Positions 1-64,000 of a stretch of DNA of 64,000 bases are shown here, in pieces. Location: positions 372,001 through 436,000 of the forward strand of contig CALSRO010000003.1 of the NCBI GenBank assembly GCA_943788775.1, written 5' to 3'. Source of the DNA: an uncultured Flavobacteriales bacterium (GTDB lineage Bacteria > Bacteroidota > Bacteroidia > Flavobacteriales_G > Salibacteraceae). The position numbers were made by a program, and so were the translations under genes. The first letter of the stretch is position 1; the number at the start of each line of letters is the position of its first letter. The notes below the pieces were generated by a model. That model searched no databases and was not told where the DNA came from. It saw only the letters and a list, made by a program, of their open reading frames with translations.

Positions 1-1
1 A

Positions 2-3308
<3,307 letters not shown>

Positions 3309-3334
3309 GGACACCTAACTTATAAATGTAAAAA

Positions 3335-3366
3335 GGCTTGATCAACTATTTGATCGAGCCTTTTTT
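3335..3366. terminator. Bidirectional intrinsic terminator
   Basis: A 10-bp stem with one G-T pair (GGCTTGATCA at 3335-3344 and TGATCGAGCC at 3351-3360) encloses a 6-base loop. It has A residues on the left and six T residues on the right. It lies between the convergent metallopeptidase and PD40-repeat genes and overlaps the stop codon of the latter. Confidence 0.85.
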
Positions 3367-6067
3367 AGTTGGATAAAATGACCTGATCGCTAGCGCTTAA
3401 ATCAATCCGCAAATGAGGTTGTGAAACTCCCGCAACTTTTAGATAATTCAATATTGGGGCGAGTTCAGAAGCCTCAATTGATTCAGCAATAAACTTTCCA
3501 TTCTGTATAGCTCCATTCGAAATACGCAGCTTAGCAGCAACTCCGGAATTAAAGCTTGCAACAAATGCATCCAAAACTGAAAAGTGACCACCATTAAAAT
3601 CATTTAGATCATATTCGAAATACCCCTTCAACTCATCGATTTCACCGTCATCAGCCAGTCGTGATTGAAAACCCAATGGGGCATCATTCTCATATGATTT
3701 AGAAAGCATAATAGCCTGTGAAGGCAATACTGAAAAAGCAAAAACATATTTATTCGTTCTATTGACCAATACATTCTTTTGTTGCCCGCTTAAGTATATT
3801 TCATAAATATCAGAAAGACCCTCTCCATCTTCAACAGAAATGAAATAATTCTCATTTACTGTATACTTTTCAAACTCAAAATTTCCATTCTCGTCAACTT
3901 CGGTGATTTGGATGATATTCTCTTGTTCATCCATTAGCTTTAGTCGAACCCCTGACTTAGGTAATTTCTTGTATTCAAACTTACCTCTCAACTTTGCTGG
4001 CGCGTCAGAAACAACATAGCCGCTCTCCGTCTCAGATTTCAACGAATACAATGTCATAGGTCGTTGTTGAGCCAATTTTTTAAATGCAAATACGCCTGTT
4101 CTTGAATCCTCTAAATAAAACACAATGTCTTGAGGGTTTTTAGCTAGGAATATTTCACTTTCGCCAAGGCTTGCCTCCTGCTCCGAATCAAGCTGTAAAG
4201 TATAGTCTCCTTCGGGAATAGACTCAGTAAAAACAAATCTACCTTCCTCATCAGTAATTGCCCGATCTACCGTTTTATCCTGATCATCAATCAATGATAT
4301 TTCTGCAGATATCAATGGCAACTTGCCCGATTTTAAATATCCAGATAGTGCACTATTGATTCTTGCAGGTTGAAAACCATATTGATCAAAAAATGATTTT
4401 GACATGTCCTTATCATGTTCAACCAATCGTTCAATTCCTTTTTCAGAGCCATCCGAGAGAGCTCGAAATTCGAATAAATGACGATCTGTTTTGGTAACGA
4501 TTATATCCTCATCCGGATTGTCGTTGGTCAAGAATATTTCATAAACATCAACCAATCCTTGGGTTTCTGCATCAACGGACAAAAAATAACTCTTTTCACT
4601 TGAGTTTGTGCTGAACTGGAAATATCCATCTTCATCAGTCAAAATCTCTTCTACAATCTTGCTATTTTCATCAACAACCTGCAACTTCAGTTTTTCGTTT
4701 AATGTGCCGAACATGGCCACCTTTCCGGATATAGTCGTTGGCCTATCTACCACTCTACCATTCGAAGCTAAGTTCTCTAATTTACTTACTTCTTCAATTT
4801 TTTCACCTGATAGTACCTTAAAACCAAAGAGTCCCAATTCGTTTTCATTCATAAAAATCATTTTCTCACCAAGGTCATTTGTGAGAAATATATCGGCAGT
4901 GCTTAAATCTTGTCTGATGCTATCATCAATTGCGATTTTATAATCACGATCTGGCAGAAAAGATTGAAGATTAAAATAGCCTTCATCGTTGGTGGTGACA
5001 GATTGAATGATCTTGTCATTTTCATCAATTAAATTCAATCGGACATTCATTGCTGGCAGCTTTTCCATTCGAATAAACCCGCTGGCCGAAGGATGAACAG
5101 TCATATCTACCTCCTCATTTGGTTTATAAGAGATGCTATGTAAAAATCCAGTGTGACCATCCCTATTACTTACAAAGTAAGCTTCGTTTTGAGCATTAGA
5201 TATGGTAAAATAGGCTTCAAATTTTTCGGAATTAATGTTTGGTCCAAGATTTTGTGGTTTTGACCAATTCTGCCAGGTATCATCAAGTCGGACAGAAACA
5301 AAAATATCAGCACTTCCATAGCTGTTGTGACCTTCACTTGCAAAAAACATATGCTTTCCATCCGTGGACATGAATGGTGACATTTCAAATCCCGAAGTGT
5401 TAATTCTTGCACCTGTATGGATAGGCTCAGACCATCCTTTTTCTGCTCTAAGCACCACATAAATATCTTCTTTTCCAAAAGAAAACTCCCCGTTCATGGA
5501 TATCAATAAAAAGGATTCATCTTCAGGAACAAAAAATCCAAAAAATTGACTTTTTAGTTCAATTTCTGGAAACGCTATCACATGATCTAAAACATATTCA
5601 CCTTCCAAAACTTCATAAGCCCTTATCTCATTAATAGGTGCCCCCGAAGTCCTATTTGTGTATAAACTAAAGATGAGTTGCCCCATGGATTGACCAATGA
5701 TGAGATCATTGACTTCTGAATTAAGTCCTTTAAGTAAATTGGTAGGCTTGGACCATCCATCGGAGTTACGTTGTGCCGTCCAAATATCTTGATCAGAACT
5801 TCCTCCTAAAGATTTTGGATGATTGTTCTTTGTAAACCAAATTTGATTTCCATCCGAGCTCAGACATGGGTTTATGGTTTGATAGCCATCATTAAGTGTT
5901 TTAACCGCTTCAGCTTTCTGTAAATAATCTGATGGTTTGAATTGACCTTGAAGAGTGCTAGACCACAGGACAAGTAAGAATACTAAAACCTTAGGGAAAG
6001 TCAATTTCTTTATATATGAGGGTAGAATGATAGATAAACAAATGTAAGCCATACTATCATAAGACAA
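3365..6067 (-). CDS. Secreted PD40 beta-propeller protein with four to five tandem beta-sandwich repeats
   Basis: This 900-residue exported protein is of unknown role. A hydrophobic N-terminus (about residues 20-42, ending LQGQ) is the signal peptide; the start may be the internal Met at 6052. Residues about 45-320 carry WD40-like PD40 repeats, with motifs such as PCLSSDGNQIWF and SPFMSTDGKHMFFASEG, as in OmpA-linked PD40 proteins of Bacteroidota. Residues about 330-790 hold at least four diverged copies of a roughly 110-residue module of the carboxypeptidase-regulatory/CNA-B type. Each copy reads like LP..v.L.L.DE..K, T.DEGYF.F and then (D/E)IFL.N. The C-terminus has no OmpA domain and no evident T9SS tail. 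The gene stands alone between two hairpins. A surface or periplasmic scaffold is possible, but that is inference. Confidence 0.7.
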   Translation of the reverse strand: MSYDSMAYICLSIILPSYIKKLTFPKVLVFLLVLWSSTLQGQFKPSDYLQKAEAVKTLNDGYQTINPCLSSDGNQIWFTKNNHPKSLGGSSDQDIWTAQRNSDGWSKPTNLLKGLNSEVNDLIIGQSMGQLIFSLYTNRTSGAPINEIRAYEVLEGEYVLDHVIAFPEIELKSQFFGFFVPEDESFLLISMNGEFSFGKEDIYVVLRAEKGWSEPIHTGARINTSGFEMSPFMSTDGKHMFFASEGHNSYGSADIFVSVRLDDTWQNWSKPQNLGPNINSEKFEAYFTISNAQNEAYFVSNRDGHTGFLHSISYKPNEEVDMTVHPSASGFIRMEKLPAMNVRLNLIDENDKIIQSVTTNDEGYFNLQSFLPDRDYKIAIDDSIRQDLSTADIFLTNDLGEKMIFMNENELGLFGFKVLSGEKIEEVSKLENLASNGRVVDRPTTISGKVAMFGTLNEKLKLQVVDENSKIVEEILTDEDGYFQFSTNSSEKSYFLSVDAETQGLVDVYEIFLTNDNPDEDIIVTKTDRHLFEFRALSDGSEKGIERLVEHDKDMSKSFFDQYGFQPARINSALSGYLKSGKLPLISAEISLIDDQDKTVDRAITDEEGRFVFTESIPEGDYTLQLDSEQEASLGESEIFLAKNPQDIVFYLEDSRTGVFAFKKLAQQRPMTLYSLKSETESGYVVSDAPAKLRGKFEYKKLPKSGVRLKLMDEQENIIQITEVDENGNFEFEKYTVNENYFISVEDGEGLSDIYEIYLSGQQKNVLVNRTNKYVFAFSVLPSQAIMLSKSYENDAPLGFQSRLADDGEIDELKGYFEYDLNDFNGGHFSVLDAFVASFNSGVAAKLRISNGAIQNGKFIAESIEASELAPILNYLKVAGVSQPHLRIDLSASDQVILSN

Positions 6068-6086
6068 TTTTTAGGCCAGCGTAAAT

Positions 6087-6113
6087 AAAAAGCTCCGATT
6101 TCTCGGAGCTTTT
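6087..6113. terminator. Intrinsic terminator
   Basis: A perfect 8-bp stem (AGCTCCGA / TCGGAGCT, 6091-6110) encloses a TTTC loop, with AAAA before and TTT after. It lies downstream of the SPOR gene on the minus strand and upstream of the PD40 gene, so it most likely ends the SPOR transcript. Confidence 0.75.
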
Positions 6114-6235
6114 CGAAACTTAACCTAACTTAACCTTCTGCGTGAAAGTGATTTCAAGTAAGCGTTTATTTTTCGAAGTCAACTATCAAAACAATAATAC
6201 GGTCAAGGTCGATGAGGATGTGGTCCAAATTAGAT

Positions 6236-7636
6236 CTAAAAATCCGCAGATTTTCGCTTTTTACCGTCTTCTTTTGTCGAGTCATTCTTTTCACGATCAA
6301 CGTATTCCTTAGCTTCTTTTAGAGAAATCTTATTTCCTAAATTAAAGGCTACAATAAAGGCATCGTCAATTCCTTTCGTTTTCAAGGCATCTCGATACGC
6401 CTGTGCTTCCTCATAAGTTGGAAAGCTTCCCACGGTTAAAATAGTTAGACCATTTTGAGGGTACTCACGAATACCTTCAATTTCTAAATACTTATCCGCT
6501 ACTGCACTTGGTACGAGTGCAGCGAAGGCACCAACTTGTACTCTGAAATCAACCTTTCCATCGATATGCCAGTCAATGTTCGATTTACCTAAACCTAAGA
6601 CCTCCTTCGTATAATCTGGCTGATTAATATCTACGATAAAAGCATCCTTGTAACCCAATTCGATAATCTTATCCTTTAGGGATTCCGCTTGCTTTCTATA
6701 CGGAAATCGACCGATTACGTATCTAAAGATTCCGTTTTCATCAACATACACCTCCACATTTTTAACATCGGTGAAATCACGGGTTGGTTTTAAATCTATT
6801 AGGGCGGCAATCTGTATGCCATATTGAGAAGTCATTGAAGTGAAATTAATATCTCGAGTACGCAGGTTCTCCCAATCACTAAATGGTATTAATCGCTCCT
6901 TTATCTGGGGTTCTATGCGCTCCTGTCTTACTTCGGCTAATATTTCTTGACTGGCTTTTTGTTCTTCTGAAATCTCTGGGGCAGGCTCTTCTTCTTGTAT
7001 TTCTTCTTGTGTTTCTTGCGTTTCTTCTATTGCAACAACCTCGACAGGTTCAACTTTCGCGTCTTCAACTTTATTCTCTTCAACACTCTCCTTTTTGTCT
7101 TCTTCGACTCGTTGAACTATTTCGGGTTCATCTTTTTCTTCTGGTTCTGGAACACCATTTTCCTTTTGCTTTTGCAGATTGCATTCACGCACCCACTTTT
7201 GACCATCAACCAAGTAATACTCATCATTGTATGAATACACCTGATAAAATCGATTTAATGCCCGCAGAGCCTCTTCACACTGTCCATTTTTCGAATAGGC
7301 AATCGTGAGATAATAGTATACATATTCTGGAGCACGTCTTTCCCTGCTCGAACCAGCAGCATAATCAGTTGCGTAAAGACTGGATGCAGTTTCGAGCAAT
7401 TCCACCGATTCGTTTATTTTAATATCTTCCTTCACATAACATAAACCAAGTAAATAATTCAAATTAGCATTTTTGGGATCGCTATTCCATAATCCTTCAA
7501 GAATGGGAATTGCTTGATTAAGCTTATGATTTGCCAGATGCAGCTTGGCTTGGTTAAAATTATCTGCCTGTTGACCTTGCGTTAAATGTGGTGTACCAAG
7601 CAATGCAATTGCCAATATGGTTAGTAAATATTTCAT
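6236..7636 (-). CDS. TPR protein with Glu-rich linker and two SPOR-like domains
   Basis: This 466-residue exported protein has a signal peptide (MKYLLTILAIALLG, cleaved near GQ at residue 22). TPR-like helices follow (about 25-150, with NYLLGLCYV), then a very acidic Glu/Val-rich linker (about 155-245). Two related C-terminal modules (about 275-355 and 365-440) both contain aromatic-glycine motifs such as IGRFPYRKQAESL and VGSFPTYEEAQAY. This is the pattern of SPOR domains, which bind denuded peptidoglycan glycan strands. A cell-envelope role, perhaps in division or peptidoglycan turnover, follows from the family. The C-terminus ends in a charged Lys/Asp-rich tail. The gene appears monocistronic, with a hairpin downstream. 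Confidence 0.75.
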   Translation of the reverse strand: MKYLLTILAIALLGTPHLTQGQQADNFNQAKLHLANHKLNQAIPILEGLWNSDPKNANLNYLLGLCYVKEDIKINESVELLETASSLYATDYAAGSSRERRAPEYVYYYLTIAYSKNGQCEEALRALNRFYQVYSYNDEYYLVDGQKWVRECNLQKQKENGVPEPEEKDEPEIVQRVEEDKKESVEENKVEDAKVEPVEVVAIEETQETQEEIQEEEPAPEISEEQKASQEILAEVRQERIEPQIKERLIPFSDWENLRTRDINFTSMTSQYGIQIAALIDLKPTRDFTDVKNVEVYVDENGIFRYVIGRFPYRKQAESLKDKIIELGYKDAFIVDINQPDYTKEVLGLGKSNIDWHIDGKVDFRVQVGAFAALVPSAVADKYLEIEGIREYPQNGLTILTVGSFPTYEEAQAYRDALKTKGIDDAFIVAFNLGNKISLKEAKEYVDREKNDSTKEDGKKRKSADF

Positions 7637-7728
7637 CCGGACTTTTTGATTCTATCAAACTTAGATCAACTGGTAGGTCAGTATTTTATAAATGCTTTTA
7701 GTTTTCGACACTAAACTGTAAACAGGAA

Positions 7729-8688
7729 TTAACGGAATGATGCAATTATTCCACGATGATCAGAAGGTGTGTTCTCCAAAAGCTCAAGCTCTGTGCATTG
7801 AATATTTTGATCTGCAAATACACGATCAATCCGAATAGGCGGCCATTTCAAGGTATTTACCCAACCTAGACCTTGAGTCTTTGAAACATCAATATGACTC
7901 TTTCTGAACTGATTATATATTTTGGATCCTACTGCCGCATTTAGATCGACACATATCATCGATTTGTATTTATCTGAAATTGCACTTTGAATAATTGTTG
8001 CTTGGTTTTCTTGTCTTTTTAATACATCTTTCAAGCCAAGCTTCGTTCCAGGTCCTTTTAAATTGAAACTCTCGACATGCGCATTTATAAGCTGAACGGT
8101 GTCTTCCTTTAGCTTAATCAAATGAGACCAAGCTTCATTTGTTTGCGAGATTTCATTGAAAACCAATGTTGAACCAAGGATTGGTCGCTTCGAAAAAATT
8201 GCGGTGCCAAAAATATTTCCATCATGAGGTTGAAAATGGTAGTATTCAAACCCTATTCTTTGCGCGAAATCTCTGGATACCGTGGATATATCTGGCCATT
8301 TATAATAAAGGCCAAATTCTTGTAAAAGAACTACATCAGGTACCTCCTTATTTATTAGTTGAATTACCTCGGAAACATTGGCAGTGTCATTATTAAACTG
8401 GGCAACATTTAAGGATAGTAGGGTGATTTCCTTATCGTCTGTGGGTCGAAGATTAATCTCAGCATTCCGACATGAATAAACGAATATGGTTACCAACAAC
8501 ATAATGAGGACATCAGTTCCCATTTTTCGCTTGATCGAGCTGTAGATTGCGATCAATACAGAGACAGCCAACAGTAAGCCATCCAACAACGGTAATAAAT
8601 TAGCGAAAATTGAAATAAATGACAGGATAGGTGATGCACCAGAAAACAACACCAGAAGCACCACTAATCGTGCTAAAACTCGTGTCAT
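7729..8688 (-). CDS. Membrane-anchored endonuclease/exonuclease/phosphatase (EEP) family protein
   Basis: This 319-residue protein has two to three N-terminal hydrophobic segments (about residues 5-30, 33-50 and 58-72) followed by an EEP-fold domain. The fold is shown by SLNVAQFN near residue 95, the metal-binding Glu in VVLLQEFG, the Asp/Asn pair in CVDLNAAVG and the terminal catalytic His in SDHRGII. Family members hydrolyse phosphodiesters in nucleic acids, sphingomyelin or inositol phosphates. The substrate here cannot be told from sequence. The catalytic domain probably faces the periplasm, as in other membrane-anchored EEP proteins of Bacteroidota. It follows the yggS-like gene by only 3 bases, so the two are probably co-transcribed. 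Confidence 0.8.
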   Translation of the reverse strand: MTRVLARLVVLLVLFSGASPILSFISIFANLLPLLDGLLLAVSVLIAIYSSIKRKMGTDVLIMLLVTIFVYSCRNAEINLRPTDDKEITLLSLNVAQFNNDTANVSEVIQLINKEVPDVVLLQEFGLYYKWPDISTVSRDFAQRIGFEYYHFQPHDGNIFGTAIFSKRPILGSTLVFNEISQTNEAWSHLIKLKEDTVQLINAHVESFNLKGPGTKLGLKDVLKRQENQATIIQSAISDKYKSMICVDLNAAVGSKIYNQFRKSHIDVSKTQGLGWVNTLKWPPIRIDRVFADQNIQCTELELLENTPSDHRGIIASFR

Positions 8689-8691
8689 AAA

Positions 8692-9365
8692 TCAGGTTGT
8701 ATTGGGTCTTGCACCAAATATCAGTGAACCGACACGAATCATATTTGAACCCTCTTTTATTGCGACTGAATAATCATTACTCATCCCCATAGATAGGTGC
8801 TTCATTTCCAAATTTGGCAGGGTATAATTCGAATTTATCGTTTTGAACATTTCCCGTAACGAATGAAATTCTGATGAAATTTGTGATTCATTTTCAGTAT
8901 TTGTTGCCATTCCCATCAACCCTTTCACTGATATATGATGGAGATTTGAAAATTCAGATGAACTGAGCAATTCAAATAATTCCTCACGATCGAACCCAAA
9001 TTTTGTATCCTCTTGAGCAATATGAACCTGTAACAAACACGATATTACTCGTTCTTCATTTTTGGCTCTTTTATTTATCTCTTTCAAAAGTTTCAAACTA
9101 TCCACGCCATGGATTAGATGCACATAACCAGCGATATACTTAACCTTATTCGATTGCAAATGACCAATTAAATGCCACCTAATGTCCTTTGGTAGTCCAC
9201 TTGCTTACTATGCATTTCCTGCACAAGATTCTCACCAAAATCTCGCTGGCCAGCTTCATATGCTTCGAGAATCGATTTAACAGTATGTCGTTTTGAAACT
9301 GCAATAAGAGTTACATCTGTTGGAAGATCCGATCTGAGTTTATTTAATCTATTTTGAATTGACAT
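8692..9365 (-). CDS. YggS/ProsC-family pyridoxal-phosphate homeostasis protein (one frame break)
   Basis: This is a PLP-binding protein of the alanine racemase N-terminal fold that helps buffer vitamin B6. The first part carries the PLP-lysine motif IAVSKRHTV and FGENLVQE. The second part continues with HLIGHLQSNK, the VHLIHGVDSL segment, LMGMA and SMGMSNDYSVAI. The two parts sit in different frames joined near 9191. Adding one C in a CC run gives DYPKDIRWHLIGHLQSNK, which is the conserved family sequence, so this is probably a single-base deletion in the read or assembly. Total length is about 224 residues, normal for the family. It is followed 3 bases later by the EEP gene. Confidence 0.88.
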
Positions 9366-9447
9366 ATTGCAAATATTGCGAACAAACTCATACTTCGCTT
9401 TGGATCAAATGGACAATGAACCATGTATTTTGAGCGTTTAGTATAGT

Positions 9448-9891
9448 ATGACCGTACAAAATCTATCTATTATAGCAATAGTCTTCGCTTATTTCGCAGC
9501 GGGTAGCACGGCCCATAGTCAAGTGAATTTTGTTGACACATTCTACTTTGAGCAAGGTGTTGCTTCGCTCGATGCACAAACGCTTATTAAGGTCAAGAAG
9601 CTTTTAACCCTCAACTATCAAAATGTTAGCATAATGCCATTTCATGGCAGCGAAGATTCTATAAGCATTTGTTACGAGAACAATATTTACCAGAGGCGAG
9701 CAGAAAATGTTAAATGCTACCTAGTGAGTCATAAAATGGATTCTACTAAAGTGCAAATCATCCACGATGGGCATCTAGAGTATGATCAACCTGAATTTGC
9801 TGGCCTCCGTTCTATATATGTAGCCACAAGAAAAAATAAACATAAAAGCCCCACATTCGATGAAATATCGTGGGCAATCCAATTAGAATAA
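9448..9891 (+). CDS. Small exported protein with OmpA-C-like region
   Basis: This 147-residue protein has a signal peptide (about residues 1-24, ending AHSQ). The mature part resembles a diverged OmpA/MotB C-terminal domain. It opens with a beta strand plus FEQGVASLD, and a later helix IYQRRAENVKCYL is followed by STKVQII, as in the peptidoglycan-binding OmpA fold. The usual NxxLSxxRA motif is weak, so binding may be lost. It is divergent from yggS, stands alone, and ends at a strong hairpin. Function is unknown. Confidence 0.6.
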   Translation: MTVQNLSIIAIVFAYFAAGSTAHSQVNFVDTFYFEQGVASLDAQTLIKVKKLLTLNYQNVSIMPFHGSEDSISICYENNIYQRRAENVKCYLVSHKMDSTKVQIIHDGHLEYDQPEFAGLRSIYVATRKNKHKSPTFDEISWAIQLE

Positions 9892-9901
9892 GACAAAAAA
9901 A

Positions 9902-9929
9902 ACCGGCCCTGAGAGGGCCGGTCAGCGAT
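9902..9929. terminator. Strong intrinsic terminator
   Basis: A perfect 9-bp GC-rich stem (ACCGGCCCT, loop GAG, AGGGCCGGT; 9902-9922) is preceded by a run of eight A and followed by CAGCGATTTTT. It sits between the convergent OmpA-like gene and the LytTR gene and may serve both strands. Confidence 0.85.
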
Positions 9930-10084
9930 TTTTAATCGCCATGCTACGGATTGAGGATTATATAGTATCAACTCTTGGTTGACATCTTATCGTTTTCGAT
10001 GACTCAAACATATGGCAATAAATACATGTAGATGTGTGTCGCAACATTCATTGTTGTGAACGAACTTCATTTGTAGGTGAGCCG

Positions 10085-10777
10085 TCATTCTAAATCTAGC
10101 GCACGGTATACATCCTCTCTATGTGTTCTAGAAATGGGTATGGTAACTTGACCTATTTGTAATGACGATCGACTTACAGAATCTATTTTCTTAATGTTTA
10201 CAGCATAGGATCGGTGCACTCGAATGAATAAATCCTCGGGTAACTTTTCAAGCGCAGCTGACAGAGTTTGCCTACTCACAACCTTGGTTTTAGTAGTATG
10301 CACCTCGATGTAAATATTATCTGCCTTCACAAAAAGAATATCCTCATGATCAAGAATTCGCGATTTGTGACCGTCTTTTATACTTACAGTAGTATCCTCC
10401 GCACGCACCGCATGCATCATGGTCATTTCGATGTTCGTGTATATATCCTCTTCCGTAAATGGCTTTAGAACAGAAGCGCCAGGGACCGTCTTCTTAGCTT
10501 CTTCTAACGTGGCTTTATCTGCATATGAGGTCAGAAACATGAAAGGCACTCTCAATTCTCTTAGCTCTTGAGCCAACTCAATTCCTTCCATTTTGCCATG
10601 TAAATTGATGTCGAGAATAGCGAGATCATAGCCTCCGCGCTCTATCACCAATTGTCCACTTAGGAAAGTATGTACCACACCGATGACCTTATGTCCCATA
10701 TCCTCCAACATAAGTTTGAGCATTTCTGCGATCAAACTCTCATCTTCTACAATGATGATTTTCAGACTATCAGCCAT
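10085..10777 (-). CDS. LytTR-family DNA-binding response regulator
   Basis: This 230-residue two-domain regulator begins with a receiver domain (residues about 5-118). It has the acidic pair E11-D12, the phospho-acceptor Asp56 in LAILDINL, Thr83/Ser84 in FLTSYAD and Lys105 in VLKPF. A LytTR domain follows (about 125-228), with VKADNIYIEVHT, RVHRSYAVN and SRTHREDVY. LytTR domains bind direct repeats in promoters. No histidine kinase is adjacent, so this is an orphan regulator or is paired with a kinase elsewhere. It lies 28 bases downstream of the DUF1015 gene on the same strand and could be the last gene of the ser operon. Confidence 0.9.
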   Translation of the reverse strand: MADSLKIIIVEDESLIAEMLKLMLEDMGHKVIGVVHTFLSGQLVIERGGYDLAILDINLHGKMEGIELAQELRELRVPFMFLTSYADKATLEEAKKTVPGASVLKPFTEEDIYTNIEMTMMHAVRAEDTTVSIKDGHKSRILDHEDILFVKADNIYIEVHTTKTKVVSRQTLSAALEKLPEDLFIRVHRSYAVNIKKIDSVSRSSLQIGQVTIPISRTHREDVYRALDLE

Positions 10778-10805
10778 TTAAGCTATGGTATTTAAGATGA
10801 AATTT

Positions 10806-12053
10806 CTAAAGCTCGTGTACGAAAAGTCCGCTTCGAAGTTTAGGTTCGAACCAGGTAACCTTTGGAGGCATGATTAAATCCGCATCACTAATGTCGATCA
10901 ATTGCTGCATTGACACCGGATACATTGCAAACGCAACCTTCATTTCTCCAGAGTTCACTCGTTTTTCTAACTCACCTAATCCCCGAATTCCTCCTACAAA
11001 ATCGATTCGTTTATCTCTTCGAAGATCAACGATGTCAAACATGGGTTCCAAAACCTCCTTAGACAGAATCGTTACATCCAACACTCCCAGTGGGTCGTTG
11101 TCATTATATGTATGATCCATTGCTTTTAACTCATACCACTTTCCTGATAGGTACATTCCAATGCAATGCAATGACGTAGGACGATACTGACCAGACATCT
11201 CTAAAACTGAAAAACTATTGTTCAATTTGGAAAGAAAATCAGATTCTGACAATCCATTTAAGTCTTTCACAACTCTGTTATAATCAATAATTTTCAACTG
11301 ATTATCAGGAAAAACCACCGCCATGAAATAATTATAACGTTCTCCATCGTTTTTGTTTCCGCCATTCCTTTCTCTGAATTCTTGACCAACAAGTGCACCT
11401 GCAGCTGTTCTATGATGTCCATCGGCAACATATATGGAAGGCACCTTTTCGGTGAAGTAGGCCTCAATACTTGAGACATGATCATCATTATCTACTACCC
11501 ATAAGGTATGTTGAATACCATCAACTGTTGTGATATCATATACGGGATCAGAACCTGATTTAACATCTTCAACTAGAGTATCAATGTCATTTACATGTGG
11601 ATAAGAGAAGAATACAGGCTCGGCATTCATCTTACCAAAACGCACATGATTCTTACGATCCTCCTCCTTATCTGGACGAGTTAATTCATGCTTCTTTATG
11701 TTGTTATCGAAATAATCATCGATGGCGCAGCAACCTACAAGACCGGTTTGCATGTGACCATCCATGATCAGTTGGTATACATAGTACGACTCCTTATCAT
11801 CCTGCTTTAAAACACCATTCTCCTTGAGAAGATCATAGTTTTCTTTTCCCTTTTTGTAGATCGATTCATCGTAAGGATCGTGATCAGAAGGAAAATCAAT
11901 CTCAGGCTTGATCACGTGATAAAAGCTGGCAGGATTGCCAGCCGACTCTTCCTTGGCCTCATCCGCGTTTAATACATCGTAAGGTCTACATGCAACTGCT
12001 TTCACTTTGTCTACAGCAGGTCTTACTGCTTTGAATGGCTTAAAAATGCTCAT
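10806..12053 (-). CDS. DUF1015 family protein
   Basis: This 415-residue cytosolic protein opens with the family signature FKAVRP followed by CRPYDVLN. The middle carries ADGHHRTAA and the C-terminus MPPKVTWFEPKLRSGLF, both typical of DUF1015. The biochemical role of the family is not established. In Bacteroidota and other phyla DUF1015 genes often sit beside serA/serC, as here, which suggests a link with serine or one-carbon metabolism. The start is the ATG giving MSIFKPF, 32 bases after serA. Confidence 0.88.
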   Translation of the reverse strand: MSIFKPFKAVRPAVDKVKAVACRPYDVLNADEAKEESAGNPASFYHVIKPEIDFPSDHDPYDESIYKKGKENYDLLKENGVLKQDDKESYYVYQLIMDGHMQTGLVGCCAIDDYFDNNIKKHELTRPDKEEDRKNHVRFGKMNAEPVFFSYPHVNDIDTLVEDVKSGSDPVYDITTVDGIQHTLWVVDNDDHVSSIEAYFTEKVPSIYVADGHHRTAAGALVGQEFRERNGGNKNDGERYNYFMAVVFPDNQLKIIDYNRVVKDLNGLSESDFLSKLNNSFSVLEMSGQYRPTSLHCIGMYLSGKWYELKAMDHTYNDNDPLGVLDVTILSKEVLEPMFDIVDLRRDKRIDFVGGIRGLGELEKRVNSGEMKVAFAMYPVSMQQLIDISDADLIMPPKVTWFEPKLRSGLFVHEL

Positions 12054-12085
12054 CTTGTTTAAGTCTAAAAAGGTTTGTTCGGGTG

Positions 12086-13042
12086 TTATCCCAAAAGTTC
12101 AATTATTTGATCGGCTAACTCCACTCCTATGCGATCTTGTGCTTCAACGGTGCTTCCACCTATATGTGGAGTACTTAATACACGAGGATGAGCTAGTATA
12201 TCTGCCCTAGGGGCTGGCTCCCCAACAAAAACATCCAAAGCAACGGCTTTCACTTTACCCGCATCCAACGCTGCTAACAAGGCATCCTCATCTATAGATC
12301 CGCCACGTGAAGTATTCACTAAAGCAACGCCATCTTTCATTTTTTCAAATTCGCTAGCACCAATTACTGCGCTTCCATCGGCTTGCTTTGGAACATGCAA
12401 ACTGATGTAGTCTGCTTGAGAAACACATTCATCAAAGGAGCTTCGATTTACAGTAACATCGACTTTGTTTCCGCCAATATTCAATGCTAAAACGATGGTA
12501 TTCTTTTCACCACGAGTATTATACATCACGTTCATACCACAACCCAAGGCGTATTTGGCTAACTCTTGACCTATCCCGCCAAATCCAATTATTGCGAGCG
12601 TTTTACCTCTAAGTTCCGTTCCCTTACTGTATGATTTTTTTAATGCTTTAAAATCGGAAGCACCTTTTGAAGGCATTTTTTGATATGCATCATAGGTAAA
12701 CCTTGCCATAGCAAATAAACTGCCCATCGCCAATTCGGCCACAGATTGTGAGCTCGCAGCTGGTGTATTAATTACATGTAATCCTTTATCTCTACCATAT
12801 TGAACATCAATATTATCCATACCAACTCCACCTCTACCGATCAGTTTCAAATTCGGACAAGCATCCATATGCTCTTTTCGAACCTTGGTAGCACTTCTAA
12901 CTAATATCCCAACGTAACCATCATCATTTATTCCTTGTGATAATCTTTCCTGAAGTACAGTTTCGGTAACAACGGTATATCCAGCTGATTCCAACTTCCG
13001 CTTTCCAGAAGCTGAGATACCATCGTTTGCTAAAATCTTCAT
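12086..13042 (-). CDS. serA: D-3-phosphoglycerate dehydrogenase (short form)
   Basis: This enzyme oxidises 3-phosphoglycerate to 3-phosphohydroxypyruvate with NAD, the first step of serine synthesis. The 318-residue protein is a D-2-hydroxyacid dehydrogenase. Its Rossmann loop is GFGGIG (153-158), its catalytic residues are Arg246 (NTSRGG), Glu275 and His293 (PHIGGS), and RGGVGMDNID is a typical substrate-domain motif. It lacks the C-terminal ACT regulatory domain of E. coli SerA, so it is the short, probably serine-insensitive type. It shares a transcript with serC, which catalyses the next step, and that context supports the substrate choice. Confidence 0.9.
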   Translation of the reverse strand: MKILANDGISASGKRKLESAGYTVVTETVLQERLSQGINDDGYVGILVRSATKVRKEHMDACPNLKLIGRGGVGMDNIDVQYGRDKGLHVINTPAASSQSVAELAMGSLFAMARFTYDAYQKMPSKGASDFKALKKSYSKGTELRGKTLAIIGFGGIGQELAKYALGCGMNVMYNTRGEKNTIVLALNIGGNKVDVTVNRSSFDECVSQADYISLHVPKQADGSAVIGASEFEKMKDGVALVNTSRGGSIDEDALLAALDAGKVKAVALDVFVGEPAPRADILAHPRVLSTPHIGGSTVEAQDRIGVELADQIIELLG

Positions 13043-13058
13043 GCGGTCTTGCTTTTAT

Positions 13059-13883
13059 CTATTTATCTTCTTCGGATTGTTCTTTTGCCTTTTCGGCTTC
13101 TTCCTTCGCTTTCTTTGCTGCCTCTGCTGCTGCTTCTTTCTCTGCTGCTGCGTCTTCCTTCGCCTTCTTTGCAGCTTCTTTAGCCGCTGCTTTCTCAGCA
13201 GCCGCAGCCTCTTTGGCCGCTGTTTTTGCAGCTGCTGCGGCCTCTTTCTCAGCCTCTTTGGCAGCTTTTGCCGCTGCGTCTCTGGCATCTTTTCTTGAAT
13301 CTTTCCATACGCCAAATTCATCCATTTGAGCATCTGTGAAATCTCGTTCAGCAGCATCAGCAAATGAATCGATCATTACTTCAAAAACTAAGTCCAATTC
13401 TTCAATCAAGCCGCGCTTTGCGGCTCCTTTGAAGTCCTCTAGCTTACCATCATAAGCTTCTTCTCTATCTTTCCGGTCCACCTCAACGGTTTTATAAGTA
13501 ATGTTTGAAATCCAGTAACTGTAGTCCTTTTTCTCAGCATCAAATTTCAATTCGAAACCCACTTTTCTTTTGGTATGCGTGTACTTCACTCCAAAGTGGT
13601 TATCCACCATTGGCATCTCTACATTAAACACTACTCCTCTAAAGGTCGTGTCATCACGAACTACGCTGTGCTTAAGGTCTTTGAATTCATCCAAACCCCA
13701 GTAGTAAAACCGATTGATTAACTCATCGGTACCCGCACGATCTACCGTAATCAGTTCTTCATTGTGCAACTGATATAATTTTGTTTCCTTGTCTACCTTA
13801 AGTTGAGCAAACACACTACTAACCGCAAATATTGCAGTGGTCAACACCATCCAATTTTTGATACTCTTCATATTCTCACGCAT
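13059..13883 (-). CDS. Exported protein with DUF4468-like N-terminal domain and Ala/Lys/Glu-rich helical tail
   Basis: This 274-residue protein of unknown function has a signal peptide (MKSIKNWMVLTTAIFAVSS, ending VFAQ). Residues about 25-150 form a domain with motifs RFYYWGLDEF and YSYWISNITYKT, resembling DUF4468 (TBP-like fold) of Bacteroidota. Residues about 195-274 are a low-complexity Ala/Lys/Glu stretch rich in AAK and KEA units. It is probably a long alpha helix or coiled coil like the TolA stalk. The first ATG (13883) overlaps the serC stop by 8 bases; an ATG four codons later (13871) is an alternative. Its place between serC and serA indicates co-transcription with serine synthesis, though the protein itself is predicted to be exported. 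Confidence 0.7.
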   Translation of the reverse strand: MRENMKSIKNWMVLTTAIFAVSSVFAQLKVDKETKLYQLHNEELITVDRAGTDELINRFYYWGLDEFKDLKHSVVRDDTTFRGVVFNVEMPMVDNHFGVKYTHTKRKVGFELKFDAEKKDYSYWISNITYKTVEVDRKDREEAYDGKLEDFKGAAKRGLIEELDLVFEVMIDSFADAAERDFTDAQMDEFGVWKDSRKDARDAAAKAAKEAEKEAAAAAKTAAKEAAAAEKAAAKEAAKKAKEDAAAEKEAAAEAAKKAKEEAEKAKEQSEEDK

Positions 13884-14955
13884 ATTTAATTTCGAAGGCC
13901 TTCATTACATCTACTAAGGCCTGAACACTGTCTAAAGGTAGTGCATTGTACATACTTGCCCTAAATCCACCTACATCTCGGTGACCTTTTAGTCCGCTAA
14001 TATTGGCAGTCTTACACATGTCCAAAAAGGAAGTGGTCAATGACTCATCCAAACCATCGTTTAGTACAAAACAAGCATTCATTATGGAACGATCTTCCTC
14101 TGCAGCAGTTCCTTTAAACATTGTATTTCGATCGATTTCGCCATATAGCAAATCCGCTTTAGCCTTGTTCATGATTCCGATCTGCTTCAAGCCTGTTTTC
14201 TTGATCCAACGCAACACCAACATACTAACATATACTGCAAAAACAGGAGGTGTATTAAACATCGACTCTTTGTCAGCATGCGTTTTCAGATTCAACATCG
14301 TTGGAATATTAGCACTTGAATTGCCAATCAAACTCTTTTTTGCGATGTAGAGTGTTGCTCCAGCTGGCCCCATGTTTTTCTGAGCACCAGCGTATATCAG
14401 ATCAAACTTGGAAGTGTCTAATTCTCTGCAAAAAATGTCGGATGACATGTCACAAACCAGTGGGACATTCACCTCAGGTACATTATGAAATTGTGTACCG
14501 AAAATTGTGTTGTTCGAGGTATAATGCAAATAATCCACATCGCTTCCCACAACATAGTTCTTCGGAATGTGATTATAATTTTCTGGCTTGGATGTAGCAA
14601 CTTCAACAGCCTCTCCAACCCATTTCCCCTCTTTCAAGGCTTTGGAAGCCCAAGCCCCAGTGGAGATATAAGCTCCTTTTTTATTCGCTCCTTGTAAATT
14701 GTATGCGCTAATCAAGAATCCCAAACTAGCTCCTCCTTGAAGAAACATAACTTCATAATCATCACTTAAATTATAGATCTCTTTCACCAAAGCTCTCGCC
14801 TCGTCCATTACTGCAACAAACTCTTTGCTCCGGTGCGACATTTCTAAAAGGCTGAGTCCAGTTCCGTTAAAGTCGAGTACCGCTTGAGATGCCTCTTGAA
14901 AAACCTCTTGAGGTAATATGCTGGGACCAGCACTAAAATTGTGAATTTTGGCCAT
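13876..14955 (-). CDS. serC: Phosphoserine aminotransferase
   Basis: This PLP enzyme converts 3-phosphohydroxypyruvate and glutamate to O-phosphoserine and 2-oxoglutarate. It also acts in vitamin B6 synthesis in some bacteria. The 359-residue protein begins with the family signature HNFSAGPSILP and has FLQGGASLGF, the PLP-binding Lys193 in YAGAQKNMGPAG, and GGFRASMYNA near the end. Length is normal for SerC. It is the first gene of the minus-strand operon with the Ala-rich protein, serA, DUF1015 and probably the LytTR gene. Confidence 0.95.
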   Translation of the reverse strand: MAKIHNFSAGPSILPQEVFQEASQAVLDFNGTGLSLLEMSHRSKEFVAVMDEARALVKEIYNLSDDYEVMFLQGGASLGFLISAYNLQGANKKGAYISTGAWASKALKEGKWVGEAVEVATSKPENYNHIPKNYVVGSDVDYLHYTSNNTIFGTQFHNVPEVNVPLVCDMSSDIFCRELDTSKFDLIYAGAQKNMGPAGATLYIAKKSLIGNSSANIPTMLNLKTHADKESMFNTPPVFAVYVSMLVLRWIKKTGLKQIGIMNKAKADLLYGEIDRNTMFKGTAAEEDRSIMNACFVLNDGLDESLTTSFLDMCKTANISGLKGHRDVGGFRASMYNALPLDSVQALVDVMKAFEIKYA

Positions 14956-15044
14956 GATTTGGTTGGTTAAAATGGTTGGCGAATTTGTGAATTTTTTATC
15001 GATCCTAAAAGCCGCAATTTGTAACTACACATATTTCGCTTGTT

Positions 15045-15482
15045 CTATTCCATTTTCAGGTTAGCATTCACCAAACATTCGACACCTAAAAGAGTATCTA
15101 TGTATTGATAGTGAAATGAGATTTTTTCAAGTAACATGGAGCCTTCTCCTTGGATTTGGACACCGTAATATTCCTGAGGAAGAATATCGAACAACGCGCT
15201 GTCTCTATATGTGAACACCAAATTATTGTTCCACAACATTTCATCAACGCTTTGTCCATTTTGCAAGGTAAATTCCATTTGATCCACTTCACATGAATTG
15301 GATCCAATGTATGTTCCAATGTATTTAGAAAGTTCGCGTCTCTGACATGCATCGCCTTCCCAATACACATCGCATTTGCATTCCCGTTTTTGACATACAC
15401 CGTTCTCGCATCCATAACGGCAATCACAAGATGTAAATATCATGACAATGAAAAAAACACTTATGTATCGCAGGCTTTTCAA
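15045..15482 (-). CDS. Cys-rich lipoprotein with EGF-like segment
   Basis: This 145-residue lipoprotein has a short signal peptide and the lipobox FTSC (Cys about residue 19). A compact cluster of eight further Cys follows within about 30 residues (spacing like CRYGCENGVCQKREC and then CDVYWEGDAC). This resembles an EGF/tenascin-like fold and is frequent in Bacteroidota lipoproteins. The remaining 95 residues look like a beta-rich domain without recognised motifs. It lies 28 bases after the thioredoxin-like gene and may be the last gene of the recF cluster. Function unknown. Confidence 0.65.
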   Translation of the reverse strand: MKSLRYISVFFIVMIFTSCDCRYGCENGVCQKRECKCDVYWEGDACQRRELSKYIGTYIGSNSCEVDQMEFTLQNGQSVDEMLWNNNLVFTYRDSALFDILPQEYYGVQIQGEGSMLLEKISFHYQYIDTLLGVECLVNANLKME

Positions 15483-15510
15483 GAATCGTAAAACTAAAGC
15501 CTAAAGGGGA

Positions 15511-16107
15511 TTAATCTTCCAAAAGATCCGTCCATTCTTGAAGCATGTGTTGTTGTTTATCTTTAGCATACCAGAGTTGCACATCCTTTGAAAACTCAGA
15601 GTAAGGAGGCTTTGGCTCTGGGGCATGCTTGTATTCCATTACTAATTGCTGCAGCGGAGCTGGACGCGGACCCCATTGGTGCACCACCTCAAAATCATCA
15701 TTCAAAAACAATATTACTGGAATAGATCGCCCTCCATTGATCAAATGGGTATCCATCAAATCGAGGTTTTCATCGCGCAGTAAAAATCTAGAGTCCATGC
15801 CCGTGTGTTCCGCAAATTTTTCAATTACGGGAACGATTTGGGAAGCATCTCCGCACCAACCTTCTGTGATAGTTAAGATATAATTAACCCTTGCGTTGCG
15901 GCCGTCAATTCCATCTAATTGTTCTGGTTTGATTGTTTTTTCTAACCTGCGCATGCGTTGCTGATTCAGCTTGGAATAATTCAATAGTGCTTGGCTTTGC
16001 TCGGGACCGGTCGATTTACCTTCTTCGATCAGCGAATCGACTAATTCGCGGTACGCTGAATATTCCATTCCCTTTTCCCAATACTCCTTGTAATCTATCA
16101 TTTTCAT
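15511..16107 (-). CDS. Thioredoxin-fold protein with single active-site Cys (WCGDAS)
   Basis: This 198-residue cytosolic protein belongs to the thioredoxin_9-like group. The fold is shown by VNYILTITEGWCGDASQIVP, in which the usual CxxC is replaced by C85-G-D-A, and by the cis-Pro segment GGRSIPVILFL. With one Cys it cannot carry out a classical dithiol exchange by itself. It may act on mixed disulfides or be a structural relative. Its ATG overlaps the stop of the FAD oxidoreductase by 4 bases (ATGA), indicating translational coupling. Confidence 0.8.
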   Translation of the reverse strand: MKMIDYKEYWEKGMEYSAYRELVDSLIEEGKSTGPEQSQALLNYSKLNQQRMRRLEKTIKPEQLDGIDGRNARVNYILTITEGWCGDASQIVPVIEKFAEHTGMDSRFLLRDENLDLMDTHLINGGRSIPVILFLNDDFEVVHQWGPRPAPLQQLVMEYKHAPEPKPPYSEFSKDVQLWYAKDKQQHMLQEWTDLLED

Positions 16108-17261
16108 AAATTCTTATCATCCATTAAATCTGCCAATTGCTCACCAATTTGGCCAGCCAGTGCGATTCCCATTCCGCTCATTTTAGTCGCTATGAGAAGT
16201 CCATCTTCACGCAGCCTTACAATGGGCATTTTTGTTTTTCCAAATGCCATAATTCCAGACCATCTCATGTCAATTTGAGGTGTTTCATTTAGTTCCAACA
16301 CCCCTTCCAGCATTCCGTCCAATCTGGTCTGAATGGAATCGTTCAAATCAAATGAGGTTTTGGTCTCGCCTATTCTATCCAAATTTCTACCACCCCCAAA
16401 AAGGATTCGATTTCCCACATTTCTTAAGTAATAGAAACCTTCATCAAGGTGAAGGTTTCCACGAAATTTCAGTCCATTGATGGGTTTTGTTATTAATACC
16501 TGACCTCGCCCAGGATCTATTTGTTCTTCTGGCGCTAATAATTGAGTAAACGCATTGGTGCATAAGACGACTTGGTTCGCACTCATTTCAATAGTTCCTC
16601 TTTGCGCATCATCCACAATTAGACTTGCCCCTGCCTCTTTCGACTCAATCTTATTTACGTTCAATCCACACAAAAATTCGACTCCAATTGAGCTACAATA
16701 AGTGTACATGGACTTCAGCAATTTCCCTGTATCCACCTGTCCTTCTTGGGCCATCGAGACCAATTGTTGCTCGCTGTTTAGCCTCAACCCAAGCTTTATG
16801 TCCTTCGGTAAAATCTGCAGATAATCGGGAATAAAATCCTCTACCAATTCGTTGATGGCATCGATCTGCCCAATGGTGTGAGACAGAGATTCGTCAATGA
16901 TTTCATAACCCCCAAAATCGTTATAACCAATGTCGTATTGTTTTAATCGATCTCTCGTAATTTTCAATCCTAACCAACGATCAAAAAGCAATTCTCTAGC
17001 ATTATCTGAGCCCATAGACTGAATGTCGGCTGCCACCTCGGTCAAGCTTCCAAAGCACGCAAAACCAGCATTTCTAGTGCTTGCTCCATAGGGAATAGAA
17101 CTTCGTTCAATAATCGTTACTTGACGATCAGGCCAGCGCTCTATGACGGATGCAGCAACAGACATACCAACAATACCACCGCCAACGATGGCAATATCCA
17201 ATCGTGAAAATGACTCTCGCTCCCAAAATGACAAAGTGGATGGCATGGATGCTGAGCTCAT
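16104..17261 (-). CDS. FAD-dependent oxidoreductase (DAO/D-amino-acid oxidase family)
   Basis: This 385-residue flavoprotein carries the dinucleotide motif IVGGGIVGMS near residue 30. The next strand is TIIERSSIPYGASTRNAG, typical of DadA/ThiO/glycine-oxidase proteins, and GRGQVLITKPI plus MRWSGIMAFGKTKMP near the end complete the fold. The family oxidises amines of amino acids; the substrate here is unknown. The start at 17261 is chosen because its ATG overlaps the DUF721 stop (ATGA). A longer frame extends to 17447, but it runs over DUF721 and has no family similarity. The gene is coupled to the thioredoxin-like gene downstream. Confidence 0.85.
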   Translation of the reverse strand: MSSASMPSTLSFWERESFSRLDIAIVGGGIVGMSVAASVIERWPDRQVTIIERSSIPYGASTRNAGFACFGSLTEVAADIQSMGSDNARELLFDRWLGLKITRDRLKQYDIGYNDFGGYEIIDESLSHTIGQIDAINELVEDFIPDYLQILPKDIKLGLRLNSEQQLVSMAQEGQVDTGKLLKSMYTYCSSIGVEFLCGLNVNKIESKEAGASLIVDDAQRGTIEMSANQVVLCTNAFTQLLAPEEQIDPGRGQVLITKPINGLKFRGNLHLDEGFYYLRNVGNRILFGGGRNLDRIGETKTSFDLNDSIQTRLDGMLEGVLELNETPQIDMRWSGIMAFGKTKMPIVRLREDGLLIATKMSGMGIALAGQIGEQLADLMDDKNL

Positions 17262-17560
17262 TGAAGTAAGATCTCTTTCACGGTGTCCTTGCCAATGAAT
17301 TGATTGACATTCTCCATGATCTGTTCCCGCTGATAATGTAATTCTTGCCTCAGTGCGGGTGAATTCAATCGTATAATCAACTTTGATCCGCGCAGAATAA
17401 CCTCGTCCGTTCTGCTCGCTATAGCTGGACCAGCGATGGTAGACCATTCGCTATTAATGGACAATTCCGTTAATCCACTTCGCAAGCGATACACGTCTAA
17501 CATGCGATCGATGACTTCGCCTAACGACTCTTGATTATGTTTTCTAGGTTTGAATCTCAT
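17258..17560 (-). CDS. DUF721 (DciA-like) protein
   Basis: This 100-residue basic protein of the DUF721 family has the order ESLGEVIDRML, INSEWSTIAGPAIASRT, VILRGSKLIIRLNSPALRQEL. DUF721 includes DciA, the ancestral loader of the replicative helicase DnaB in bacteria lacking DnaC/DnaI. The tight coupling with recF (4-base overlap) agrees with a replication or repair role. Whether this short form is a true DciA is uncertain. Confidence 0.85.
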   Translation of the reverse strand: MRFKPRKHNQESLGEVIDRMLDVYRLRSGLTELSINSEWSTIAGPAIASRTDEVILRGSKLIIRLNSPALRQELHYQREQIMENVNQFIGKDTVKEILLQ

Positions 17561-18669
17561 GCTTTCATTTCTTCCACAGCACCCAATTCTACTTTGAATT
17601 TCTTTAACGGCACGTTTTCATCTTTGAATAAATCAGGCACTCGGTGCAAATTAGCATCTGTAAGGAAGATTTGTCCAAAATGATCTTCACTGACCAATTT
17701 CATCAAAGCGCCAACTCGATTATCATCTAGCTTATCAAAAATGTCATCCAACAATAATATCGGCTTTCGATTCTTCAACTCTTTCAAATAATCAAATTGC
17801 GCCAATTTCAAGGCAATTACAAAGCTCTTTTGTTGGCCTTGACTTCCAAATTTTTTCATTGGATGTTCGCCAATTTGAAACTGCAAATCATCCTTATGCA
17901 CTCCCTTCGTGGTGTAATGCGCCCGCATATCGTTTTGCCGAGACTGCTTTAAAAGGTCAATGAGTGACTCATCATTCAGGTGACTTTCATACTGAATGTG
18001 CACCTTCTCTGCACCGCCCGATACTAACTCATAGAAATTGGAAAAAATGGGCAGATAGCTTTCAAGGAATTTCACTCGCTCTTTATGAATTTCGGTACCG
18101 CAAACATGTAGTTGCTCATCAAACACTTCGAATGCTGTCTCGTCAAACCTTCTCCCCTCTACCCACAGATGCTTCAGCATGGCATTGCGCTGCGCCAGCA
18201 ATCGATTGTATTGCATGAGGGTATCCAGATAGGCACGATTGTATTGAGAAATGATACCATCCATGAACTTCCTACGCACATCACTGCCCTCACGAATTAA
18301 GTCCGTGTCGGATGGAGCGATCATGACCAACGGAATCGTACCGATGTGATCGGCTAATCGATCGTATTCCTTTTCATTGCGCTTAAACTTCTTTTTCTCG
18401 TTGCGTTTTTGCCCACAATAGATGCGTTCATCTTCGCCATCTAGCACAAATTTGGAATCAAGCATGAAAAACCCACCCTCATATTGGATGTTTTGCGAAT
18501 CGATGGGATTGAAAAAGCTTTTACAGAAAGCCAGATAGTAAATGGCATCCAATAGTGTGGTCTTGCCTGCACCATTGTTTCCTAGAAAGCAATTCACCTT
18601 TTCGGCTAAGTCGATTTTGGCTTCGCTGACATTTTTAAATTGAAGAATTTCTAGGTGCGACAAATGCAT
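17557..18669 (-). CDS. recF: DNA replication/repair protein RecF
   Basis: RecF is an SMC-like ATPase that with RecO/RecR loads RecA at single-strand gaps. The 370-residue protein has Walker A GNNGAGKTT (30-38), the ABC signature-like FGSQGQQKSF and Walker B ILLLDDIFDKLDD. Its length is typical. It is the first gene of the cluster recF - DUF721 - FAD oxidoreductase - thioredoxin-like protein. A TACCTTTG element lies only 5 bases before the ATG on the minus strand, so the transcript may have almost no leader. Confidence 0.95.
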   Translation of the reverse strand: MHLSHLEILQFKNVSEAKIDLAEKVNCFLGNNGAGKTTLLDAIYYLAFCKSFFNPIDSQNIQYEGGFFMLDSKFVLDGEDERIYCGQKRNEKKKFKRNEKEYDRLADHIGTIPLVMIAPSDTDLIREGSDVRRKFMDGIISQYNRAYLDTLMQYNRLLAQRNAMLKHLWVEGRRFDETAFEVFDEQLHVCGTEIHKERVKFLESYLPIFSNFYELVSGGAEKVHIQYESHLNDESLIDLLKQSRQNDMRAHYTTKGVHKDDLQFQIGEHPMKKFGSQGQQKSFVIALKLAQFDYLKELKNRKPILLLDDIFDKLDDNRVGALMKLVSEDHFGQIFLTDANLHRVPDLFKDENVPLKKFKVELGAVEEMKA

Positions 18670-18673
18670 GGGT

Positions 18674-18681
18674 CAAAGGTA
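18674..18681 (-). promoter_or_regulatory. recF: Bacteroidota -7 element before recF
   Basis: On the minus strand the sequence reads TACCTTTG, matching TAnnTTTG, the -7 consensus of the Bacteroidota primary sigma factor. It sits 5 bases upstream of the recF ATG. No clear -33 TTG box is visible. Confidence 0.5.
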
Positions 18682-18713
18682 AGATTCATGTATAGCTGTG
18701 TGCTTTAAAAAAA

Positions 18714-18721
18714 TATATTTG
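18714..18721 (+). promoter_or_regulatory. Bacteroidota -7 element before the TPR gene
   Basis: TATATTTG matches TAnnTTTG and lies 26 bases before the ATG at 18748. With the recF element on the other strand it forms a divergent promoter pair in a 78-base gap. Confidence 0.55.
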
Positions 18722-18747
18722 CAGCCTCATTTTTTAAGGTAATTCAA

Positions 18748-19425
18748 ATGGCCAAAGACGAAGAAATAATTGTTGACGTAGAAGAGGTTTACTCAAACAC
18801 TGAGAAGTGGATCATAGAAAACCAAAAGAGCCTAACCATAATTGTAGGTGCCATTGTGCTTCTATTAGGGTCGTTTTTCGCGTTCAAAAACTTTGTGGTG
18901 AAGCCACAAGAAGAGCAAGCCAAAGATTATATCTGGCAAGCGCAGCAGGCATTTGCTAAGGATAGCTTTGAACTTGCCATCTATGGGAGTGAGTCTACTG
19001 TTGGCTTTGAATACATCATTGACAACTTTGGAATGACTGAGGCGGCTAACTTGAGCCACTACTATATCGGTATTTCTTACCTCAGACTAGGTCAATATGA
19101 AGATGCCATCCAATACTTGAACGATTACGATTGTCAGGATGTAATGGTTTGTGCCGTAGCTCTCGGTGCCACAGGTGATGCTCACATGGAACAAGGTGAC
19201 ACGGAAAAGGCCATTGATTATTATGAAAGTTCAGTTTCGCACAGCGACAACGAGTTCACTGCACCCATCTATCTGATGAAAGCAGGACGTGCTCATGAGT
19301 CCTTAGGAAATTATGACAAGGCGCTTGAAGCTTATAATCGAATTAAGAATGACTTCTCTGCATCGCAAGAGGCTCAATCAATCGATAAGTACATCGCCAG
19401 AGCAGAGGGCCTAGCGGGAGCTTAA
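18748..19425 (+). CDS. Single-pass membrane TPR protein
   Basis: This 225-residue protein has a short acidic cytosolic N-terminus, one transmembrane helix (about residues 32-50, SLTIIVGAIVLLLGSFFAF) and a C-terminal TPR array. Its motifs include HYYIGISYLRLGQYEDAI, GDAHMEQGDTEKAI and GRAHESLGNYDKAL. The layout resembles YfgM-like proteins, which assist the Sec translocon and the BAM pathway; orthology is inferred only from architecture. Its stop shares one base with the ribH start (TAATGG), so the two genes are coupled. Confidence 0.8.
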   Translation: MAKDEEIIVDVEEVYSNTEKWIIENQKSLTIIVGAIVLLLGSFFAFKNFVVKPQEEQAKDYIWQAQQAFAKDSFELAIYGSESTVGFEYIIDNFGMTEAANLSHYYIGISYLRLGQYEDAIQYLNDYDCQDVMVCAVALGATGDAHMEQGDTEKAIDYYESSVSHSDNEFTAPIYLMKAGRAHESLGNYDKALEAYNRIKNDFSASQEAQSIDKYIARAEGLAGA

Positions 19426-19910
19426 TGGCTACTGCAAATAAAAATCTCAGCATTGTTGGTTCAGTTCCAAAAGCCAAAGAAGCTTGGAACATTGCCATTG
19501 TGAAGGCTGAGTGGAATGAGGAAATCACCAACGGTCTCCTTGAAGGAGCAAAAACGCTCTTAAAAGAAAGCGACATTCCAGAATCAAACATTCATCTCTT
19601 AGACGTTCCGGGTAGTTATGAATTGCCCCTTGGTGCTCAGTGGGCCATTGAGCAATTAGAAGTGGACGCTGTAATCTGCTTAGGTTCTGTGATAAGAGGT
19701 GAAACTGCTCATTTTGACTATGTATGTCAAGCAGTGAGTCTTGGTATAAAAGACGTTTCACTTTCCTATAATTTACCGGTCATATTTGGAGTTTTGACCG
19801 ATGACAACATCGAGCAAAGTAGAGCCCGCAGTGGAGGCATACACGGCAACAAAGGCACAGAAGCTGCAGCAACTGCACTCAAGATGCTGGAGCTGCGAGA
19901 CAGACTATAG
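19425..19910 (+). CDS. ribH: 6,7-dimethyl-8-ribityllumazine synthase
   Basis: This enzyme condenses 5-amino-6-ribitylaminouracil with 3,4-dihydroxy-2-butanone 4-phosphate, the penultimate step of riboflavin synthesis. The 161-residue protein has VPGSYELPLGAQ, RGETAHFDYV with the catalytic His96, FGVLTDDN and the conserved GNKGTEAA (141-148). Length is standard for a 60-mer or pentameric lumazine synthase. A 7-bp hairpin follows the stop. Confidence 0.95.
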   Translation: MATANKNLSIVGSVPKAKEAWNIAIVKAEWNEEITNGLLEGAKTLLKESDIPESNIHLLDVPGSYELPLGAQWAIEQLEVDAVICLGSVIRGETAHFDYVCQAVSLGIKDVSLSYNLPVIFGVLTDDNIEQSRARSGGIHGNKGTEAAATALKMLELRDRL

Positions 19911-19920
19911 AATATTCGAT

Positions 19921-19942
19921 GAGCATTAGTCAATGCTCAATT
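19921..19942 (+). terminator. Weak intrinsic terminator after ribH
   Basis: A perfect 7-bp stem GAGCATT / AATGCTC (19921-19938) with loop AGTC is followed by AATTTTC. The T tract is short, so efficiency is uncertain. Confidence 0.45.
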
Positions 19943-19970
19943 TTCAATTTAGAAACTCTGGCTGGTGCTA

Positions 19971-20568
19971 TTATACAATTTGCTCTGGATAGCAATAGGT
20001 ATTGATAATTGAATCTAAGACGCGCGATCCTTCGTTCACATCTCTGATCACATCCCAAGTCTCTTTCGAAATCACATTGGACAAAGGTTGATCCAATTGA
20101 TCAATCAATGGAAATGCACTAGGCTATCTTTTTGTCCCAAACTTTATGATAACGTAGTGTATCGTCTGGATAAACGATTCGTCTCCGAGTACCTTCATCA
20201 ATTGGTTTAAAGGGCACTTCGATGTTCAGGTATCCATAATCATCAGTCAATTGTTCGTCTGGTTGTATATCGCGAATAGCGATTTCAAAATCATAGGCTG
20301 TAGTAAGACAATTGCTATTAAAACTGTGATTCACAAACCGTGCATGATCCCAACAAAGAATGTAATTTCCAGAAGCATTTCTGTAGGCATAGAAATCTAG
20401 AATATCTTGGTACGGTTTGTCAAACTCGAGAAAGGCTATAGGAGTAAATTCTCTGTCAAACTTGTCGAGTACCCAAGTAATGGTTCCCTTCGGGATAAAC
20501 TTAGTGGCAACGACTCCAAAGCCAATTTCATCACTAATGAAACGAAGCTCCGTATGTGGATGGATCAT
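19971..20568 (-). CDS. SET-domain protein (one frame break near the C-terminus)
   Basis: The SET fold is shown by the N-terminal GFGVVATKFIPKGTITW, RFVNHSFNSNC (the NHS motif of SET) and LTDDYGY. SET proteins are S-adenosylmethionine-dependent lysine methyltransferases, but bacterial targets are mostly unknown. An apparent stop lies at 20119. Directly beyond it another frame stays open for 49 codons to a TAA at 19971. Removing one base near 20122 joins them (KKIA-SAFPLIDQ), giving about 198 residues. The C-terminal extension is plausible because this frame would otherwise be noncoding by chance, but it is inferred. Confidence 0.75.
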
Positions 20569-20648
20569 TTAATATTTACCAATTATTAGGCGAAATTAAT
20601 TGGCGCTATGATCTGAAAATCAGTTGTTCATAAATAAAATTGATAGCA

Positions 20649-21062
20649 CTAGTCCTTCGCCAGTATAGCAGCAATGTTCGGTTTGAAATACTGATCACTC
20701 TTCATCACTTTACCATCCTCTCGGTAAATCGGATTTCCATTTGCATCAAGTTTGCTCATGTTGCTTCGTTGGATTTCCTGAAATACTTCAGCTATCTTGT
20801 CTTGCATACCATGTGTTAAGATGGTTCCACACAAAATGTAGAGCATGTCGCCAAGCGCATCCGCCACTTCCAATAAGTCCCCATTTTGAGCCGCTTCCAA
20901 ATATTCCTCATTCTCTTCACGCATCAATTTGTAACGCAGTAATAGCGTTTTATCATCTACTTTGCCGACAGGCGAAGATTCGTTATTGATCTTGAATGCG
21001 TCATGAAATTCTCTTACACAATCGATTACCTCACTCAGAGTCATTTTTTCGCTCATATTCAC
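20649..21062 (-). CDS. MazG-like nucleoside triphosphate pyrophosphohydrolase family protein
   Basis: This 137-residue all-alpha NTP-PPase has the metal-binding pattern REENEEYLEAA and later EVADALGDMLYILCG (ExxE then ExxD). Members hydrolyse (d)NTPs to monophosphates and pyrophosphate, either as housecleaning or in nucleotide or histidine metabolism. A conserved C-terminal part reads SNMSKLDANGNPIYREDGK, as in phage and bacterial PRA-PH-like proteins annotated as phosphoribosyl-ATP pyrophosphohydrolase-like. The exact substrate cannot be set from sequence. A second ATG is two codons in. Confidence 0.85.
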   Translation of the reverse strand: MNMSEKMTLSEVIDCVREFHDAFKINNESSPVGKVDDKTLLLRYKLMREENEEYLEAAQNGDLLEVADALGDMLYILCGTILTHGMQDKIAEVFQEIQRSNMSKLDANGNPIYREDGKVMKSDQYFKPNIAAILAKD

Positions 21063-21248
21063 CTTCTTAAAATTGTTAAAATTTGCCTAAAACTTAGGAG
21101 GTGAAAGTATCTGAAAGTCAACAAAATCAAGGCATACAGAAGCATTTACTTCTTAACATTGTTTAACAGCGACACACTTCCCTTCGCACGCTGAATGCAG
21201 ATTTTTGTCTCCCTTGAAAAAGGACATAATTGTTGAAAACTCAAAGAC

Positions 21249-22247
21249 ATGGAAGCAGCGATAGATATCAGAGAACTGAACGAGAAGATTGAAAAGGAAA
21301 GTGCCTTCATCGAGTTATTGAATCGAGAGATGGACAAAGTGATCATTGGTCAACGATACATGATCGACCGAATGATGATCGCACTATTATCCAATGGCCA
21401 CTTACTACTAGAAGGTGTGCCCGGATTAGCCAAAACATTAGCCATCAAAAGCTTAGCTAATTGCATTGATGGTGAATTCAGCAGAATTCAATTTACCCCG
21501 GATCTATTGCCAGCAGACGTTGTAGGTACGCAGATTTATCAAAGCAAGAGCGACACTTTTTCAATTCGAAAAGGTCCTGTGTTCGCCAATTTCGTTCTAG
21601 CCGATGAGATCAATAGAGCACCAGCTAAAGTGCAAAGCGCGCTTTTAGAAGCCATGCAAGAAAAGCAAGTAACTATTGGTGATCAAACTTTTGATCTTCC
21701 AAAACCATTTATGGTATTGGCCACGCAAAATCCTGTGGAACAGGAAGGGACATATCCACTGCCAGAAGCGCAAGTTGACCGCTTCATGTTGAAAGTAGTT
21801 TTAGACTACCCTAAGAAAGAAGAGGAAAAGCTCATTATTCGCAACAACATTGCTGCGGCAAAGTATCCTGAGACATCTAAGGTGTTGAATCCAGCTGATA
21901 TTTTGAAGTCTAGAGAGGTTGTGCGACAAGTATACATGGATGAAAAAATCGAGCAATACATCATTGATATTGTTTTTGCCACTCGTAATCCAGAGGAATA
22001 TGGCATGAAGAAATTCAACGACTTGATTTCCTTTGGTGGATCACCTAGAGCGAGTATCAATTTGGCCTTGGCGGCTAAGGCTTACGCATTTATAAAGCGC
22101 AGAGGATATGTTATACCTGAAGATGTACGCGCGATTTGTAAGGACATTCTGCGCCACCGGGTTGGTGTTACTTACGAAGCTGAAGCTGAAAACATAACAT
22201 CCGAAAACATCATTGACGAAATATTAAACCACGTAGAGGTGCCATAG
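21249..22247 (+). CDS. MoxR-family AAA+ ATPase
   Basis: This is an AAA+ chaperone-like ATPase that works with VWA proteins. The 332-residue protein has Walker A GVPGLAKT (56-63), Walker B FVLADEINRAP (Asp119, Glu120), ATQNPVEQEGTYPLPEAQ with sensor 1, and a sensor 2 region SPRASINLA. It is the first gene of the Bat operon. It lies 53 bases before the DUF58 gene, and the following genes overlap or abut. Family knowledge: MoxR proteins with Bat proteins support stress tolerance and envelope maturation. Confidence 0.93.
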   Translation: MEAAIDIRELNEKIEKESAFIELLNREMDKVIIGQRYMIDRMMIALLSNGHLLLEGVPGLAKTLAIKSLANCIDGEFSRIQFTPDLLPADVVGTQIYQSKSDTFSIRKGPVFANFVLADEINRAPAKVQSALLEAMQEKQVTIGDQTFDLPKPFMVLATQNPVEQEGTYPLPEAQVDRFMLKVVLDYPKKEEEKLIIRNNIAAAKYPETSKVLNPADILKSREVVRQVYMDEKIEQYIIDIVFATRNPEEYGMKKFNDLISFGGSPRASINLALAAKAYAFIKRRGYVIPEDVRAICKDILRHRVGVTYEAEAENITSENIIDEILNHVEVP

Positions 22248-22300
22248 CGATTCATTCCAACAAGGAATTTGTGAGTTAAATGTGAACTTGAAAACGTGAA

Positions 22301-23175
22301 ATGGAGACGTCAGAATTACTAAAGAGAGTACGGAAAATAGAGATCAAAACCAGAGGATTGAGTAATCAAATCTTCTCAGGTGAGTATCACTCTGCCTTCA
22401 AGGGTCGAGGTATGACCTTTAGCGAAGTGCGCGAATACATGCCTGGCGATCCAATTCGATCCATTGACTGGAATGTAACTGCCCGGTTGAACGAGCCTTA
22501 CGTCAAAGTTTTTGAGGAAGAGCGGGAAATAACGCTGATGCTCATTATTGACGTGAGCGGGTCCGAAAATTTTGGATCTAAATCACAGGTCAAAAGGGAT
22601 TTAATAACGGAAGTCGCGGCAGTCTTAGCTTTCTCAGCTGCCCAGAACAATGATAAGGTGGGAGTCATTCTGTTTTCCGATCGCATTGAAAAATTCATTC
22701 CTCCGAAAAAAGGCAAAACACATATCCTTCGCATCATCCGCGAGTTAATTGATTTCACACCCGAAGGAACTGGAACGGATATCAACGAAGCGTTGAAGTT
22801 TTTTAGCAACGTCACTAAGAAACGTAGCATCGCATTTCTGATATCCGATTTGATGAGCGATGATTATAAAAAATCACTTCAAATTGCTAATAAACGGCAC
22901 GACATGGTGACACTGATTACGAAGGATCGAGCCGAGGACATACTGCCTGATTTGGGGCTTATTCCAATGAAAGACGCGGAGTCGGGCCAAACCCGATGGA
23001 TCGATTCATCTAACCGAAAAATCAGGGAGGAATACGCAAAAGCAAAAAAATTCACCAATTAAAAACCGAAGACGTCTTGCGTAAATCGGGTGTAGATTTC
23101 ACGGATCTCTATACCGGTCAATCTTATGTGAAACCACTCATGCAGCTGTTCAAACAAAGGGGGGCAAAAAGATGA
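22301..23175 (+). CDS. DUF58 (VWA-like) protein of the Bat operon (one frame break)
   Basis: This is the cytosolic DUF58 partner of MoxR. Residues 20-60 have the DUF58 signature FKGRGMTFSEVREYMPGD and IRSIDWNVTARL. A VWA-like DVSGSENFGS (DxSxS) follows. The frame appears to stop at 23062, but one base lost in an A7 run near 23046-23050 explains this. With an eighth A the protein continues AKKIHQLKTEDVLRKSGVD and ends KQRGAKR at 23175, giving 291 residues, the usual length. Its stop then overlaps the next ATG (ATGA). The break is probably a sequencing error. Confidence 0.88.
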
Positions 23176-24120
23176 GTCGAATTATATCCATAGTGGTTTG
23201 TTCCGTGCTATACTTCGGTGCCTTTGCCCAAGGAAGTCGTTTTGAAGCCAAATTAAATCGTGAAGCTATACTGATTGGCGAACAATTGCAATTGACGCTT
23301 AGATTGGAAGCAGCAGCGGCCGACTCATTGGAACTGCCCATTTTGGAAGACACCATCATTACAGAAGTGGAAATTGTTTCTGTTAGTAAAGTCGATACCA
23401 CATTTGAAGGATCGAACCTAAGTGTGAAGGTGTTGACTCAAAAACTGACTCTCACCAGTTTTGATAGTGGCTATTATGCAATTGCTCCGTTGCAAGCAAG
23501 TGTGAATGGCCAACCTGTGGAGTCTAATCCATTTTTGATTAGCGTTCAAACAGTGCCAATTGACACCGCCAAAGGGATTTATGACATTCGAGGTGTGGCA
23601 CAAGTACCCTTTTCTTTTACCGAATGGTTGAAAGAAAACTGGCAATGGATTGGTTTGGCCGTGGTTGTTCTAGCCATCATCGTTGCCCTAACCTGGTGGT
23701 ATGCAAAACGTCCAAAGCCTACAATTGAGGAAAAGAAAATACCCGCACGTCCCGCACATGAAATCGCTTTTGAAAGACTCGACAAATTGGATTCGGAGCA
23801 ATTGTGGCAAGGTGGTAAAATCAAGGAGTTCTATTCAGAATTGACCGATATTCTTCGCGAATACATTGAATTGCGCTTCAGCATTCCAGCATTGGAGCAA
23901 ACAACGGATGAAATCATCCAATCTATGAGGCGATCGCCAAATTTCTCTGAGGAGCTGGTTGAAAAAACCAATCAACGTTCTATTCCTCGCTGACTTGGTA
24001 AAATTCGCGAAAGAAAAACCCCTTGGATCTGAAAACGATCACAACATGCAGTTGGTTAGGAATTTCATAGCCGAAACAAAACGCACTGAGAAACCTGAAA
24101 CCGAAACAAGTAATGGCTGA
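23172..24120 (+). CDS. Bat-operon single-pass membrane protein (one frame break)
   Basis: This protein has a signal peptide (MSRIISIVVCSVLYFGAFAQ), an Ig-like periplasmic domain (about 22-130, related to the BatD N-terminal module), a transmembrane helix (about residues 157-175) and a cytosolic domain with EFYSELTDILREYIELRF. Bat operons of Bacteroidota regularly contain such a protein between DUF58 and the VWA genes. The frame breaks in an A6 run near 23962-23967. Removing one A gives EKPINVLFLADLVKFAKEK and a stop at 24118-24120, overlapping the next gene by 8 bases as expected for this operon. I treat it as one gene of about 315 residues. Confidence 0.8.
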
Positions 24121-25114
24121 TTGGGAGTTTGCACATATTGAGTTCTTATATGCGTTAGCGATTATACCCTTCCTCGTGTTTTGGTATGTTTGGAAATATT
24201 GGAATCGACAGACGGTAATGAGCTATTCCACAGCAGGTTTCATAAGCCAAGATTCTTCCATCAAGTCTTGGATGACCCATGCGCCTTTTGTCTTAAGAAC
24301 ACTGGCCTTGTCAGCTATAATAGTAGGCTTGGCTCGACCTCAGAGCAGTTCCAGTTGGCAAGACATCAAGACGGAAGGAATTGACATTGTTTTGGCTGTG
24401 GATATCAGCAGCAGTATGCTAGCTCGTGACTTTGAACCCAATCGTTTGGAAGCTGCCAAAGAGGTAGCGATAGAATTCATCAAATCCAGGCCGAATGATC
24501 GAATTGGATTGGTTGTTTATAGTGGCGAGAGCTTCACCCAGTGCCCCTTGACAACGGATCACGACAAACTGATCAATTTGTTTCAGGATATTAAGAACGG
24601 AATGATTACCGATGGTACCGCCATTGGAATGGGATTGGCGAATGCGGTGAATCGATTGAAGGAAAGTGATGCAAAAAGCAAAGTAGTTGTATTGCTTACG
24701 GATGGAGAAAACACAGCCGGATCCATACCACCCATTACCGCAGCCGAAATTGCCGCAACGTTTGGAGTTAAGGTATATACCATTGGCGTTGGAACAATAG
24801 GTCAGGCACCTATGCCAGTGCCAGATATGTTTGGTCGCATTCGAATCCAAATGATGGATGTGAACATTGATGAAGAATCATTGCAAGAAATTGCTGATTT
24901 GACGGGTGGCACGTATTTCCGCGCAACAGATAATGACAAACTCGCTAATATTTATGCGGAGATCGATACGATGGAGAAAACCATCATCGAAGAAACCCAG
25001 TACGAAAAAAAGTATGAGCAATTCTTGCCTCTGGCTTTGATAGCTATGGGTTTGCTCCTATTTGAATTGATGATTCGAAAGTTTTACCTGAAAAGCCTGA
25101 TTGCTGATGTTTAG
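24113..25114 (+). CDS. batA: BatA: VWA-domain membrane protein
   Basis: This 333-residue protein has N-terminal transmembrane helices (about 10-27 and 57-75), a von Willebrand A domain with the MIDAS motif DISSS (Asp97, Ser99, Ser101), TDGENTAG, and a C-terminal transmembrane helix (about 305-325). VWA domains bind protein partners through a metal ion. In the Bat (Bacteroides aerotolerance) operon BatA and BatB form membrane complexes. Overlaps on both sides (8 bases each) indicate one transcript. Confidence 0.9.
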   Translation: MADWEFAHIEFLYALAIIPFLVFWYVWKYWNRQTVMSYSTAGFISQDSSIKSWMTHAPFVLRTLALSAIIVGLARPQSSSSWQDIKTEGIDIVLAVDISSSMLARDFEPNRLEAAKEVAIEFIKSRPNDRIGLVVYSGESFTQCPLTTDHDKLINLFQDIKNGMITDGTAIGMGLANAVNRLKESDAKSKVVVLLTDGENTAGSIPPITAAEIAATFGVKVYTIGVGTIGQAPMPVPDMFGRIRIQMMDVNIDEESLQEIADLTGGTYFRATDNDKLANIYAEIDTMEKTIIEETQYEKKYEQFLPLALIAMGLLLFELMIRKFYLKSLIADV

Positions 25115-26138
25115 GTTCGAGCATCCATATTATCTATATCTACTTGCTATAATACCCGTACTAATAATTGGGCAGGTTCTTTATGAAAATTGGCGCAGAA
25201 AACGGCTAGATGCTTATCTCAATCCAGAATTACAGGATCAGCTGATGCCAAATAAAAGCGGTGCTAAAGTTTGGGTGAAGTTGTTTTTTTACTGCTTGGC
25301 TTTTACATCACTAGTAGTTGGAATTGCGAATCCTCAATCAGGGTCTAAAATGGAGGAAGTCAAGCGACAAGGAGTAGATATCATGGTTGCGTTGGACATA
25401 TCTAACAGCATGCTAGCCGAAGACCTCTATCCCAACCGACTCGGTCGGGCAAAACGCAGTATTCAAGAGTTATTTACCTATCTGAAATCAGATCGAATCG
25501 GTATTGTGGTCTTCGCTGGCGAATCATTTGTGCAACTTCCGATTACAACGGATTACTCTGCTGCTAAGCTATTCCTTAACAGCATTGAGACTGAGCTAAT
25601 CGCCACACAAGGAACCGATATTGGCTCCGCAATTAATCTATGTTTAAAATCATTCGACCCGGAAAGTCCAACCTCAAAGACTATCATACTTATCAGTGAT
25701 GGTGAAAACCATGAGGAAGAAGCCGATGCGGCCATGCAAGCTGCCAAGGATCAAGGAGTAGTTGTCCACTCCATCGGTATGGGTTCTATTGATGGCGCTC
25801 CCATTCCGGTATATTCTAGGGGAAATCGAATCGGATTTAGAACAAATCAAGAAGGAAACACCGTAGTTTCAAAGTTGAATGAAGAGATGCTGAATGCGCT
25901 GGCGCAAAAGACTGGTGGCATGTTTGTTCGAGCGTCAAACGCACAAAGTGGTATGGCATACATTTTTGATGAAGTGGAAAAAATGGAAAAAGTAGACTTT
26001 GGATCAAAAATTTACACTGATTATGAAGATCGATTCCAATACTTTCTCTTTCCAGCGTTAATACTTCTAATAATCGAGTTAATAATTCCAAACACACGAT
26101 CAAGGTGGTGGGAAAAACTGTTTGCTTCGCAAGAGTGA
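25107..26138 (+). CDS. batB: BatB: VWA-domain membrane protein
   Basis: This is a paralogue of the preceding gene, with the same plan of two N-terminal transmembrane helices, a VWA domain with MIDAS DISNS (Asp, Ser, Ser near residue 97 of the ATG-started form) and a C-terminal helix. GIVVFAGESFVQLPIT and LISDGENHEEEA are typical of the family. I prefer the ATG at 25107 over the TTG two codons earlier. The stop overlaps the GTG of the next gene (GTGA). Confidence 0.9.
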   Translation: MFRFEHPYYLYLLAIIPVLIIGQVLYENWRRKRLDAYLNPELQDQLMPNKSGAKVWVKLFFYCLAFTSLVVGIANPQSGSKMEEVKRQGVDIMVALDISNSMLAEDLYPNRLGRAKRSIQELFTYLKSDRIGIVVFAGESFVQLPITTDYSAAKLFLNSIETELIATQGTDIGSAINLCLKSFDPESPTSKTIILISDGENHEEEADAAMQAAKDQGVVVHSIGMGSIDGAPIPVYSRGNRIGFRTNQEGNTVVSKLNEEMLNALAQKTGGMFVRASNAQSGMAYIFDEVEKMEKVDFGSKIYTDYEDRFQYFLFPALILLIIELIIPNTRSRWWEKLFASQE

Positions 26139-26935
26139 AAAATTTCGTGACATATCTGCTTGTGCTTGTTGGCCTTTTAGCCGCGACTAATTTTCTTTCT
26201 GCCCAAGAAAATCTTGAGCTGTATCGGGGGAATTCCAAATATGCTGATGGAAATTATGATGAGGCGAAAACGCATTACGAGAAGGCCATCGCTGAAAATC
26301 CAACGTCCTATAAGGGCACTTACAATCTAGGCAACGCCACCTACAAAGGCAAGAATTTCGAAGAAGCTGTTTCGTTTTATGAGCAAGCCATTGCATCGAC
26401 CAATGATAATATGCAAAAGGCGGAAGCCATGCATAACCTAGGAAACACTTACCTGCAATCTGGAAAATTTGAGGAAAGCATCAAAGCATATAAAAACTCT
26501 TTGAGATTAAATCCTGCTGCAGATGATACCCGCTACAATTTGGCCTTTGCTCAAAAAATGATGCAACAACAAGAACAACAAGAGCAAGAGCAGAAGCAAA
26601 ACGAGGAAGAGCAGGACGAGGAAGAAAAAGACGAAAATCAGGATCAAGAAAATCAAGACAACAAAGACAGCGAGGAAAACGAGGACGATAAAGAAGGTGA
26701 AGATTCTGAGAAAAAGCAGGATGAGGATAAGGACGATAAAGGAGATCCAAAAGAAAATGAACCAAAAGATGGTGATGAAGAACAAGAGCAACCAGCCGAA
26801 CCCAAACCCATTGAATTAACTCCAAGAGAAGCGGAACAGCTTTTGGAAGCGGCTAAAAATGAAGATCAAAAGATTCAAATGCAACTGAGACAACAGCAAA
26901 AAGCGAATCCAAAGAAAATTGAAAAAGACTGGTGA
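26135..26935 (+). CDS. batC: BatC: TPR protein with long acidic tail
   Basis: The exported protein has three TPR units (residues about 25-140 of the GTG form) with GTYNLGNATYKGKNFEEAV, HNLGNTYLQSGKFEESI and KNSLRLNPAADDTRYNLA. A roughly 100-residue low-complexity tail of Glu, Gln, Asp, Lys and Asn follows, ending with a short Gln/Lys-rich helix. I chose GTG 26135 because it overlaps the batB stop as GTGA and gives a clean signal peptide ending LSAQ. The longer ATG form from 26105 only adds residues within batB. The following gene starts with the same GTGA arrangement. Confidence 0.85.
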   Translation: MKNFVTYLLVLVGLLAATNFLSAQENLELYRGNSKYADGNYDEAKTHYEKAIAENPTSYKGTYNLGNATYKGKNFEEAVSFYEQAIASTNDNMQKAEAMHNLGNTYLQSGKFEESIKAYKNSLRLNPAADDTRYNLAFAQKMMQQQEQQEQEQKQNEEEQDEEEKDENQDQENQDNKDSEENEDDKEGEDSEKKQDEDKDDKGDPKENEPKDGDEEQEQPAEPKPIELTPREAEQLLEAAKNEDQKIQMQLRQQQKANPKKIEKDW

Positions 26936-28740
26936 GACTGCTAGCCATCATATCACTGTTAGTGCTTTCGAGTGTGTCTGTTGCGCAAACATTTGTTGCC
27001 AAGGCCAGCCACAGCTCCGTTGGTGTTGGTGAGCGATTGAAAGTCACTTATACGCTAGAAGGTGATGGGAACAAGTTTGTTCAGCCCACATTTGATGGTT
27101 TCCGGTTACTGAGCGGCCCTAATACATCGTCCAATATGCAATGGGTGAACGGCAACTTTTCAAGCAGCAAAACCTTTTCATTTTTATTGCTGGCTATACA
27201 GGAAGGTGAATTCACCATTCCCGCGGCCAGTATCAAGTCTAACGGAAATGTGATACAATCAAACACTCTCAAAGTCAACGTAACGCGAGGTAAGCAGAAC
27301 AACAAGGGACAAGCTCAACAAGGAAACAAACAACAAAACGCAGCAAGTCAAACTACCACCAGCGATACACCTGATTTGAGCACTAACATTTTCATGAAAC
27401 TGTTCGTGAATAAGAAATCAGCATATGTAGGTGAACAAATCATAGCTACATACAAGCTTTATGTAAATGCGCAAATCGTAAACTACGCCAACAATCGGCC
27501 GGTATATAATGGATTCTATGCCGAGGATATTGAGCTAGATCCAAATGCTGAAATCACTACAGAAACACTCAATGGCAAGCAGTACCGCGTTGCCACTATG
27601 AAAAAGGTGGTTTTAACTCCCCAAAAATCTGGCGACATTGAAGTTTCACCACTCGAAATGGAAATGGTGGTGCAATTAGAAAACAAGAATAAAAGGAGAA
27701 GCATTTGGGATCCATGGGGGTCATTTAAGGATGTGAAATATGAGATCGCAAGTAATACCCAAACCATCAAGGTGAAGGCTTTACCCACGGCTAATCAACC
27801 AGCCAACTTCAATGGTGCAGTAGGCAATTTCAAACTAAGTGCAAGTAGCGATTTAGAAGAGATTAATGTAAATGAGGCTGTCAATTTAACCATCAAGATT
27901 GAGGGAAAGGGTAACATCGATTTGATTGCAGAACCGAGTATTACTTTCCCAAAGGATTTCGAATCCTATGAGCCTAAAGTGAAGAAAAATGTGAATGTCT
28001 CTTCGGGTGGTTCTGCAGGAAAAAAAACATTCGAATACGTAGTCATACCGAGATACGCAGGTGATTTTGAACTACCACCGATCAGTATGAGTTTTTTCGA
28101 CCCAAGTACGGGCAGCTATAAATCCTTAAAGACGGAGCCTATTTCTTTGAAGGTCAGAAAAAATGGCACAGCTGAGCAAGGTTCTGACCAAGCATATATT
28201 GCTCCTAAGAAGGAAGATGTTCAGATCATTGGAAATGACATTAGATACATTTCGACTAGCACTGAAGAATTTCAACAGGATGACCAAGAGTCCTTCTTCA
28301 ATAGTCCTGGCTTTTATGCAATGAATACCCTACCAATAGCCGTGATGGGATTGAGTGTTTTGTTAATTGGAAATATTAGAAAACGCGACTCAGATATTGG
28401 ACTGGTCAGAAGTAGAAAAGCCAATGCTATGGCAAAAAAGCGGCTTTCGACAGCGAGGAAAATCATTGACGGAGAAAACGCCATTTTCTATGAAGAGATC
28501 TTCAAAGCACTCTATGGATATCTATCAGATAAACTCAGAATTGAAGTCTCGGATCTCACCAAAGAAAACATCGATGAGTCTCTTAGAAACAGATCAGTAC
28601 CTAATGAAATAATTGTTGAGCTCACAAAAGCACTCAGCGAATGCGAAATGGCTCGTTTTGCTCCAGGAGTGGTGCGCAGCAAAGAAGATATGTTGGCGAC
28701 AAGCACTAAAATCATAGAGAGAATTGAAGATGTGGCGTAG
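26932..28740 (+). CDS. batD: BatD: oxygen-tolerance family membrane protein
   Basis: This 602-residue protein of the BatD family (PF13584) has a signal peptide (MRLLAIISLLVLSSVSVAQ from a GTG start). Its repeated Ig-like domains read SVGVGERLKVTYTLEGDG, SAYVGEQIIATYKLYV, and LEEINVNEAVNLTIKIEGKGNI within the mature part. One transmembrane helix lies at about 462-480, followed by a cytosolic helical domain. Family role: envelope stress and aerotolerance together with BatA, BatB, BatC and BatE. Overlap with both neighbours shows coupling. Confidence 0.9.
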   Translation: MRLLAIISLLVLSSVSVAQTFVAKASHSSVGVGERLKVTYTLEGDGNKFVQPTFDGFRLLSGPNTSSNMQWVNGNFSSSKTFSFLLLAIQEGEFTIPAASIKSNGNVIQSNTLKVNVTRGKQNNKGQAQQGNKQQNAASQTTTSDTPDLSTNIFMKLFVNKKSAYVGEQIIATYKLYVNAQIVNYANNRPVYNGFYAEDIELDPNAEITTETLNGKQYRVATMKKVVLTPQKSGDIEVSPLEMEMVVQLENKNKRRSIWDPWGSFKDVKYEIASNTQTIKVKALPTANQPANFNGAVGNFKLSASSDLEEINVNEAVNLTIKIEGKGNIDLIAEPSITFPKDFESYEPKVKKNVNVSSGGSAGKKTFEYVVIPRYAGDFELPPISMSFFDPSTGSYKSLKTEPISLKVRKNGTAEQGSDQAYIAPKKEDVQIIGNDIRYISTSTEEFQQDDQESFFNSPGFYAMNTLPIAVMGLSVLLIGNIRKRDSDIGLVRSRKANAMAKKRLSTARKIIDGENAIFYEEIFKALYGYLSDKLRIEVSDLTKENIDESLRNRSVPNEIIVELTKALSECEMARFAPGVVRSKEDMLATSTKIIERIEDVA

Positions 28741-29497
28741 TCTCCTGGTCATATCATTTCTTATCTGCTCAGCACTGTTTACATATGGCAGTAATACTGA
28801 ACCTCATTACTACGAGTTATTTGAAACGGGCAACGCACTTTACAAATCAGGCCAGTATGATTCTGCGAAAACCGTATACTCTGAGATAATTCAAAATGGC
28901 TACAAGTCGTCAGAACTTTGCTACAATTATGGCAACGCTTTTTTCAAAACTGGTAATATTCCTGCTGCCATATTATACTACGAAAGAGCCCTAGTGCTAA
29001 ACCCATCCAACCAAGACGCTCGGCATAATCTTGACATTGCAAACTCATTTGTTACTGACAAGATCGATCCAATAGAAACATTTTTTATAAGTGCTTGGTG
29101 GTCATCGCTCGCTTTATCCTTTCATCCGGATTCTTGGGCTTGGATAATAATATGCCTAATTGCTCTGGCTAGTTTAGGCATTGGATTTTATCTTATCGGA
29201 CGAGAATCCACATTGAAACAAATCGGTTTTTTTACAGCTGCAATAAGCATTGCTTTCGCGTTGACCGCATATTCACTCGCTCAGTTAGCTTCAGAAAAAC
29301 AAAAAGAAACTTACGCCATTGTTTTTACTCCAAGTGTCAATGTGAAAAGTGAACCAGACATCAAGTCCACCGTACATTTTGTAATCCATGAAGGATTAAA
29401 AGTGAAAATTTTGGATTCCGAGGATGATTGGCTTAGGATCATTTTGGCTGACGGAAACTCAGGCTGGATCACATCTCAGGCGATCGAGCGTATTTAA
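28730..29497 (+). CDS. batE: BatE: TPR and SH3b membrane protein
   Basis: This 255-residue protein has a signal peptide (MWRSLLVISFLICS), TPR units (YYELFETGNALYKSGQYDSA, NYGNAFFKTGNIPAAI), two transmembrane segments (about 133-150 and 160-182) and a C-terminal bacterial SH3 domain (SVNVKSEPDIKS ... GNSGWITSQAI). It is the last gene of the Bat operon. I choose ATG 28730; a TTG two codons upstream is possible. It overlaps batD by 11 bases. Confidence 0.88.
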   Translation: MWRSLLVISFLICSALFTYGSNTEPHYYELFETGNALYKSGQYDSAKTVYSEIIQNGYKSSELCYNYGNAFFKTGNIPAAILYYERALVLNPSNQDARHNLDIANSFVTDKIDPIETFFISAWWSSLALSFHPDSWAWIIICLIALASLGIGFYLIGRESTLKQIGFFTAAISIAFALTAYSLAQLASEKQKETYAIVFTPSVNVKSEPDIKSTVHFVIHEGLKVKILDSEDDWLRIILADGNSGWITSQAIERI

Positions 29498-29611
29498 TAG
29501 TCGAAAAATAACGTGGCGCCAAGCTTGAGGTAATAAATTAAGCGTCCAAAAAAGTATATTCGCGAAAGCGATACTTCGTACAGTGAATCTCGCTTCTCAC
29601 AACTCTGAAAT

Positions 29612-30676
29612 ATGATTGAAACACAAGACTTTGAAATAATCCGTAAATCGGAGACCAGTATTTCAGAAATTGATTTTGCAAATCTTCCGTTCGGTAGAGT
29701 TTTCTCGGATCACATGCTGATTGCTCAATACAGCAAAGGAAGCTGGAGTCGACCTACGATAAAACCATATGGTGACATAAACATAAGTCCTGCTATGTCA
29801 GCTATACATTACGGTCAATCCATCTTTGAGGGACTTAAAGCATTTAAATCTGACAATGGTGAAACATTGGTATTTCGCCCGGACATGAATTGGGAGAGAA
29901 TGAATAATTCGGCCCAAAGACTTTGTATGCCTAAAATTCCAAAAGAGTATTTTATTGATGGCATCAAACAACTAGTCTCCCTTGACCAGGCGTGGGTCCC
30001 AGAAGACCCATCGTGTTCTTTGTACATAAGACCATTCATGTTTGCTACAGATCCGTTTTTAGGTGTTAAGCCATCAGAAACGTACACGTTTATGATCATT
30101 ACATCACCAGTGGGTCCTTATTATGCAAAACCTCTGCACCTTAAAGTAGAAACTGAATACACTCGAGCCGCAATGGGTGGAGTCGGATTTGCGAAGGCCG
30201 CAGGTAACTATGGAAGTGCTATGCTACCCGCTAAACTTGCTCAAGATAAAGGAATCGACCAATTGATTTGGACCGATGCTAAAGAGCATAAGTACATAGA
30301 AGAGGCTGGCACAATGAATATGATGGTCGTCATTGATGGAAAGTTGTTGACGGCACCGCTTACCTCAACAATTCTTCCTGGTGTGACTCGAGATAGTTTT
30401 CTAACACTTGCTCGCGAAGCTGGGTATCCAGTTGAAGAACGAAAAGTAAGTGTGGCTGAGCTTATTGATGCACAGGAAAATGGGACATTGGAGGAAGTAT
30501 TTGGCGTAGGTACGGCAGCAACCATTGCACAGGTTGAAAAGCTAACCTTTCAGGATAACACCTACAATTTGGCTCCAATATCAACTAGAGAAATCTCAGT
30601 AAAAATTGGGCAGCTACTCCTTGATATCAAAAAGGGCAATGTGAATGATAGCCGTGGTTGGAATATGACGGTATAA
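29612..30676 (+). CDS. ilvE: Branched-chain amino acid aminotransferase
   Basis: This class IV PLP aminotransferase interconverts leucine, isoleucine and valine with their 2-oxo acids. The 354-residue protein has IHYGQSIFEGLKAF, RPFMFATDP, the PLP lysine Lys195 in GVGFAKAAGNYG, EAGTMNMMVVI and GTAATIAQVE. This is the eukaryote-like BCAT2 type usual in Bacteroidota. It stands alone 114 bases after batE; a TATATTCG at 29555-29562 may be its -7 element. Confidence 0.95.
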   Translation: MIETQDFEIIRKSETSISEIDFANLPFGRVFSDHMLIAQYSKGSWSRPTIKPYGDINISPAMSAIHYGQSIFEGLKAFKSDNGETLVFRPDMNWERMNNSAQRLCMPKIPKEYFIDGIKQLVSLDQAWVPEDPSCSLYIRPFMFATDPFLGVKPSETYTFMIITSPVGPYYAKPLHLKVETEYTRAAMGGVGFAKAAGNYGSAMLPAKLAQDKGIDQLIWTDAKEHKYIEEAGTMNMMVVIDGKLLTAPLTSTILPGVTRDSFLTLAREAGYPVEERKVSVAELIDAQENGTLEEVFGVGTAATIAQVEKLTFQDNTYNLAPISTREISVKIGQLLLDIKKGNVNDSRGWNMTV

Positions 30677-30732
30677 TTCCACCGTGCTTCGTCTCAATTC
30701 TATGATTATTTTGCGGAATATTATCCATTGGA

Positions 30733-31602
30733 TTGAATCTGCACTATAAAATATCGGGAAGTGGCCCTGTCTTATTACTCATACACGGGGCATATATCAA
30801 CTCTGAGATATGGCACTATCAAGAGATTTATTTCAAACAATATTTTAGAGTGCTTTCGGTCGACTTACGAGGTCACGGCCGCACTCCACAATCAGAATTG
30901 CAAGAATATAAGGTAGATACCTTTGGTGAAGACTTATTGCACCTTATGGATGAACTTGGCATTGAAAAGGTCTGTGTTTGTGGATTAAGCCTGGGGGCTA
31001 TGATCGCTCAGTATTTAGCTTCGAGTTATCCAAGTCGAATTCAAGGCATTGTTTTAGTTGGAGCAACAGCCTCACTCAGGCTCAACGTAACCGAAAGAAT
31101 TATTACTACACTGATTTTCCCAAAATGGATTGCAATGAGACTTTTCGGGCGATTAACGACAAAAGAGTTCATGAAAATTTCTTTCTTTTTAACTTGGTTT
31201 ATGTTGGGCAACAAGTGGCTTGGAAACTCATCAACAAGGGAAAAGATTCGGTCTTCAATTGCCCAAGTTCCTAGATCTGAATTGAAAAAGATCTATAACG
31301 CTGTACACACATTCAGGTTGCAAGACCTGCAAAAGGGTGATTTTCCAGTGTTGATTATCAGTGGTGAAAATGATTCGCCTGTAATTCATCGACACTCAGA
31401 ATACTTGAAAAGAAAAGTTGGTTCTAGAGGAAGTCACTTTAAAATTGAATCTGCGGGTCATGCATGCAATCACGACCAACCTTTTGTCTTTAATCAAATC
31501 CTGCATGATTGGTTCAAAGATTTCGGTATAATAAATCCAGAAGAGGCACGTATGGTAGTATCAAAGTCTAGCAAAGCTAATTTCATTCTAAAAGGCCGAT
31601 AA
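30733..31602 (+). CDS. Alpha/beta-hydrolase fold protein
   Basis: This 289-residue protein has the typical oxyanion strand VLLLIHGAY, the nucleophile elbow GLSLGAM (Ser86), the acid in ISGENDSPV and the catalytic His in SAGHACNHD. It resembles proline-iminopeptidase/3-oxoadipate-enol-lactonase-like hydrolases, but the substrate cannot be deduced. The start is a TTG, because no in-frame ATG lies near, so the N-terminus is somewhat uncertain. The small lipoprotein follows 4 bases later. Confidence 0.82.
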   Translation: MNLHYKISGSGPVLLLIHGAYINSEIWHYQEIYFKQYFRVLSVDLRGHGRTPQSELQEYKVDTFGEDLLHLMDELGIEKVCVCGLSLGAMIAQYLASSYPSRIQGIVLVGATASLRLNVTERIITTLIFPKWIAMRLFGRLTTKEFMKISFFLTWFMLGNKWLGNSSTREKIRSSIAQVPRSELKKIYNAVHTFRLQDLQKGDFPVLIISGENDSPVIHRHSEYLKRKVGSRGSHFKIESAGHACNHDQPFVFNQILHDWFKDFGIINPEEARMVVSKSSKANFILKGR

Positions 31603-31606
31603 ACAC

Positions 31607-31828
31607 ATGCAATTAAAATCTCCATCTACCCTTCGGTTAATCGGATTATCGGTTCTTTTTGGTTTCATGGTGTTTGCAACCACATCTTGTTACCAATGCT
31701 ATACCTGCACTGGGCAAACCGATTTTGGTGAAGTGGAAAAAGAGCTGTGTGGACGCAAGGGTGACATATCACCGTTGATCCAACATCTAGAATCCGATAC
31801 TAATCCCTGGGTTTGCGAAAAGCAATAA
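31607..31828 (+). CDS. Small Cys-rich lipoprotein
   Basis: This 73-residue protein has a signal peptide and the lipobox TTSC (Cys near residue 28). A cluster CYQCYTC and two more Cys follow in the mature part, suggesting disulfides or a metal site. No known family is recognised. It is adjacent to the hydrolase gene and convergent with the DUF349 gene, 2 bases apart. Confidence 0.6.
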   Translation: MQLKSPSTLRLIGLSVLFGFMVFATTSCYQCYTCTGQTDFGEVEKELCGRKGDISPLIQHLESDTNPWVCEKQ

Positions 31829-31830
31829 GA

Positions 31831-33612
31831 TTAGTTTTCTTGAGATTGCTCCTCGGCCTCAGTTACCTCGTCTTCTTCCGATGATTTTCGTCTAACATCC
31901 TTCAACATCAAATCGATTTGCTTTCTTTTATCTCTCCAGGCTTTAACCTTTGTTTGAGCCCCTGAGATTCGATCCAATAGCTCCTTTTTCAGTGGATTAG
32001 TATCGTCAGAATACTTGAAGAAATCAAGCTTATCCTCCAATTGCCGAACTCCAGATTCCGCCTCTTTAATTTTGTTTTGAAGACTTGTGCGTTCTCGCAT
32101 TAGGGCAGGTTCAGCATTATCAGCATTGGAGAGTATTTCAACCTTATTATTAAACTCCTTTTCCACAATATCGGCCTTTGAAATACCTAATTCATCGTAT
32201 GCCTTGGCAACCAATTGGTTGAATGCGGAATCCAATTTCGAAGCGAATTTCACTGGAACTTCTCCCACTTCAGCCCATTCCTTTTTCCATTCGGCAATGA
32301 GTACATCACCCTTTTCCTTCAGGTCACTTCCTAAACTCTTTGAAAAATTCATTATCAATTCTTCCTTTCGATGTAGGTTGGATTTCAATTCCTTTTCAAA
32401 TGCCTTCGCTTCTTCCTTTTTTCGATTAAAGAATGCATCGCAATAGCTTCTAAATTCTTTAAAAAGTCGATACTCATCCTGTGGTAAAAGCTTACCGATG
32501 TCCTTCCACTGGCGCTGCATGGCTTTAAGTTGATTGGCTACCTGGGTAGCATCGGTTTCCGTATGAATCTCCTTGGCCTTTTCAATTAAAGCCTTTTTCT
32601 TTTCTTTCAACTGCGCAAACTCTTTGTTGGACGCATCTAAATACGCTGCTCTTTTTGAGAAAAACTCATCGCAAATCGCACGGAATTCTTTCCAAATGGA
32701 ATCATTTCCCTTGCGACCAGCGTATCCGATTTTCTTCCATTCCTTTTGTAGGTTGATCAAATCCTTTGTGGCCTGCTGAACCACCTTCATTTCACCAAAA
32801 TCAACTTGAGCCGTTGCTTTTGCCCGCTCAACTATTTCCTTTTTCTTTGCATAGTTGGCATCATGATCATCCTTGACCGATTTGCGATGCTCGCGTATGC
32901 GTTCGAAAACTTCGTTCACTGACTCTTTAAATTGCTCTCGAATTTTTTCCCATTCTTCTTTGAAAGTCGGTCCAATTTCGTCCCATTCATCTAAATACTG
33001 ATGAATCAAAAAGTCAAGTTGATTGATGGCTTTCTCTTCTTTAAGCAATTTAATTTTCTCGATAATCTCCATTTTCAATTCCTGATTCTTTTTCAAATCA
33101 TTATTCTGGAGTTCACGATATATTTTGATGTTGTAGTAGAATTGCTCGATGAGCCTTGAGTAGTCGCTTTGTAATTCTCTTCGCTTATCAGGTCGTGCAG
33201 GACCTATTTCATTCCATTTTTGCTTAATGGCGTTAAACCTAGAATATGCTCTCCCGATATTTTCCTCATCCTTAATTAAGGCTTGCATTTCCTCAGTAAG
33301 CGCTAACTTTTCCTTGTAATTATTCTCAAGTTCGATGGATTTTGCTCGATCGTATGCTTTGCGCTTCTCCATATAAATGGACGTCAGCTCGTCAAACCTG
33401 CTATCTTCATCCGTTGGTTGATAATCGAAAACTGGTTTATCCTCCGCCTCTGGATCTTGTTTTTGATTAAAAACTTCTTGTTGTTCTTTTAGGGTATCCT
33501 CCTTCAGTTTATCAAATTCGGTTTTCCATTCATTGAATTTTTCGCGATCGGGTGCGAAATTTTCCTGATTGATAAAACTTTCAAATTGCTCGATGATTTC
33601 TTGCTTCGACAT
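31831..33612 (-). CDS. DUF349-repeat coiled-coil protein
   Basis: This large, highly charged helical protein (593 residues from ATG 33612) has at least four to five DUF349 units. Each unit has a Trp/Gly core such as KQKWNEIGPAR, LDEWDEIGPTF, QKEWKKIGYAGR, QRQWKDIGKL and KKEWAEVGEVP. A C-terminal coiled coil follows (KEAESGVRQLEDKL). DUF349 proteins are abundant in Bacteroidota and of unknown function. The frame runs 13 codons further upstream, but the ATG giving MSKQEII is preferred because a -7 element lies 18 bases before it. Confidence 0.85.
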   Translation of the reverse strand: MSKQEIIEQFESFINQENFAPDREKFNEWKTEFDKLKEDTLKEQQEVFNQKQDPEAEDKPVFDYQPTDEDSRFDELTSIYMEKRKAYDRAKSIELENNYKEKLALTEEMQALIKDEENIGRAYSRFNAIKQKWNEIGPARPDKRRELQSDYSRLIEQFYYNIKIYRELQNNDLKKNQELKMEIIEKIKLLKEEKAINQLDFLIHQYLDEWDEIGPTFKEEWEKIREQFKESVNEVFERIREHRKSVKDDHDANYAKKKEIVERAKATAQVDFGEMKVVQQATKDLINLQKEWKKIGYAGRKGNDSIWKEFRAICDEFFSKRAAYLDASNKEFAQLKEKKKALIEKAKEIHTETDATQVANQLKAMQRQWKDIGKLLPQDEYRLFKEFRSYCDAFFNRKKEEAKAFEKELKSNLHRKEELIMNFSKSLGSDLKEKGDVLIAEWKKEWAEVGEVPVKFASKLDSAFNQLVAKAYDELGISKADIVEKEFNNKVEILSNADNAEPALMRERTSLQNKIKEAESGVRQLEDKLDFFKYSDDTNPLKKELLDRISGAQTKVKAWRDKRKQIDLMLKDVRRKSSEEDEVTEAEEQSQEN

Positions 33613-33629
33613 GCTTTTCTGTTGAAAAA

Positions 33630-33637
33630 CAAAAATA
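33630..33637 (-). promoter_or_regulatory. -7 element before the DUF349 gene
   Basis: On the minus strand TATTTTTG matches TAnnTTTG and lies 18 bases upstream of the ATG at 33612, supporting that start over the longer frame. Confidence 0.5.
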
Positions 33638-33684
33638 GCCGTCTCGACCACTTCACGTCATCATTTAAAAAACAATGTTGCGCA

Positions 33685-33692
33685 TACATTTG
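33685..33692 (+). promoter_or_regulatory. -7 element before the C45-like gene
   Basis: TACATTTG matches TAnnTTTG and ends 10 bases before the ATG at 33703, arguing that translation starts there with a very short leader. Confidence 0.55.
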
Positions 33693-33702
33693 CAGTCTCT
33701 TT

Positions 33703-34698
33703 ATGTTAGTCTTACCAATAAAATCAATCGACCTAACGGAGCATCCCGAAAAATGGGCTGATTTCTTTCATAAGACATGGCCATTTTATGAGCGATGGTT
33801 TTTAAAAGAAGGGCTTTTTGCAAGAGAAGGATACTTATCTTCTCTTACGGAATTTGAGAAATACTTACCTGCTCTATTGCCAACTTATAAACGATTGTGC
33901 GAAGAGATTGGTGGTGGAGATCTGGCTTCAAGATACTTAAGCATGTACTGTCCTCCCCCCTATATGAGTGGGTGTAGCCAAATTGCCTGGATTAAGGACA
34001 ATCCATCGTTGATTCGTAACTACGACTATAGTCCTCGCTATTTCGAAGGTGTTTTCATGAAAACCGATTTTATCAAGCCGGTTATGGGCATGAGCGATTG
34101 CAATTGGGGTCTCTTGGATGGAGTAAACTCTGATGGACTTTGTGCTTCTCTAACTTTTGGAGGAAGAAGAATAACAGGAAATGGATTTGGGATACCAATT
34201 GTATTGCGCTATTGCCTTGAAACATGTGCAACGACAATTGAGGCAATTGAAATACTGAAATCCATTCCAGTGCATATGAGTTATAACATTACTTTATTAG
34301 ACGCTCATTTAAACTTTGCAACCATATATATGGTACCTAATGCCGAAAACTTGGTTACAAGTTATCAAGTGGGCACCAATCATCAAGGAGAAATTACCTG
34401 GTCTGATTATGCGATTATGACCCGCACTGTAGAACGTTTGAATCTTCTTGAACATTCCTTGTATAACCCAAGCGAAACGTCAAAGTCATTGAAAAATCGC
34501 TTTTTACAGTCACCATTATACAATACTGCTTTTTCTAAGGCCTTTGGCACGTTATATACAGCATCCTATTCACCTGAAAAATCAGAGGTCGAGCTTATAT
34601 GGCCTTCCAAGTCATTGACCTTAAATCTTGAGAATTTTGAAGAAACAAAAGTTCAGGTAAATCTGAAGACAAACGCAAATCGACTTTTAACGATCTAG
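33703..34698 (+). CDS. C45/choloylglycine-hydrolase-like N-terminal nucleophile hydrolase
   Basis: This 331-residue protein resembles the acyl-coenzyme A:6-aminopenicillanate acyltransferase (C45) and linear-amide hydrolase group of Ntn hydrolases. The candidate nucleophile is Cys91 in the motif SGCSQIAW, followed by RNYDYSP (the usual R/N-D-Y pattern), then DGVNSDGLCASLTFGG and NITLLDAH. In the family the Cys becomes N-terminal by self-cleavage. Here it would release about 90 residues. Substrate unknown; members act on acyl-amides such as penicillins or bile salts. The start is chosen from the -7 element; an upstream ATG in frame overlaps the DUF349 gene. Confidence 0.75.
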   Translation: MLVLPIKSIDLTEHPEKWADFFHKTWPFYERWFLKEGLFAREGYLSSLTEFEKYLPALLPTYKRLCEEIGGGDLASRYLSMYCPPPYMSGCSQIAWIKDNPSLIRNYDYSPRYFEGVFMKTDFIKPVMGMSDCNWGLLDGVNSDGLCASLTFGGRRITGNGFGIPIVLRYCLETCATTIEAIEILKSIPVHMSYNITLLDAHLNFATIYMVPNAENLVTSYQVGTNHQGEITWSDYAIMTRTVERLNLLEHSLYNPSETSKSLKNRFLQSPLYNTAFSKAFGTLYTASYSPEKSEVELIWPSKSLTLNLENFEETKVQVNLKTNANRLLTI

Positions 34699-34700
34699 TG

Positions 34701-35282
34701 TTATCCGTGAATTTCTTCCTTGTCGCCAAACATTTGGATGACCTCTGCTTCATATTCTAGAAAGTCCTCCCATTTTTTATCTACATCGATTCGACCTTCA
34801 CCAATTTTACGAGCAAACTGCAAAAACATAGTGTAGTGCATTGCCTCACTTCGCATCAAGTCCGCATAAAACACCTTTAATTCCTCTTCTACCAAACCCT
34901 CGGACAATACTCGAAAACGTTCACAGCTGCGCGCTTCAATCATCGCTGCTAACAGCAGATTGTCAACCAGTTGCCTCACTCTATCTCCCCCTTGAAAAAA
35001 CTTACGCAACTCTGCAACGTATCCATCTTTTCGTTCTCTGCCCAATTCGTAGCCTCGTTTTTTTATTTGATCATGCACCATTTCGAAGTGTTCCATTTCT
35101 TCCTTTGCCAGTGCTGCCATTGCATCTACAAGTTCTGGATATTCCGGATATTGAACGATAAATGATATCGCTGAACTGGCCGCTTTTTGTTCGCAATATG
35201 CGTGATCGGTTAAAATTTCGCTGATATTCTTTTCGGCAATATCAACCCACCTTGGATCCGTTGGAAGTTTCAGTCTTAGCAT
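34701..35282 (-). CDS. miaE: MiaE-type tRNA-(ms2io6A)-hydroxylase, ferritin-like diiron protein
   Basis: MiaE hydroxylates the isopentenyl group of ms2i6A37 in tRNA. The 193-residue protein has a four-helix diiron pattern: the Glu in CEQKAASS, EEMEHFEMVH (ExxH), the Glu in MIEARSCERF and SEAMHYTMFLQFAR (ExxH). RSCERF is typical of MiaE. The start is the ATG at 35282. The frame runs six codons further upstream to a TTG, but that region is a promoter (TAACTTTG). Confidence 0.8.
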   Translation of the reverse strand: MLRLKLPTDPRWVDIAEKNISEILTDHAYCEQKAASSAISFIVQYPEYPELVDAMAALAKEEMEHFEMVHDQIKKRGYELGRERKDGYVAELRKFFQGGDRVRQLVDNLLLAAMIEARSCERFRVLSEGLVEEELKVFYADLMRSEAMHYTMFLQFARKIGEGRIDVDKKWEDFLEYEAEVIQMFGDKEEIHG

Positions 35283-35297
35283 CAAATCAATTTTGTG

Positions 35298-35305
35298 CAA
35301 AGTTA
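35298..35305 (-). promoter_or_regulatory. miaE: -7 element before miaE
   Basis: TAACTTTG on the minus strand matches TAnnTTTG exactly and lies 16 bases before the miaE ATG, setting the start choice. Confidence 0.6.
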
Positions 35306-35356
35306 ATGCTCCGCTCTAGGATGATCTCAAATTACAACCTCGATATTTGCACAGGA

Positions 35357-36067
35357 ATGAAAAGGATTTGGATAAATATTCTGTGGATAATCTTCATCGC
35401 AAGCTCATGTGGCGAGCGTTGTGAAAAGGCAGAAGGTCCACGATCCAAGCGACAAATTCCGATATCTGATGCAACATCCTTGGTACTCGATTTTGTGGCC
35501 GACATTACGATAAGGGTTGACTCGTCTCGAACACCCCTTTTAAATCTCATTGCTCAAGATGCCGTTTTGGATATGATCTTGGCAGAAAACCAAGACAATG
35601 AATTAACGCTGACACTTGATGGATGTATCAAGGAAAACGATCCTATCTTGTTCGAATGTGAATTGCCACAACTAAACAATATTGAGCTTAACTCAGCAGG
35701 AAAAATTCAGAGTGGATTAATTCTTCTGGGCGATGAATTAAGATTCACTAACAACGGCTTGGGTGAGATCGATTTTGTCGTCAATGCCAAACGCATCATT
35801 GGAGAGGTCAAATCCTCAGGAGATCTTAGATTGGCAGGATCCACTGAACAACTCGATTTTTTAACCACCTCCTCTGGCGATTTACGGGCATTCGATCTTG
35901 TCGCTGACACACTTAATCTGCACATGTTTGGATCCACTGTTTGTGATGTGTACTCAGATGGTGTTATCAATATCTATTTTTACGAGAATGGCACAGTCAA
36001 TTATCGTGGAAACCCTAAACAGATCAATATAACGGGTGATGGTCAGGTCACGGATAAGAACTTCTAA
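35357..36067 (+). CDS. DUF2807 (head GIN domain) lipoprotein
   Basis: This 236-residue lipoprotein has the lipobox ASSC (about residue 17). The mature part has the right-handed beta-helix features of DUF2807: VLDFVADITIRVDSS, LNNIELNSAGKI, VKSSGDLRLAGST, LTTSSGDLRAFD and GTVNYRGNPKQI. Such proteins are common Bacteroidota surface proteins of unknown role. I chose the ATG at 35357; the frame upstream overlaps miaE and its promoter. Confidence 0.85.
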   Translation: MKRIWINILWIIFIASSCGERCEKAEGPRSKRQIPISDATSLVLDFVADITIRVDSSRTPLLNLIAQDAVLDMILAENQDNELTLTLDGCIKENDPILFECELPQLNNIELNSAGKIQSGLILLGDELRFTNNGLGEIDFVVNAKRIIGEVKSSGDLRLAGSTEQLDFLTTSSGDLRAFDLVADTLNLHMFGSTVCDVYSDGVINIYFYENGTVNYRGNPKQINITGDGQVTDKNF

Positions 36068-36083
36068 CTTACCCATCTAAGAT

Positions 36084-36091
36084 TAACTTTG
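36084..36091 (+). promoter_or_regulatory. -7 element before the interrupted exported-protein gene
   Basis: TAACTTTG matches TAnnTTTG and lies 17 bases before the ATG at 36109. Confidence 0.55.
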
Positions 36092-36108
36092 TTCAAAATA
36101 TAATTTTC

Positions 36109-36582
36109 ATGGGTGTTATTAGATTGGGGTTAACCCTCTTGATCATTTGTTTTTTCCATTTATCATATTGCCAATAAAACTTGGATGAATTGGTCGCAAA
36201 GACTGACATTTCATCTCTAGACTACCCGGTGAATGAAATTGTCGTTCGGGGTTTTGATGGAGAAAATCCTCCACCGCGCCTCATAGAACCTGAAAGACCT
36301 CTTTTCTATGGCTATGGAATTACTGCATACTATCAAAGTCAAGACACGCTTGTTTTCTTTAAAGTTCAGCAACTGGAAATCGTTCACCTAAACACCGAGG
36401 GAGAGATCATTCATACATTTAATCAAAACGGAAGTAGATATACAGAATCATTTAAGGGATACTTTATTCATCTTTCGCCTGAAGAAAAACGATTGATATA
36501 TATCCGAAATATTTACCTGAAGGACAAAAAAGGAAAGCACCTACTTATTAAGGATCGATTACCCTGGTGTCCTCACTGCTAG
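36109..36582 (+). pseudogene. Exported hypothetical protein with in-frame TAA after its signal peptide
   Basis: From ATG 36109 the frame gives a classic signal peptide (MGVIRLGLTLLIICFFHLS, then YCQ). It meets TAA at 36175-36177 and then continues in the same frame for 135 codons to 36582. The mature part is well formed (LDELVAKTDISSLDYP, GITAYYQSQDTLVFFK, HLSPEEKRLIYIRNI) and ends CPHC. No frameshift is needed; a single substitution (CAA to TAA or AAA to TAA) explains it. A promoter element sits upstream, so the gene was recently intact, or the base is a miscall, or a TTG at 36181 starts an unexported form. No family is recognised. Confidence 0.6.
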
Positions 36583-36592
36583 AATTACATCT

Positions 36593-38776
36593 ATGAAAAA
36601 CCTAATTACCGCTTGCTTCTTACTCATTCATGTAATATCAGGTTTTGGACAAAAACAAGAATTGACCTTAAAGGATGCGATTCTGGGAGGAATGTCTAAT
36701 GTTTATTCTCAATCGCCATCGCAACTGCAATGGATACCTTCAAGCTCAAATTTATCTTTCGTAGATGACAATAACATTATAAGCCAACCTGCAGAATCCG
36801 CAGATACCAGCATACTTCTAAGTTTAGAAGACCTCAATACAGCCTTAAAGCTTGATGAAGCCCTCAAGTCAATACCTAGATTCACGTGGAAAAACGAATC
36901 AGAGATTTTCTTCCATTCGGGTTCCAGCTACTTTATCCTTGATGTCACTAAGAAAAAAGTGATGAAACAATTTGATCTACCCGATGGTGCAATGCACACA
37001 ACGTTCAATGATCTAAAATCAGCGTGTGCCTATGTTTTAGAGGATAACCTATTTGTATTGAACGAAAAAGGGAAATCGACCCAAGTAACTTCTGATGGCG
37101 GCAATGGAATCGTTTATGGGCAAAGTGTTCATCGAAATGAATTTGGCATAACATGTGGTTTATTCTGGTCTCCTTCTGGTCAGAATCTGGCTTTTTACAG
37201 AATGGACGAATCCATGGTAACAGATTATCCTTTGGTTGACATTTCTTCCATTCCTGCGCGAATTCAGAATATTAAATACCCGATGGCAGGTCAGCAGAGC
37301 CACCATGTGAAACTCGGTGTTTTCAACCTAAGTGGAGATCCATTAGCCTATATGAATACGGAAGGTCCAAAAGACCAATACCTATGCAGTGTCGGTTGGA
37401 CACCAGATTCTAAATCAGTTATAATTGGACTTTTAAATCGTGATCAAAACCACCTCAAGTTAAATCGATATGATGCAGAAAAAGGACATTTAATAAAACC
37501 AATTCTGGAAGAAAAAAGCGATAAGTATGTAGAACCCGAAAACGCAGCTTGGTTCAATCCAAACAATCCGGAAGAGTTTATTTGGATGAGCGAGCGAAGT
37601 GGATATCAACACCTCTATTTATATGATCTAGAAGGAAAATTGAAACGCACACTGACTTTGGAAAAATGGGAAGCACAAAAAATCATAGGATTTGATAAAA
37701 CGGGCAACTACCTATTAGTACAAGGAACAGGAGAAACCATTTCCAAGAATAGAATGGAAGATGAGACCTACAATGCTATGCAGCGATACACCCACATTAT
37801 TGACTTTCAATTGATGGGTCATGTACTTCTGGACAGCGCTATTGGCACCCATTCCCCGATGATGAACTCTACAGGTGAGTATGTCTTTGAGCATTTCACA
37901 AGTACTACAATTCCGTACGAGATCAATCTGTATTCCACAACTGGCAAAAAAGTCCGAACCATCCTGAAAGGAACAGATCCATTGGCAGATTATATTATCT
38001 CCAAGCCTGAGATCATGACTTTGCGTAGTTTAAATGACCATTCGCTATACACTCGGATTATTAAGCCCAGTAATTTTGACCCAAGCAAAAAATATCCAGT
38101 GTTGATTTATGTATATGGTGGACCACATGCTCAACTCATAACAGATCGATACTTGGCCGGTGCTCCATTGTGGATGTATTGGTTTGCCGAACAAGGATAT
38201 ATTGCGGCAACGCTTGACAACCGAGGTTCCGCTAATCGCGGGCTGGAGTTTGAACAAGAAACATTCAGAAATCTAGGAGAGTTAGAAATGCTCGACCAAA
38301 ATGAACTTGTAAAGTTTTTGCAGCGTCAAGAATATGTGGATTCAGATAGGTTAGCAATACATGGATGGAGTTATGGCGGTTTTATGACCATTAACATGCT
38401 GGAGACATTTCCAGGCACCTTTAAAGCTGGTATAGCTGGCGGCCCAGTTTGCGACTGGAGTATGTATGAGGTAATGTACACCGAACGCTATATGGACACT
38501 CCTAGCACTAATGCGGAAGGATTTGAAAAAGCTAATTTGGTGAATCGAGTTTCTGAAATTGAAGATGACCTTTTAGTCATTCATGGCACAATGGACGATG
38601 TGGTTGTTTGGCAACATAGTCAGACATTGCTCAAATCTGCTGTGGACAATGAGATTCAACTCGATTATTTTGTATACCCTGGCCACCCGCACAATGTGCG
38701 AGGAAAAGACAGATTGCATTTAATGGAAAAGGTGCTGGGTTATGCAGAAGAGAGAATTGGTCCAGGCACTAAATAG
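36593..38776 (+). CDS. Secreted S9 family peptidase (dipeptidyl-peptidase-IV type)
   Basis: This 727-residue serine peptidase has a signal peptide (MKNLITACFLLIHVISGFGQ), an N-terminal DPP-IV beta-propeller (about 80-480, with GLFWSPSGQNLAFYRMDES) and a C-terminal alpha/beta-hydrolase domain. The triad is Ser593 in GWSYGGF, Asp668/Asp669 in HGTMDDVV and His700 in HPHNVRG. IYVYGGPHAQ precedes the domain as usual. Members release N-terminal X-Pro dipeptides. The periplasmic enzyme probably feeds peptides from secreted proteases into uptake. Confidence 0.93.
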   Translation: MKNLITACFLLIHVISGFGQKQELTLKDAILGGMSNVYSQSPSQLQWIPSSSNLSFVDDNNIISQPAESADTSILLSLEDLNTALKLDEALKSIPRFTWKNESEIFFHSGSSYFILDVTKKKVMKQFDLPDGAMHTTFNDLKSACAYVLEDNLFVLNEKGKSTQVTSDGGNGIVYGQSVHRNEFGITCGLFWSPSGQNLAFYRMDESMVTDYPLVDISSIPARIQNIKYPMAGQQSHHVKLGVFNLSGDPLAYMNTEGPKDQYLCSVGWTPDSKSVIIGLLNRDQNHLKLNRYDAEKGHLIKPILEEKSDKYVEPENAAWFNPNNPEEFIWMSERSGYQHLYLYDLEGKLKRTLTLEKWEAQKIIGFDKTGNYLLVQGTGETISKNRMEDETYNAMQRYTHIIDFQLMGHVLLDSAIGTHSPMMNSTGEYVFEHFTSTTIPYEINLYSTTGKKVRTILKGTDPLADYIISKPEIMTLRSLNDHSLYTRIIKPSNFDPSKKYPVLIYVYGGPHAQLITDRYLAGAPLWMYWFAEQGYIAATLDNRGSANRGLEFEQETFRNLGELEMLDQNELVKFLQRQEYVDSDRLAIHGWSYGGFMTINMLETFPGTFKAGIAGGPVCDWSMYEVMYTERYMDTPSTNAEGFEKANLVNRVSEIEDDLLVIHGTMDDVVVWQHSQTLLKSAVDNEIQLDYFVYPGHPHNVRGKDRLHLMEKVLGYAEERIGPGTK

Positions 38777-38778
38777 GA

Positions 38779-39354
38779 CTATTCCAATAGCGCTTTTATC
38801 TCGGATATGGTCTCGTCATCATCCCAATCTGCCGCGCCAATATGCTGAAAAATCACATTACCCTCAGCATCAATCAAGTAGGATGCTGGGATTGCTCCAT
38901 GACGTAATTGGGTCGGAACTTTTGACATCTGTCTGTAAAACGGTAATTCATGCGGTGTTTTTTGAACATACTGCTCAAAATCTTCAATGCTTTCCGCTGA
39001 AATATACATGAACTCGACATCCGAAAAATGTGTTTGAAACTCCTCTAACGATGAAAACTCAGCCAAACATGGTACGCACCAACTTGCCCAAAAGTTTATA
39101 AACATCGGCTTACCCCTCCGTTCGCCAAGCATAAAAGTATCCCCATCAGCATCCATAATCTGAAATGGAAAATCATAAACACTCTTTACCTCTTCTATGT
39201 TTCCAAGCTCGTTTGTTGGGTCAGAAAGAGTTAAGCTGGTCATCTTAATTCGAACCCACTGCCCAACATCTGTAAAGAATAGTGTTCCAAGCAGCGCCAG
39301 ATACACCGCATTTCTCGTCCATCTATTCTTCCACCACTTTTTAATCAACTCCAT
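38779..39354 (-). CDS. TlpA-like membrane-anchored thioredoxin
   Basis: This 191-residue protein has one N-terminal transmembrane anchor (about residues 14-28) and a periplasmic thioredoxin/AhpC-TSA domain with the active site WASWCVPC (Cys93 and Cys96) and GAIPASYLID (cis-Pro). Such proteins reduce disulfides in the periplasm, for example in cytochrome maturation. It starts 1 base after the csaA stop, so the two are co-transcribed. Confidence 0.9.
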   Translation of the reverse strand: MELIKKWWKNRWTRNAVYLALLGTLFFTDVGQWVRIKMTSLTLSDPTNELGNIEEVKSVYDFPFQIMDADGDTFMLGERRGKPMFINFWASWCVPCLAEFSSLEEFQTHFSDVEFMYISAESIEDFEQYVQKTPHELPFYRQMSKVPTQLRHGAIPASYLIDAEGNVIFQHIGAADWDDDETISEIKALLE

Positions 39355-39355
39355 G

Positions 39356-39688
39356 TTAACCTATTCTATCGCCATTAATACATTCCCGTTCTGGACGCAG
39401 CAAAACTACGCCCGATTTATTGTGTATTCCCAAAACAAGACATTCACTCATGAAATTGGCGATTTGCCTCGGTGGAAAATTCACAACCGCAATCACCTGT
39501 TTATTAATTAACTCGTTGGTATCATACAGATCAGTTATCTGTGCACTGGACTTTAGTTTACCAACTTCTCCTCCAAAATCTATAATCAATTGATAAGCAG
39601 GTTTTTTAGCCTTGTCAAAAGGAATAGCTCGTATGATTGTTCCTACCCGAATATCAAGCTCGTTGAATTGTTCAAAGTTTGCGTTCAT
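39356..39688 (-). CDS. csaA: CsaA-type tRNA-binding domain protein
   Basis: This 110-residue protein consists of a single tRNA-binding (EMAP/Trbp111/CsaA) OB-fold domain: LDIRVGTIIRA, KPAYQLIIDFG, KLKSSAQIT, KQVIAVVNFPPRQIA and LVLGI. CsaA of Bacillus acts as an export-related chaperone; the family binds tRNA or peptides. I chose the ATG at 39688; a TTG six codons earlier is also possible. It is coupled to the TlpA-like gene. Confidence 0.9.
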   Translation of the reverse strand: MNANFEQFNELDIRVGTIIRAIPFDKAKKPAYQLIIDFGGEVGKLKSSAQITDLYDTNELINKQVIAVVNFPPRQIANFMSECLVLGIHNKSGVVLLRPERECINGDRIG

Positions 39689-39740
39689 TATTGATTGATT
39701 TGACAAATTGATTTGTAATTTCGAACTAAACCTAACAATT

Positions 39741-42014
39741 ATGAAGAACGTTTACATTGGATTATTATGTCTTATAATTGGCAGCCATTCGTTTAGCCAA
39801 GAACTCATCTATTCAGATGATTTTGAAAACGGAACTGCAAATTGGACTTTGACCGGTCAGTGGGGTCTTGCTACTGCTCAAGCATACAACGGGACATATT
39901 CATTGGCAGACAGCCCAAGCGGACAATATACCAACGCTCAAACAACTTATGCTACATTAGATTCAACATTCGATTTGTCAGCATCACTTGATGCCAATCT
40001 CTATTTCCAATGTAAATATGACATTGAAAATGGATTTGACTATTGTTACGTGGAAGCCTCTGCAAATAATGGTACATCATGGACGACTACGTATACAATT
40101 AACGGTGAAGGAAACTTAGGCAATTGGTCTGATTTCAATATCAATATTGGTGGTTTTGTAGGCAACTCTCAGGTAAAAGTTAGGTTTAGATTTTACACTG
40201 ATGCAGGATACCAAGCAGATGGAATTTTTATAGACAGTTTGCGCATAACAAAGGATAGCGTGGACAATGCACCTCCTTTAATTATCCATGAGCCAGATAT
40301 TCACTATGAAGGTCAGATTGACACCAACTATCGTATCGTTACCATCACGGATATTTCAGGCGTGGCCTCCGCATTGCTGTATTACTCGGTAGACGGTGGA
40401 ACTTTTCAAACCTTAAGTCCTATTGACACCAGCGGAGATGATTACACATACGCTATCCCTCCACAAGAGGCTGGCGCATATGTTGATTATTACATAGAGG
40501 CCGTAGATTCCTCTGCACAGTCAAATTCAGCATTCTCGCAATTTTATAAATACAATCATGGTAATTACATCAAGTATGAACAGGGTGTAGTTTCATTTAT
40601 CACAAGTTACTCTTCTACCAGTTTCAACACGGGTACAGCAATGAGAATGACCTTGGATGGATTGACAACGATTACCTCAGCTTTTATTGGAAATTACACC
40701 GATGTCAACAACACCAATGATAGCATGGAATTTCATGTTTGGGCGGATGATAATGGCGCCCCAGGTTCAGACCTCATCACACCAATAATGGTCTTCCCTG
40801 CAGCTACCTTATTGGAACCACATTTGATCACTCGAATAGATTTACGACCTTACGAGAATGACCTAGACAGCTTAATCGGTGATGTTTGGGTTGGTTTTGA
40901 GGCTACTGGCGGGAATGTTTGGTTAGGACAAACAACCCCAGGCACAAGCAATAGAGTGAGGAATTATAATGGAAGCACGTGGTCAACAGAAACCGATGAC
41001 TATCACTTCCGAATTATAACTGACACAATGATAATTCCACCTGTGGCTGAATTCACGATTGATGCATCAGGTGATCCTTCCATCGTTTTCTTAGATTCAT
41101 CTGAAAACAATCCTACTAGTTGGCATTGGGATTTTGGTGATGGCGATACATCAATTATTCAAAATCCGACTCACAGTTACGATATTGGAGCCTATAACGT
41201 TTGTCTTACGGTTGAGAATGCTGCTGGATCTGATGAGCTTTGCAAAGGGTTAATCGTTTCGAACGGGCCTCCAAATGCATTCTTCACTTATACAACAAGC
41301 AACGATCCTGTCGTTCAATTCACAGATTTATCCACTCAAAACCCAACAACTTGGGAGTGGGATTTTGGCGATAGTGATACTGCACTTTCTCAAAATCCGC
41401 TGCACAATTTCTTAGATACAGGAACCTTTGAGGTATGCTTAACTGTCACTAATACCTTCGGAAGTGATTCACATTGCGAATCAGTCAACATATTTAACCG
41501 CAGACCAGATGCGTTCTTCGTTTACAGTATCTTCTTGGACACTGCTGTTACATTCACCGATTTAAGTGGCTTTGACCCTACTTCTTGGCATTGGGACTTT
41601 GACTACAATGGAGACACATCAATACTTCAAAACCCAGGATATTTATATCCAAAGTCAGGGGGAACATTCGATGTATGCCTTATAGCTACCAATGATTACG
41701 GTTCAAGTATTCCTTACTGTGATGAGGTCGAAATTGAAGATCTGACTGTAGGTATAGAGGACATCAATACGAATGGTGTATCATTAAGCCCAAATCCTGC
41801 TCAGCATTATACAACAGTGACTACTGATGTAAAATACTCCGATCTCAGCTATCGAATATTAAGTGTTGACGGATCATTGATCTCGAGCAAACGAATAGGT
41901 TCATCTAATAGTTTCCAAATCAATCTGTCAGATATTTCAGCTGGAATCTATTTCATTGAGCTATTAAATTCGGACAAACCTTTCTCTAAAACACCATTGA
42001 TCGTTACGGAATAA
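39741..42014 (+). CDS. T9SS-secreted PKD-domain protein
   Basis: This 757-residue secreted protein has a signal peptide (ending HSFSQ). An N-terminal jelly-roll/immune-inhibitor-A-like domain follows (DDFENGTANWTLTGQWGL ... VKVRFRFYTDAGYQADG). An Ig-like module of the VDYYIEAVDSS type comes next, then three PKD domains (WHWDFGDGDTS, WEWDFGDSDTA, WHWDFDYNGDT) and a C-terminal T9SS sorting domain (SLSPNPAQ ... ISAGIYFIEL). No catalytic domain is visible, so it is probably an adhesin or substrate-binding surface protein. A strong hairpin follows. Confidence 0.85.
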   Translation: MKNVYIGLLCLIIGSHSFSQELIYSDDFENGTANWTLTGQWGLATAQAYNGTYSLADSPSGQYTNAQTTYATLDSTFDLSASLDANLYFQCKYDIENGFDYCYVEASANNGTSWTTTYTINGEGNLGNWSDFNINIGGFVGNSQVKVRFRFYTDAGYQADGIFIDSLRITKDSVDNAPPLIIHEPDIHYEGQIDTNYRIVTITDISGVASALLYYSVDGGTFQTLSPIDTSGDDYTYAIPPQEAGAYVDYYIEAVDSSAQSNSAFSQFYKYNHGNYIKYEQGVVSFITSYSSTSFNTGTAMRMTLDGLTTITSAFIGNYTDVNNTNDSMEFHVWADDNGAPGSDLITPIMVFPAATLLEPHLITRIDLRPYENDLDSLIGDVWVGFEATGGNVWLGQTTPGTSNRVRNYNGSTWSTETDDYHFRIITDTMIIPPVAEFTIDASGDPSIVFLDSSENNPTSWHWDFGDGDTSIIQNPTHSYDIGAYNVCLTVENAAGSDELCKGLIVSNGPPNAFFTYTTSNDPVVQFTDLSTQNPTTWEWDFGDSDTALSQNPLHNFLDTGTFEVCLTVTNTFGSDSHCESVNIFNRRPDAFFVYSIFLDTAVTFTDLSGFDPTSWHWDFDYNGDTSILQNPGYLYPKSGGTFDVCLIATNDYGSSIPYCDEVEIEDLTVGIEDINTNGVSLSPNPAQHYTTVTTDVKYSDLSYRILSVDGSLISSKRIGSSNSFQINLSDISAGIYFIELLNSDKPFSKTPLIVTE

Positions 42015-42034
42015 GTGGTCAAATCGAATAAAAA

Positions 42035-42068
42035 AAGCCTTGGGATAGTATTCCAAGGCTTTTTTTTA
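42035..42068. terminator. Strong intrinsic terminator
   Basis: A 9-bp stem AAGCCTTGG / CCAAGGCTT (42035-42043 and 42053-42061) with a 9-base loop is preceded by A residues and followed by a run of T (to 42067). It ends the PKD-protein transcript. Confidence 0.88.
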
Positions 42069-42178
42069 TGATTTAAACACAAGAATTCAGCATTGAAGCG
42101 TTGAGTGTTAAAAGTTTGTCGAAAAATGAGCTTAACCACGATTTAAGCTACTAGATTTGAATACGAAAAGATTATGAA

Positions 42179-43603
42179 ATGGCTGGTTACAGACAGATTG
42201 GAATAAGTGAAAAAGCGCTCAGTATAAATCTAGATCCACGCATCTATGGTTCCTTTGCTGAAATTGGTGCAGGTCAGGAAGTGAGTGCAAATTTCTTCTC
42301 CGCAGGTGGTGCGTCTGGCACCATTGCCGTGACGACTTCAGCCTACGACATGAAAATTTCCGATTCAGTATATGGTGCTTCCCAGAGATATGTGGCTGAA
42401 CCAAGGCTGATGACCATGTTAGACAAGGAGTACTCCAATTTAGAGACAAAGCTTCAACATCGAGCAAAAGAATCCATGTTCTTTTCTTTCGCGAACACTG
42501 TGGAAGTTTTAAATTACTACAAAACGAACAAGGGCCATGGTTGGATTGGCTTGCGATTTCAATTAAACCCTGAAACTCCCCCTAATGATTGTGTATTGCA
42601 CGTAATAATGCACGACAACGATAGCTTGATGCAACAAAAAGCATTAGGTAGAATTGGGGTAAACCTTATTTATGGTATTTATCATTATGCTCAGGACCCT
42701 GAGTTATTCATAAATAGTTTGTTAGATGGCCTTGGGCACGGCAGAATTGAAATTGACATGCTCCGTCTCACTGGCCCAGATTTTGAGCGTATTGACAATC
42801 GATTATTGACGATGCAATTGGTTAAGAATGGATTAACCGATGCGGCCATGTTTGGACCTGAAGGCAATGTATTACAGGCGTCACAGGCACTTTACAAGAA
42901 AAACATACTCATGATAAGAGGTCGTTTCCGTCCATTGACACATGTCAACTTAGACATGCTGAAAATGGGGTTAAAGGAATTCCGAAAAGAAGAGGATATT
43001 GAAGTTGACCGGATTCAAATTCTTTTTGAGCTGACTCTGAAAGATTTAAGTGCAGAGGGAAAAATAGACGAGAAAGACTTCTTAGACAGAGTAGATATCA
43101 TATGCAGTTTAGGATATACAGTAATGATCTCTAACTATCAGAAGTATTATACACTTGTGTCTAACTTATCTGATTCAGTGCGAAACAGAAAGCTTGGAGT
43201 AATTCTAGGTGTAGATAATCTTCGTCAGATTTTTGAGGATAAGTATTACGACCGACTGAAAGGTCGTTTACTCGAAGCCTTTGGAATTCTATTCGGAAGA
43301 AACGTAAAACTTTATGTGTATCCCGCTCTGAATGAAGATGGTACAATGCGCACTATCGAGAACATACAGCTCGAAGATGAACCTTTATATCATCTTTTGA
43401 ATTACCTGAAAGACACACAAAAAATTGAGGAAATTCAATGTTCTAACAAGGACATACTGAATATTTTTTCAAACGATGTAGTTCAGAAAATCAAAGAAGG
43501 AAAAGAAGGTTGGGAATTCATGGTTCCTAGCATTGTAGCGAACCGAATTAAGGAAAACCGTCTTTTCGGTTGTAAAGAGGAATCTATTTCAAACAGCAAT
43601 TAA
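42179..43603 (+). CDS. Conserved cytosolic protein of unknown function
   Basis: This 474-residue soluble protein begins MAGYRQIGISEKALSINL. It contains GSFAEIGAGQEVSANFFSAG, GTIAVTTSAYDMKISD, GHGWIGLRFQLNP, RIEIDMLRLTGPDFERID and MIRGRFRPLTHVN. I recall strongly similar sequences across many bacteria carrying conflicting names such as nicotinate-nucleotide adenylyltransferase. I see no HxGH nucleotidyltransferase motif that would support that name. No signal peptide or membrane segment is seen. The gene stands alone with a 110-base leader that shows no clear element. Confidence 0.75.
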   Translation: MAGYRQIGISEKALSINLDPRIYGSFAEIGAGQEVSANFFSAGGASGTIAVTTSAYDMKISDSVYGASQRYVAEPRLMTMLDKEYSNLETKLQHRAKESMFFSFANTVEVLNYYKTNKGHGWIGLRFQLNPETPPNDCVLHVIMHDNDSLMQQKALGRIGVNLIYGIYHYAQDPELFINSLLDGLGHGRIEIDMLRLTGPDFERIDNRLLTMQLVKNGLTDAAMFGPEGNVLQASQALYKKNILMIRGRFRPLTHVNLDMLKMGLKEFRKEEDIEVDRIQILFELTLKDLSAEGKIDEKDFLDRVDIICSLGYTVMISNYQKYYTLVSNLSDSVRNRKLGVILGVDNLRQIFEDKYYDRLKGRLLEAFGILFGRNVKLYVYPALNEDGTMRTIENIQLEDEPLYHLLNYLKDTQKIEEIQCSNKDILNIFSNDVVQKIKEGKEGWEFMVPSIVANRIKENRLFGCKEESISNSN

Positions 43604-43614
43604 CTCTTCGTGAA

Positions 43615-44472
43615 TTAGGCCAACTGTCCAATCCAATGAGGAAACTTTTTCCACGTTGATGGCAGTTCTGGTTCCTCTTCAAATATTGCGTACATCGTAG
43701 ATCCACTTCCAGACAGCGATGCGTATTGTGCACCCATTGTATAAAGTTGGTCCTTAATGATGCCTATATCGGGGTATTGAGGAAAAACAGATAACTCGAA
43801 ATCGTTTTCAATGACTTCTCGCCAAGATTCGATGGGCAGATCTGGCAATAGCTCTAGGTCAACTTTAGGCGCTTTAGGCTTGACTCCTGAATATGCTTCT
43901 GCTGTTCCAATGGCAATATTTGGATATACAAGCATGATCCACTTGTCTTTGACATCAATATCAATGTGACGCATTTCATCCCCTTTCCCAAATGCAAATG
44001 CAGTTTGGTTATCCCAAAAAAATGGGCAATCAGTACCAATTTTCCCAAGTAGCGTTTTAGCCTCGTGGTCCGAAATGGTTAATGAAAAAAAGTCTTTAAG
44101 TGTCTTTAAGCAAAATGCTGCATCCGAACTTCCACCACCCAATCCTGCTCCAATAGGCACATTCTTAATCAAATGAATATCAATAGCTGGTAGATTGAAC
44201 CAATCCTCTAAAAGGTGATAAACTTTAATACATAGGTTATTCTCGGCTTTACCAGGAATCGGATTTCGATAGCTGTAGAAGTTGACCTTCTCGGACAGGT
44301 AACTTCCAGTGAGCAAATCTTTGTCTGCAACCTGTGCATCACGCTCCACTATTTCTATAACATCAGTCCAGCCTACCGGAACCATGATAGTCTCGATATT
44401 ATGATATCCATCTGGACGCTTACTGGTGATGTGCAGTCCTAAATTGATCTTACAGTTTGGAAATTGAACCAT
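43615..44472 (-). CDS. ispE: 4-diphosphocytidyl-2-C-methyl-D-erythritol kinase
   Basis: This GHMP kinase phosphorylates CDP-ME in the non-mevalonate isoprenoid pathway. The 285-residue protein has CKINLGLHITSKRPDGYHNI, the ATP-binding loop PIGAGLGGGSSDAAF (106-120), the Asp in TDCPFFW and the C-terminal SLSGSGSTMYAIF. Length is normal. It shares a 1-base gap with the divergent thioesterase gene. Confidence 0.95.
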   Translation of the reverse strand: MVQFPNCKINLGLHITSKRPDGYHNIETIMVPVGWTDVIEIVERDAQVADKDLLTGSYLSEKVNFYSYRNPIPGKAENNLCIKVYHLLEDWFNLPAIDIHLIKNVPIGAGLGGGSSDAAFCLKTLKDFFSLTISDHEAKTLLGKIGTDCPFFWDNQTAFAFGKGDEMRHIDIDVKDKWIMLVYPNIAIGTAEAYSGVKPKAPKVDLELLPDLPIESWREVIENDFELSVFPQYPDIGIIKDQLYTMGAQYASLSGSGSTMYAIFEEEPELPSTWKKFPHWIGQLA

Positions 44473-44473
44473 T

Positions 44474-44963
44474 GTGATCGCGAAGATTCGATTTTCTTTG
44501 CTGAAAATTCAAGATAATGGCAATTTGGTTCAAACAACCCACAAAAGAGGAGGCTGGCAAGCTGGAGAAAGGGAACGCTTGATGGAAACGTTGGACATCC
44601 AAATCACGGAGGTTGGCGAAGATTTCATCCGCGGTACCATGCCCGTTGACCATCGGACGGTGCAGCCCTATGGTATTCTGCACGGTGGCGCTAGTGTGGC
44701 GCTAGCCGAAACCCTAGGAAGCATTGCTGCCCATCTCGTAGTTGTCGATAGCGATGAGTTATACTTCACGGTGGGCATGGAGGTAAATGCCAATCACCTG
44801 AGACCCGTAACCCGTAGGCAGAGTGACCGGCACCGCGCGCCCCATACACATCGGTAGGTCATCTCACGTCTGGGGAATTGAAATCACAAACGAGGAAAAC
44901 AAAATGGTTTGTATCAGTCGCATCACCATGGCAGTTGTGCCGAAATCCAAATTGAGAAAATAA
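44474..44963 (+). CDS. PaaI-like hotdog-fold thioesterase (one frame break)
   Basis: This is an acyl-CoA thioesterase-like protein of the 4HBT/PaaI group. Its core is LMETLDIQITEVGEDF, MPVDHRTVQPYGILHGGASV with ALAETLGSIA, and VGMEVNANHLRPV. The frame breaks near 44812: after VTR, removing one base gives GRVTGTARPIHIGRSSHVW, then ISRITMAVVPKSKLRK and a TAA at 44961-44963. The corrected length is normal for the family. The N-terminus is uncertain: the GTG at 44474 gives about 35 residues that do not look like the family, and the ATG at 44582 (METLDIQ) is an alternative. Substrate unknown; the type is related to the menaquinone pathway thioesterase MenI. Confidence 0.8.
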
Positions 44964-45013
44964 GGTTTTGCAAGGCTATTCAACTATATCCATTTAATTC
45001 CGTCCTTCAATAT

Positions 45014-45736
45014 ATGCGATCTATATTTATCATTCTGCTGGTCTGCATCAGCTCCTTAGCAATAGCAAAAAAGGACACCATACACGTAAGTGAATACTTA
45101 AAAATTGTCCCCATCAACGACCATGTTTACATGCATGTTTCCTACATTCCATATAAGGACAATCCATTCCCTTGTAACGGACTTGTTTATATCAATAATG
45201 GTGAAGCTGCGGTGTTAGACACCCCGGTGGGTGATGAAGCTTCAACGGATTTAATAATGTGGATCATCAATGAAAAGAAGGCGCAAATTTTATTTCTCAT
45301 TGTAAATCACTTTCACGAAGACTGCATGAGCGGGATTACCACTTTTGTTGGAACTGGTTGCCAAACGGTCAGTCAAAAACAAACCTGCAAACTGGCTGGG
45401 TTAGAAGGGTACCATTGTACTAAACGATATTTTAAGGACAGCCTGAGCGTAACTATTGGCGGACAGGAAATCACAAATTATTACTTCGGACCCGCTCATA
45501 CGGATGATAATATTGTAACATATATTCCTTCAGAACGAATTCTATTTGGTGGATGTATGATCAAAGAATTAGGAGCTGGAAAAGGCAATTTGCTTGACGC
45601 CAACAAAACAGAATGGCCAAAAACAGTGGCCAAAGTCAAATCCAAATTTCCTAAAGCGAAATTGATTTTACCTGGACATGGTAAGCCAGGGAAAAAGAAG
45701 CTTTTTGACTATACCATTGAGTTGTTTAGCGAATAA
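45014..45736 (+). CDS. Subclass B1 metallo-beta-lactamase
   Basis: This is a periplasmic zinc beta-lactamase-like hydrolase, 240 residues with a signal peptide (MRSIFIILLVCISSLAIA). All six B1 zinc ligands are visible: His99, His101 and Asp103 in NHFHEDCMSG, His162 in GPAHTDDN, Cys181 in LFGGCMIKELG and His222 in LPGHGKPG. The C-terminal stretch GNLLDANKTEWPKTVAKVK matches the CcrA/BlaB pattern of Bacteroidota enzymes. In the family these enzymes hydrolyse penicillins, cephalosporins and carbapenems; activity here is predicted. The ATG at 45014 is chosen because the signal peptide starts there; the longer frame overlaps the thioesterase gene. No mobile element flanks it, so it is an intrinsic chromosomal gene. 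Confidence 0.88.
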   Translation: MRSIFIILLVCISSLAIAKKDTIHVSEYLKIVPINDHVYMHVSYIPYKDNPFPCNGLVYINNGEAAVLDTPVGDEASTDLIMWIINEKKAQILFLIVNHFHEDCMSGITTFVGTGCQTVSQKQTCKLAGLEGYHCTKRYFKDSLSVTIGGQEITNYYFGPAHTDDNIVTYIPSERILFGGCMIKELGAGKGNLLDANKTEWPKTVAKVKSKFPKAKLILPGHGKPGKKKLFDYTIELFSE

Positions 45737-45756
45737 CCATACTTTCAAAACCAAGT

Positions 45757-47145
45757 ATGATACAATCTATAACATACAAGTGGGTTGTGGCTACACTGCT
45801 GCTTACATTCCTAATGATTGGTTGTCAAGAACAAGAAAGTTGGCTTAATCAACGAGATTCAAATTTTGATGGTGGTGATATCAACGTGCTTGAATCCGAA
45901 CTATCTGTGCCGATTGCCTTACCCTTATCCGAAATTCAGACAATAATTAATTCGAAAATTCCGGACAAACTCGTTGTCAATAAAGAGATCAAGGCTGGGC
46001 TCAAATTATCTGTAAATCGAAGTGGCCAGTTAGAATTAGATGGAAATAAACAGCAATTGATTTGGTCCATTCCATTGGAAGTGACCGTGTCGCACGAACT
46101 CGTTGGCACGATCAGCAAGTTTAAGATTAAACCTCTATTAAATTCGGACTTAGAACCAAACTCGGACTATTCGCTATCGTCCAAAACTGAACTTGAAAAA
46201 GTAGAATGGGTTGATCGAGCTGTGGTGAAAATTCTCGGCAATGAGATTGATTTAAGCGGAGTTGTTGACGACATCATAAAAGATGAAGCGGGTAGAATCA
46301 CTGAATTAATTGACAGTCAACTGTCGCAGCTGGATCTAAAAAAAGTGCTGCTAAAAACATGGACTAAACTTTCAAATCCAATCCGAATCAACAGAAAGGT
46401 TCAACCCGTATATATTCTTGTTGATACTCGAGAGGTAATATTGAGAAATTTCTCTCTCAGTGATGATCAGCTGGCTATTGATTTAAGTGTAGTCGGGACA
46501 TTGTCCACGGTTTTTGATTCGGCTGCATACATTAACACCAATATCACCTTTCCACCCCTTATTATTGATGAAACTAAGAATGCCAAAACTAAATTGTATC
46601 TACCTATTGTGATTGAGTACGATATGGTCAATCGACTACTAAAAGAAAATGTATACGGCATCGAATTCAAAGTTGAAGATCAAAACATCAAATTGAATTC
46701 AGTTCAACTGACCAGTGTGGATTCCTTTCTATTAATCAGCGCTAGCATAAGTGGTGACATAACTGCAGACATCGAGGTACTTGGACGACCCTATTTCAAT
46801 CCACAAACACGCGAACTCTCGGTTGATGGCTTCGACTTTGTTGTCAATAATACCAGTGAGTCCCTCATCGAGGCGGGGGATTACTTCTTCCATGATGAGA
46901 TCATCGAGGAGGTCTTAACCAAGCTAAACATCCCTGTAGGTTCATTTATCGACTCCATTCCCGACCTAATCTATTCTGGCGTAGAGCGAGGTAAATCAGG
47001 AGAAAACATAGACTTGAACGCTGAATTGAATAGCATCTCTTTTGATCAATTCAAAGTCAGATATGAAGACATGCGTATGGTGCTCTATGCGACAGGAAAA
47101 ATGGGCGTTCAAGTAGAGAAATTGAAAAAGAAAGCCACACTTTGA
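45757..47145 (+). CDS. DUF4403 family lipoprotein
   Basis: This 462-residue protein has a lipobox MIGC (about residue 23). The mature part shows DUF4403 features: SVPIALPLSEIQTIINSKIP, repeated beta-strand segments, and the later VDTREVILRNFSLSDDQLAID. The fold may resemble tubular lipid-binding TULIP/BPI proteins, but that is family-level inference. It follows the metallo-beta-lactamase gene by 20 bases. Confidence 0.8.
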   Translation: MIQSITYKWVVATLLLTFLMIGCQEQESWLNQRDSNFDGGDINVLESELSVPIALPLSEIQTIINSKIPDKLVVNKEIKAGLKLSVNRSGQLELDGNKQQLIWSIPLEVTVSHELVGTISKFKIKPLLNSDLEPNSDYSLSSKTELEKVEWVDRAVVKILGNEIDLSGVVDDIIKDEAGRITELIDSQLSQLDLKKVLLKTWTKLSNPIRINRKVQPVYILVDTREVILRNFSLSDDQLAIDLSVVGTLSTVFDSAAYINTNITFPPLIIDETKNAKTKLYLPIVIEYDMVNRLLKENVYGIEFKVEDQNIKLNSVQLTSVDSFLLISASISGDITADIEVLGRPYFNPQTRELSVDGFDFVVNNTSESLIEAGDYFFHDEIIEEVLTKLNIPVGSFIDSIPDLIYSGVERGKSGENIDLNAELNSISFDQFKVRYEDMRMVLYATGKMGVQVEKLKKKATL

Positions 47146-47154
47146 TCCTACTCA

Positions 47155-47712
47155 GTGAATAATCTAGACTCCAATAAATTCGGATATCCCTTCCATTCGA
47201 AAAGTGATCGGCTAGACATTCGTCCTCTGGTTCAGGCTGATTGGAAAGATTGGATCCATTTTATGAATGACGATGTTGCCATAAAATACTTCCCTGCATT
47301 TCGGGTCGAAGAAGCCGAGAAAAATGCGAAGAATTGGATCAACAAGCAATTAGATCGCTACCGCAATGGGCAGTTCGGCATGCTTGCTCTCATTGATCGA
47401 CAATCAGGTGAATTTGTTGGACAATGTGGATTGTTGACGCAAGAAGTGGATGGAGTTCTCGAGTTGGAAATTGGCTACTCTCTAATCCGTAAACATTGGG
47501 GTAAAGGATATGCGACTGAGGCGGCACAATTTCTAAAGCAATGGGTATTTAAACAAGGGATCACCAAGACGATTATTTCCATCATCAAAACGGACAACGA
47601 AGATTCAAAGGGCGTAGCATTAAAAAATGAGATGATACCAAGTACTGAACTTGTTTGGAAAGATCTTGATGTGGTAATCTACCGGGTCAATAACCCCAGC
47701 TCTGATCTCTGA
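47155..47712 (+). CDS. GNAT-family N-acetyltransferase
   Basis: This 185-residue protein has the RimJ/RimL-type GNAT fold: LDIRPLVQADWKDW, FVGQCGLLTQEVDGV, LEIGYSLIRKHWGKGYATEA (the acetyl-CoA loop) and IISIIKTDNEDS. The acceptor is unknown. The start is GTG at 47155, 9 bases after the DUF4403 stop. Its 3' end overlaps the opposite-strand DUF5686 gene by 26 bases. Confidence 0.88.
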   Translation: MNNLDSNKFGYPFHSKSDRLDIRPLVQADWKDWIHFMNDDVAIKYFPAFRVEEAEKNAKNWINKQLDRYRNGQFGMLALIDRQSGEFVGQCGLLTQEVDGVLELEIGYSLIRKHWGKGYATEAAQFLKQWVFKQGITKTIISIIKTDNEDSKGVALKNEMIPSTELVWKDLDVVIYRVNNPSSDL

Positions 47713-50173
47713 GGCTGTATCGATTGATTGCAAATTTTACATGCGGTTTTATCCGACTGAAATTTGAAACCGCATCCACGTAATACACTCCTATTCGCCA
47801 CCTAGCCCGACTTGCTTTAAAGTATCGCTCTGCACCTGCGAACCACTCACCATATTGATACCCACTATCTTTTATCCAAAGTCCACTTGCACCTACCACA
47901 GTGTGTATTCCAAGTTTATTCACCAATGGAATTAAATTCATAAAAGCACCGTTAAAGTGGTGTACATAATGCGCCTGAACGAATAGATCATTAGCGTATA
48001 GAGTCGTATCCTGAATTTGCATGGACTGCATTAAAGAAGCGAAAAAGTAGCGGTCACCACGTGGAAATATCTGGTAGTCAACATATCGCAAATCTTGCTT
48101 ATTAAAGAATTTCCCTGTTTTAACATGGTACGAAGATGTACCCATCGTTCTGAACTTAAAGTTTTGTCTAATAGACAATTCCGTGTAATCGAAATTAATA
48201 TCGCTTCCGAAAATGTCCGGAATTCCTCTGCGATATGTTGCTTCAAACGTGGGCCATTTACTTCCTAAAACCACCTTTCTGTATGGCTCTGTCATGTACT
48301 TCTGAAAGGGCGTGTATTGCAGCTTGAAATTGGCAATGACCGTTTGATACCGGGTAAACTTCAATGGCTCATTTCCGCCAAACCAATCTTCGGTTAGAGG
48401 ACCAAACTGATACTGATCTATGGGTAGTCTATCCACGTATTCAACGATGAGCGTTCCTTGCAGACCATTCACAATTTCTCTGGTTACATATGGATTGAAA
48501 CGATATTCTTCGATCCAGTTAGATCGTTGAAATAGAAACGTGACGGCATCATTATCTACTATGGTATTAAACATTTTACCGCCATAGGCCCCAACCGTGC
48601 CCAAGTGCATTGGGTCGAACCTGTAACTCACACTCAAGCTTCCCTTCACGTCCATGTTTCGGACGCCAACATCGAGTCGCCCCCCTATCCCAATTGATTT
48701 TTCATTCTTCCATTTTTTAAAATAATAAGCACTAGGTCCCAAGCGTAATCCTCCTATTTCAAAGGGATTAAGGAATGCCGGAATGGAAGGGAAATAGATG
48801 AACTGCTTTTTCATTCTATTACTGAATCCTACTCCTTCCCAAATGATGTCCAAAAAGGTTATTCTATTGTAAGCACTATCCAATGAATCTAGATACACCT
48901 CGCTTGTTGTGACTGCGATAATGCTGTCTTTCACATGCTGATATCGCTGTTCGTCAGGTGTTAAGGGTTCGGGTCTAATTCGGTCCCAATAGGTTGAATC
49001 TCGATCGTATGCCTCCTGTGTTATTACCGCTACCTCGTTTTTAAAAAACCGCTTTTCGAAAGTTGGATTGATCTCGTAATTCTCATATCGGGCAATGGTG
49101 TTTCCCGTAAATGTTGTACGTCCGTCTTTACTTGAATAGTCAAACTCCTGTCGCTTAAGCAACACCAAGGAGTCCTTGTTCATCTCAAACTCCTGTTTGA
49201 TGTTGAAATCGCGATAAATCATCAATCCCTCTTCGCTTAAAGACAGATCAACCTTCTCTAAATAGTACAGATTGTTCACGATAAATATTTCACCCTCCCA
49301 GGTTGCATTACCTTTTTTCCGGGGTGTTACACTGATTCGATAGATAAACTCATCCCCTCCAGCTATGGTCTCCTCTAACTTAAATTTATATGTCAATATG
49401 GAAGTCGGATGCAAGGGGCTGATAACGGGCAATTCATTCAAATTCCCCATCGACATGAGGTTGTCATAGAAATTGAAATCGGCCTCGTTCGTGCTGGTAT
49501 AGAACAAACCATAGGAGCTTCCATATTTCTTAAACCCCTCACGAATCTCTTTAATGGAATTGGGCCGCTGATAGTATCGAGTCATTTGAACTTCAGCCAT
49601 ATTTCGACTGCCAGCTATTTTATTAATCGCGGCTTGGTGTTCTCTCTTAGCGATGGCATCGGGATCTTCTTCTGTTTCCTCGTTTTTCCTTCGTTTTTCT
49701 TCCGGCTCTTCTTGTTTTTTCTCCTTTTCTCTTTTCTTTTTTTCCTTCTCAGAAATAACCTCGGCAGCCTTTATATATACCTCACAAGTCGAGCTAGCAA
49801 ACTGGCTATTCCAGCGTTTTTTGTTGTCGATGGCTTTAGCTATAATATCATATGCTGGATCTCGTCTGCGTGCCGAGATACTCACCTCTTCCAGCTCCAG
49901 CTCGTCCACTTTGAGCCAAACATTTTTTACCAAATTTTCCTGATGCAGCACCTTAATTTTCAACTCCTGAGTTTCATACCCTACCGCAGTGAAAACTAAG
50001 TCAATTACCCCTGGATCATTGAGCTGCAAATAATATTTCCCTTGGGCATCAGCGGCTGTTCCCCTTTGGGTGTTTTTCAAATAAACATTGGCAAATGGCA
50101 CAGGAGCATTCGTTTCGTCATAGACAAAACCACTGATAGATTGCGCATAGATTTGATTGCATAGGATAACCAA
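47687..50173 (-). CDS. DUF5686 outer-membrane protein with carboxypeptidase-regulatory-like domain
   Basis: This 828-residue protein has a signal peptide ending IYAQ. A CarboxypepD_reg-like domain (about 12-95) has SGFVYDETNAPVPFANVYL and GKYYLQ. The long DUF5686 region is rich in beta-strand segments and ends as a predicted outer-membrane beta barrel. A Lys/Glu-rich stretch (about 140-170) interrupts it. Members occur widely in Bacteroidota; the function is unknown. The start is a TTG here. The signal peptide could extend about 12 codons further upstream, where no in-frame ATG is seen. Confidence 0.82.
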   Translation of the reverse strand: MVILCNQIYAQSISGFVYDETNAPVPFANVYLKNTQRGTAADAQGKYYLQLNDPGVIDLVFTAVGYETQELKIKVLHQENLVKNVWLKVDELELEEVSISARRRDPAYDIIAKAIDNKKRWNSQFASSTCEVYIKAAEVISEKEKKKREKEKKQEEPEEKRRKNEETEEDPDAIAKREHQAAINKIAGSRNMAEVQMTRYYQRPNSIKEIREGFKKYGSSYGLFYTSTNEADFNFYDNLMSMGNLNELPVISPLHPTSILTYKFKLEETIAGGDEFIYRISVTPRKKGNATWEGEIFIVNNLYYLEKVDLSLSEEGLMIYRDFNIKQEFEMNKDSLVLLKRQEFDYSSKDGRTTFTGNTIARYENYEINPTFEKRFFKNEVAVITQEAYDRDSTYWDRIRPEPLTPDEQRYQHVKDSIIAVTTSEVYLDSLDSAYNRITFLDIIWEGVGFSNRMKKQFIYFPSIPAFLNPFEIGGLRLGPSAYYFKKWKNEKSIGIGGRLDVGVRNMDVKGSLSVSYRFDPMHLGTVGAYGGKMFNTIVDNDAVTFLFQRSNWIEEYRFNPYVTREIVNGLQGTLIVEYVDRLPIDQYQFGPLTEDWFGGNEPLKFTRYQTVIANFKLQYTPFQKYMTEPYRKVVLGSKWPTFEATYRRGIPDIFGSDINFDYTELSIRQNFKFRTMGTSSYHVKTGKFFNKQDLRYVDYQIFPRGDRYFFASLMQSMQIQDTTLYANDLFVQAHYVHHFNGAFMNLIPLVNKLGIHTVVGASGLWIKDSGYQYGEWFAGAERYFKASRARWRIGVYYVDAVSNFSRIKPHVKFAINRYSLRDQSWGY

Positions 50174-50346
50174 TAGCGTACAAATCCCGATATATAAACT
50201 CTTAGTCAGTGTTGGTTAGTTACGATGAACGATGATACACACGAAATTCATCCAATGATCGAGTTATGAATCAAAAGGACGAATTTGGAGATGATCGGTT
50301 ACAGAATTGATACATTTTTCCACATTTGCTCAAACAATCAACCACT

Positions 50347-50823
50347 ATGGATCCAATACACATGCACCTTTTGTCGAACCACATTCCTATTCTTGGTTCG
50401 TTATTCGCTTTTCTGTTACTCATAGTTGGTATGGTTATTAAAAATAAGACGGTAGAAATCACTGCGTTGTCAACGTTAATTCTAGTCACGCTTTTGACCT
50501 TTCCTGCATATTTCAGTGGGGAAGATGCAGAACACAAAGTTGAACACTATGCAGGAGTGAGCGAGCACGAATTAGAAGAGCATGAGGAACACGCAGAAAC
50601 CACGCTTTGGCTGATGATTGCCAGCGGATTATTGGCATCTATGGCTTTGGCTTCATATAAGTATTCACCTCAGTACACCAATTGGATGCGATTGACAACG
50701 CTCATTGTTTGTGGTCTGGCATTTTTAAGTATGATTCCACTCTCTCTTCATGGTGGAAAAATCATGCATCAAGAATTACGAGGTGATACTCCAGCATTGG
50801 AGTCGCACGAAGAAGATCACTAA
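50347..50823 (+). CDS. Four-helix membrane protein (DUF2231-like), His-rich
   Basis: This 158-residue protein has predicted transmembrane segments at about 10-30, 35-55, 85-105 and 118-135. It starts with MDPIHMHLLSNHIPILGSLF. A His/Glu-rich loop follows helix two (EHKVEHYAGVSEHELEEHEEH), and the C-terminus ends LESHEEDH. The His clusters suggest metal binding or haem contact, which is inference. It is divergent from DUF5686 and convergent with the methyltransferase, overlapping it by 4 bases. Confidence 0.7.
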   Translation: MDPIHMHLLSNHIPILGSLFAFLLLIVGMVIKNKTVEITALSTLILVTLLTFPAYFSGEDAEHKVEHYAGVSEHELEEHEEHAETTLWLMIASGLLASMALASYKYSPQYTNWMRLTTLIVCGLAFLSMIPLSLHGGKIMHQELRGDTPALESHEEDH

Positions 50824-51635
50824 CCTTTTCGGGCCGCAAACTCCATCATCAATGGAGTAATAATCATGCCGCTTGGATTCGATTCCAGGCTGGGCCATGC
50901 ATCAATAAACGCTTGTTGTTGGTCTTTGGTCAGCAAATTCATTTCGATTAGCTTCTCTGAATAAATGTGTAAAAATGTTCCCGGCCATTGCCAAACCAAT
51001 TCATTTGGTGCAGCCACCTTTTCCAACATGGCTTTGTGCTCCATCTTCAACCCGTTTTGATAAAACATTTCTGGTAACCGTGGAGCAATATCAATCTCGC
51101 TTGGCATGACTCTCCAGCTTTCTCGACAAGCCTCGATCATAGTTCGCACCTCTGGAAGCTCAGGAATAATCCGAAACGTGCCCCATTGCGCATATTCCTG
51201 AACCAGAAAAACCCCACCCGGTTTTAGCAATTTCGCAATCTCGGTGATGATTAAATCCACATCATTTACCCACGACAGCACCCAGCGGCAATAAACTACA
51301 TCGAATTGCTCGGGTTCTAACTGAAGATCATGGATAGAGCGTGGATAAAACCTCACATGGTCATAGCCGCGTAGGGTCGCCTGCGCATTTCCATAATCCA
51401 CGTAATCTTGAGAAATGTCTATAGCCGTGACTTGACCAGATGGCCCTACGATTTCTGCTAAATCAAAGGTGGCGAATCCAGGTCCTGCCCCTAAATCTAA
51501 GATATGCATGCCACGCTGCACTCTTCCTCGTTCCCATAATCGCGCAGCGTCACTCGACCAAACTCGATGTTGAAATCCAAGGCGTTCTAATTCTGTTTTA
51601 TCGGTGCCTAGGATGTATGACTGATTTTCTGACAT
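50820..51635 (-). CDS. Class I SAM-dependent methyltransferase
   Basis: This 271-residue protein has motif I ILDLGAGPGFATFDLA, the second acidic residue in VTAIDISQDYVDY, CRWVLSWVND and LKPGGVFLVQEY, typical of the UbiE/Methyltransf_25 group. The methyl acceptor is unknown. Confidence 0.88.
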   Translation of the reverse strand: MSENQSYILGTDKTELERLGFQHRVWSSDAARLWERGRVQRGMHILDLGAGPGFATFDLAEIVGPSGQVTAIDISQDYVDYGNAQATLRGYDHVRFYPRSIHDLQLEPEQFDVVYCRWVLSWVNDVDLIITEIAKLLKPGGVFLVQEYAQWGTFRIIPELPEVRTMIEACRESWRVMPSEIDIAPRLPEMFYQNGLKMEHKAMLEKVAAPNELVWQWPGTFLHIYSEKLIEMNLLTKDQQQAFIDAWPSLESNPSGMIITPLMMEFAARKG

Positions 51636-51748
51636 ATACTAAAAGTACTATTCGACACAATAGATAAATGCAGTGTGAAAATTTGTCTAACGCCTTAATT
51701 ACCAACATATTTATATTTTCGAGCACTTTCGATCAAATACACCACACT

Positions 51749-52336
51749 ATGCAAATGGCAAAATCCGTTGAGGAATACATCGATTCGAATCCAGAGAGCG
51801 CAGAATTACTACATAAGTTGAGGTCAATTTTATTACGCACGGAATTGAATGAAGAGCTTAAGTGGGGTATTCCGTATTACACTCTTAAGAAAAAACAAGT
51901 GGTTGGATTAGTTGCCTTCAAAAAATACACGGGTATGTGGTTTACGAATGGAGTCTTTTTAAGTGATCCTAAAAAAGTGCTCGTCAACGCCAGCGACAAC
52001 AAGACCAAGGGACAGAGACAATGGCGGTTTACGGCCTTGGACCAGATCAACGAAGATCTTGTATACGTGTATATACTCGAAGCCATCGAGAATCAGAAGG
52101 AGGGCAAGGAAATAAAGCCAGAACCCAAAAAGCTAGCGTTGCCTGAGGAACTAGATCAAGCCTTGAAATCCGACAGCTCATTAAAACTGGCCTTTCAGCA
52201 ACTTTCTCGTGGAAAACAAATTGAATATGCCAATCATATTGGGGAAGCGAAACAAGACGCAACTCGAATCAATTGGCTTCGGAAATCCATTCCTCTGATC
52301 ATGAATGGTATCGGCATTAATGATAAGTATCGCTGA
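51749..52336 (+). CDS. YdeI/OmdA-like protein with DUF1801 domain
   Basis: This 195-residue cytosolic protein starts with a DUF1801 domain (SVEEYIDSNPESAELL, EELKWGIPYYTL, MWFTNGVFLSDP). The C-terminal helical part (ALPEELDQALKSD, QQLSRGKQIEYANHI, KQDATRINWLRKSI) matches the bacteriocin-protection YdeI/OmdA group. The role is poorly defined; some members protect against antimicrobial peptides. The ATG at 51749 is preferred over an upstream frame start. Confidence 0.8.
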   Translation: MQMAKSVEEYIDSNPESAELLHKLRSILLRTELNEELKWGIPYYTLKKKQVVGLVAFKKYTGMWFTNGVFLSDPKKVLVNASDNKTKGQRQWRFTALDQINEDLVYVYILEAIENQKEGKEIKPEPKKLALPEELDQALKSDSSLKLAFQQLSRGKQIEYANHIGEAKQDATRINWLRKSIPLIMNGIGINDKYR

Positions 52337-53239
52337 TCATACCCACTTGATTTTAGAATCATCGAATGAATATTCGATTGTATCTCCAGCGTCCAGCACA
52401 TCGTAGTACTCGCCATCGGTTTCAATGGGTAATCTACCTTCTAAAACTTCTAAGCGAACCTTTTTCCCTTTGAGGTAGACTAGCCAAGGATGTTTTACTT
52501 GCTTCGCCTTTCGCAAAGGCAAATATTTTAAGGCCAATTGATAGTAAGTTGCGTGCTCCAAAATGGTTACTCCAAAAAGTCCATCGCTCATGGTTGATTG
52601 CGGAGTTAAACCCAATCCAAAACCCATGTACGTTCCGTTGCCTATGGCAATTAATGTCAAGGAGAGTTCATGCACTTCACCATCAATGGTAATTCTAACT
52701 CTTGGTCTTTGAAAAACGAGAATGCTTTTCAAAATCGCTAGGGTGTAGTTCAATTGCGGTGTAAGACTGCTCCTACCCGACTCGACCCTGCGCATGACTA
52801 GTCCTCCAATACCTCCGGTTGAAGCATTGAGGAAACGCTTTCGCAAGGCATCGTGCTCCATCAATCCAACATCGCACGGAATAGATTGCTTTTCTGCAAG
52901 TGCAGCAAGTATCTGTGGGATAGATTTTGGAGTCATGGATTTTGTCAAATCATTGGCCGATCCGCATTGGTACACGCCCATCCAAACCTCCTCTTTTGAT
53001 TCTGCGAATGCTATACCATTCAGCACTTCATTGACAGTTCCATCACCGCCACACGCGACTATCGCATTCACCTGCCCGCCTTTCATCTGATGATGTGCTA
53101 TACGAAAAGCATCTCCTGCAGACTTGGTGGGTTTCACTTCAACCTCGATGGTTGGAAAATCACTTTTTGATTGATCAATCGACTTGATGACCTCAGAATA
53201 TTTTCGAGATATGCTGTTAACAATAAAAACTACCCGCAT
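52337..53239 (-). CDS. Diacylglycerol-kinase-family lipid kinase (YegS-like)
   Basis: This 300-residue protein has the catalytic-domain motif AIVACGGDGTVNEVLNGIA (GGDGT, nucleotide binding) and NASTGGIGGLVMRRV in the DagK fold. C-terminal beta segments fit the YegS/BmrU type, including the family signature LPIETDGEYYD. It phosphorylates diacylglycerol or a related lipid; the substrate is unknown. I chose the ATG at 53239 giving MRVVFIVN. It lies directly after a hairpin that ends clpB. Confidence 0.88.
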   Translation of the reverse strand: MRVVFIVNSISRKYSEVIKSIDQSKSDFPTIEVEVKPTKSAGDAFRIAHHQMKGGQVNAIVACGGDGTVNEVLNGIAFAESKEEVWMGVYQCGSANDLTKSMTPKSIPQILAALAEKQSIPCDVGLMEHDALRKRFLNASTGGIGGLVMRRVESGRSSLTPQLNYTLAILKSILVFQRPRVRITIDGEVHELSLTLIAIGNGTYMGFGLGLTPQSTMSDGLFGVTILEHATYYQLALKYLPLRKAKQVKHPWLVYLKGKKVRLEVLEGRLPIETDGEYYDVLDAGDTIEYSFDDSKIKWV

Positions 53240-53277
53240 AAAAAAGCACTGATGGCGCAATGTACGCCATTAGCGCT
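53240..53277 (-). terminator. Intrinsic terminator of clpB, adjacent to the lipid-kinase start
   Basis: Read on the minus strand, two 13-base arms (53277-53265 and 53257-53245) pair with two mismatches or wobbles around a 7-base loop and are followed by six T. The T tract ends one base before the ATG of the lipid kinase, so read-through would be needed for clpB-driven expression. Confidence 0.65.
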
Positions 53278-53301
53278 CTAATCAAAACTAACCTAATATG
53301 A

Positions 53302-55923
53302 TTACCCTATTTTAGTCAACACCTCAGCCTCTATTGGCTTTCGGAATACATACTTGTCGTCAAAAATATCGAGTACGATTTCCTCGCTTTTTTTCACCTT
53401 TCCTGACAACAATTCCTTGCTCAACTCATTCAGCACATTCCTTTGAATCATCCGCTTGATTGGTCTCGCCCCAAATTGTGGGTCAAATCCACCCTCAGCC
53501 AATTGATCGATTACCTCTTCAGTAACGGAAAGATATATGTCTTGGTGATTTAATCGCTTTCCGAGCGCCCTCAGGTGCATATTCACAATTTGTCGAACGT
53601 CCTTCTTGTTCAGCGGCTTGAAAATGATGGTCTCATCAATTCGATTCAGGAATTCAGGCTTCAGTGTCTTGCGAAGCATTTCCTTCATCTCGAGGTCTGT
53701 TCTGGCCATTACTCGATCCAATTCGGCCTCTTTCATTCCATCTAAGTTTCGAGCGATGATGTCTGAACCAAGGTTTGATGTCATGATGATGATGGTGTTT
53801 TTGAAATTCGCTACCCGACCTTTATTATCAGTAAGACGACCATCATCCAACACTTGCAACAGAATATTGAATACATCCGGATGCGCCTTCTCAATCTCGT
53901 CTAGCAAAATCACCGAATATGGTTTTCTGCGGACGGCTTCGGTCAACTGACCGCCTTCATCGTATCCAACGTATCCCGGAGGTGCTCCGACCAATCGGCT
54001 TACGGCATGCCTTTCTTGATACTCGCCCATGTCAATTCGAGTCATCGCGTTTTCATTGTCAAACAGATACTCTGCCAATGCCTTGGCCAACTCCGTTTTA
54101 CCGACACCAGTGGTTCCCAAGAAAATGAATGAACCTATGGGTTTGTTCATGTCTTGGAGTCCACTTCGACTTCTGCGCACTGCATCTGAGACAGCTTCAA
54201 TGGCTTCGTCTTGACTTACCACTCGCTTGTGCAATTCATCCTCCAGATGCAACAGTTTTTCAGACTCGCTTTGCAACATCTTATTGACCGGTATTCCTGT
54301 CCACTTAGCGACTACTTCGGCAATATCTTCCGCATCCACTTCCTCCTTAATCATGCGGCCATCGGTATCCATGGTCGCCCATTTTGCCTCTAGCACTTTC
54401 AAGTTTGCTTCGGCTTCACCAACCTTACCATAGCGGATTTCGGCTACTCGACCCAAGTCTCCTTGACGCTCGGCTTGCTCCGCTTCCAACTTCAATTCTT
54501 CAATGCGCTTCTTTTCGGTTTGAATTCCTTCTACCACTTCTTTCTCTCCCTCCCATCTGGCTTTTAAATCGTCTCGCTTTTCTTTCAATTCCGGGATATG
54601 CCTTTGCAGGTCTTCCAACTTCTTTTTGTCATCCTCACGCTTGATGGCCTCTTGTTCAATCTCAAGTTGTCGCATCTTTCTCAATACCTCATCCAATTCG
54701 GTAGGCATGCTATTGATTTGCATCCTCAATTTGGAAGCGGCCTCATCAATCAAGTCGATGGCCTTGTCTGGCAAAAATCGATCGCTAATGTATCGCTGAC
54801 TCAACTGCACTGCATTGATGATGGCTTCATCCTTGATTCTCACCTTGTGGTGTGTTTCATAGCGTTCTTTCAATCCGCGCAAAATGCTGATGGCATCTTC
54901 CTCAGCAGGTTCATCCACCAATACGGTTTGGAATCTGCGCTCCAGTGCCTTGTCTTTTTCAAAATACTTCTGGTACTCACTCAGAGTGGTGGCACCCACC
55001 ACTCTCAATTCTCCCCGAGCCAATGCTGGTTTCAAAATGTTTGCCGCATCCATTGCTCCTTCGCTTTTTCCAGCGCCCACCAACGAGTGGATTTCATCTA
55101 TAAACAACACAATGCTTCCATCACTGCTTGTCACTTCCTTGACCACGGCCTTCAATCGTTCTTCGAATTCGCCCTTGTATTTTGCACCGGCTATCAAGGC
55201 TCCCATGTCTAAGGAATGGAACTCTTTATTCTTGAGGTTTTCTGGCACATCACCGTTCACGATCCGGTGAGCAATGCCCTCGGCAATGACGGTCTTACCC
55301 ACCCCTGGTTCTCCGATGAGTATGGGGTTGTTTTTTGTTCTGCGAGACAATATCTGCAGTACTCTGCGGATTTCTTCGTCACGCCCAATGACTGGATCCA
55401 ACTTTCCATTTTTAGCCTGCTCATTCAGGTTTACCGCATACTTATTTAATGCGTTATATGTTTCTTCCGCGTTTTGTGAAGTGACTTTTTCTCCTTTTCT
55501 GAGTTCAAGGATGGCTTGTTTCAAGTCCTTGGAGTTGATCCCGCTGTCTTTTAATAAAGTGGAAGCTTGATCTTTTACATCCAACATGGCTAAGATAATG
55601 TGCTCAATAGAGACAAACTCATCTCCGAACTCCTTTAATTGGTCTTGTGCCTTGCTCAGCACCTGATTGGCGCTTTGGCTCAAATATTGGCTGCCGCCCT
55701 CTACTTTGGGCATGGATTGAACCATGCTATCGATGGCCTGAGATATAATTTGAGAGTTGGCTCCTACTTTTTTCAGTAGAAAGGGAGTAACATTTTCATC
55801 CACACTGAAAATGCCCTTCATTATGTGCGCTGGCTCAATGCTTTGATGCCCGTTGCTCATCGCAAACTGCTGCGCTTGCTGAATCGCTTCTTGCGATTTA
55901 ATGGTGAATTTATTTAGGTTCAT
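53302..55923 (-). CDS. clpB: ATP-dependent chaperone ClpB
   Basis: This AAA+ disaggregase works with DnaK to solubilise aggregates. From ATG 55923 it is 873 residues. It has an N-terminal Clp repeat domain (FTIKSQEAIQQAQQFAM), Walker A1 GEPGVGKT, an M-domain coiled coil (residues about 400-530), Walker A2 GTTGVGKT, the pore loop GAPPGYVGYDEGG and a C-terminal D2-small domain. Length is typical for ClpB. The frame continues 27 codons upstream without family similarity, so the ATG giving MNLNKFT is used. Confidence 0.96.
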   Translation of the reverse strand: MNLNKFTIKSQEAIQQAQQFAMSNGHQSIEPAHIMKGIFSVDENVTPFLLKKVGANSQIISQAIDSMVQSMPKVEGGSQYLSQSANQVLSKAQDQLKEFGDEFVSIEHIILAMLDVKDQASTLLKDSGINSKDLKQAILELRKGEKVTSQNAEETYNALNKYAVNLNEQAKNGKLDPVIGRDEEIRRVLQILSRRTKNNPILIGEPGVGKTVIAEGIAHRIVNGDVPENLKNKEFHSLDMGALIAGAKYKGEFEERLKAVVKEVTSSDGSIVLFIDEIHSLVGAGKSEGAMDAANILKPALARGELRVVGATTLSEYQKYFEKDKALERRFQTVLVDEPAEEDAISILRGLKERYETHHKVRIKDEAIINAVQLSQRYISDRFLPDKAIDLIDEAASKLRMQINSMPTELDEVLRKMRQLEIEQEAIKREDDKKKLEDLQRHIPELKEKRDDLKARWEGEKEVVEGIQTEKKRIEELKLEAEQAERQGDLGRVAEIRYGKVGEAEANLKVLEAKWATMDTDGRMIKEEVDAEDIAEVVAKWTGIPVNKMLQSESEKLLHLEDELHKRVVSQDEAIEAVSDAVRRSRSGLQDMNKPIGSFIFLGTTGVGKTELAKALAEYLFDNENAMTRIDMGEYQERHAVSRLVGAPPGYVGYDEGGQLTEAVRRKPYSVILLDEIEKAHPDVFNILLQVLDDGRLTDNKGRVANFKNTIIIMTSNLGSDIIARNLDGMKEAELDRVMARTDLEMKEMLRKTLKPEFLNRIDETIIFKPLNKKDVRQIVNMHLRALGKRLNHQDIYLSVTEEVIDQLAEGGFDPQFGARPIKRMIQRNVLNELSKELLSGKVKKSEEIVLDIFDDKYVFRKPIEAEVLTKIG

Positions 55924-56134
55924 ATTTCGAATTTTATGGGACCCCACTAGCTGCTTGAACGAAGTTCGTATCAAATAGCCACCAGAATCATTGGTTCGGA
56001 CCAATTAGTCAAGACTTGAACCAAAGGCTATAATCACTTGATTTCAAGACTTTTTGTCCTTTCATTTTAAAATTGAAAGCCAATTTGACTTGTGGAAACA
56101 TAATTTTCTGACGAGTTGGCTATAGTTTAGCCGA

Positions 56135-57127
56135 ATGAATAAACTCATTCTCGTTTTTCTGATTCTCATTAGCTCCATTGCGTGCGCACAAACACAAAGG
56201 GATTTGGTGACGTTGGATCCAAATACGGAGTTGATCGACCACCTTGGTTATTCATTTCAATACTCAGAACAGCACGAACAAGCCATGTGGATTGGCTATG
56301 TATTGACCAAAGAAGAAACGATAAAACAATACGAGCGTACCGATCGATTCATAGAAGATCCATTGGTAAAAACTGGATCGGCAAGCATTGCGGACTATAA
56401 AGGTTCTGGATTTGACCGAGGTCATTTGGCTCCAGCCGCAGACATGTCTTGGTCCGAAACGGCCATGAAGGAGTCCTTCTATTTCAGTAATATGAGTCCG
56501 CAAGACCCATCCTTCAATCGTGGTATTTGGAAAAAGCTGGAAGCACAGCTTCGATCTTGGGCCATTGTTTATGACTCTATTTACATTGTGACAGGCCCCA
56601 TACTCACGGATGGATTGGAAGCCATCGGACCCAATGAAGTTTCCATTCCGCAGCTTTATTATAAAGCGGTAATAGACCTACGAGAAGATCGAAAGGAAGG
56701 AATTGCCTTCTTATTGAAAAACGAAGCGAGCCAAGATGCTGTGCAGTCTTTTGCGATAAGTATTGATAGCTTGGAGCGTGTAAGTGGATTAGAGCTCTAT
56801 CCATTTCTAGATGATGCTCTTGAAGCAAAAATTGAATCAGAAATATGTATTTCCTGCTGGGACTGGAGCATACACACCGTAGAAGCCAGACCTGCTTCTA
56901 CCACGAAATCTAGCACCACACAGTGCTTGGGAAAAACAAAATCGGGTAATCGATGTAAAATCAAAACCAACGAAACGAGTGGCTATTGCCATGTACATAC
57001 TGCACAAATTCCATCGGAGCCCCCTCGCTTGGAGACTTCGGTGCGCTGCACGGGTACAACCAAAAGAGGCAAACAATGTAATCGTAAAACCTTGGATGCA
57101 AGTACTAGATGTTCGCAACACAAATAG
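56135..57127 (+). CDS. Secreted DNA/RNA non-specific endonuclease with tandem Cys3His motifs
   Basis: This 330-residue protein has a signal peptide (MNKLILVFLILISSIACAQ). The NUC1/NucA-type nuclease domain (about 25-240) has the catalytic motif DRGHLAPA (Asp94 to Ala101, general base His97) and NMSPQDPSFNRGIW, which supplies the metal-binding Asn. The C-terminus holds two small modules with identical spacing, Cys264-x9-Cys-x10-Cys-x2-His288 and Cys305-x9-Cys-x10-Cys-x2-His329. They read C.G.TK.G..C....... and then C..H, resembling DUF5763. They are probably zinc- or disulfide-stabilised and might aid substrate binding. It degrades extracellular or periplasmic nucleic acid by family inference. 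Confidence 0.85.
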   Translation: MNKLILVFLILISSIACAQTQRDLVTLDPNTELIDHLGYSFQYSEQHEQAMWIGYVLTKEETIKQYERTDRFIEDPLVKTGSASIADYKGSGFDRGHLAPAADMSWSETAMKESFYFSNMSPQDPSFNRGIWKKLEAQLRSWAIVYDSIYIVTGPILTDGLEAIGPNEVSIPQLYYKAVIDLREDRKEGIAFLLKNEASQDAVQSFAISIDSLERVSGLELYPFLDDALEAKIESEICISCWDWSIHTVEARPASTTKSSTTQCLGKTKSGNRCKIKTNETSGYCHVHTAQIPSEPPRLETSVRCTGTTKRGKQCNRKTLDASTRCSQHK

Positions 57128-57160
57128 GTCAATATCTCGATTCATCATATAATTGAAGCA

Positions 57161-57172
57161 TTGTTTAAACAA
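57161..57172. promoter_or_regulatory. 12-bp perfect palindrome upstream of the Nudix-helicase operon
   Basis: TTGTTTAAACAA is a perfect inverted repeat located 50 bases before the Nudix ATG and 3 bases before a candidate -7 element. It could be an operator; this is inference. Confidence 0.35.
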
Positions 57173-57175
57173 GAC

Positions 57176-57183
57176 TAACTTTA
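57176..57183 (+). promoter_or_regulatory. Candidate -7 element of the Nudix-helicase operon
   Basis: TAACTTTA differs by one base from TAnnTTTG and lies 38 bases before the ATG at 57222. Confidence 0.4.
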
Positions 57184-57221
57184 TAATCAGATATCAACAG
57201 GAATAAAAGAACAAGCTATTA

Positions 57222-57617
57222 ATGAAAAAAATTGAAGTGGTTGCTGCTGTGATATTCTATGAAGATCAGGTGCTTTGTGTTCAACGACCTAAAAACAAAC
57301 TACCCTATATTTCGGAGAAATATGAATTTCCTGGTGGAAAAGTGGAAAAAGGAGAAACAAAAGAAGAGGCTTTGCACCGCGAATTATTGGAAGAATTAAA
57401 TCTATCTACAAACATCAATTCCTCGTTTCTAACTGTTGTTCATCGATACCCTGATTTTGAACTTACGATGCACAGTTTTATGTGTGAAGTGGATTCAAAA
57501 GAACTCACACTTCGTGAACATATAGACCAAAAATGGCTAACAATCAACGAACTTACTGGGTTGGATTGGGCCGCAGCTGATGTTCCAATTGTAGACAAAT
57601 TGGTTTCTAATGGATGA
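57222..57617 (+). CDS. MutT-like Nudix hydrolase
   Basis: This 131-residue nucleoside-triphosphate pyrophosphohydrolase of the MutT group has a complete Nudix box (residues 39-61), G-x5-E-x7-REL-x-EE-x-N-L with Gly39, Glu45, Arg53, Glu54, Glu57 and Glu58. The last conserved Gly is replaced by Asn. The N-terminus IEVVAAVIFYEDQVLCVQRP is typical of 8-oxo-dGTP or CTP pyrophosphohydrolases. It overlaps the giant helicase gene by 8 bases, so the two are translationally coupled. That implies a shared role in nucleotide-linked defence or repair rather than general housecleaning (inference). Confidence 0.92.
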   Translation: MKKIEVVAAVIFYEDQVLCVQRPKNKLPYISEKYEFPGGKVEKGETKEEALHRELLEELNLSTNINSSFLTVVHRYPDFELTMHSFMCEVDSKELTLREHIDQKWLTINELTGLDWAAADVPIVDKLVSNG

Positions 57618-60600
57618 CCTAATCCAAAGTTTCAATAAGAGTTTACAGACTGGCTATGTAGATAAGTCCATTCTATCTAATTTGGACTATCAGCCTGAAC
57701 TACTCGTCAATCAGAAGAATCCACCTAAAAAGGTGCTTTCTACCATACTTCATGAGCTCGAACACTGCAATCAGTTTTATATCTCTGTTGCCTTTGTCAC
57801 AACCAGTGGAGTTGCTGCCATAATCAACAAACTAAAAGAGCTAGATGACAGGGAAATAAAAGGTAAAATACTAGTCTCTCAGTACTTAAATTTCACTCAG
57901 CCTGAGGCACTAAAAAGGCTTTTGCAGTTCAACAATATAGACCTAAGAATTGCAACCATTGGAAACGCTCATACCAAAGGTTACATCTTCGCAAGCAAAG
58001 AGCATTACAACCTAATTGTTGGGAGCAGTAACCTTACAGCTCAGGCTTTATCTACTAACAAAGAGTGGAATATTAAAGTCTCCGCATTAGACGAAAGTGG
58101 CATAGTTGAAAAAGTAATGCGAGAGTTTCATTCCGATTTTGAAAAAGGAACGCCCGTAACGACTGAATATATTAGGACTTATGAAGAAATTTATCATAGT
58201 CAATTCCTACTAAATCGAAAAAACAAACTTGAAAGCCTAGCCGAATCACAACCACTGATAAAGCCTAATTCAATGCAAATAGATGCATTGGAAAATCTTA
58301 ACAAATTAAGGATTCAGGGAAAAAACAAAGCCCTGATCATTTCAGCAACAGGAACTGGAAAAACCTTTTTATCAGCATTTGACGCTAAAGTGTTTATTCC
58401 TAAAAAATTACTTTTTGTAGTTCATCGATTGACTATTGCGAAAGGCTCACTCAATACATTCCGAAGTGTTTTTGGGAACGATAAAACCATGGGTTTGTAT
58501 TCTGGAAACCAACTTGATTTGGATTGTGACTTTGTGTTTTCTACTATTCAAACCATTTCTAAAGAAAACCACTTAAAGAACTTTGCTAAAGATCATTTTG
58601 ATTACATCATCATTGATGAAACACATCGGTCGGGTGCAGATTCATATTTGCGTTTGATTGATCATTTTGAACCGCGGTTTCTATTAGGAATGACTGCTAC
58701 ACCTGAGCGGACAGACGGCAACAATATATTTCAACACTTTGATCACAACATTGCTTACGAAATCAGATTAAGCAGAGCTATGGAAGAGGAAATGCTTAGC
58801 TCTTTCCATTACTATGGCGTTACTGATTTATCGATTGATAACACCGAAGTCGAAAGAAAATCAGATTTCAAATATTTAGTTTCGAGCGAACGCGTTGAAC
58901 GCATTATTGAACAAACTAAATTCTATGGCAGTGATAATGGAATAACGAGAGGTTTGATCTTCTGTTCTAGAAAGAATGAAGCAATTGAATTATCGGAATT
59001 GTTCAATTCAAAAGGATTCAAAACAATTGCCTTAACTGGAGATAGTAATGAACAAGAAAGAGAGCGAGCAATTGAAAAACTCGAGTCAGATAATCTGAGT
59101 GAAAAACTCGATTACATTTTCACGGTAGACATTTTCAACGAAGGGATTGATATTCCAAAAATCAATCAGATCATCATGCTTCGGCCTACAGATTCAGCAA
59201 TAATTTTTATTCAGCAATTAGGTCGAGGATTAAGAAAAGTAGATGGGAAAGGATATTTGACAGTGATTGATTTTATTGGAAACTATGAAAATAATTACCT
59301 CATCCCTATCGCCTTGTATGGCGATACATCCTACAACAAAGACTCTTTAAGGAAACTGATAACGGAAGGAAGCAGAATGATACCTGGTGCCTCAACCATC
59401 AATTTTGATGAAATCACCAAAGAAAGAATCTTTCAATCTATTGACTCTGCCAATATGCAATTGTTCGCTGACTTGAAAAAGGATTACAACCTATTGAAAT
59501 TCAAGTTGGGACGAACGCCAATGATGATGGACTTTATTGAGCATGGTTCGCGCGATCCGTTCTTATTTGTGGATTACGCAAATTCTTATTACAATTTTAT
59601 TTTAAAGGCTGAGAAAGCTGAAAACCTTGAGCTTTCAAAGCAGCAGGTAAAATTAATGGAGCTGTTTTCTAAAGAACTAAACAACTCAAAACGCCTTGAA
59701 GAAAGTTTGATCCTTAAAATACTGCTTGAAACAGGAGAACTTTCGGTAAATGAATTGAAAGAGCGAGTGCTTAAAAAATATGGATATTCCATTTCTGAAG
59801 AGACTATAAATTCCTGCGTTTTCAACTTAAATTTTGAGTTTATACGCGAAAAAAAGGACGGTAAAATGCTTTCAGCGAAAGAGATTTATGACTTTGACAT
59901 TATAAATCTTGAAAACGGAAAATTGCTCTTTTCCAACTCTTTTAAAGCGCATTTGAATCAAAATGAGTTCAAGCGCTTCCTAATTGATTCAACTGATTAT
60001 TCGATTTATGAATTCGACCGCTTATTTGACGCAGACAAATGGCAAAACGGATTCGTGCTTTATAGAAAGTATTCTCGAAAAGATGTGTTCAGAATATTGA
60101 ATGTGGCGGAAAATCCTGTTGCCCAAAACGTGGGTGGATATTTAGTAAGTCCAGACAATGAGCATTGCCCAATTTTCGTGAACTATCACAAAGAAGATCA
60201 TATTTCGGAGTCGACCAAGTATGAGGATGAATTTATAAACAACAAAGAATTTGATTGGATGTCAAAGTCCAACCGAACCATGAACAGCAATGATGTTCAA
60301 TCCATTCTAGGTAAAAATGGCGCTATTCGTCTCCCGCTGTTTATCAAAAAAAACAATGACGAAGGAATAGACTTTTACTTCATGGGCGAAGTAAGTCCTG
60401 ATTTGAACAAAGTGGAACAAACCACCATGCCAAACAACAGTGGCAGAAAACTTTCGGTGGTAAAAATCAGATTCAATTTAGCCGACCCTGTTATACCTAG
60501 CATGTACAACTATTTGCAAGAGAAGTCCGCAACAAAGGATATTAAAACAGTAAAAACAAGCAAAGTCATTCCGATCCAGCAAGAGTTGAGTTTTGAAGAA

Positions 60601-61062
60601 GAACTGAGAAACCCAATTCCATTGTATGACTTTTACGCAGCCGCAGGCACATTTAGCGAATTACAATCAGAGAAGGATTTCACGCTCATTGAAGGCCCAG
60701 AAAATAGCTCAAGCAACGATTATTTCGCTTGTAAAATTATTGGTGAGTCAATGAATAGAGTTATTCCGAATGGTTCTATATGCTTGTTTAAATCCTATAC
60801 AGGCGGTAGTAGAAATGGCAAAATTGTGTTGGTTGAAAACTTGGATATTCAAGATCCTGATTTCAACTCCGCATTTACCATAAAAACCTACTCCAGTGAA
60901 AAGTCTGTTTCAGAAGAAACATGGGGTCACACGTCCGTTGTATTAAGACCAAACTCATTCGACAGTTCGTATCAAAACATAATCATTACGGCAGAAAATG
61001 CTGCAGAAATGAGGATTGTTGGTGAGTTTATGAGAATTTTAAAAGAAGACAGAAAACAATAG
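57610..61062 (+). CDS. PLD-nuclease / SF2 helicase / DUF3427 / S24 self-cleaving protease fusion
   Basis: This is a 1150-residue four-part protein. First, a phospholipase-D-like nuclease domain (about 45-180) has the HTK...GSSN pattern (His121, Lys123, Gly138-Asn141). Second, a superfamily 2 helicase (about 215-550) has Walker A ATGTGKT (246-252), DETH (336-339), TATPERTDG (362-370) and QLGRGLRK (536-543). Third, a DUF3427-like region follows (about 555-990). Fourth, a LexA/UmuD-type S24 domain (about 1004-1150) has AAAG (Ala1012-Gly1013), GESM (Ser1047) and TIKTY (Lys1092). Ala1012 to Ser1047 is 35 residues, as in E. coli LexA. PLD-helicase-DUF3427 proteins are known near Nudix genes and in defence regions. 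The complete protease triad suggests self-cleavage. The frame is uninterrupted. Function is inferred, not shown. Confidence 0.88.
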   Translation: MDDLIQSFNKSLQTGYVDKSILSNLDYQPELLVNQKNPPKKVLSTILHELEHCNQFYISVAFVTTSGVAAIINKLKELDDREIKGKILVSQYLNFTQPEALKRLLQFNNIDLRIATIGNAHTKGYIFASKEHYNLIVGSSNLTAQALSTNKEWNIKVSALDESGIVEKVMREFHSDFEKGTPVTTEYIRTYEEIYHSQFLLNRKNKLESLAESQPLIKPNSMQIDALENLNKLRIQGKNKALIISATGTGKTFLSAFDAKVFIPKKLLFVVHRLTIAKGSLNTFRSVFGNDKTMGLYSGNQLDLDCDFVFSTIQTISKENHLKNFAKDHFDYIIIDETHRSGADSYLRLIDHFEPRFLLGMTATPERTDGNNIFQHFDHNIAYEIRLSRAMEEEMLSSFHYYGVTDLSIDNTEVERKSDFKYLVSSERVERIIEQTKFYGSDNGITRGLIFCSRKNEAIELSELFNSKGFKTIALTGDSNEQERERAIEKLESDNLSEKLDYIFTVDIFNEGIDIPKINQIIMLRPTDSAIIFIQQLGRGLRKVDGKGYLTVIDFIGNYENNYLIPIALYGDTSYNKDSLRKLITEGSRMIPGASTINFDEITKERIFQSIDSANMQLFADLKKDYNLLKFKLGRTPMMMDFIEHGSRDPFLFVDYANSYYNFILKAEKAENLELSKQQVKLMELFSKELNNSKRLEESLILKILLETGELSVNELKERVLKKYGYSISEETINSCVFNLNFEFIREKKDGKMLSAKEIYDFDIINLENGKLLFSNSFKAHLNQNEFKRFLIDSTDYSIYEFDRLFDADKWQNGFVLYRKYSRKDVFRILNVAENPVAQNVGGYLVSPDNEHCPIFVNYHKEDHISESTKYEDEFINNKEFDWMSKSNRTMNSNDVQSILGKNGAIRLPLFIKKNNDEGIDFYFMGEVSPDLNKVEQTTMPNNSGRKLSVVKIRFNLADPVIPSMYNYLQEKSATKDIKTVKTSKVIPIQQELSFEEELRNPIPLYDFYAAAGTFSELQSEKDFTLIEGPENSSSNDYFACKIIGESMNRVIPNGSICLFKSYTGGSRNGKIVLVENLDIQDPDFNSAFTIKTYSSEKSVSEETWGHTSVVLRPNSFDSSYQNIIITAENAAEMRIVGEFMRILKEDRKQ

Positions 61063-61186
61063 CCGAGAGAGATGAAAGTTATTGAATCTAGCCCATCTAA
61101 ACTACCTTTTTACTAGACAAGAAAGTGTCACGAACTTGGCTAATATCCTTAAAACAAAATTTTTATGTCATAAATAAAACTAAACT

Positions 61187-63064
61187 CTACCTCAACGTAG
61201 CCTCAAAGCCTAATCGAAACCAGCGACCGGGCATGGGTGCATTGGCTGCTTCGGTGTAGTCGGTATCCAAGATATTGGTGCAATCTAACCACAGGTTGAA
61301 CTGATCCATTCGGCAGCCGAGTCTGGCATCCACCAACCAATAGCTTTTGTAATTCTTTCTATCCAAATACCGAGCGGTGGTAGTTAAGGAAACTCTATGG
61401 ATCGCGATCAAGGTGCTTTGCAGTGTTACTTGATGCCGCAGGTTGTTCAACGCATATCTTGAAATGACATCTCCCGTAGAAGATCGGTTCATTTTCAACC
61501 AAGTGTAGGCCACACGGCTGAAACCTAGATCCAACCAATCCGTGATGGTCGCCTTTTGTTGCAATTCATAGCTGAACTCCGCGCCCAGGGTATTTACTGA
61601 CTCAAAGTTCTGAGGTTGCCAAGGTTGGGTTATTGAGTCACGCACCCAATCAATCATATTGGAAGACTGCAGATTGAAAACACTTGCTTGGGTAAAGTGC
61701 TTAGCTCTATTGTATTTAAGGCCACCTTCAAAGTTGTTTGCCTCTTCGGGCTTCAGGTCAGGATTACCCAAATTGGTTGGCCCTACATAATATAGGTCGG
61801 TGAAAGTGGGTAAGCGGAAAGATTGTCCCCACGATCCGAAGGCGCTCAGATTTTCTGAAAAGCCATAGACCAACTCGGCAGATGGCAATACCTGAGTGCC
61901 AAAATCATTCGATTGATTGACATACACTCCTGTGTTCAAGGACAATCGCTCTTGCAAAAACCACATTCTGTTTTCAGCAAACACGCCCATATTGCTACGT
62001 GTCCATTTCCCCAAATTGGAACTATTGATGGCCTCGTTTCGGTACTCAATCCCGATTCCGGCAATACCAATACGATAAGTGTATGACGCGTGCATTTCGC
62101 CTCCGCCTACATCTGTTCTATGCTTGTTTTGGTAAATGGCTGGATCGTTCCGAAACAAGGTGTAGGTATCAAAGTTCTTTCTGATATAGGCCTTAGTCGT
62201 CCATCGAAATGAGCCTTTTTGAATGCTATGCTGCGCAGCAGCAGAATATGTGGTGACCCGTTCTTCGCTGCTTGCATCGATGGGATGTGCGTAAAAACCG
62301 CTCGCCCCAAAATCATTTTGTACAAAACTGCCCATCAGATTAAAATCGCCCAGGTTTGTTTTTGTAATGCTTTGATAATTCACCGTGTGCCGATTCAAAT
62401 CTGTGTTGGCTCGATATCCCGTGCTCTGCGTTCTGCTGGTTGAAATGAAGTGACGCGACTTTTTCGTTCCAAAGTGTGCGCCCGATCCTGCCTGGTATCC
62501 ACCATAGAATGAACTGGGCAACTTACTATCATAAACCTGTCCTAATAATCCAGAAACCTGAATTTCATTGTCCTGCAGAGGCTCGGTAATAATATTAATG
62601 ACACCGCTAAAAGCATTCAGACCATAACGAGATGCCGCAGGACCTTTGATGATTTCAATCTGCTTGATGTTGACCATATCTATTCCAAGGTTCATGTTGT
62701 GATGCCCTGTTTGTGGGTCGTTCATTTTGATTCCATTCACTAAAATCAGTGTCTGGTCAAAGGTTCCACCGCGCAGACTCACATCGGCTTGTGCTCCCCA
62801 AGCGCCTCTTTGTCGAAAGTCAACTCCTGAAACATGCTGCAATAATTCGTTCACACTCTGTGCGGGCATATCGGCAATTTGTGCTTTTGAAATGACATGA
62901 ATATTTCGTCCGGTTTCCATCACCGAAGTCTCTATTCTATTACCGGTAATCACCACTTCCTGTATTTCATTGGTGTCTTGGCTATAGCCATAAACTGGAA
63001 ACAACAGTAAAATCAGTGCCTTTCGCATATGCCTTTTCATTTGGGGCGCGAATATATTTTTCAA
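61187..63064 (-). CDS. BtuB-like TonB-dependent outer-membrane receptor
   Basis: This 625-residue receptor has a signal peptide (ending YGYSQ) and a TonB-box-like N-terminus (EIQEVVITGNRIETS). The plug domain (about 40-155) has VNELLQHVSGVDFRQRG, SLRGGTFDQTLILVNGIKMND and SRYGLNAFSGVINIITE. A 22-strand-type beta barrel follows and ends in an aromatic-rich strand (GRWFRLGFEATLR). The plug resembles BtuB and CirA; cobalamin is likely but unproven. No cobalamin riboswitch fits in the 52-base gap upstream. Confidence 0.85.
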   Translation of the reverse strand: MKNIFAPQMKRHMRKALILLLFPVYGYSQDTNEIQEVVITGNRIETSVMETGRNIHVISKAQIADMPAQSVNELLQHVSGVDFRQRGAWGAQADVSLRGGTFDQTLILVNGIKMNDPQTGHHNMNLGIDMVNIKQIEIIKGPAASRYGLNAFSGVINIITEPLQDNEIQVSGLLGQVYDSKLPSSFYGGYQAGSGAHFGTKKSRHFISTSRTQSTGYRANTDLNRHTVNYQSITKTNLGDFNLMGSFVQNDFGASGFYAHPIDASSEERVTTYSAAAQHSIQKGSFRWTTKAYIRKNFDTYTLFRNDPAIYQNKHRTDVGGGEMHASYTYRIGIAGIGIEYRNEAINSSNLGKWTRSNMGVFAENRMWFLQERLSLNTGVYVNQSNDFGTQVLPSAELVYGFSENLSAFGSWGQSFRLPTFTDLYYVGPTNLGNPDLKPEEANNFEGGLKYNRAKHFTQASVFNLQSSNMIDWVRDSITQPWQPQNFESVNTLGAEFSYELQQKATITDWLDLGFSRVAYTWLKMNRSSTGDVISRYALNNLRHQVTLQSTLIAIHRVSLTTTARYLDRKNYKSYWLVDARLGCRMDQFNLWLDCTNILDTDYTEAANAPMPGRWFRLGFEATLR

Positions 63065-63116
63065 AAAATAAACACCATCATGTTTTCGACCAATTTAACT
63101 CAGCGTAAGAATCACC

Positions 63117-64000
63117 TCAAGCTACTTTTATTCCGTCTTTCTCCAGAAACCACATCACCTGCGATTCCATCTCCTCCTTCGCAGCACAGCTCACATTGAA
63201 CATGGCATAGGGTGCCGCACCCAAAGCCATGTCTGTTCTCCAATCCCATTCACTGATTGAAACCTTTTTCTCCATTATCGAACCACCAAGCCGTGTACAA
63301 CAAATCCTTGTCCTTGACCAGCTGCGCCACGAATACCTCATGTCCATTGATTTTCCAAGTTTTTTCGTGTTTGAACTCGTATCCACTGCCTCTCCAGCAG
63401 ATGAGTGGATTATGATCGGGACTCCAGAAATTCTTAGCGGGTTTGTAATACACTAAGGCTCGGTCATTTAAATATTTCATTCCACCAAAATCGACAGCCG
63501 AACTTTCAAACCCATCCAATTCAAAAGGTATGGCAATCGCCAATTGGTCCACGGTTTTGATGTCTTCCTTAAACAAGGAAACCGCGCCTATTCCCAGCAC
63601 CAACAATACACTAAGTATGGTATTGGAATTACTGTTGCTAACCTTGTGCGCTGTTTCCAAGGGTTCAGTGGGCGTTTTGCGCTTCAACACAAAAGACACC
63701 ATAAATACCAAGGGAATAATCACATACAAGGCTAGACACATAAGGCCTATCAATTCGTGACTTAAGGTGTCCGGTGGAGAGTTGAACATGATCAATCCGA
63801 TGATGCGCGCCAGATTGGCTCCTATCACCAAAACAAAAGCGATAAGCAACCAACCTACAACTTCGATCATATGGAATCGAGTCTTAATACGTCTTTCGTA
63901 AAAGGAGGGTGATGGCCAAGGTTATGACCAAAGCGGTGATCACTAGCTTCAATCCCATGCAGGCAGGTTCTACAAAAAAACAACGAACCGTTGAGTAGGA
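63117..64000 (-). CDS. Exosortase (XrtN-like) with EpsI-like C-terminal domain; partial, two frame breaks
   Basis: This multi-spanning membrane transpeptidase-like enzyme processes C-terminal sorting signals. Read on the minus strand it has the catalytic Cys in EPACMGLKL (near 63950), Arg in GANLARIIGL and His in LSHELIG, the exosortase Cys-Arg-His set. After helices, the C-terminal part shows the EpsI-like DHNPLICWRGSGYEF and ends MWFLEKDGIKVA. Two frame breaks need one base each: near 63893 (a T4 run) and near 63272 (an A5 run, GEKKVSISEWDWRTDM). The N-terminal half lies outside the window. Exosortases in Bacteroidota act on few, often dedicated, substrates; none is visible here. Confidence 0.8.

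What the first reader, a model, noticed from the sequence alone, without database searches (positions are those of the whole stretch)
57222..61062. Two-gene Nudix + PLD-helicase-DUF3427-S24 protease locus, possible defence or damage-response system
A MutT-like Nudix hydrolase is translationally coupled (8-base overlap) to a 1150-residue protein that joins a phospholipase-D nuclease, an SF2 helicase, a DUF3427 region and a LexA/UmuD-type protease. PLD nucleases, SF2 helicases and DUF3427 are recurrent in phage-defence and DNA-repair loci, and pairing with a Nudix enzyme points to sensing or removing a modified nucleotide. The S24 domain at the C-terminus is what I consider most unusual. A plausible model is that the helicase-nuclease is held inactive, or turned over, until RecA filaments on damaged or phage DNA trigger cleavage of the C-terminal part.
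Basis: partly seen in the sequence, partly recalled or inferred. Interest (0 to 1): 0.8.

Follow-up and report, generated by a model that had tools for sequence, protein, structure and literature searches.

The report
Self-cleaving restriction enzyme with nucleotide cleaner
A Bacteroidota bacterium carries an acquired DNA-shredding enzyme of the SauUSI kind, which attacks DNA containing methylated cytosine; it ends in a LexA-like self-cutting domain and is made together with a small enzyme that most likely destroys methylated dCTP, so the cell seems to own two separate safeguards against shredding its own chromosome.

Summary
A complete S24 (LexA/UmuD-type) module follows: site A1012-G1013, Ser1047, Lys1092.

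Two things were not found in the held literature. (1) The Nudix gene is a near-obligate partner: it adjoins 74 of 77 testable SauUSI-like genes across phyla, S. aureus SauUSI included, and overlaps the S24 form by 8 nt in 37 of 38 loci. Its clade contains B. fragilis 3GWY, an assayed enzyme that hydrolyses 5-methyl-dCTP and 5-hydroxymethyl-dCTP at ~5e6 M-1 s-1. Those are SauUSI's target bases. (2) The S24 tail is a shared C-terminal module of four ATP-dependent nuclease types, type I HsdR among them; the Schlafen-helicase types carry a MazG-like dCTP pyrophosphatase instead.

Best model: layered self-protection. The Nudix keeps modified dCTP out of host DNA; RecA-filament-triggered S24 cleavage switches off the nuclease (built-in restriction alleviation). 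Identity is firm; the Nudix substrate is well supported; RecA dependence and the off (rather than on) direction are inferred.

The parts
57222..57617 (+). Nudix hydrolase (131 aa; PADLOC PDC-S07), predicted 5-methyl-/5-hydroxymethyl-dCTP pyrophosphatase; Nudix box GGKVEKGETKEEALHRELLEEL; Asp at the MutT-Asn119 position (DWAAAD)
   Evidence: clade with 3GWY; Asp in 71 of 72 readable partners
57610..57617 (+). 8-nt overlap of Nudix stop and restriction-enzyme start (translational coupling), same length in 37 of 38 S24-bearing loci
57610..61062 (+). SauUSI-like type IV restriction enzyme with C-terminal S24 module (1150 aa)
57610..58197 (+). PLD-family nuclease domain (about residues 1-196; H121xK123, N141, E152 invariant)
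58258..59280 (+). SF2 helicase-like ATPase (residues 217-557; GTGKT K251, DETH 336-339, QLGRGLR 536-542)
59665..60516 (+). coupler/DUF3427 region with the SRA-type target-recognition domain (residues 686-969)
   Evidence: SRA fold of the SauUSI counterpart from PMC7913695
60517..60624 (+). variable linker (about residues 970-1005)
   Evidence: AF2 below 50 pLDDT at 973-998
60631..60648 (+). predicted self-cleavage site F1008-Y-A-A-A1012 | G1013
60625..61053 (+). S24 (LexA/UmuD/CI-type) autoprotease domain, residues 1006-1148; Ser1047 and Lys1092
56135..57127 (+). neighbouring DNA/RNA non-specific endonuclease with DUF5763, inserted at the same clpB/TonB-receptor junction but not linked to the pair elsewhere; probably not part of the system

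Best explanation
It is a horizontally acquired type IV restriction system of the SauUSI kind with two built-in safeguards. (1) Attack [by homology]: a dimeric PLD-helicase-SRA enzyme binds 5mC/5hmC in foreign DNA, translocates on ATP and shreds it. (2) Preventive safeguard [strongly supported by homology, linkage and a published assay of a clade member]: the co-translated Nudix enzyme hydrolyses 5-methyl-dCTP and 5-hydroxymethyl-dCTP, so that modified cytosines, including those released from destroyed phage DNA, are not built into the host chromosome, which would thereby become a target. (3) Reactive safeguard [autoprotease parts shown; trigger and outcome inferred]: when the host chromosome is cut or damaged, RecA-ssDNA filaments induce self-cleavage at A1012|G1013. 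This detaches the S24 module and leaves the nuclease with the C-terminus ...YDFYAAA, resembling the LexA N-fragment and this genome's own ssrA tag (...SYALAA), so ClpXP would remove it: restriction alleviation encoded in cis. Rough odds: step 1 identity 0.95, step 2 0.75, step 3 self-cleavage 0.7, shut-off direction 0.45.
For: Core identity: 7clg 754 bits over residues 2-969, PADLOC mREase_IV 787 bits, Foldseek E 4e-63 to SauUSI. Nudix: adjacent in 74/77 testable loci that were found with the nuclease alone; in 395 sampled Bacteroidota genomes all 9 complete SauUSI-like genes have it within about 3 kb of the DUF3427 domain, that is next to the gene, and these are the 9 top Nudix hits; S. aureus SauUSI has it too. 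SauUSI partners form one clade that holds 3GWY (99/96 support); 3GWY hydrolyses 5-Me-dCTP at 4.8e6 and 5-hydroxymethyl-dCTP at 4.4e6 M-1 s-1, canonical NTPs far less (PMC5158307); SauUSI cuts m5C and hm5C but not m4C (PMC3874153). Convergence: 26/26 GIY-YIG/Schlafen-S24 loci have instead a MazG-like gene, nearest in PDB to dCTP pyrophosphatase 1 (5e-17), a 5-methyl-dCTP hydrolase (PMC4491611); the two HsdR-S24 loci have neither, as expected if the partner matters only where the target is a modified base. S24: A, G, Ser and Lys invariant across four architectures down to 31% identity (L005 alone has AAAS); predicted fold matches LexA/CI/UmuD including LexA-RecA complexes. HsdR is the classic target of damage-linked ClpXP alleviation (PMC11109961). 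Own genome lacks a C5-methyltransferase above cut-off; its tmRNA tag is GETSYALAA.
Against: No experiment on this protein. A C-terminal ..AA after cleavage is automatic for an S24 A-(A/C)-G site, so the degron resemblance is weak evidence. E. coli EcoKI alleviation does not need LexA autocleavage (PMC11109961). S24 could instead hold the enzyme inactive. The S24 AF2 model is of low confidence (pLDDT 60). Many SauUSI-like enzymes, SauUSI included, do without S24. A few loci (L052, L065, L072) lack an adjacent Nudix. The window Nudix is 52% identical to 3GWY, so transfer of substrate is inference.
Confidence: 0.5

Rival explanations
1. Activation model: the S24 module holds the nuclease inactive, and RecA-filament-triggered cleavage after phage-inflicted DNA damage releases an active SauUSI-like core (residues 1-1012). 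The Nudix role is as in the main model.
For: The cleaved product would be a complete SauUSI-length enzyme; S24-less relatives are complete enzymes without it. The S24 domain is as conserved as the core, which fits an intramolecular contact.
Against: The domain hangs on a variable-length, low-confidence linker. The same module sits on four nuclease backbones, which makes a specific inhibitory surface less likely. Modified-DNA recognition already provides a trigger.
Confidence: 0.25
2. Starvation model: the Nudix is itself an anti-phage effector that destroys the phage's 5-hydroxymethyl-dCTP or 5-methyl-dCTP pool, so the phage is caught between making unmodified DNA and being cut; self-protection is secondary.
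For: Same substrate evidence as the main model (PMC5158307); the Nudix family is listed in PADLOC as a phage-defence candidate, PDC-S07.
Against: Lowering modification in phage DNA would hide the phage from the partner nuclease. HsdR-S24 loci, which do not read modified bases, lack a pyrophosphatase.
Confidence: 0.25
3. The S24 module is a dimerisation or protein-contact domain whose protease activity is irrelevant.
For: S24 C-terminal domains dimerise (general knowledge); SauUSI works as a dimer (PMC7913695).
Against: SauUSI dimerises through its nuclease domain without S24 (PMC7913695). A-G, Ser and Lys are invariant across four architectures down to 31% identity, which a structural role does not need.
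Confidence: 0.12
4. The Nudix is an ordinary MutT-like 8-oxo-dGTP cleaner that is merely co-transferred.
For: TIGR00586 MutT scores 79.9 bits.
Against: Below the curated MutT cut-off of 97.9; Asp instead of MutT Asn119 in 71/72 readable partners; linkage far beyond chance.
Confidence: 0.05

Closest known systems
SauUSI (S. aureus type IV restriction enzyme; PDB 7clg; PMC7913695)
   Same: Same domain order PLD-SF2-coupler-SRA/DUF3427 over residues 1-969 at roughly 40% identity (38%); same adjacent Nudix gene
   Different: SauUSI ends where the S24 linker begins. The Nudix partner is not mentioned in the held SauUSI structure paper or the held modification-dependent-enzyme review
B. fragilis Nudix Q5LBB1 / PDB 3GWY (PMC5158307)
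   Same: Inside the SauUSI-partner Nudix clade; 52% identical; same Asp at the base-recognition position
   Different: Characterised as an isolated enzyme; its gene neighbourhood was not examined here
LexA / UmuD / lambda CI (S24 autoproteases)
   Same: Predicted fold, A-G site, Ser-Lys dyad
   Different: No DNA-binding HTH; fused behind a restriction nuclease, so cleavage cannot act by derepression
ClpXP-dependent restriction alleviation of EcoKI (PMC11109961, PMC12707154)
   Same: Damage-linked proteolytic control of an ATP-dependent restriction enzyme; HsdR itself can carry S24 (L103, L104)
   Different: In E. coli no self-protease is fused, and LexA autocleavage is not required
dCTP pyrophosphatase 1 / MazG-like (PDB 6sqw; PMC4491611)
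   Same: Family of the partner gene of the GIY-YIG/Schlafen-S24 nucleases; 5-methyl-dCTP hydrolase
   Different: Not the window's partner, which is a Nudix; a parallel solution in the sister architecture

Membership tests
SauUSI-like type IV restriction enzymes | PLD-SF2-DUF3427(SRA) architecture aligned end to end with SauUSI | tested here: met
   (7clg, residues 2-969)
SauUSI-like type IV restriction enzymes | nuclease HxK and ATPase motifs intact | tested here: met
   H121, K123, K251, D336-E337 and R539/R542 invariant in 49 aligned proteins
SauUSI-like type IV restriction enzymes | ATP-dependent cleavage of 5mC/5hmC DNA | not testable with these tools
   needs biochemistry
S24 (LexA/UmuD/CI) autoproteases | S24 fold and Pfam match above cut-off | tested here: met
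   25.3 against 23.3 bits; Foldseek top 28 hits are LexA, CI or UmuD, though from a low-confidence model
S24 (LexA/UmuD/CI) autoproteases | Ala-Gly or Cys-Gly site, Ser and Lys dyad | tested here: met
S24 (LexA/UmuD/CI) autoproteases | RecA-stimulated self-cleavage | not testable with these tools
   needs biochemistry
LexA/CI repressors | N-terminal HTH DNA-binding domain | tested here: not met
   no HTH match in the protein; not a repressor
5-methyl-dCTP-type Nudix (3GWY clade) | falls in the same clade as the assayed enzyme | tested here: met
   99/96 support
5-methyl-dCTP-type Nudix (3GWY clade) | hydrolysis of 5-Me- and 5-hydroxymethyl-dCTP | not testable with these tools
   shown only for 3GWY (PMC5158307)
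MutT 8-oxo-dGTPase (TIGR00586) | curated NCBIfam cut-off 97.9 bits; Asn119 | tested here: not met
   79.9 bits; Asp at that position
NudG/Orf135 (NF007834) | curated cut-off 156 bits | tested here: not met
   77.4 bits

The most novel reading that the evidence does not exclude
A general self-protection kit for DNA-shredding enzymes: a transferable C-terminal S24 autoprotease lets four kinds of ATP-dependent restriction nuclease be switched off by the host's own RecA damage signal, and wherever the nuclease reads modified cytosine it is paired with a convergently recruited (Nudix or MazG) modified-dCTP hydrolase that keeps the target base out of host DNA.
Probability: 0.38. Interest if true: 0.88.

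Novelty: new variant of a known kind. Interest (0 to 1): 0.76.

Why it matters
Type IV enzymes have no methyltransferase that marks self, so how their hosts avoid self-cutting is open. This locus offers two concrete, testable answers: nucleotide-pool cleaning by a coupled Nudix whose nearest assayed relative hydrolyses exactly the two target-base nucleotides, and damage-triggered self-proteolysis. The Nudix partner applies also to SauUSI itself, a major barrier to gene transfer and transformation in S. aureus. The S24 module on HsdR and on Schlafen-helicase nucleases would make proteolytic control of restriction a recurrent, portable design.

Tried and rejected
PDB profile search with the S24 tail alone gave only weak non-S24 hits; the predicted fold was needed. 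A viral-contig scan found no S24-tailed relative, so it does not look phage-borne; the INPHARED 'Staphylococcus phage' SauUSI hits lie in unverified wastewater assemblies and are probably host DNA. The first residue count at the Nudix base-recognition position used a faulty pattern and was redone. A MazG text pattern missed L213 and L222; corrected by tblastn. The upstream endonuclease (56135-57127) was considered as a third component and rejected: not linked to the pair in other loci. Chance fusion or assembly artefact rejected. No S24 module of this type was found in five genomes that hold S24-less SauUSI loci. The original SauUSI paper (PMC3141236) is not held.
Full report
1. What is there. 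Two + strand genes, 57222-57617 (Nudix, 131 aa) and 57610-61062 (1150 aa), overlap by 8 nt. Pfam finds PLDc_2, ResIII/Helicase_C, DUF3427 (266 bits) and Peptidase_S24 (25.3 bits, cut-off 23.3) in the long protein. Residues 2-969 align with SauUSI (PDB 7clg, E 1.6e-225; PADLOC mREase_IV 787 bits), and the AF2 model's best fold match is SauUSI (E 4e-63). SauUSI is a dimeric type IV enzyme that reads 5mC/5hmC through an SRA-type domain (the DUF3427 region), translocates on ATP and shreds DNA (PMC7913695; PMC3874153). H121/K123 of the PLD nuclease and the ATPase motifs are invariant among 49 relatives.

2. The pair is an acquired insertion. GC is 0.36-0.37 in the two genes against 0.44-0.46 in the flanking clpB and TonB-receptor genes. 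In three congeners clpB and the receptor gene are neighbours about 0.2 kb apart, with neither the pair nor the upstream endonuclease gene between them. The nearest relative (87% identical, Roseivirga echinicomitans) has the pair without these neighbours in the 10 kb held on either side. The genome has no C5-cytosine methyltransferase above the Pfam cut-off, so carriage of a 5mC-cutting enzyme is compatible; the assembly is about 95% complete.

3. The S24 module. Behind a variable linker (about 970-1005) lies a conserved block: FYAAA|GxFSE (A1012-G1013), GESM (Ser1047), TIKTY (Lys1092). In 40 SauUSI-type tails Ser and Lys never vary, and the Gly varies once (L005, AAAS). The AF2 model of the tail is of low confidence (pLDDT 60), yet its top 28 PDB matches are all LexA, lambda CI or UmuD, including LexA-RecA filament complexes. 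There is no DNA-binding domain, so it is not a repressor. On a tree of the nuclease core (70 proteins, 39 with S24) the label needs two changes, one gain and one loss being the simplest reading; shuffled labels need 23. S24-bearing members come from Bacteroidota/Balneolota; one MAG labelled Rhizobium (L040) is probably misassigned.

4. The same module elsewhere. A profile of the tail found it in 20 of 395 Bacteroidota genomes, two of them weak. A broader profile found it in 33 of 395 genomes of the window's class and in 4 of 200 of the Acinetobacter locus's phylum. It ends three further kinds of ATP-dependent nuclease: GIY-YIG/Schlafen-group-3 helicase proteins of about 725-800 aa; Schlafen-helicase proteins with another N-terminal region carrying a D..E.K-like pattern (L040, L215, L216; my reading, no Pfam match for that region); and HsdR in type I loci with HsdM and HsdS (L103, L104). 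Across all of them A, G, Ser and Lys are invariant in a 19-sequence alignment down to 31% identity; one has A-C-G, as in UmuD.

5. The Nudix partner. Loci were collected with the nuclease only. An adjacent Nudix gene is present in 74 of the 77 not cut by a contig end: upstream in Bacteroidota, mostly downstream in Bacillota and Spirochaetota (L050, where the match spans both genes, counted by hand). In S24 loci the overlap is exactly 8 nt in 37 of 38. In 395 sampled Bacteroidota genomes, all nine complete SauUSI-like genes have it next door, and they are the nine highest-scoring Nudix hits. S. aureus SauUSI has it immediately upstream, annotated (deoxy)nucleoside triphosphate pyrophosphohydrolase. 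I found no mention of it in the two held SauUSI-relevant papers checked or by a co-search of SauUSI and Nudix. The SauUSI-partner Nudix proteins form one clade (99/96) that includes PDB 3GWY from B. fragilis. PMC5158307 reports 3GWY assayed on 74 compounds: kcat/Km 4.8e6 M-1 s-1 for 5-Me-dCTP, 4.4e6 for 5-hydroxymethyl-dCTP, 6.7e6 for 5-Me-CTP, 50-fold less for 5-OH-dCTP, and much less for canonical NTPs. These are the nucleotides of the two bases that make DNA a SauUSI target.

6. Convergence. The GIY-YIG/Schlafen-S24 genes are accompanied in 26 of 26 loci by a MazG-like gene, mostly overlapping by 4 nt. Its nearest PDB relative is dCTP pyrophosphatase 1 (5e-17), which prefers dCTP and 5-methyl-dCTP (PMC4491611). 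The two HsdR-S24 loci have neither pyrophosphatase; type I enzymes read unmethylated sites. The two kinds of unit also travel together: L050, L032, Butyrivibrio L082, and an L. plantarum plasmid (Nudix, SauUSI-like, MazG, GIY-YIG/Schlafen helicase in a row).

7. Mechanism. Shown: architecture, intact catalytic residues, intact S24 autoprotease parts, near-obligate linkage, clade membership with an assayed enzyme. Inferred: the Nudix substrate here; RecA as trigger; direction of control. I favour shut-off for three reasons. The partner genes make most sense as self-protection. S24 occurs also on HsdR, the known target of damage-linked ClpXP proteolysis (PMC11109961, PMC12707154). Cleavage would leave ...YDFYAAA, close to the genome's ssrA tag GETSYALAA; this last point is weak, because any S24 site of this type leaves a similar end. 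Activation is the main rival for S24. Pool starvation of modified-base phages is the rival for the Nudix.

8. Verdict. Not a new nuclease family: a SauUSI-like type IV enzyme. New variant: S24-tailed, with a target-matched nucleotide hydrolase as partner. No held paper found by the searches describes either, but subscription literature and preprints were not searchable.

Noticed in passing
L050:7902-14792; L032:6436-13450; L082:2399-7906; L253:2583-7978: MazG-like plus Schlafen-helicase nuclease and Nudix plus SauUSI-like nuclease occur side by side, also without S24 and on an L. plantarum plasmid; looks like a combined multi-gene restriction cassette.
   Followed up: partly
L103:838-9570; L104:9536-18219: Type I R-M loci whose HsdR ends in an S24 autoprotease; L103 also has an AAA ATPase and another small gene between HsdS and HsdR.
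   Followed up: partly
e.g. G080:C2, G197:C67, G198:C1, G226:C1, G257:C33: A second DUF3427 helicase family (about 1047-1066 aa, no S24 hit) also often has a related Nudix gene next door.
   Followed up: no
L050:14827-15879; L048:2784-4180; L007:4522-4938; L252:700-2085; L082:7913-9091: HNH endonuclease-like (about 350 aa) and/or HIT-family genes recur next to SauUSI-like genes in several genomes.
   Followed up: no
L039, L042, L050, L049, L052: Several SauUSI-like copies are broken by stops, frameshifts or truncation, suggesting frequent decay.
   Followed up: no
window 56135-57127: DNA/RNA non-specific endonuclease with a C-terminal DUF5763 match; inserted at the same clpB/TonB-receptor junction, absent from that place in three congeners.
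   Followed up: partly
L005:3671-4162: Only S24 tail with AAAS instead of AAAG at the predicted cleavage site; possibly uncleavable.
   Followed up: no
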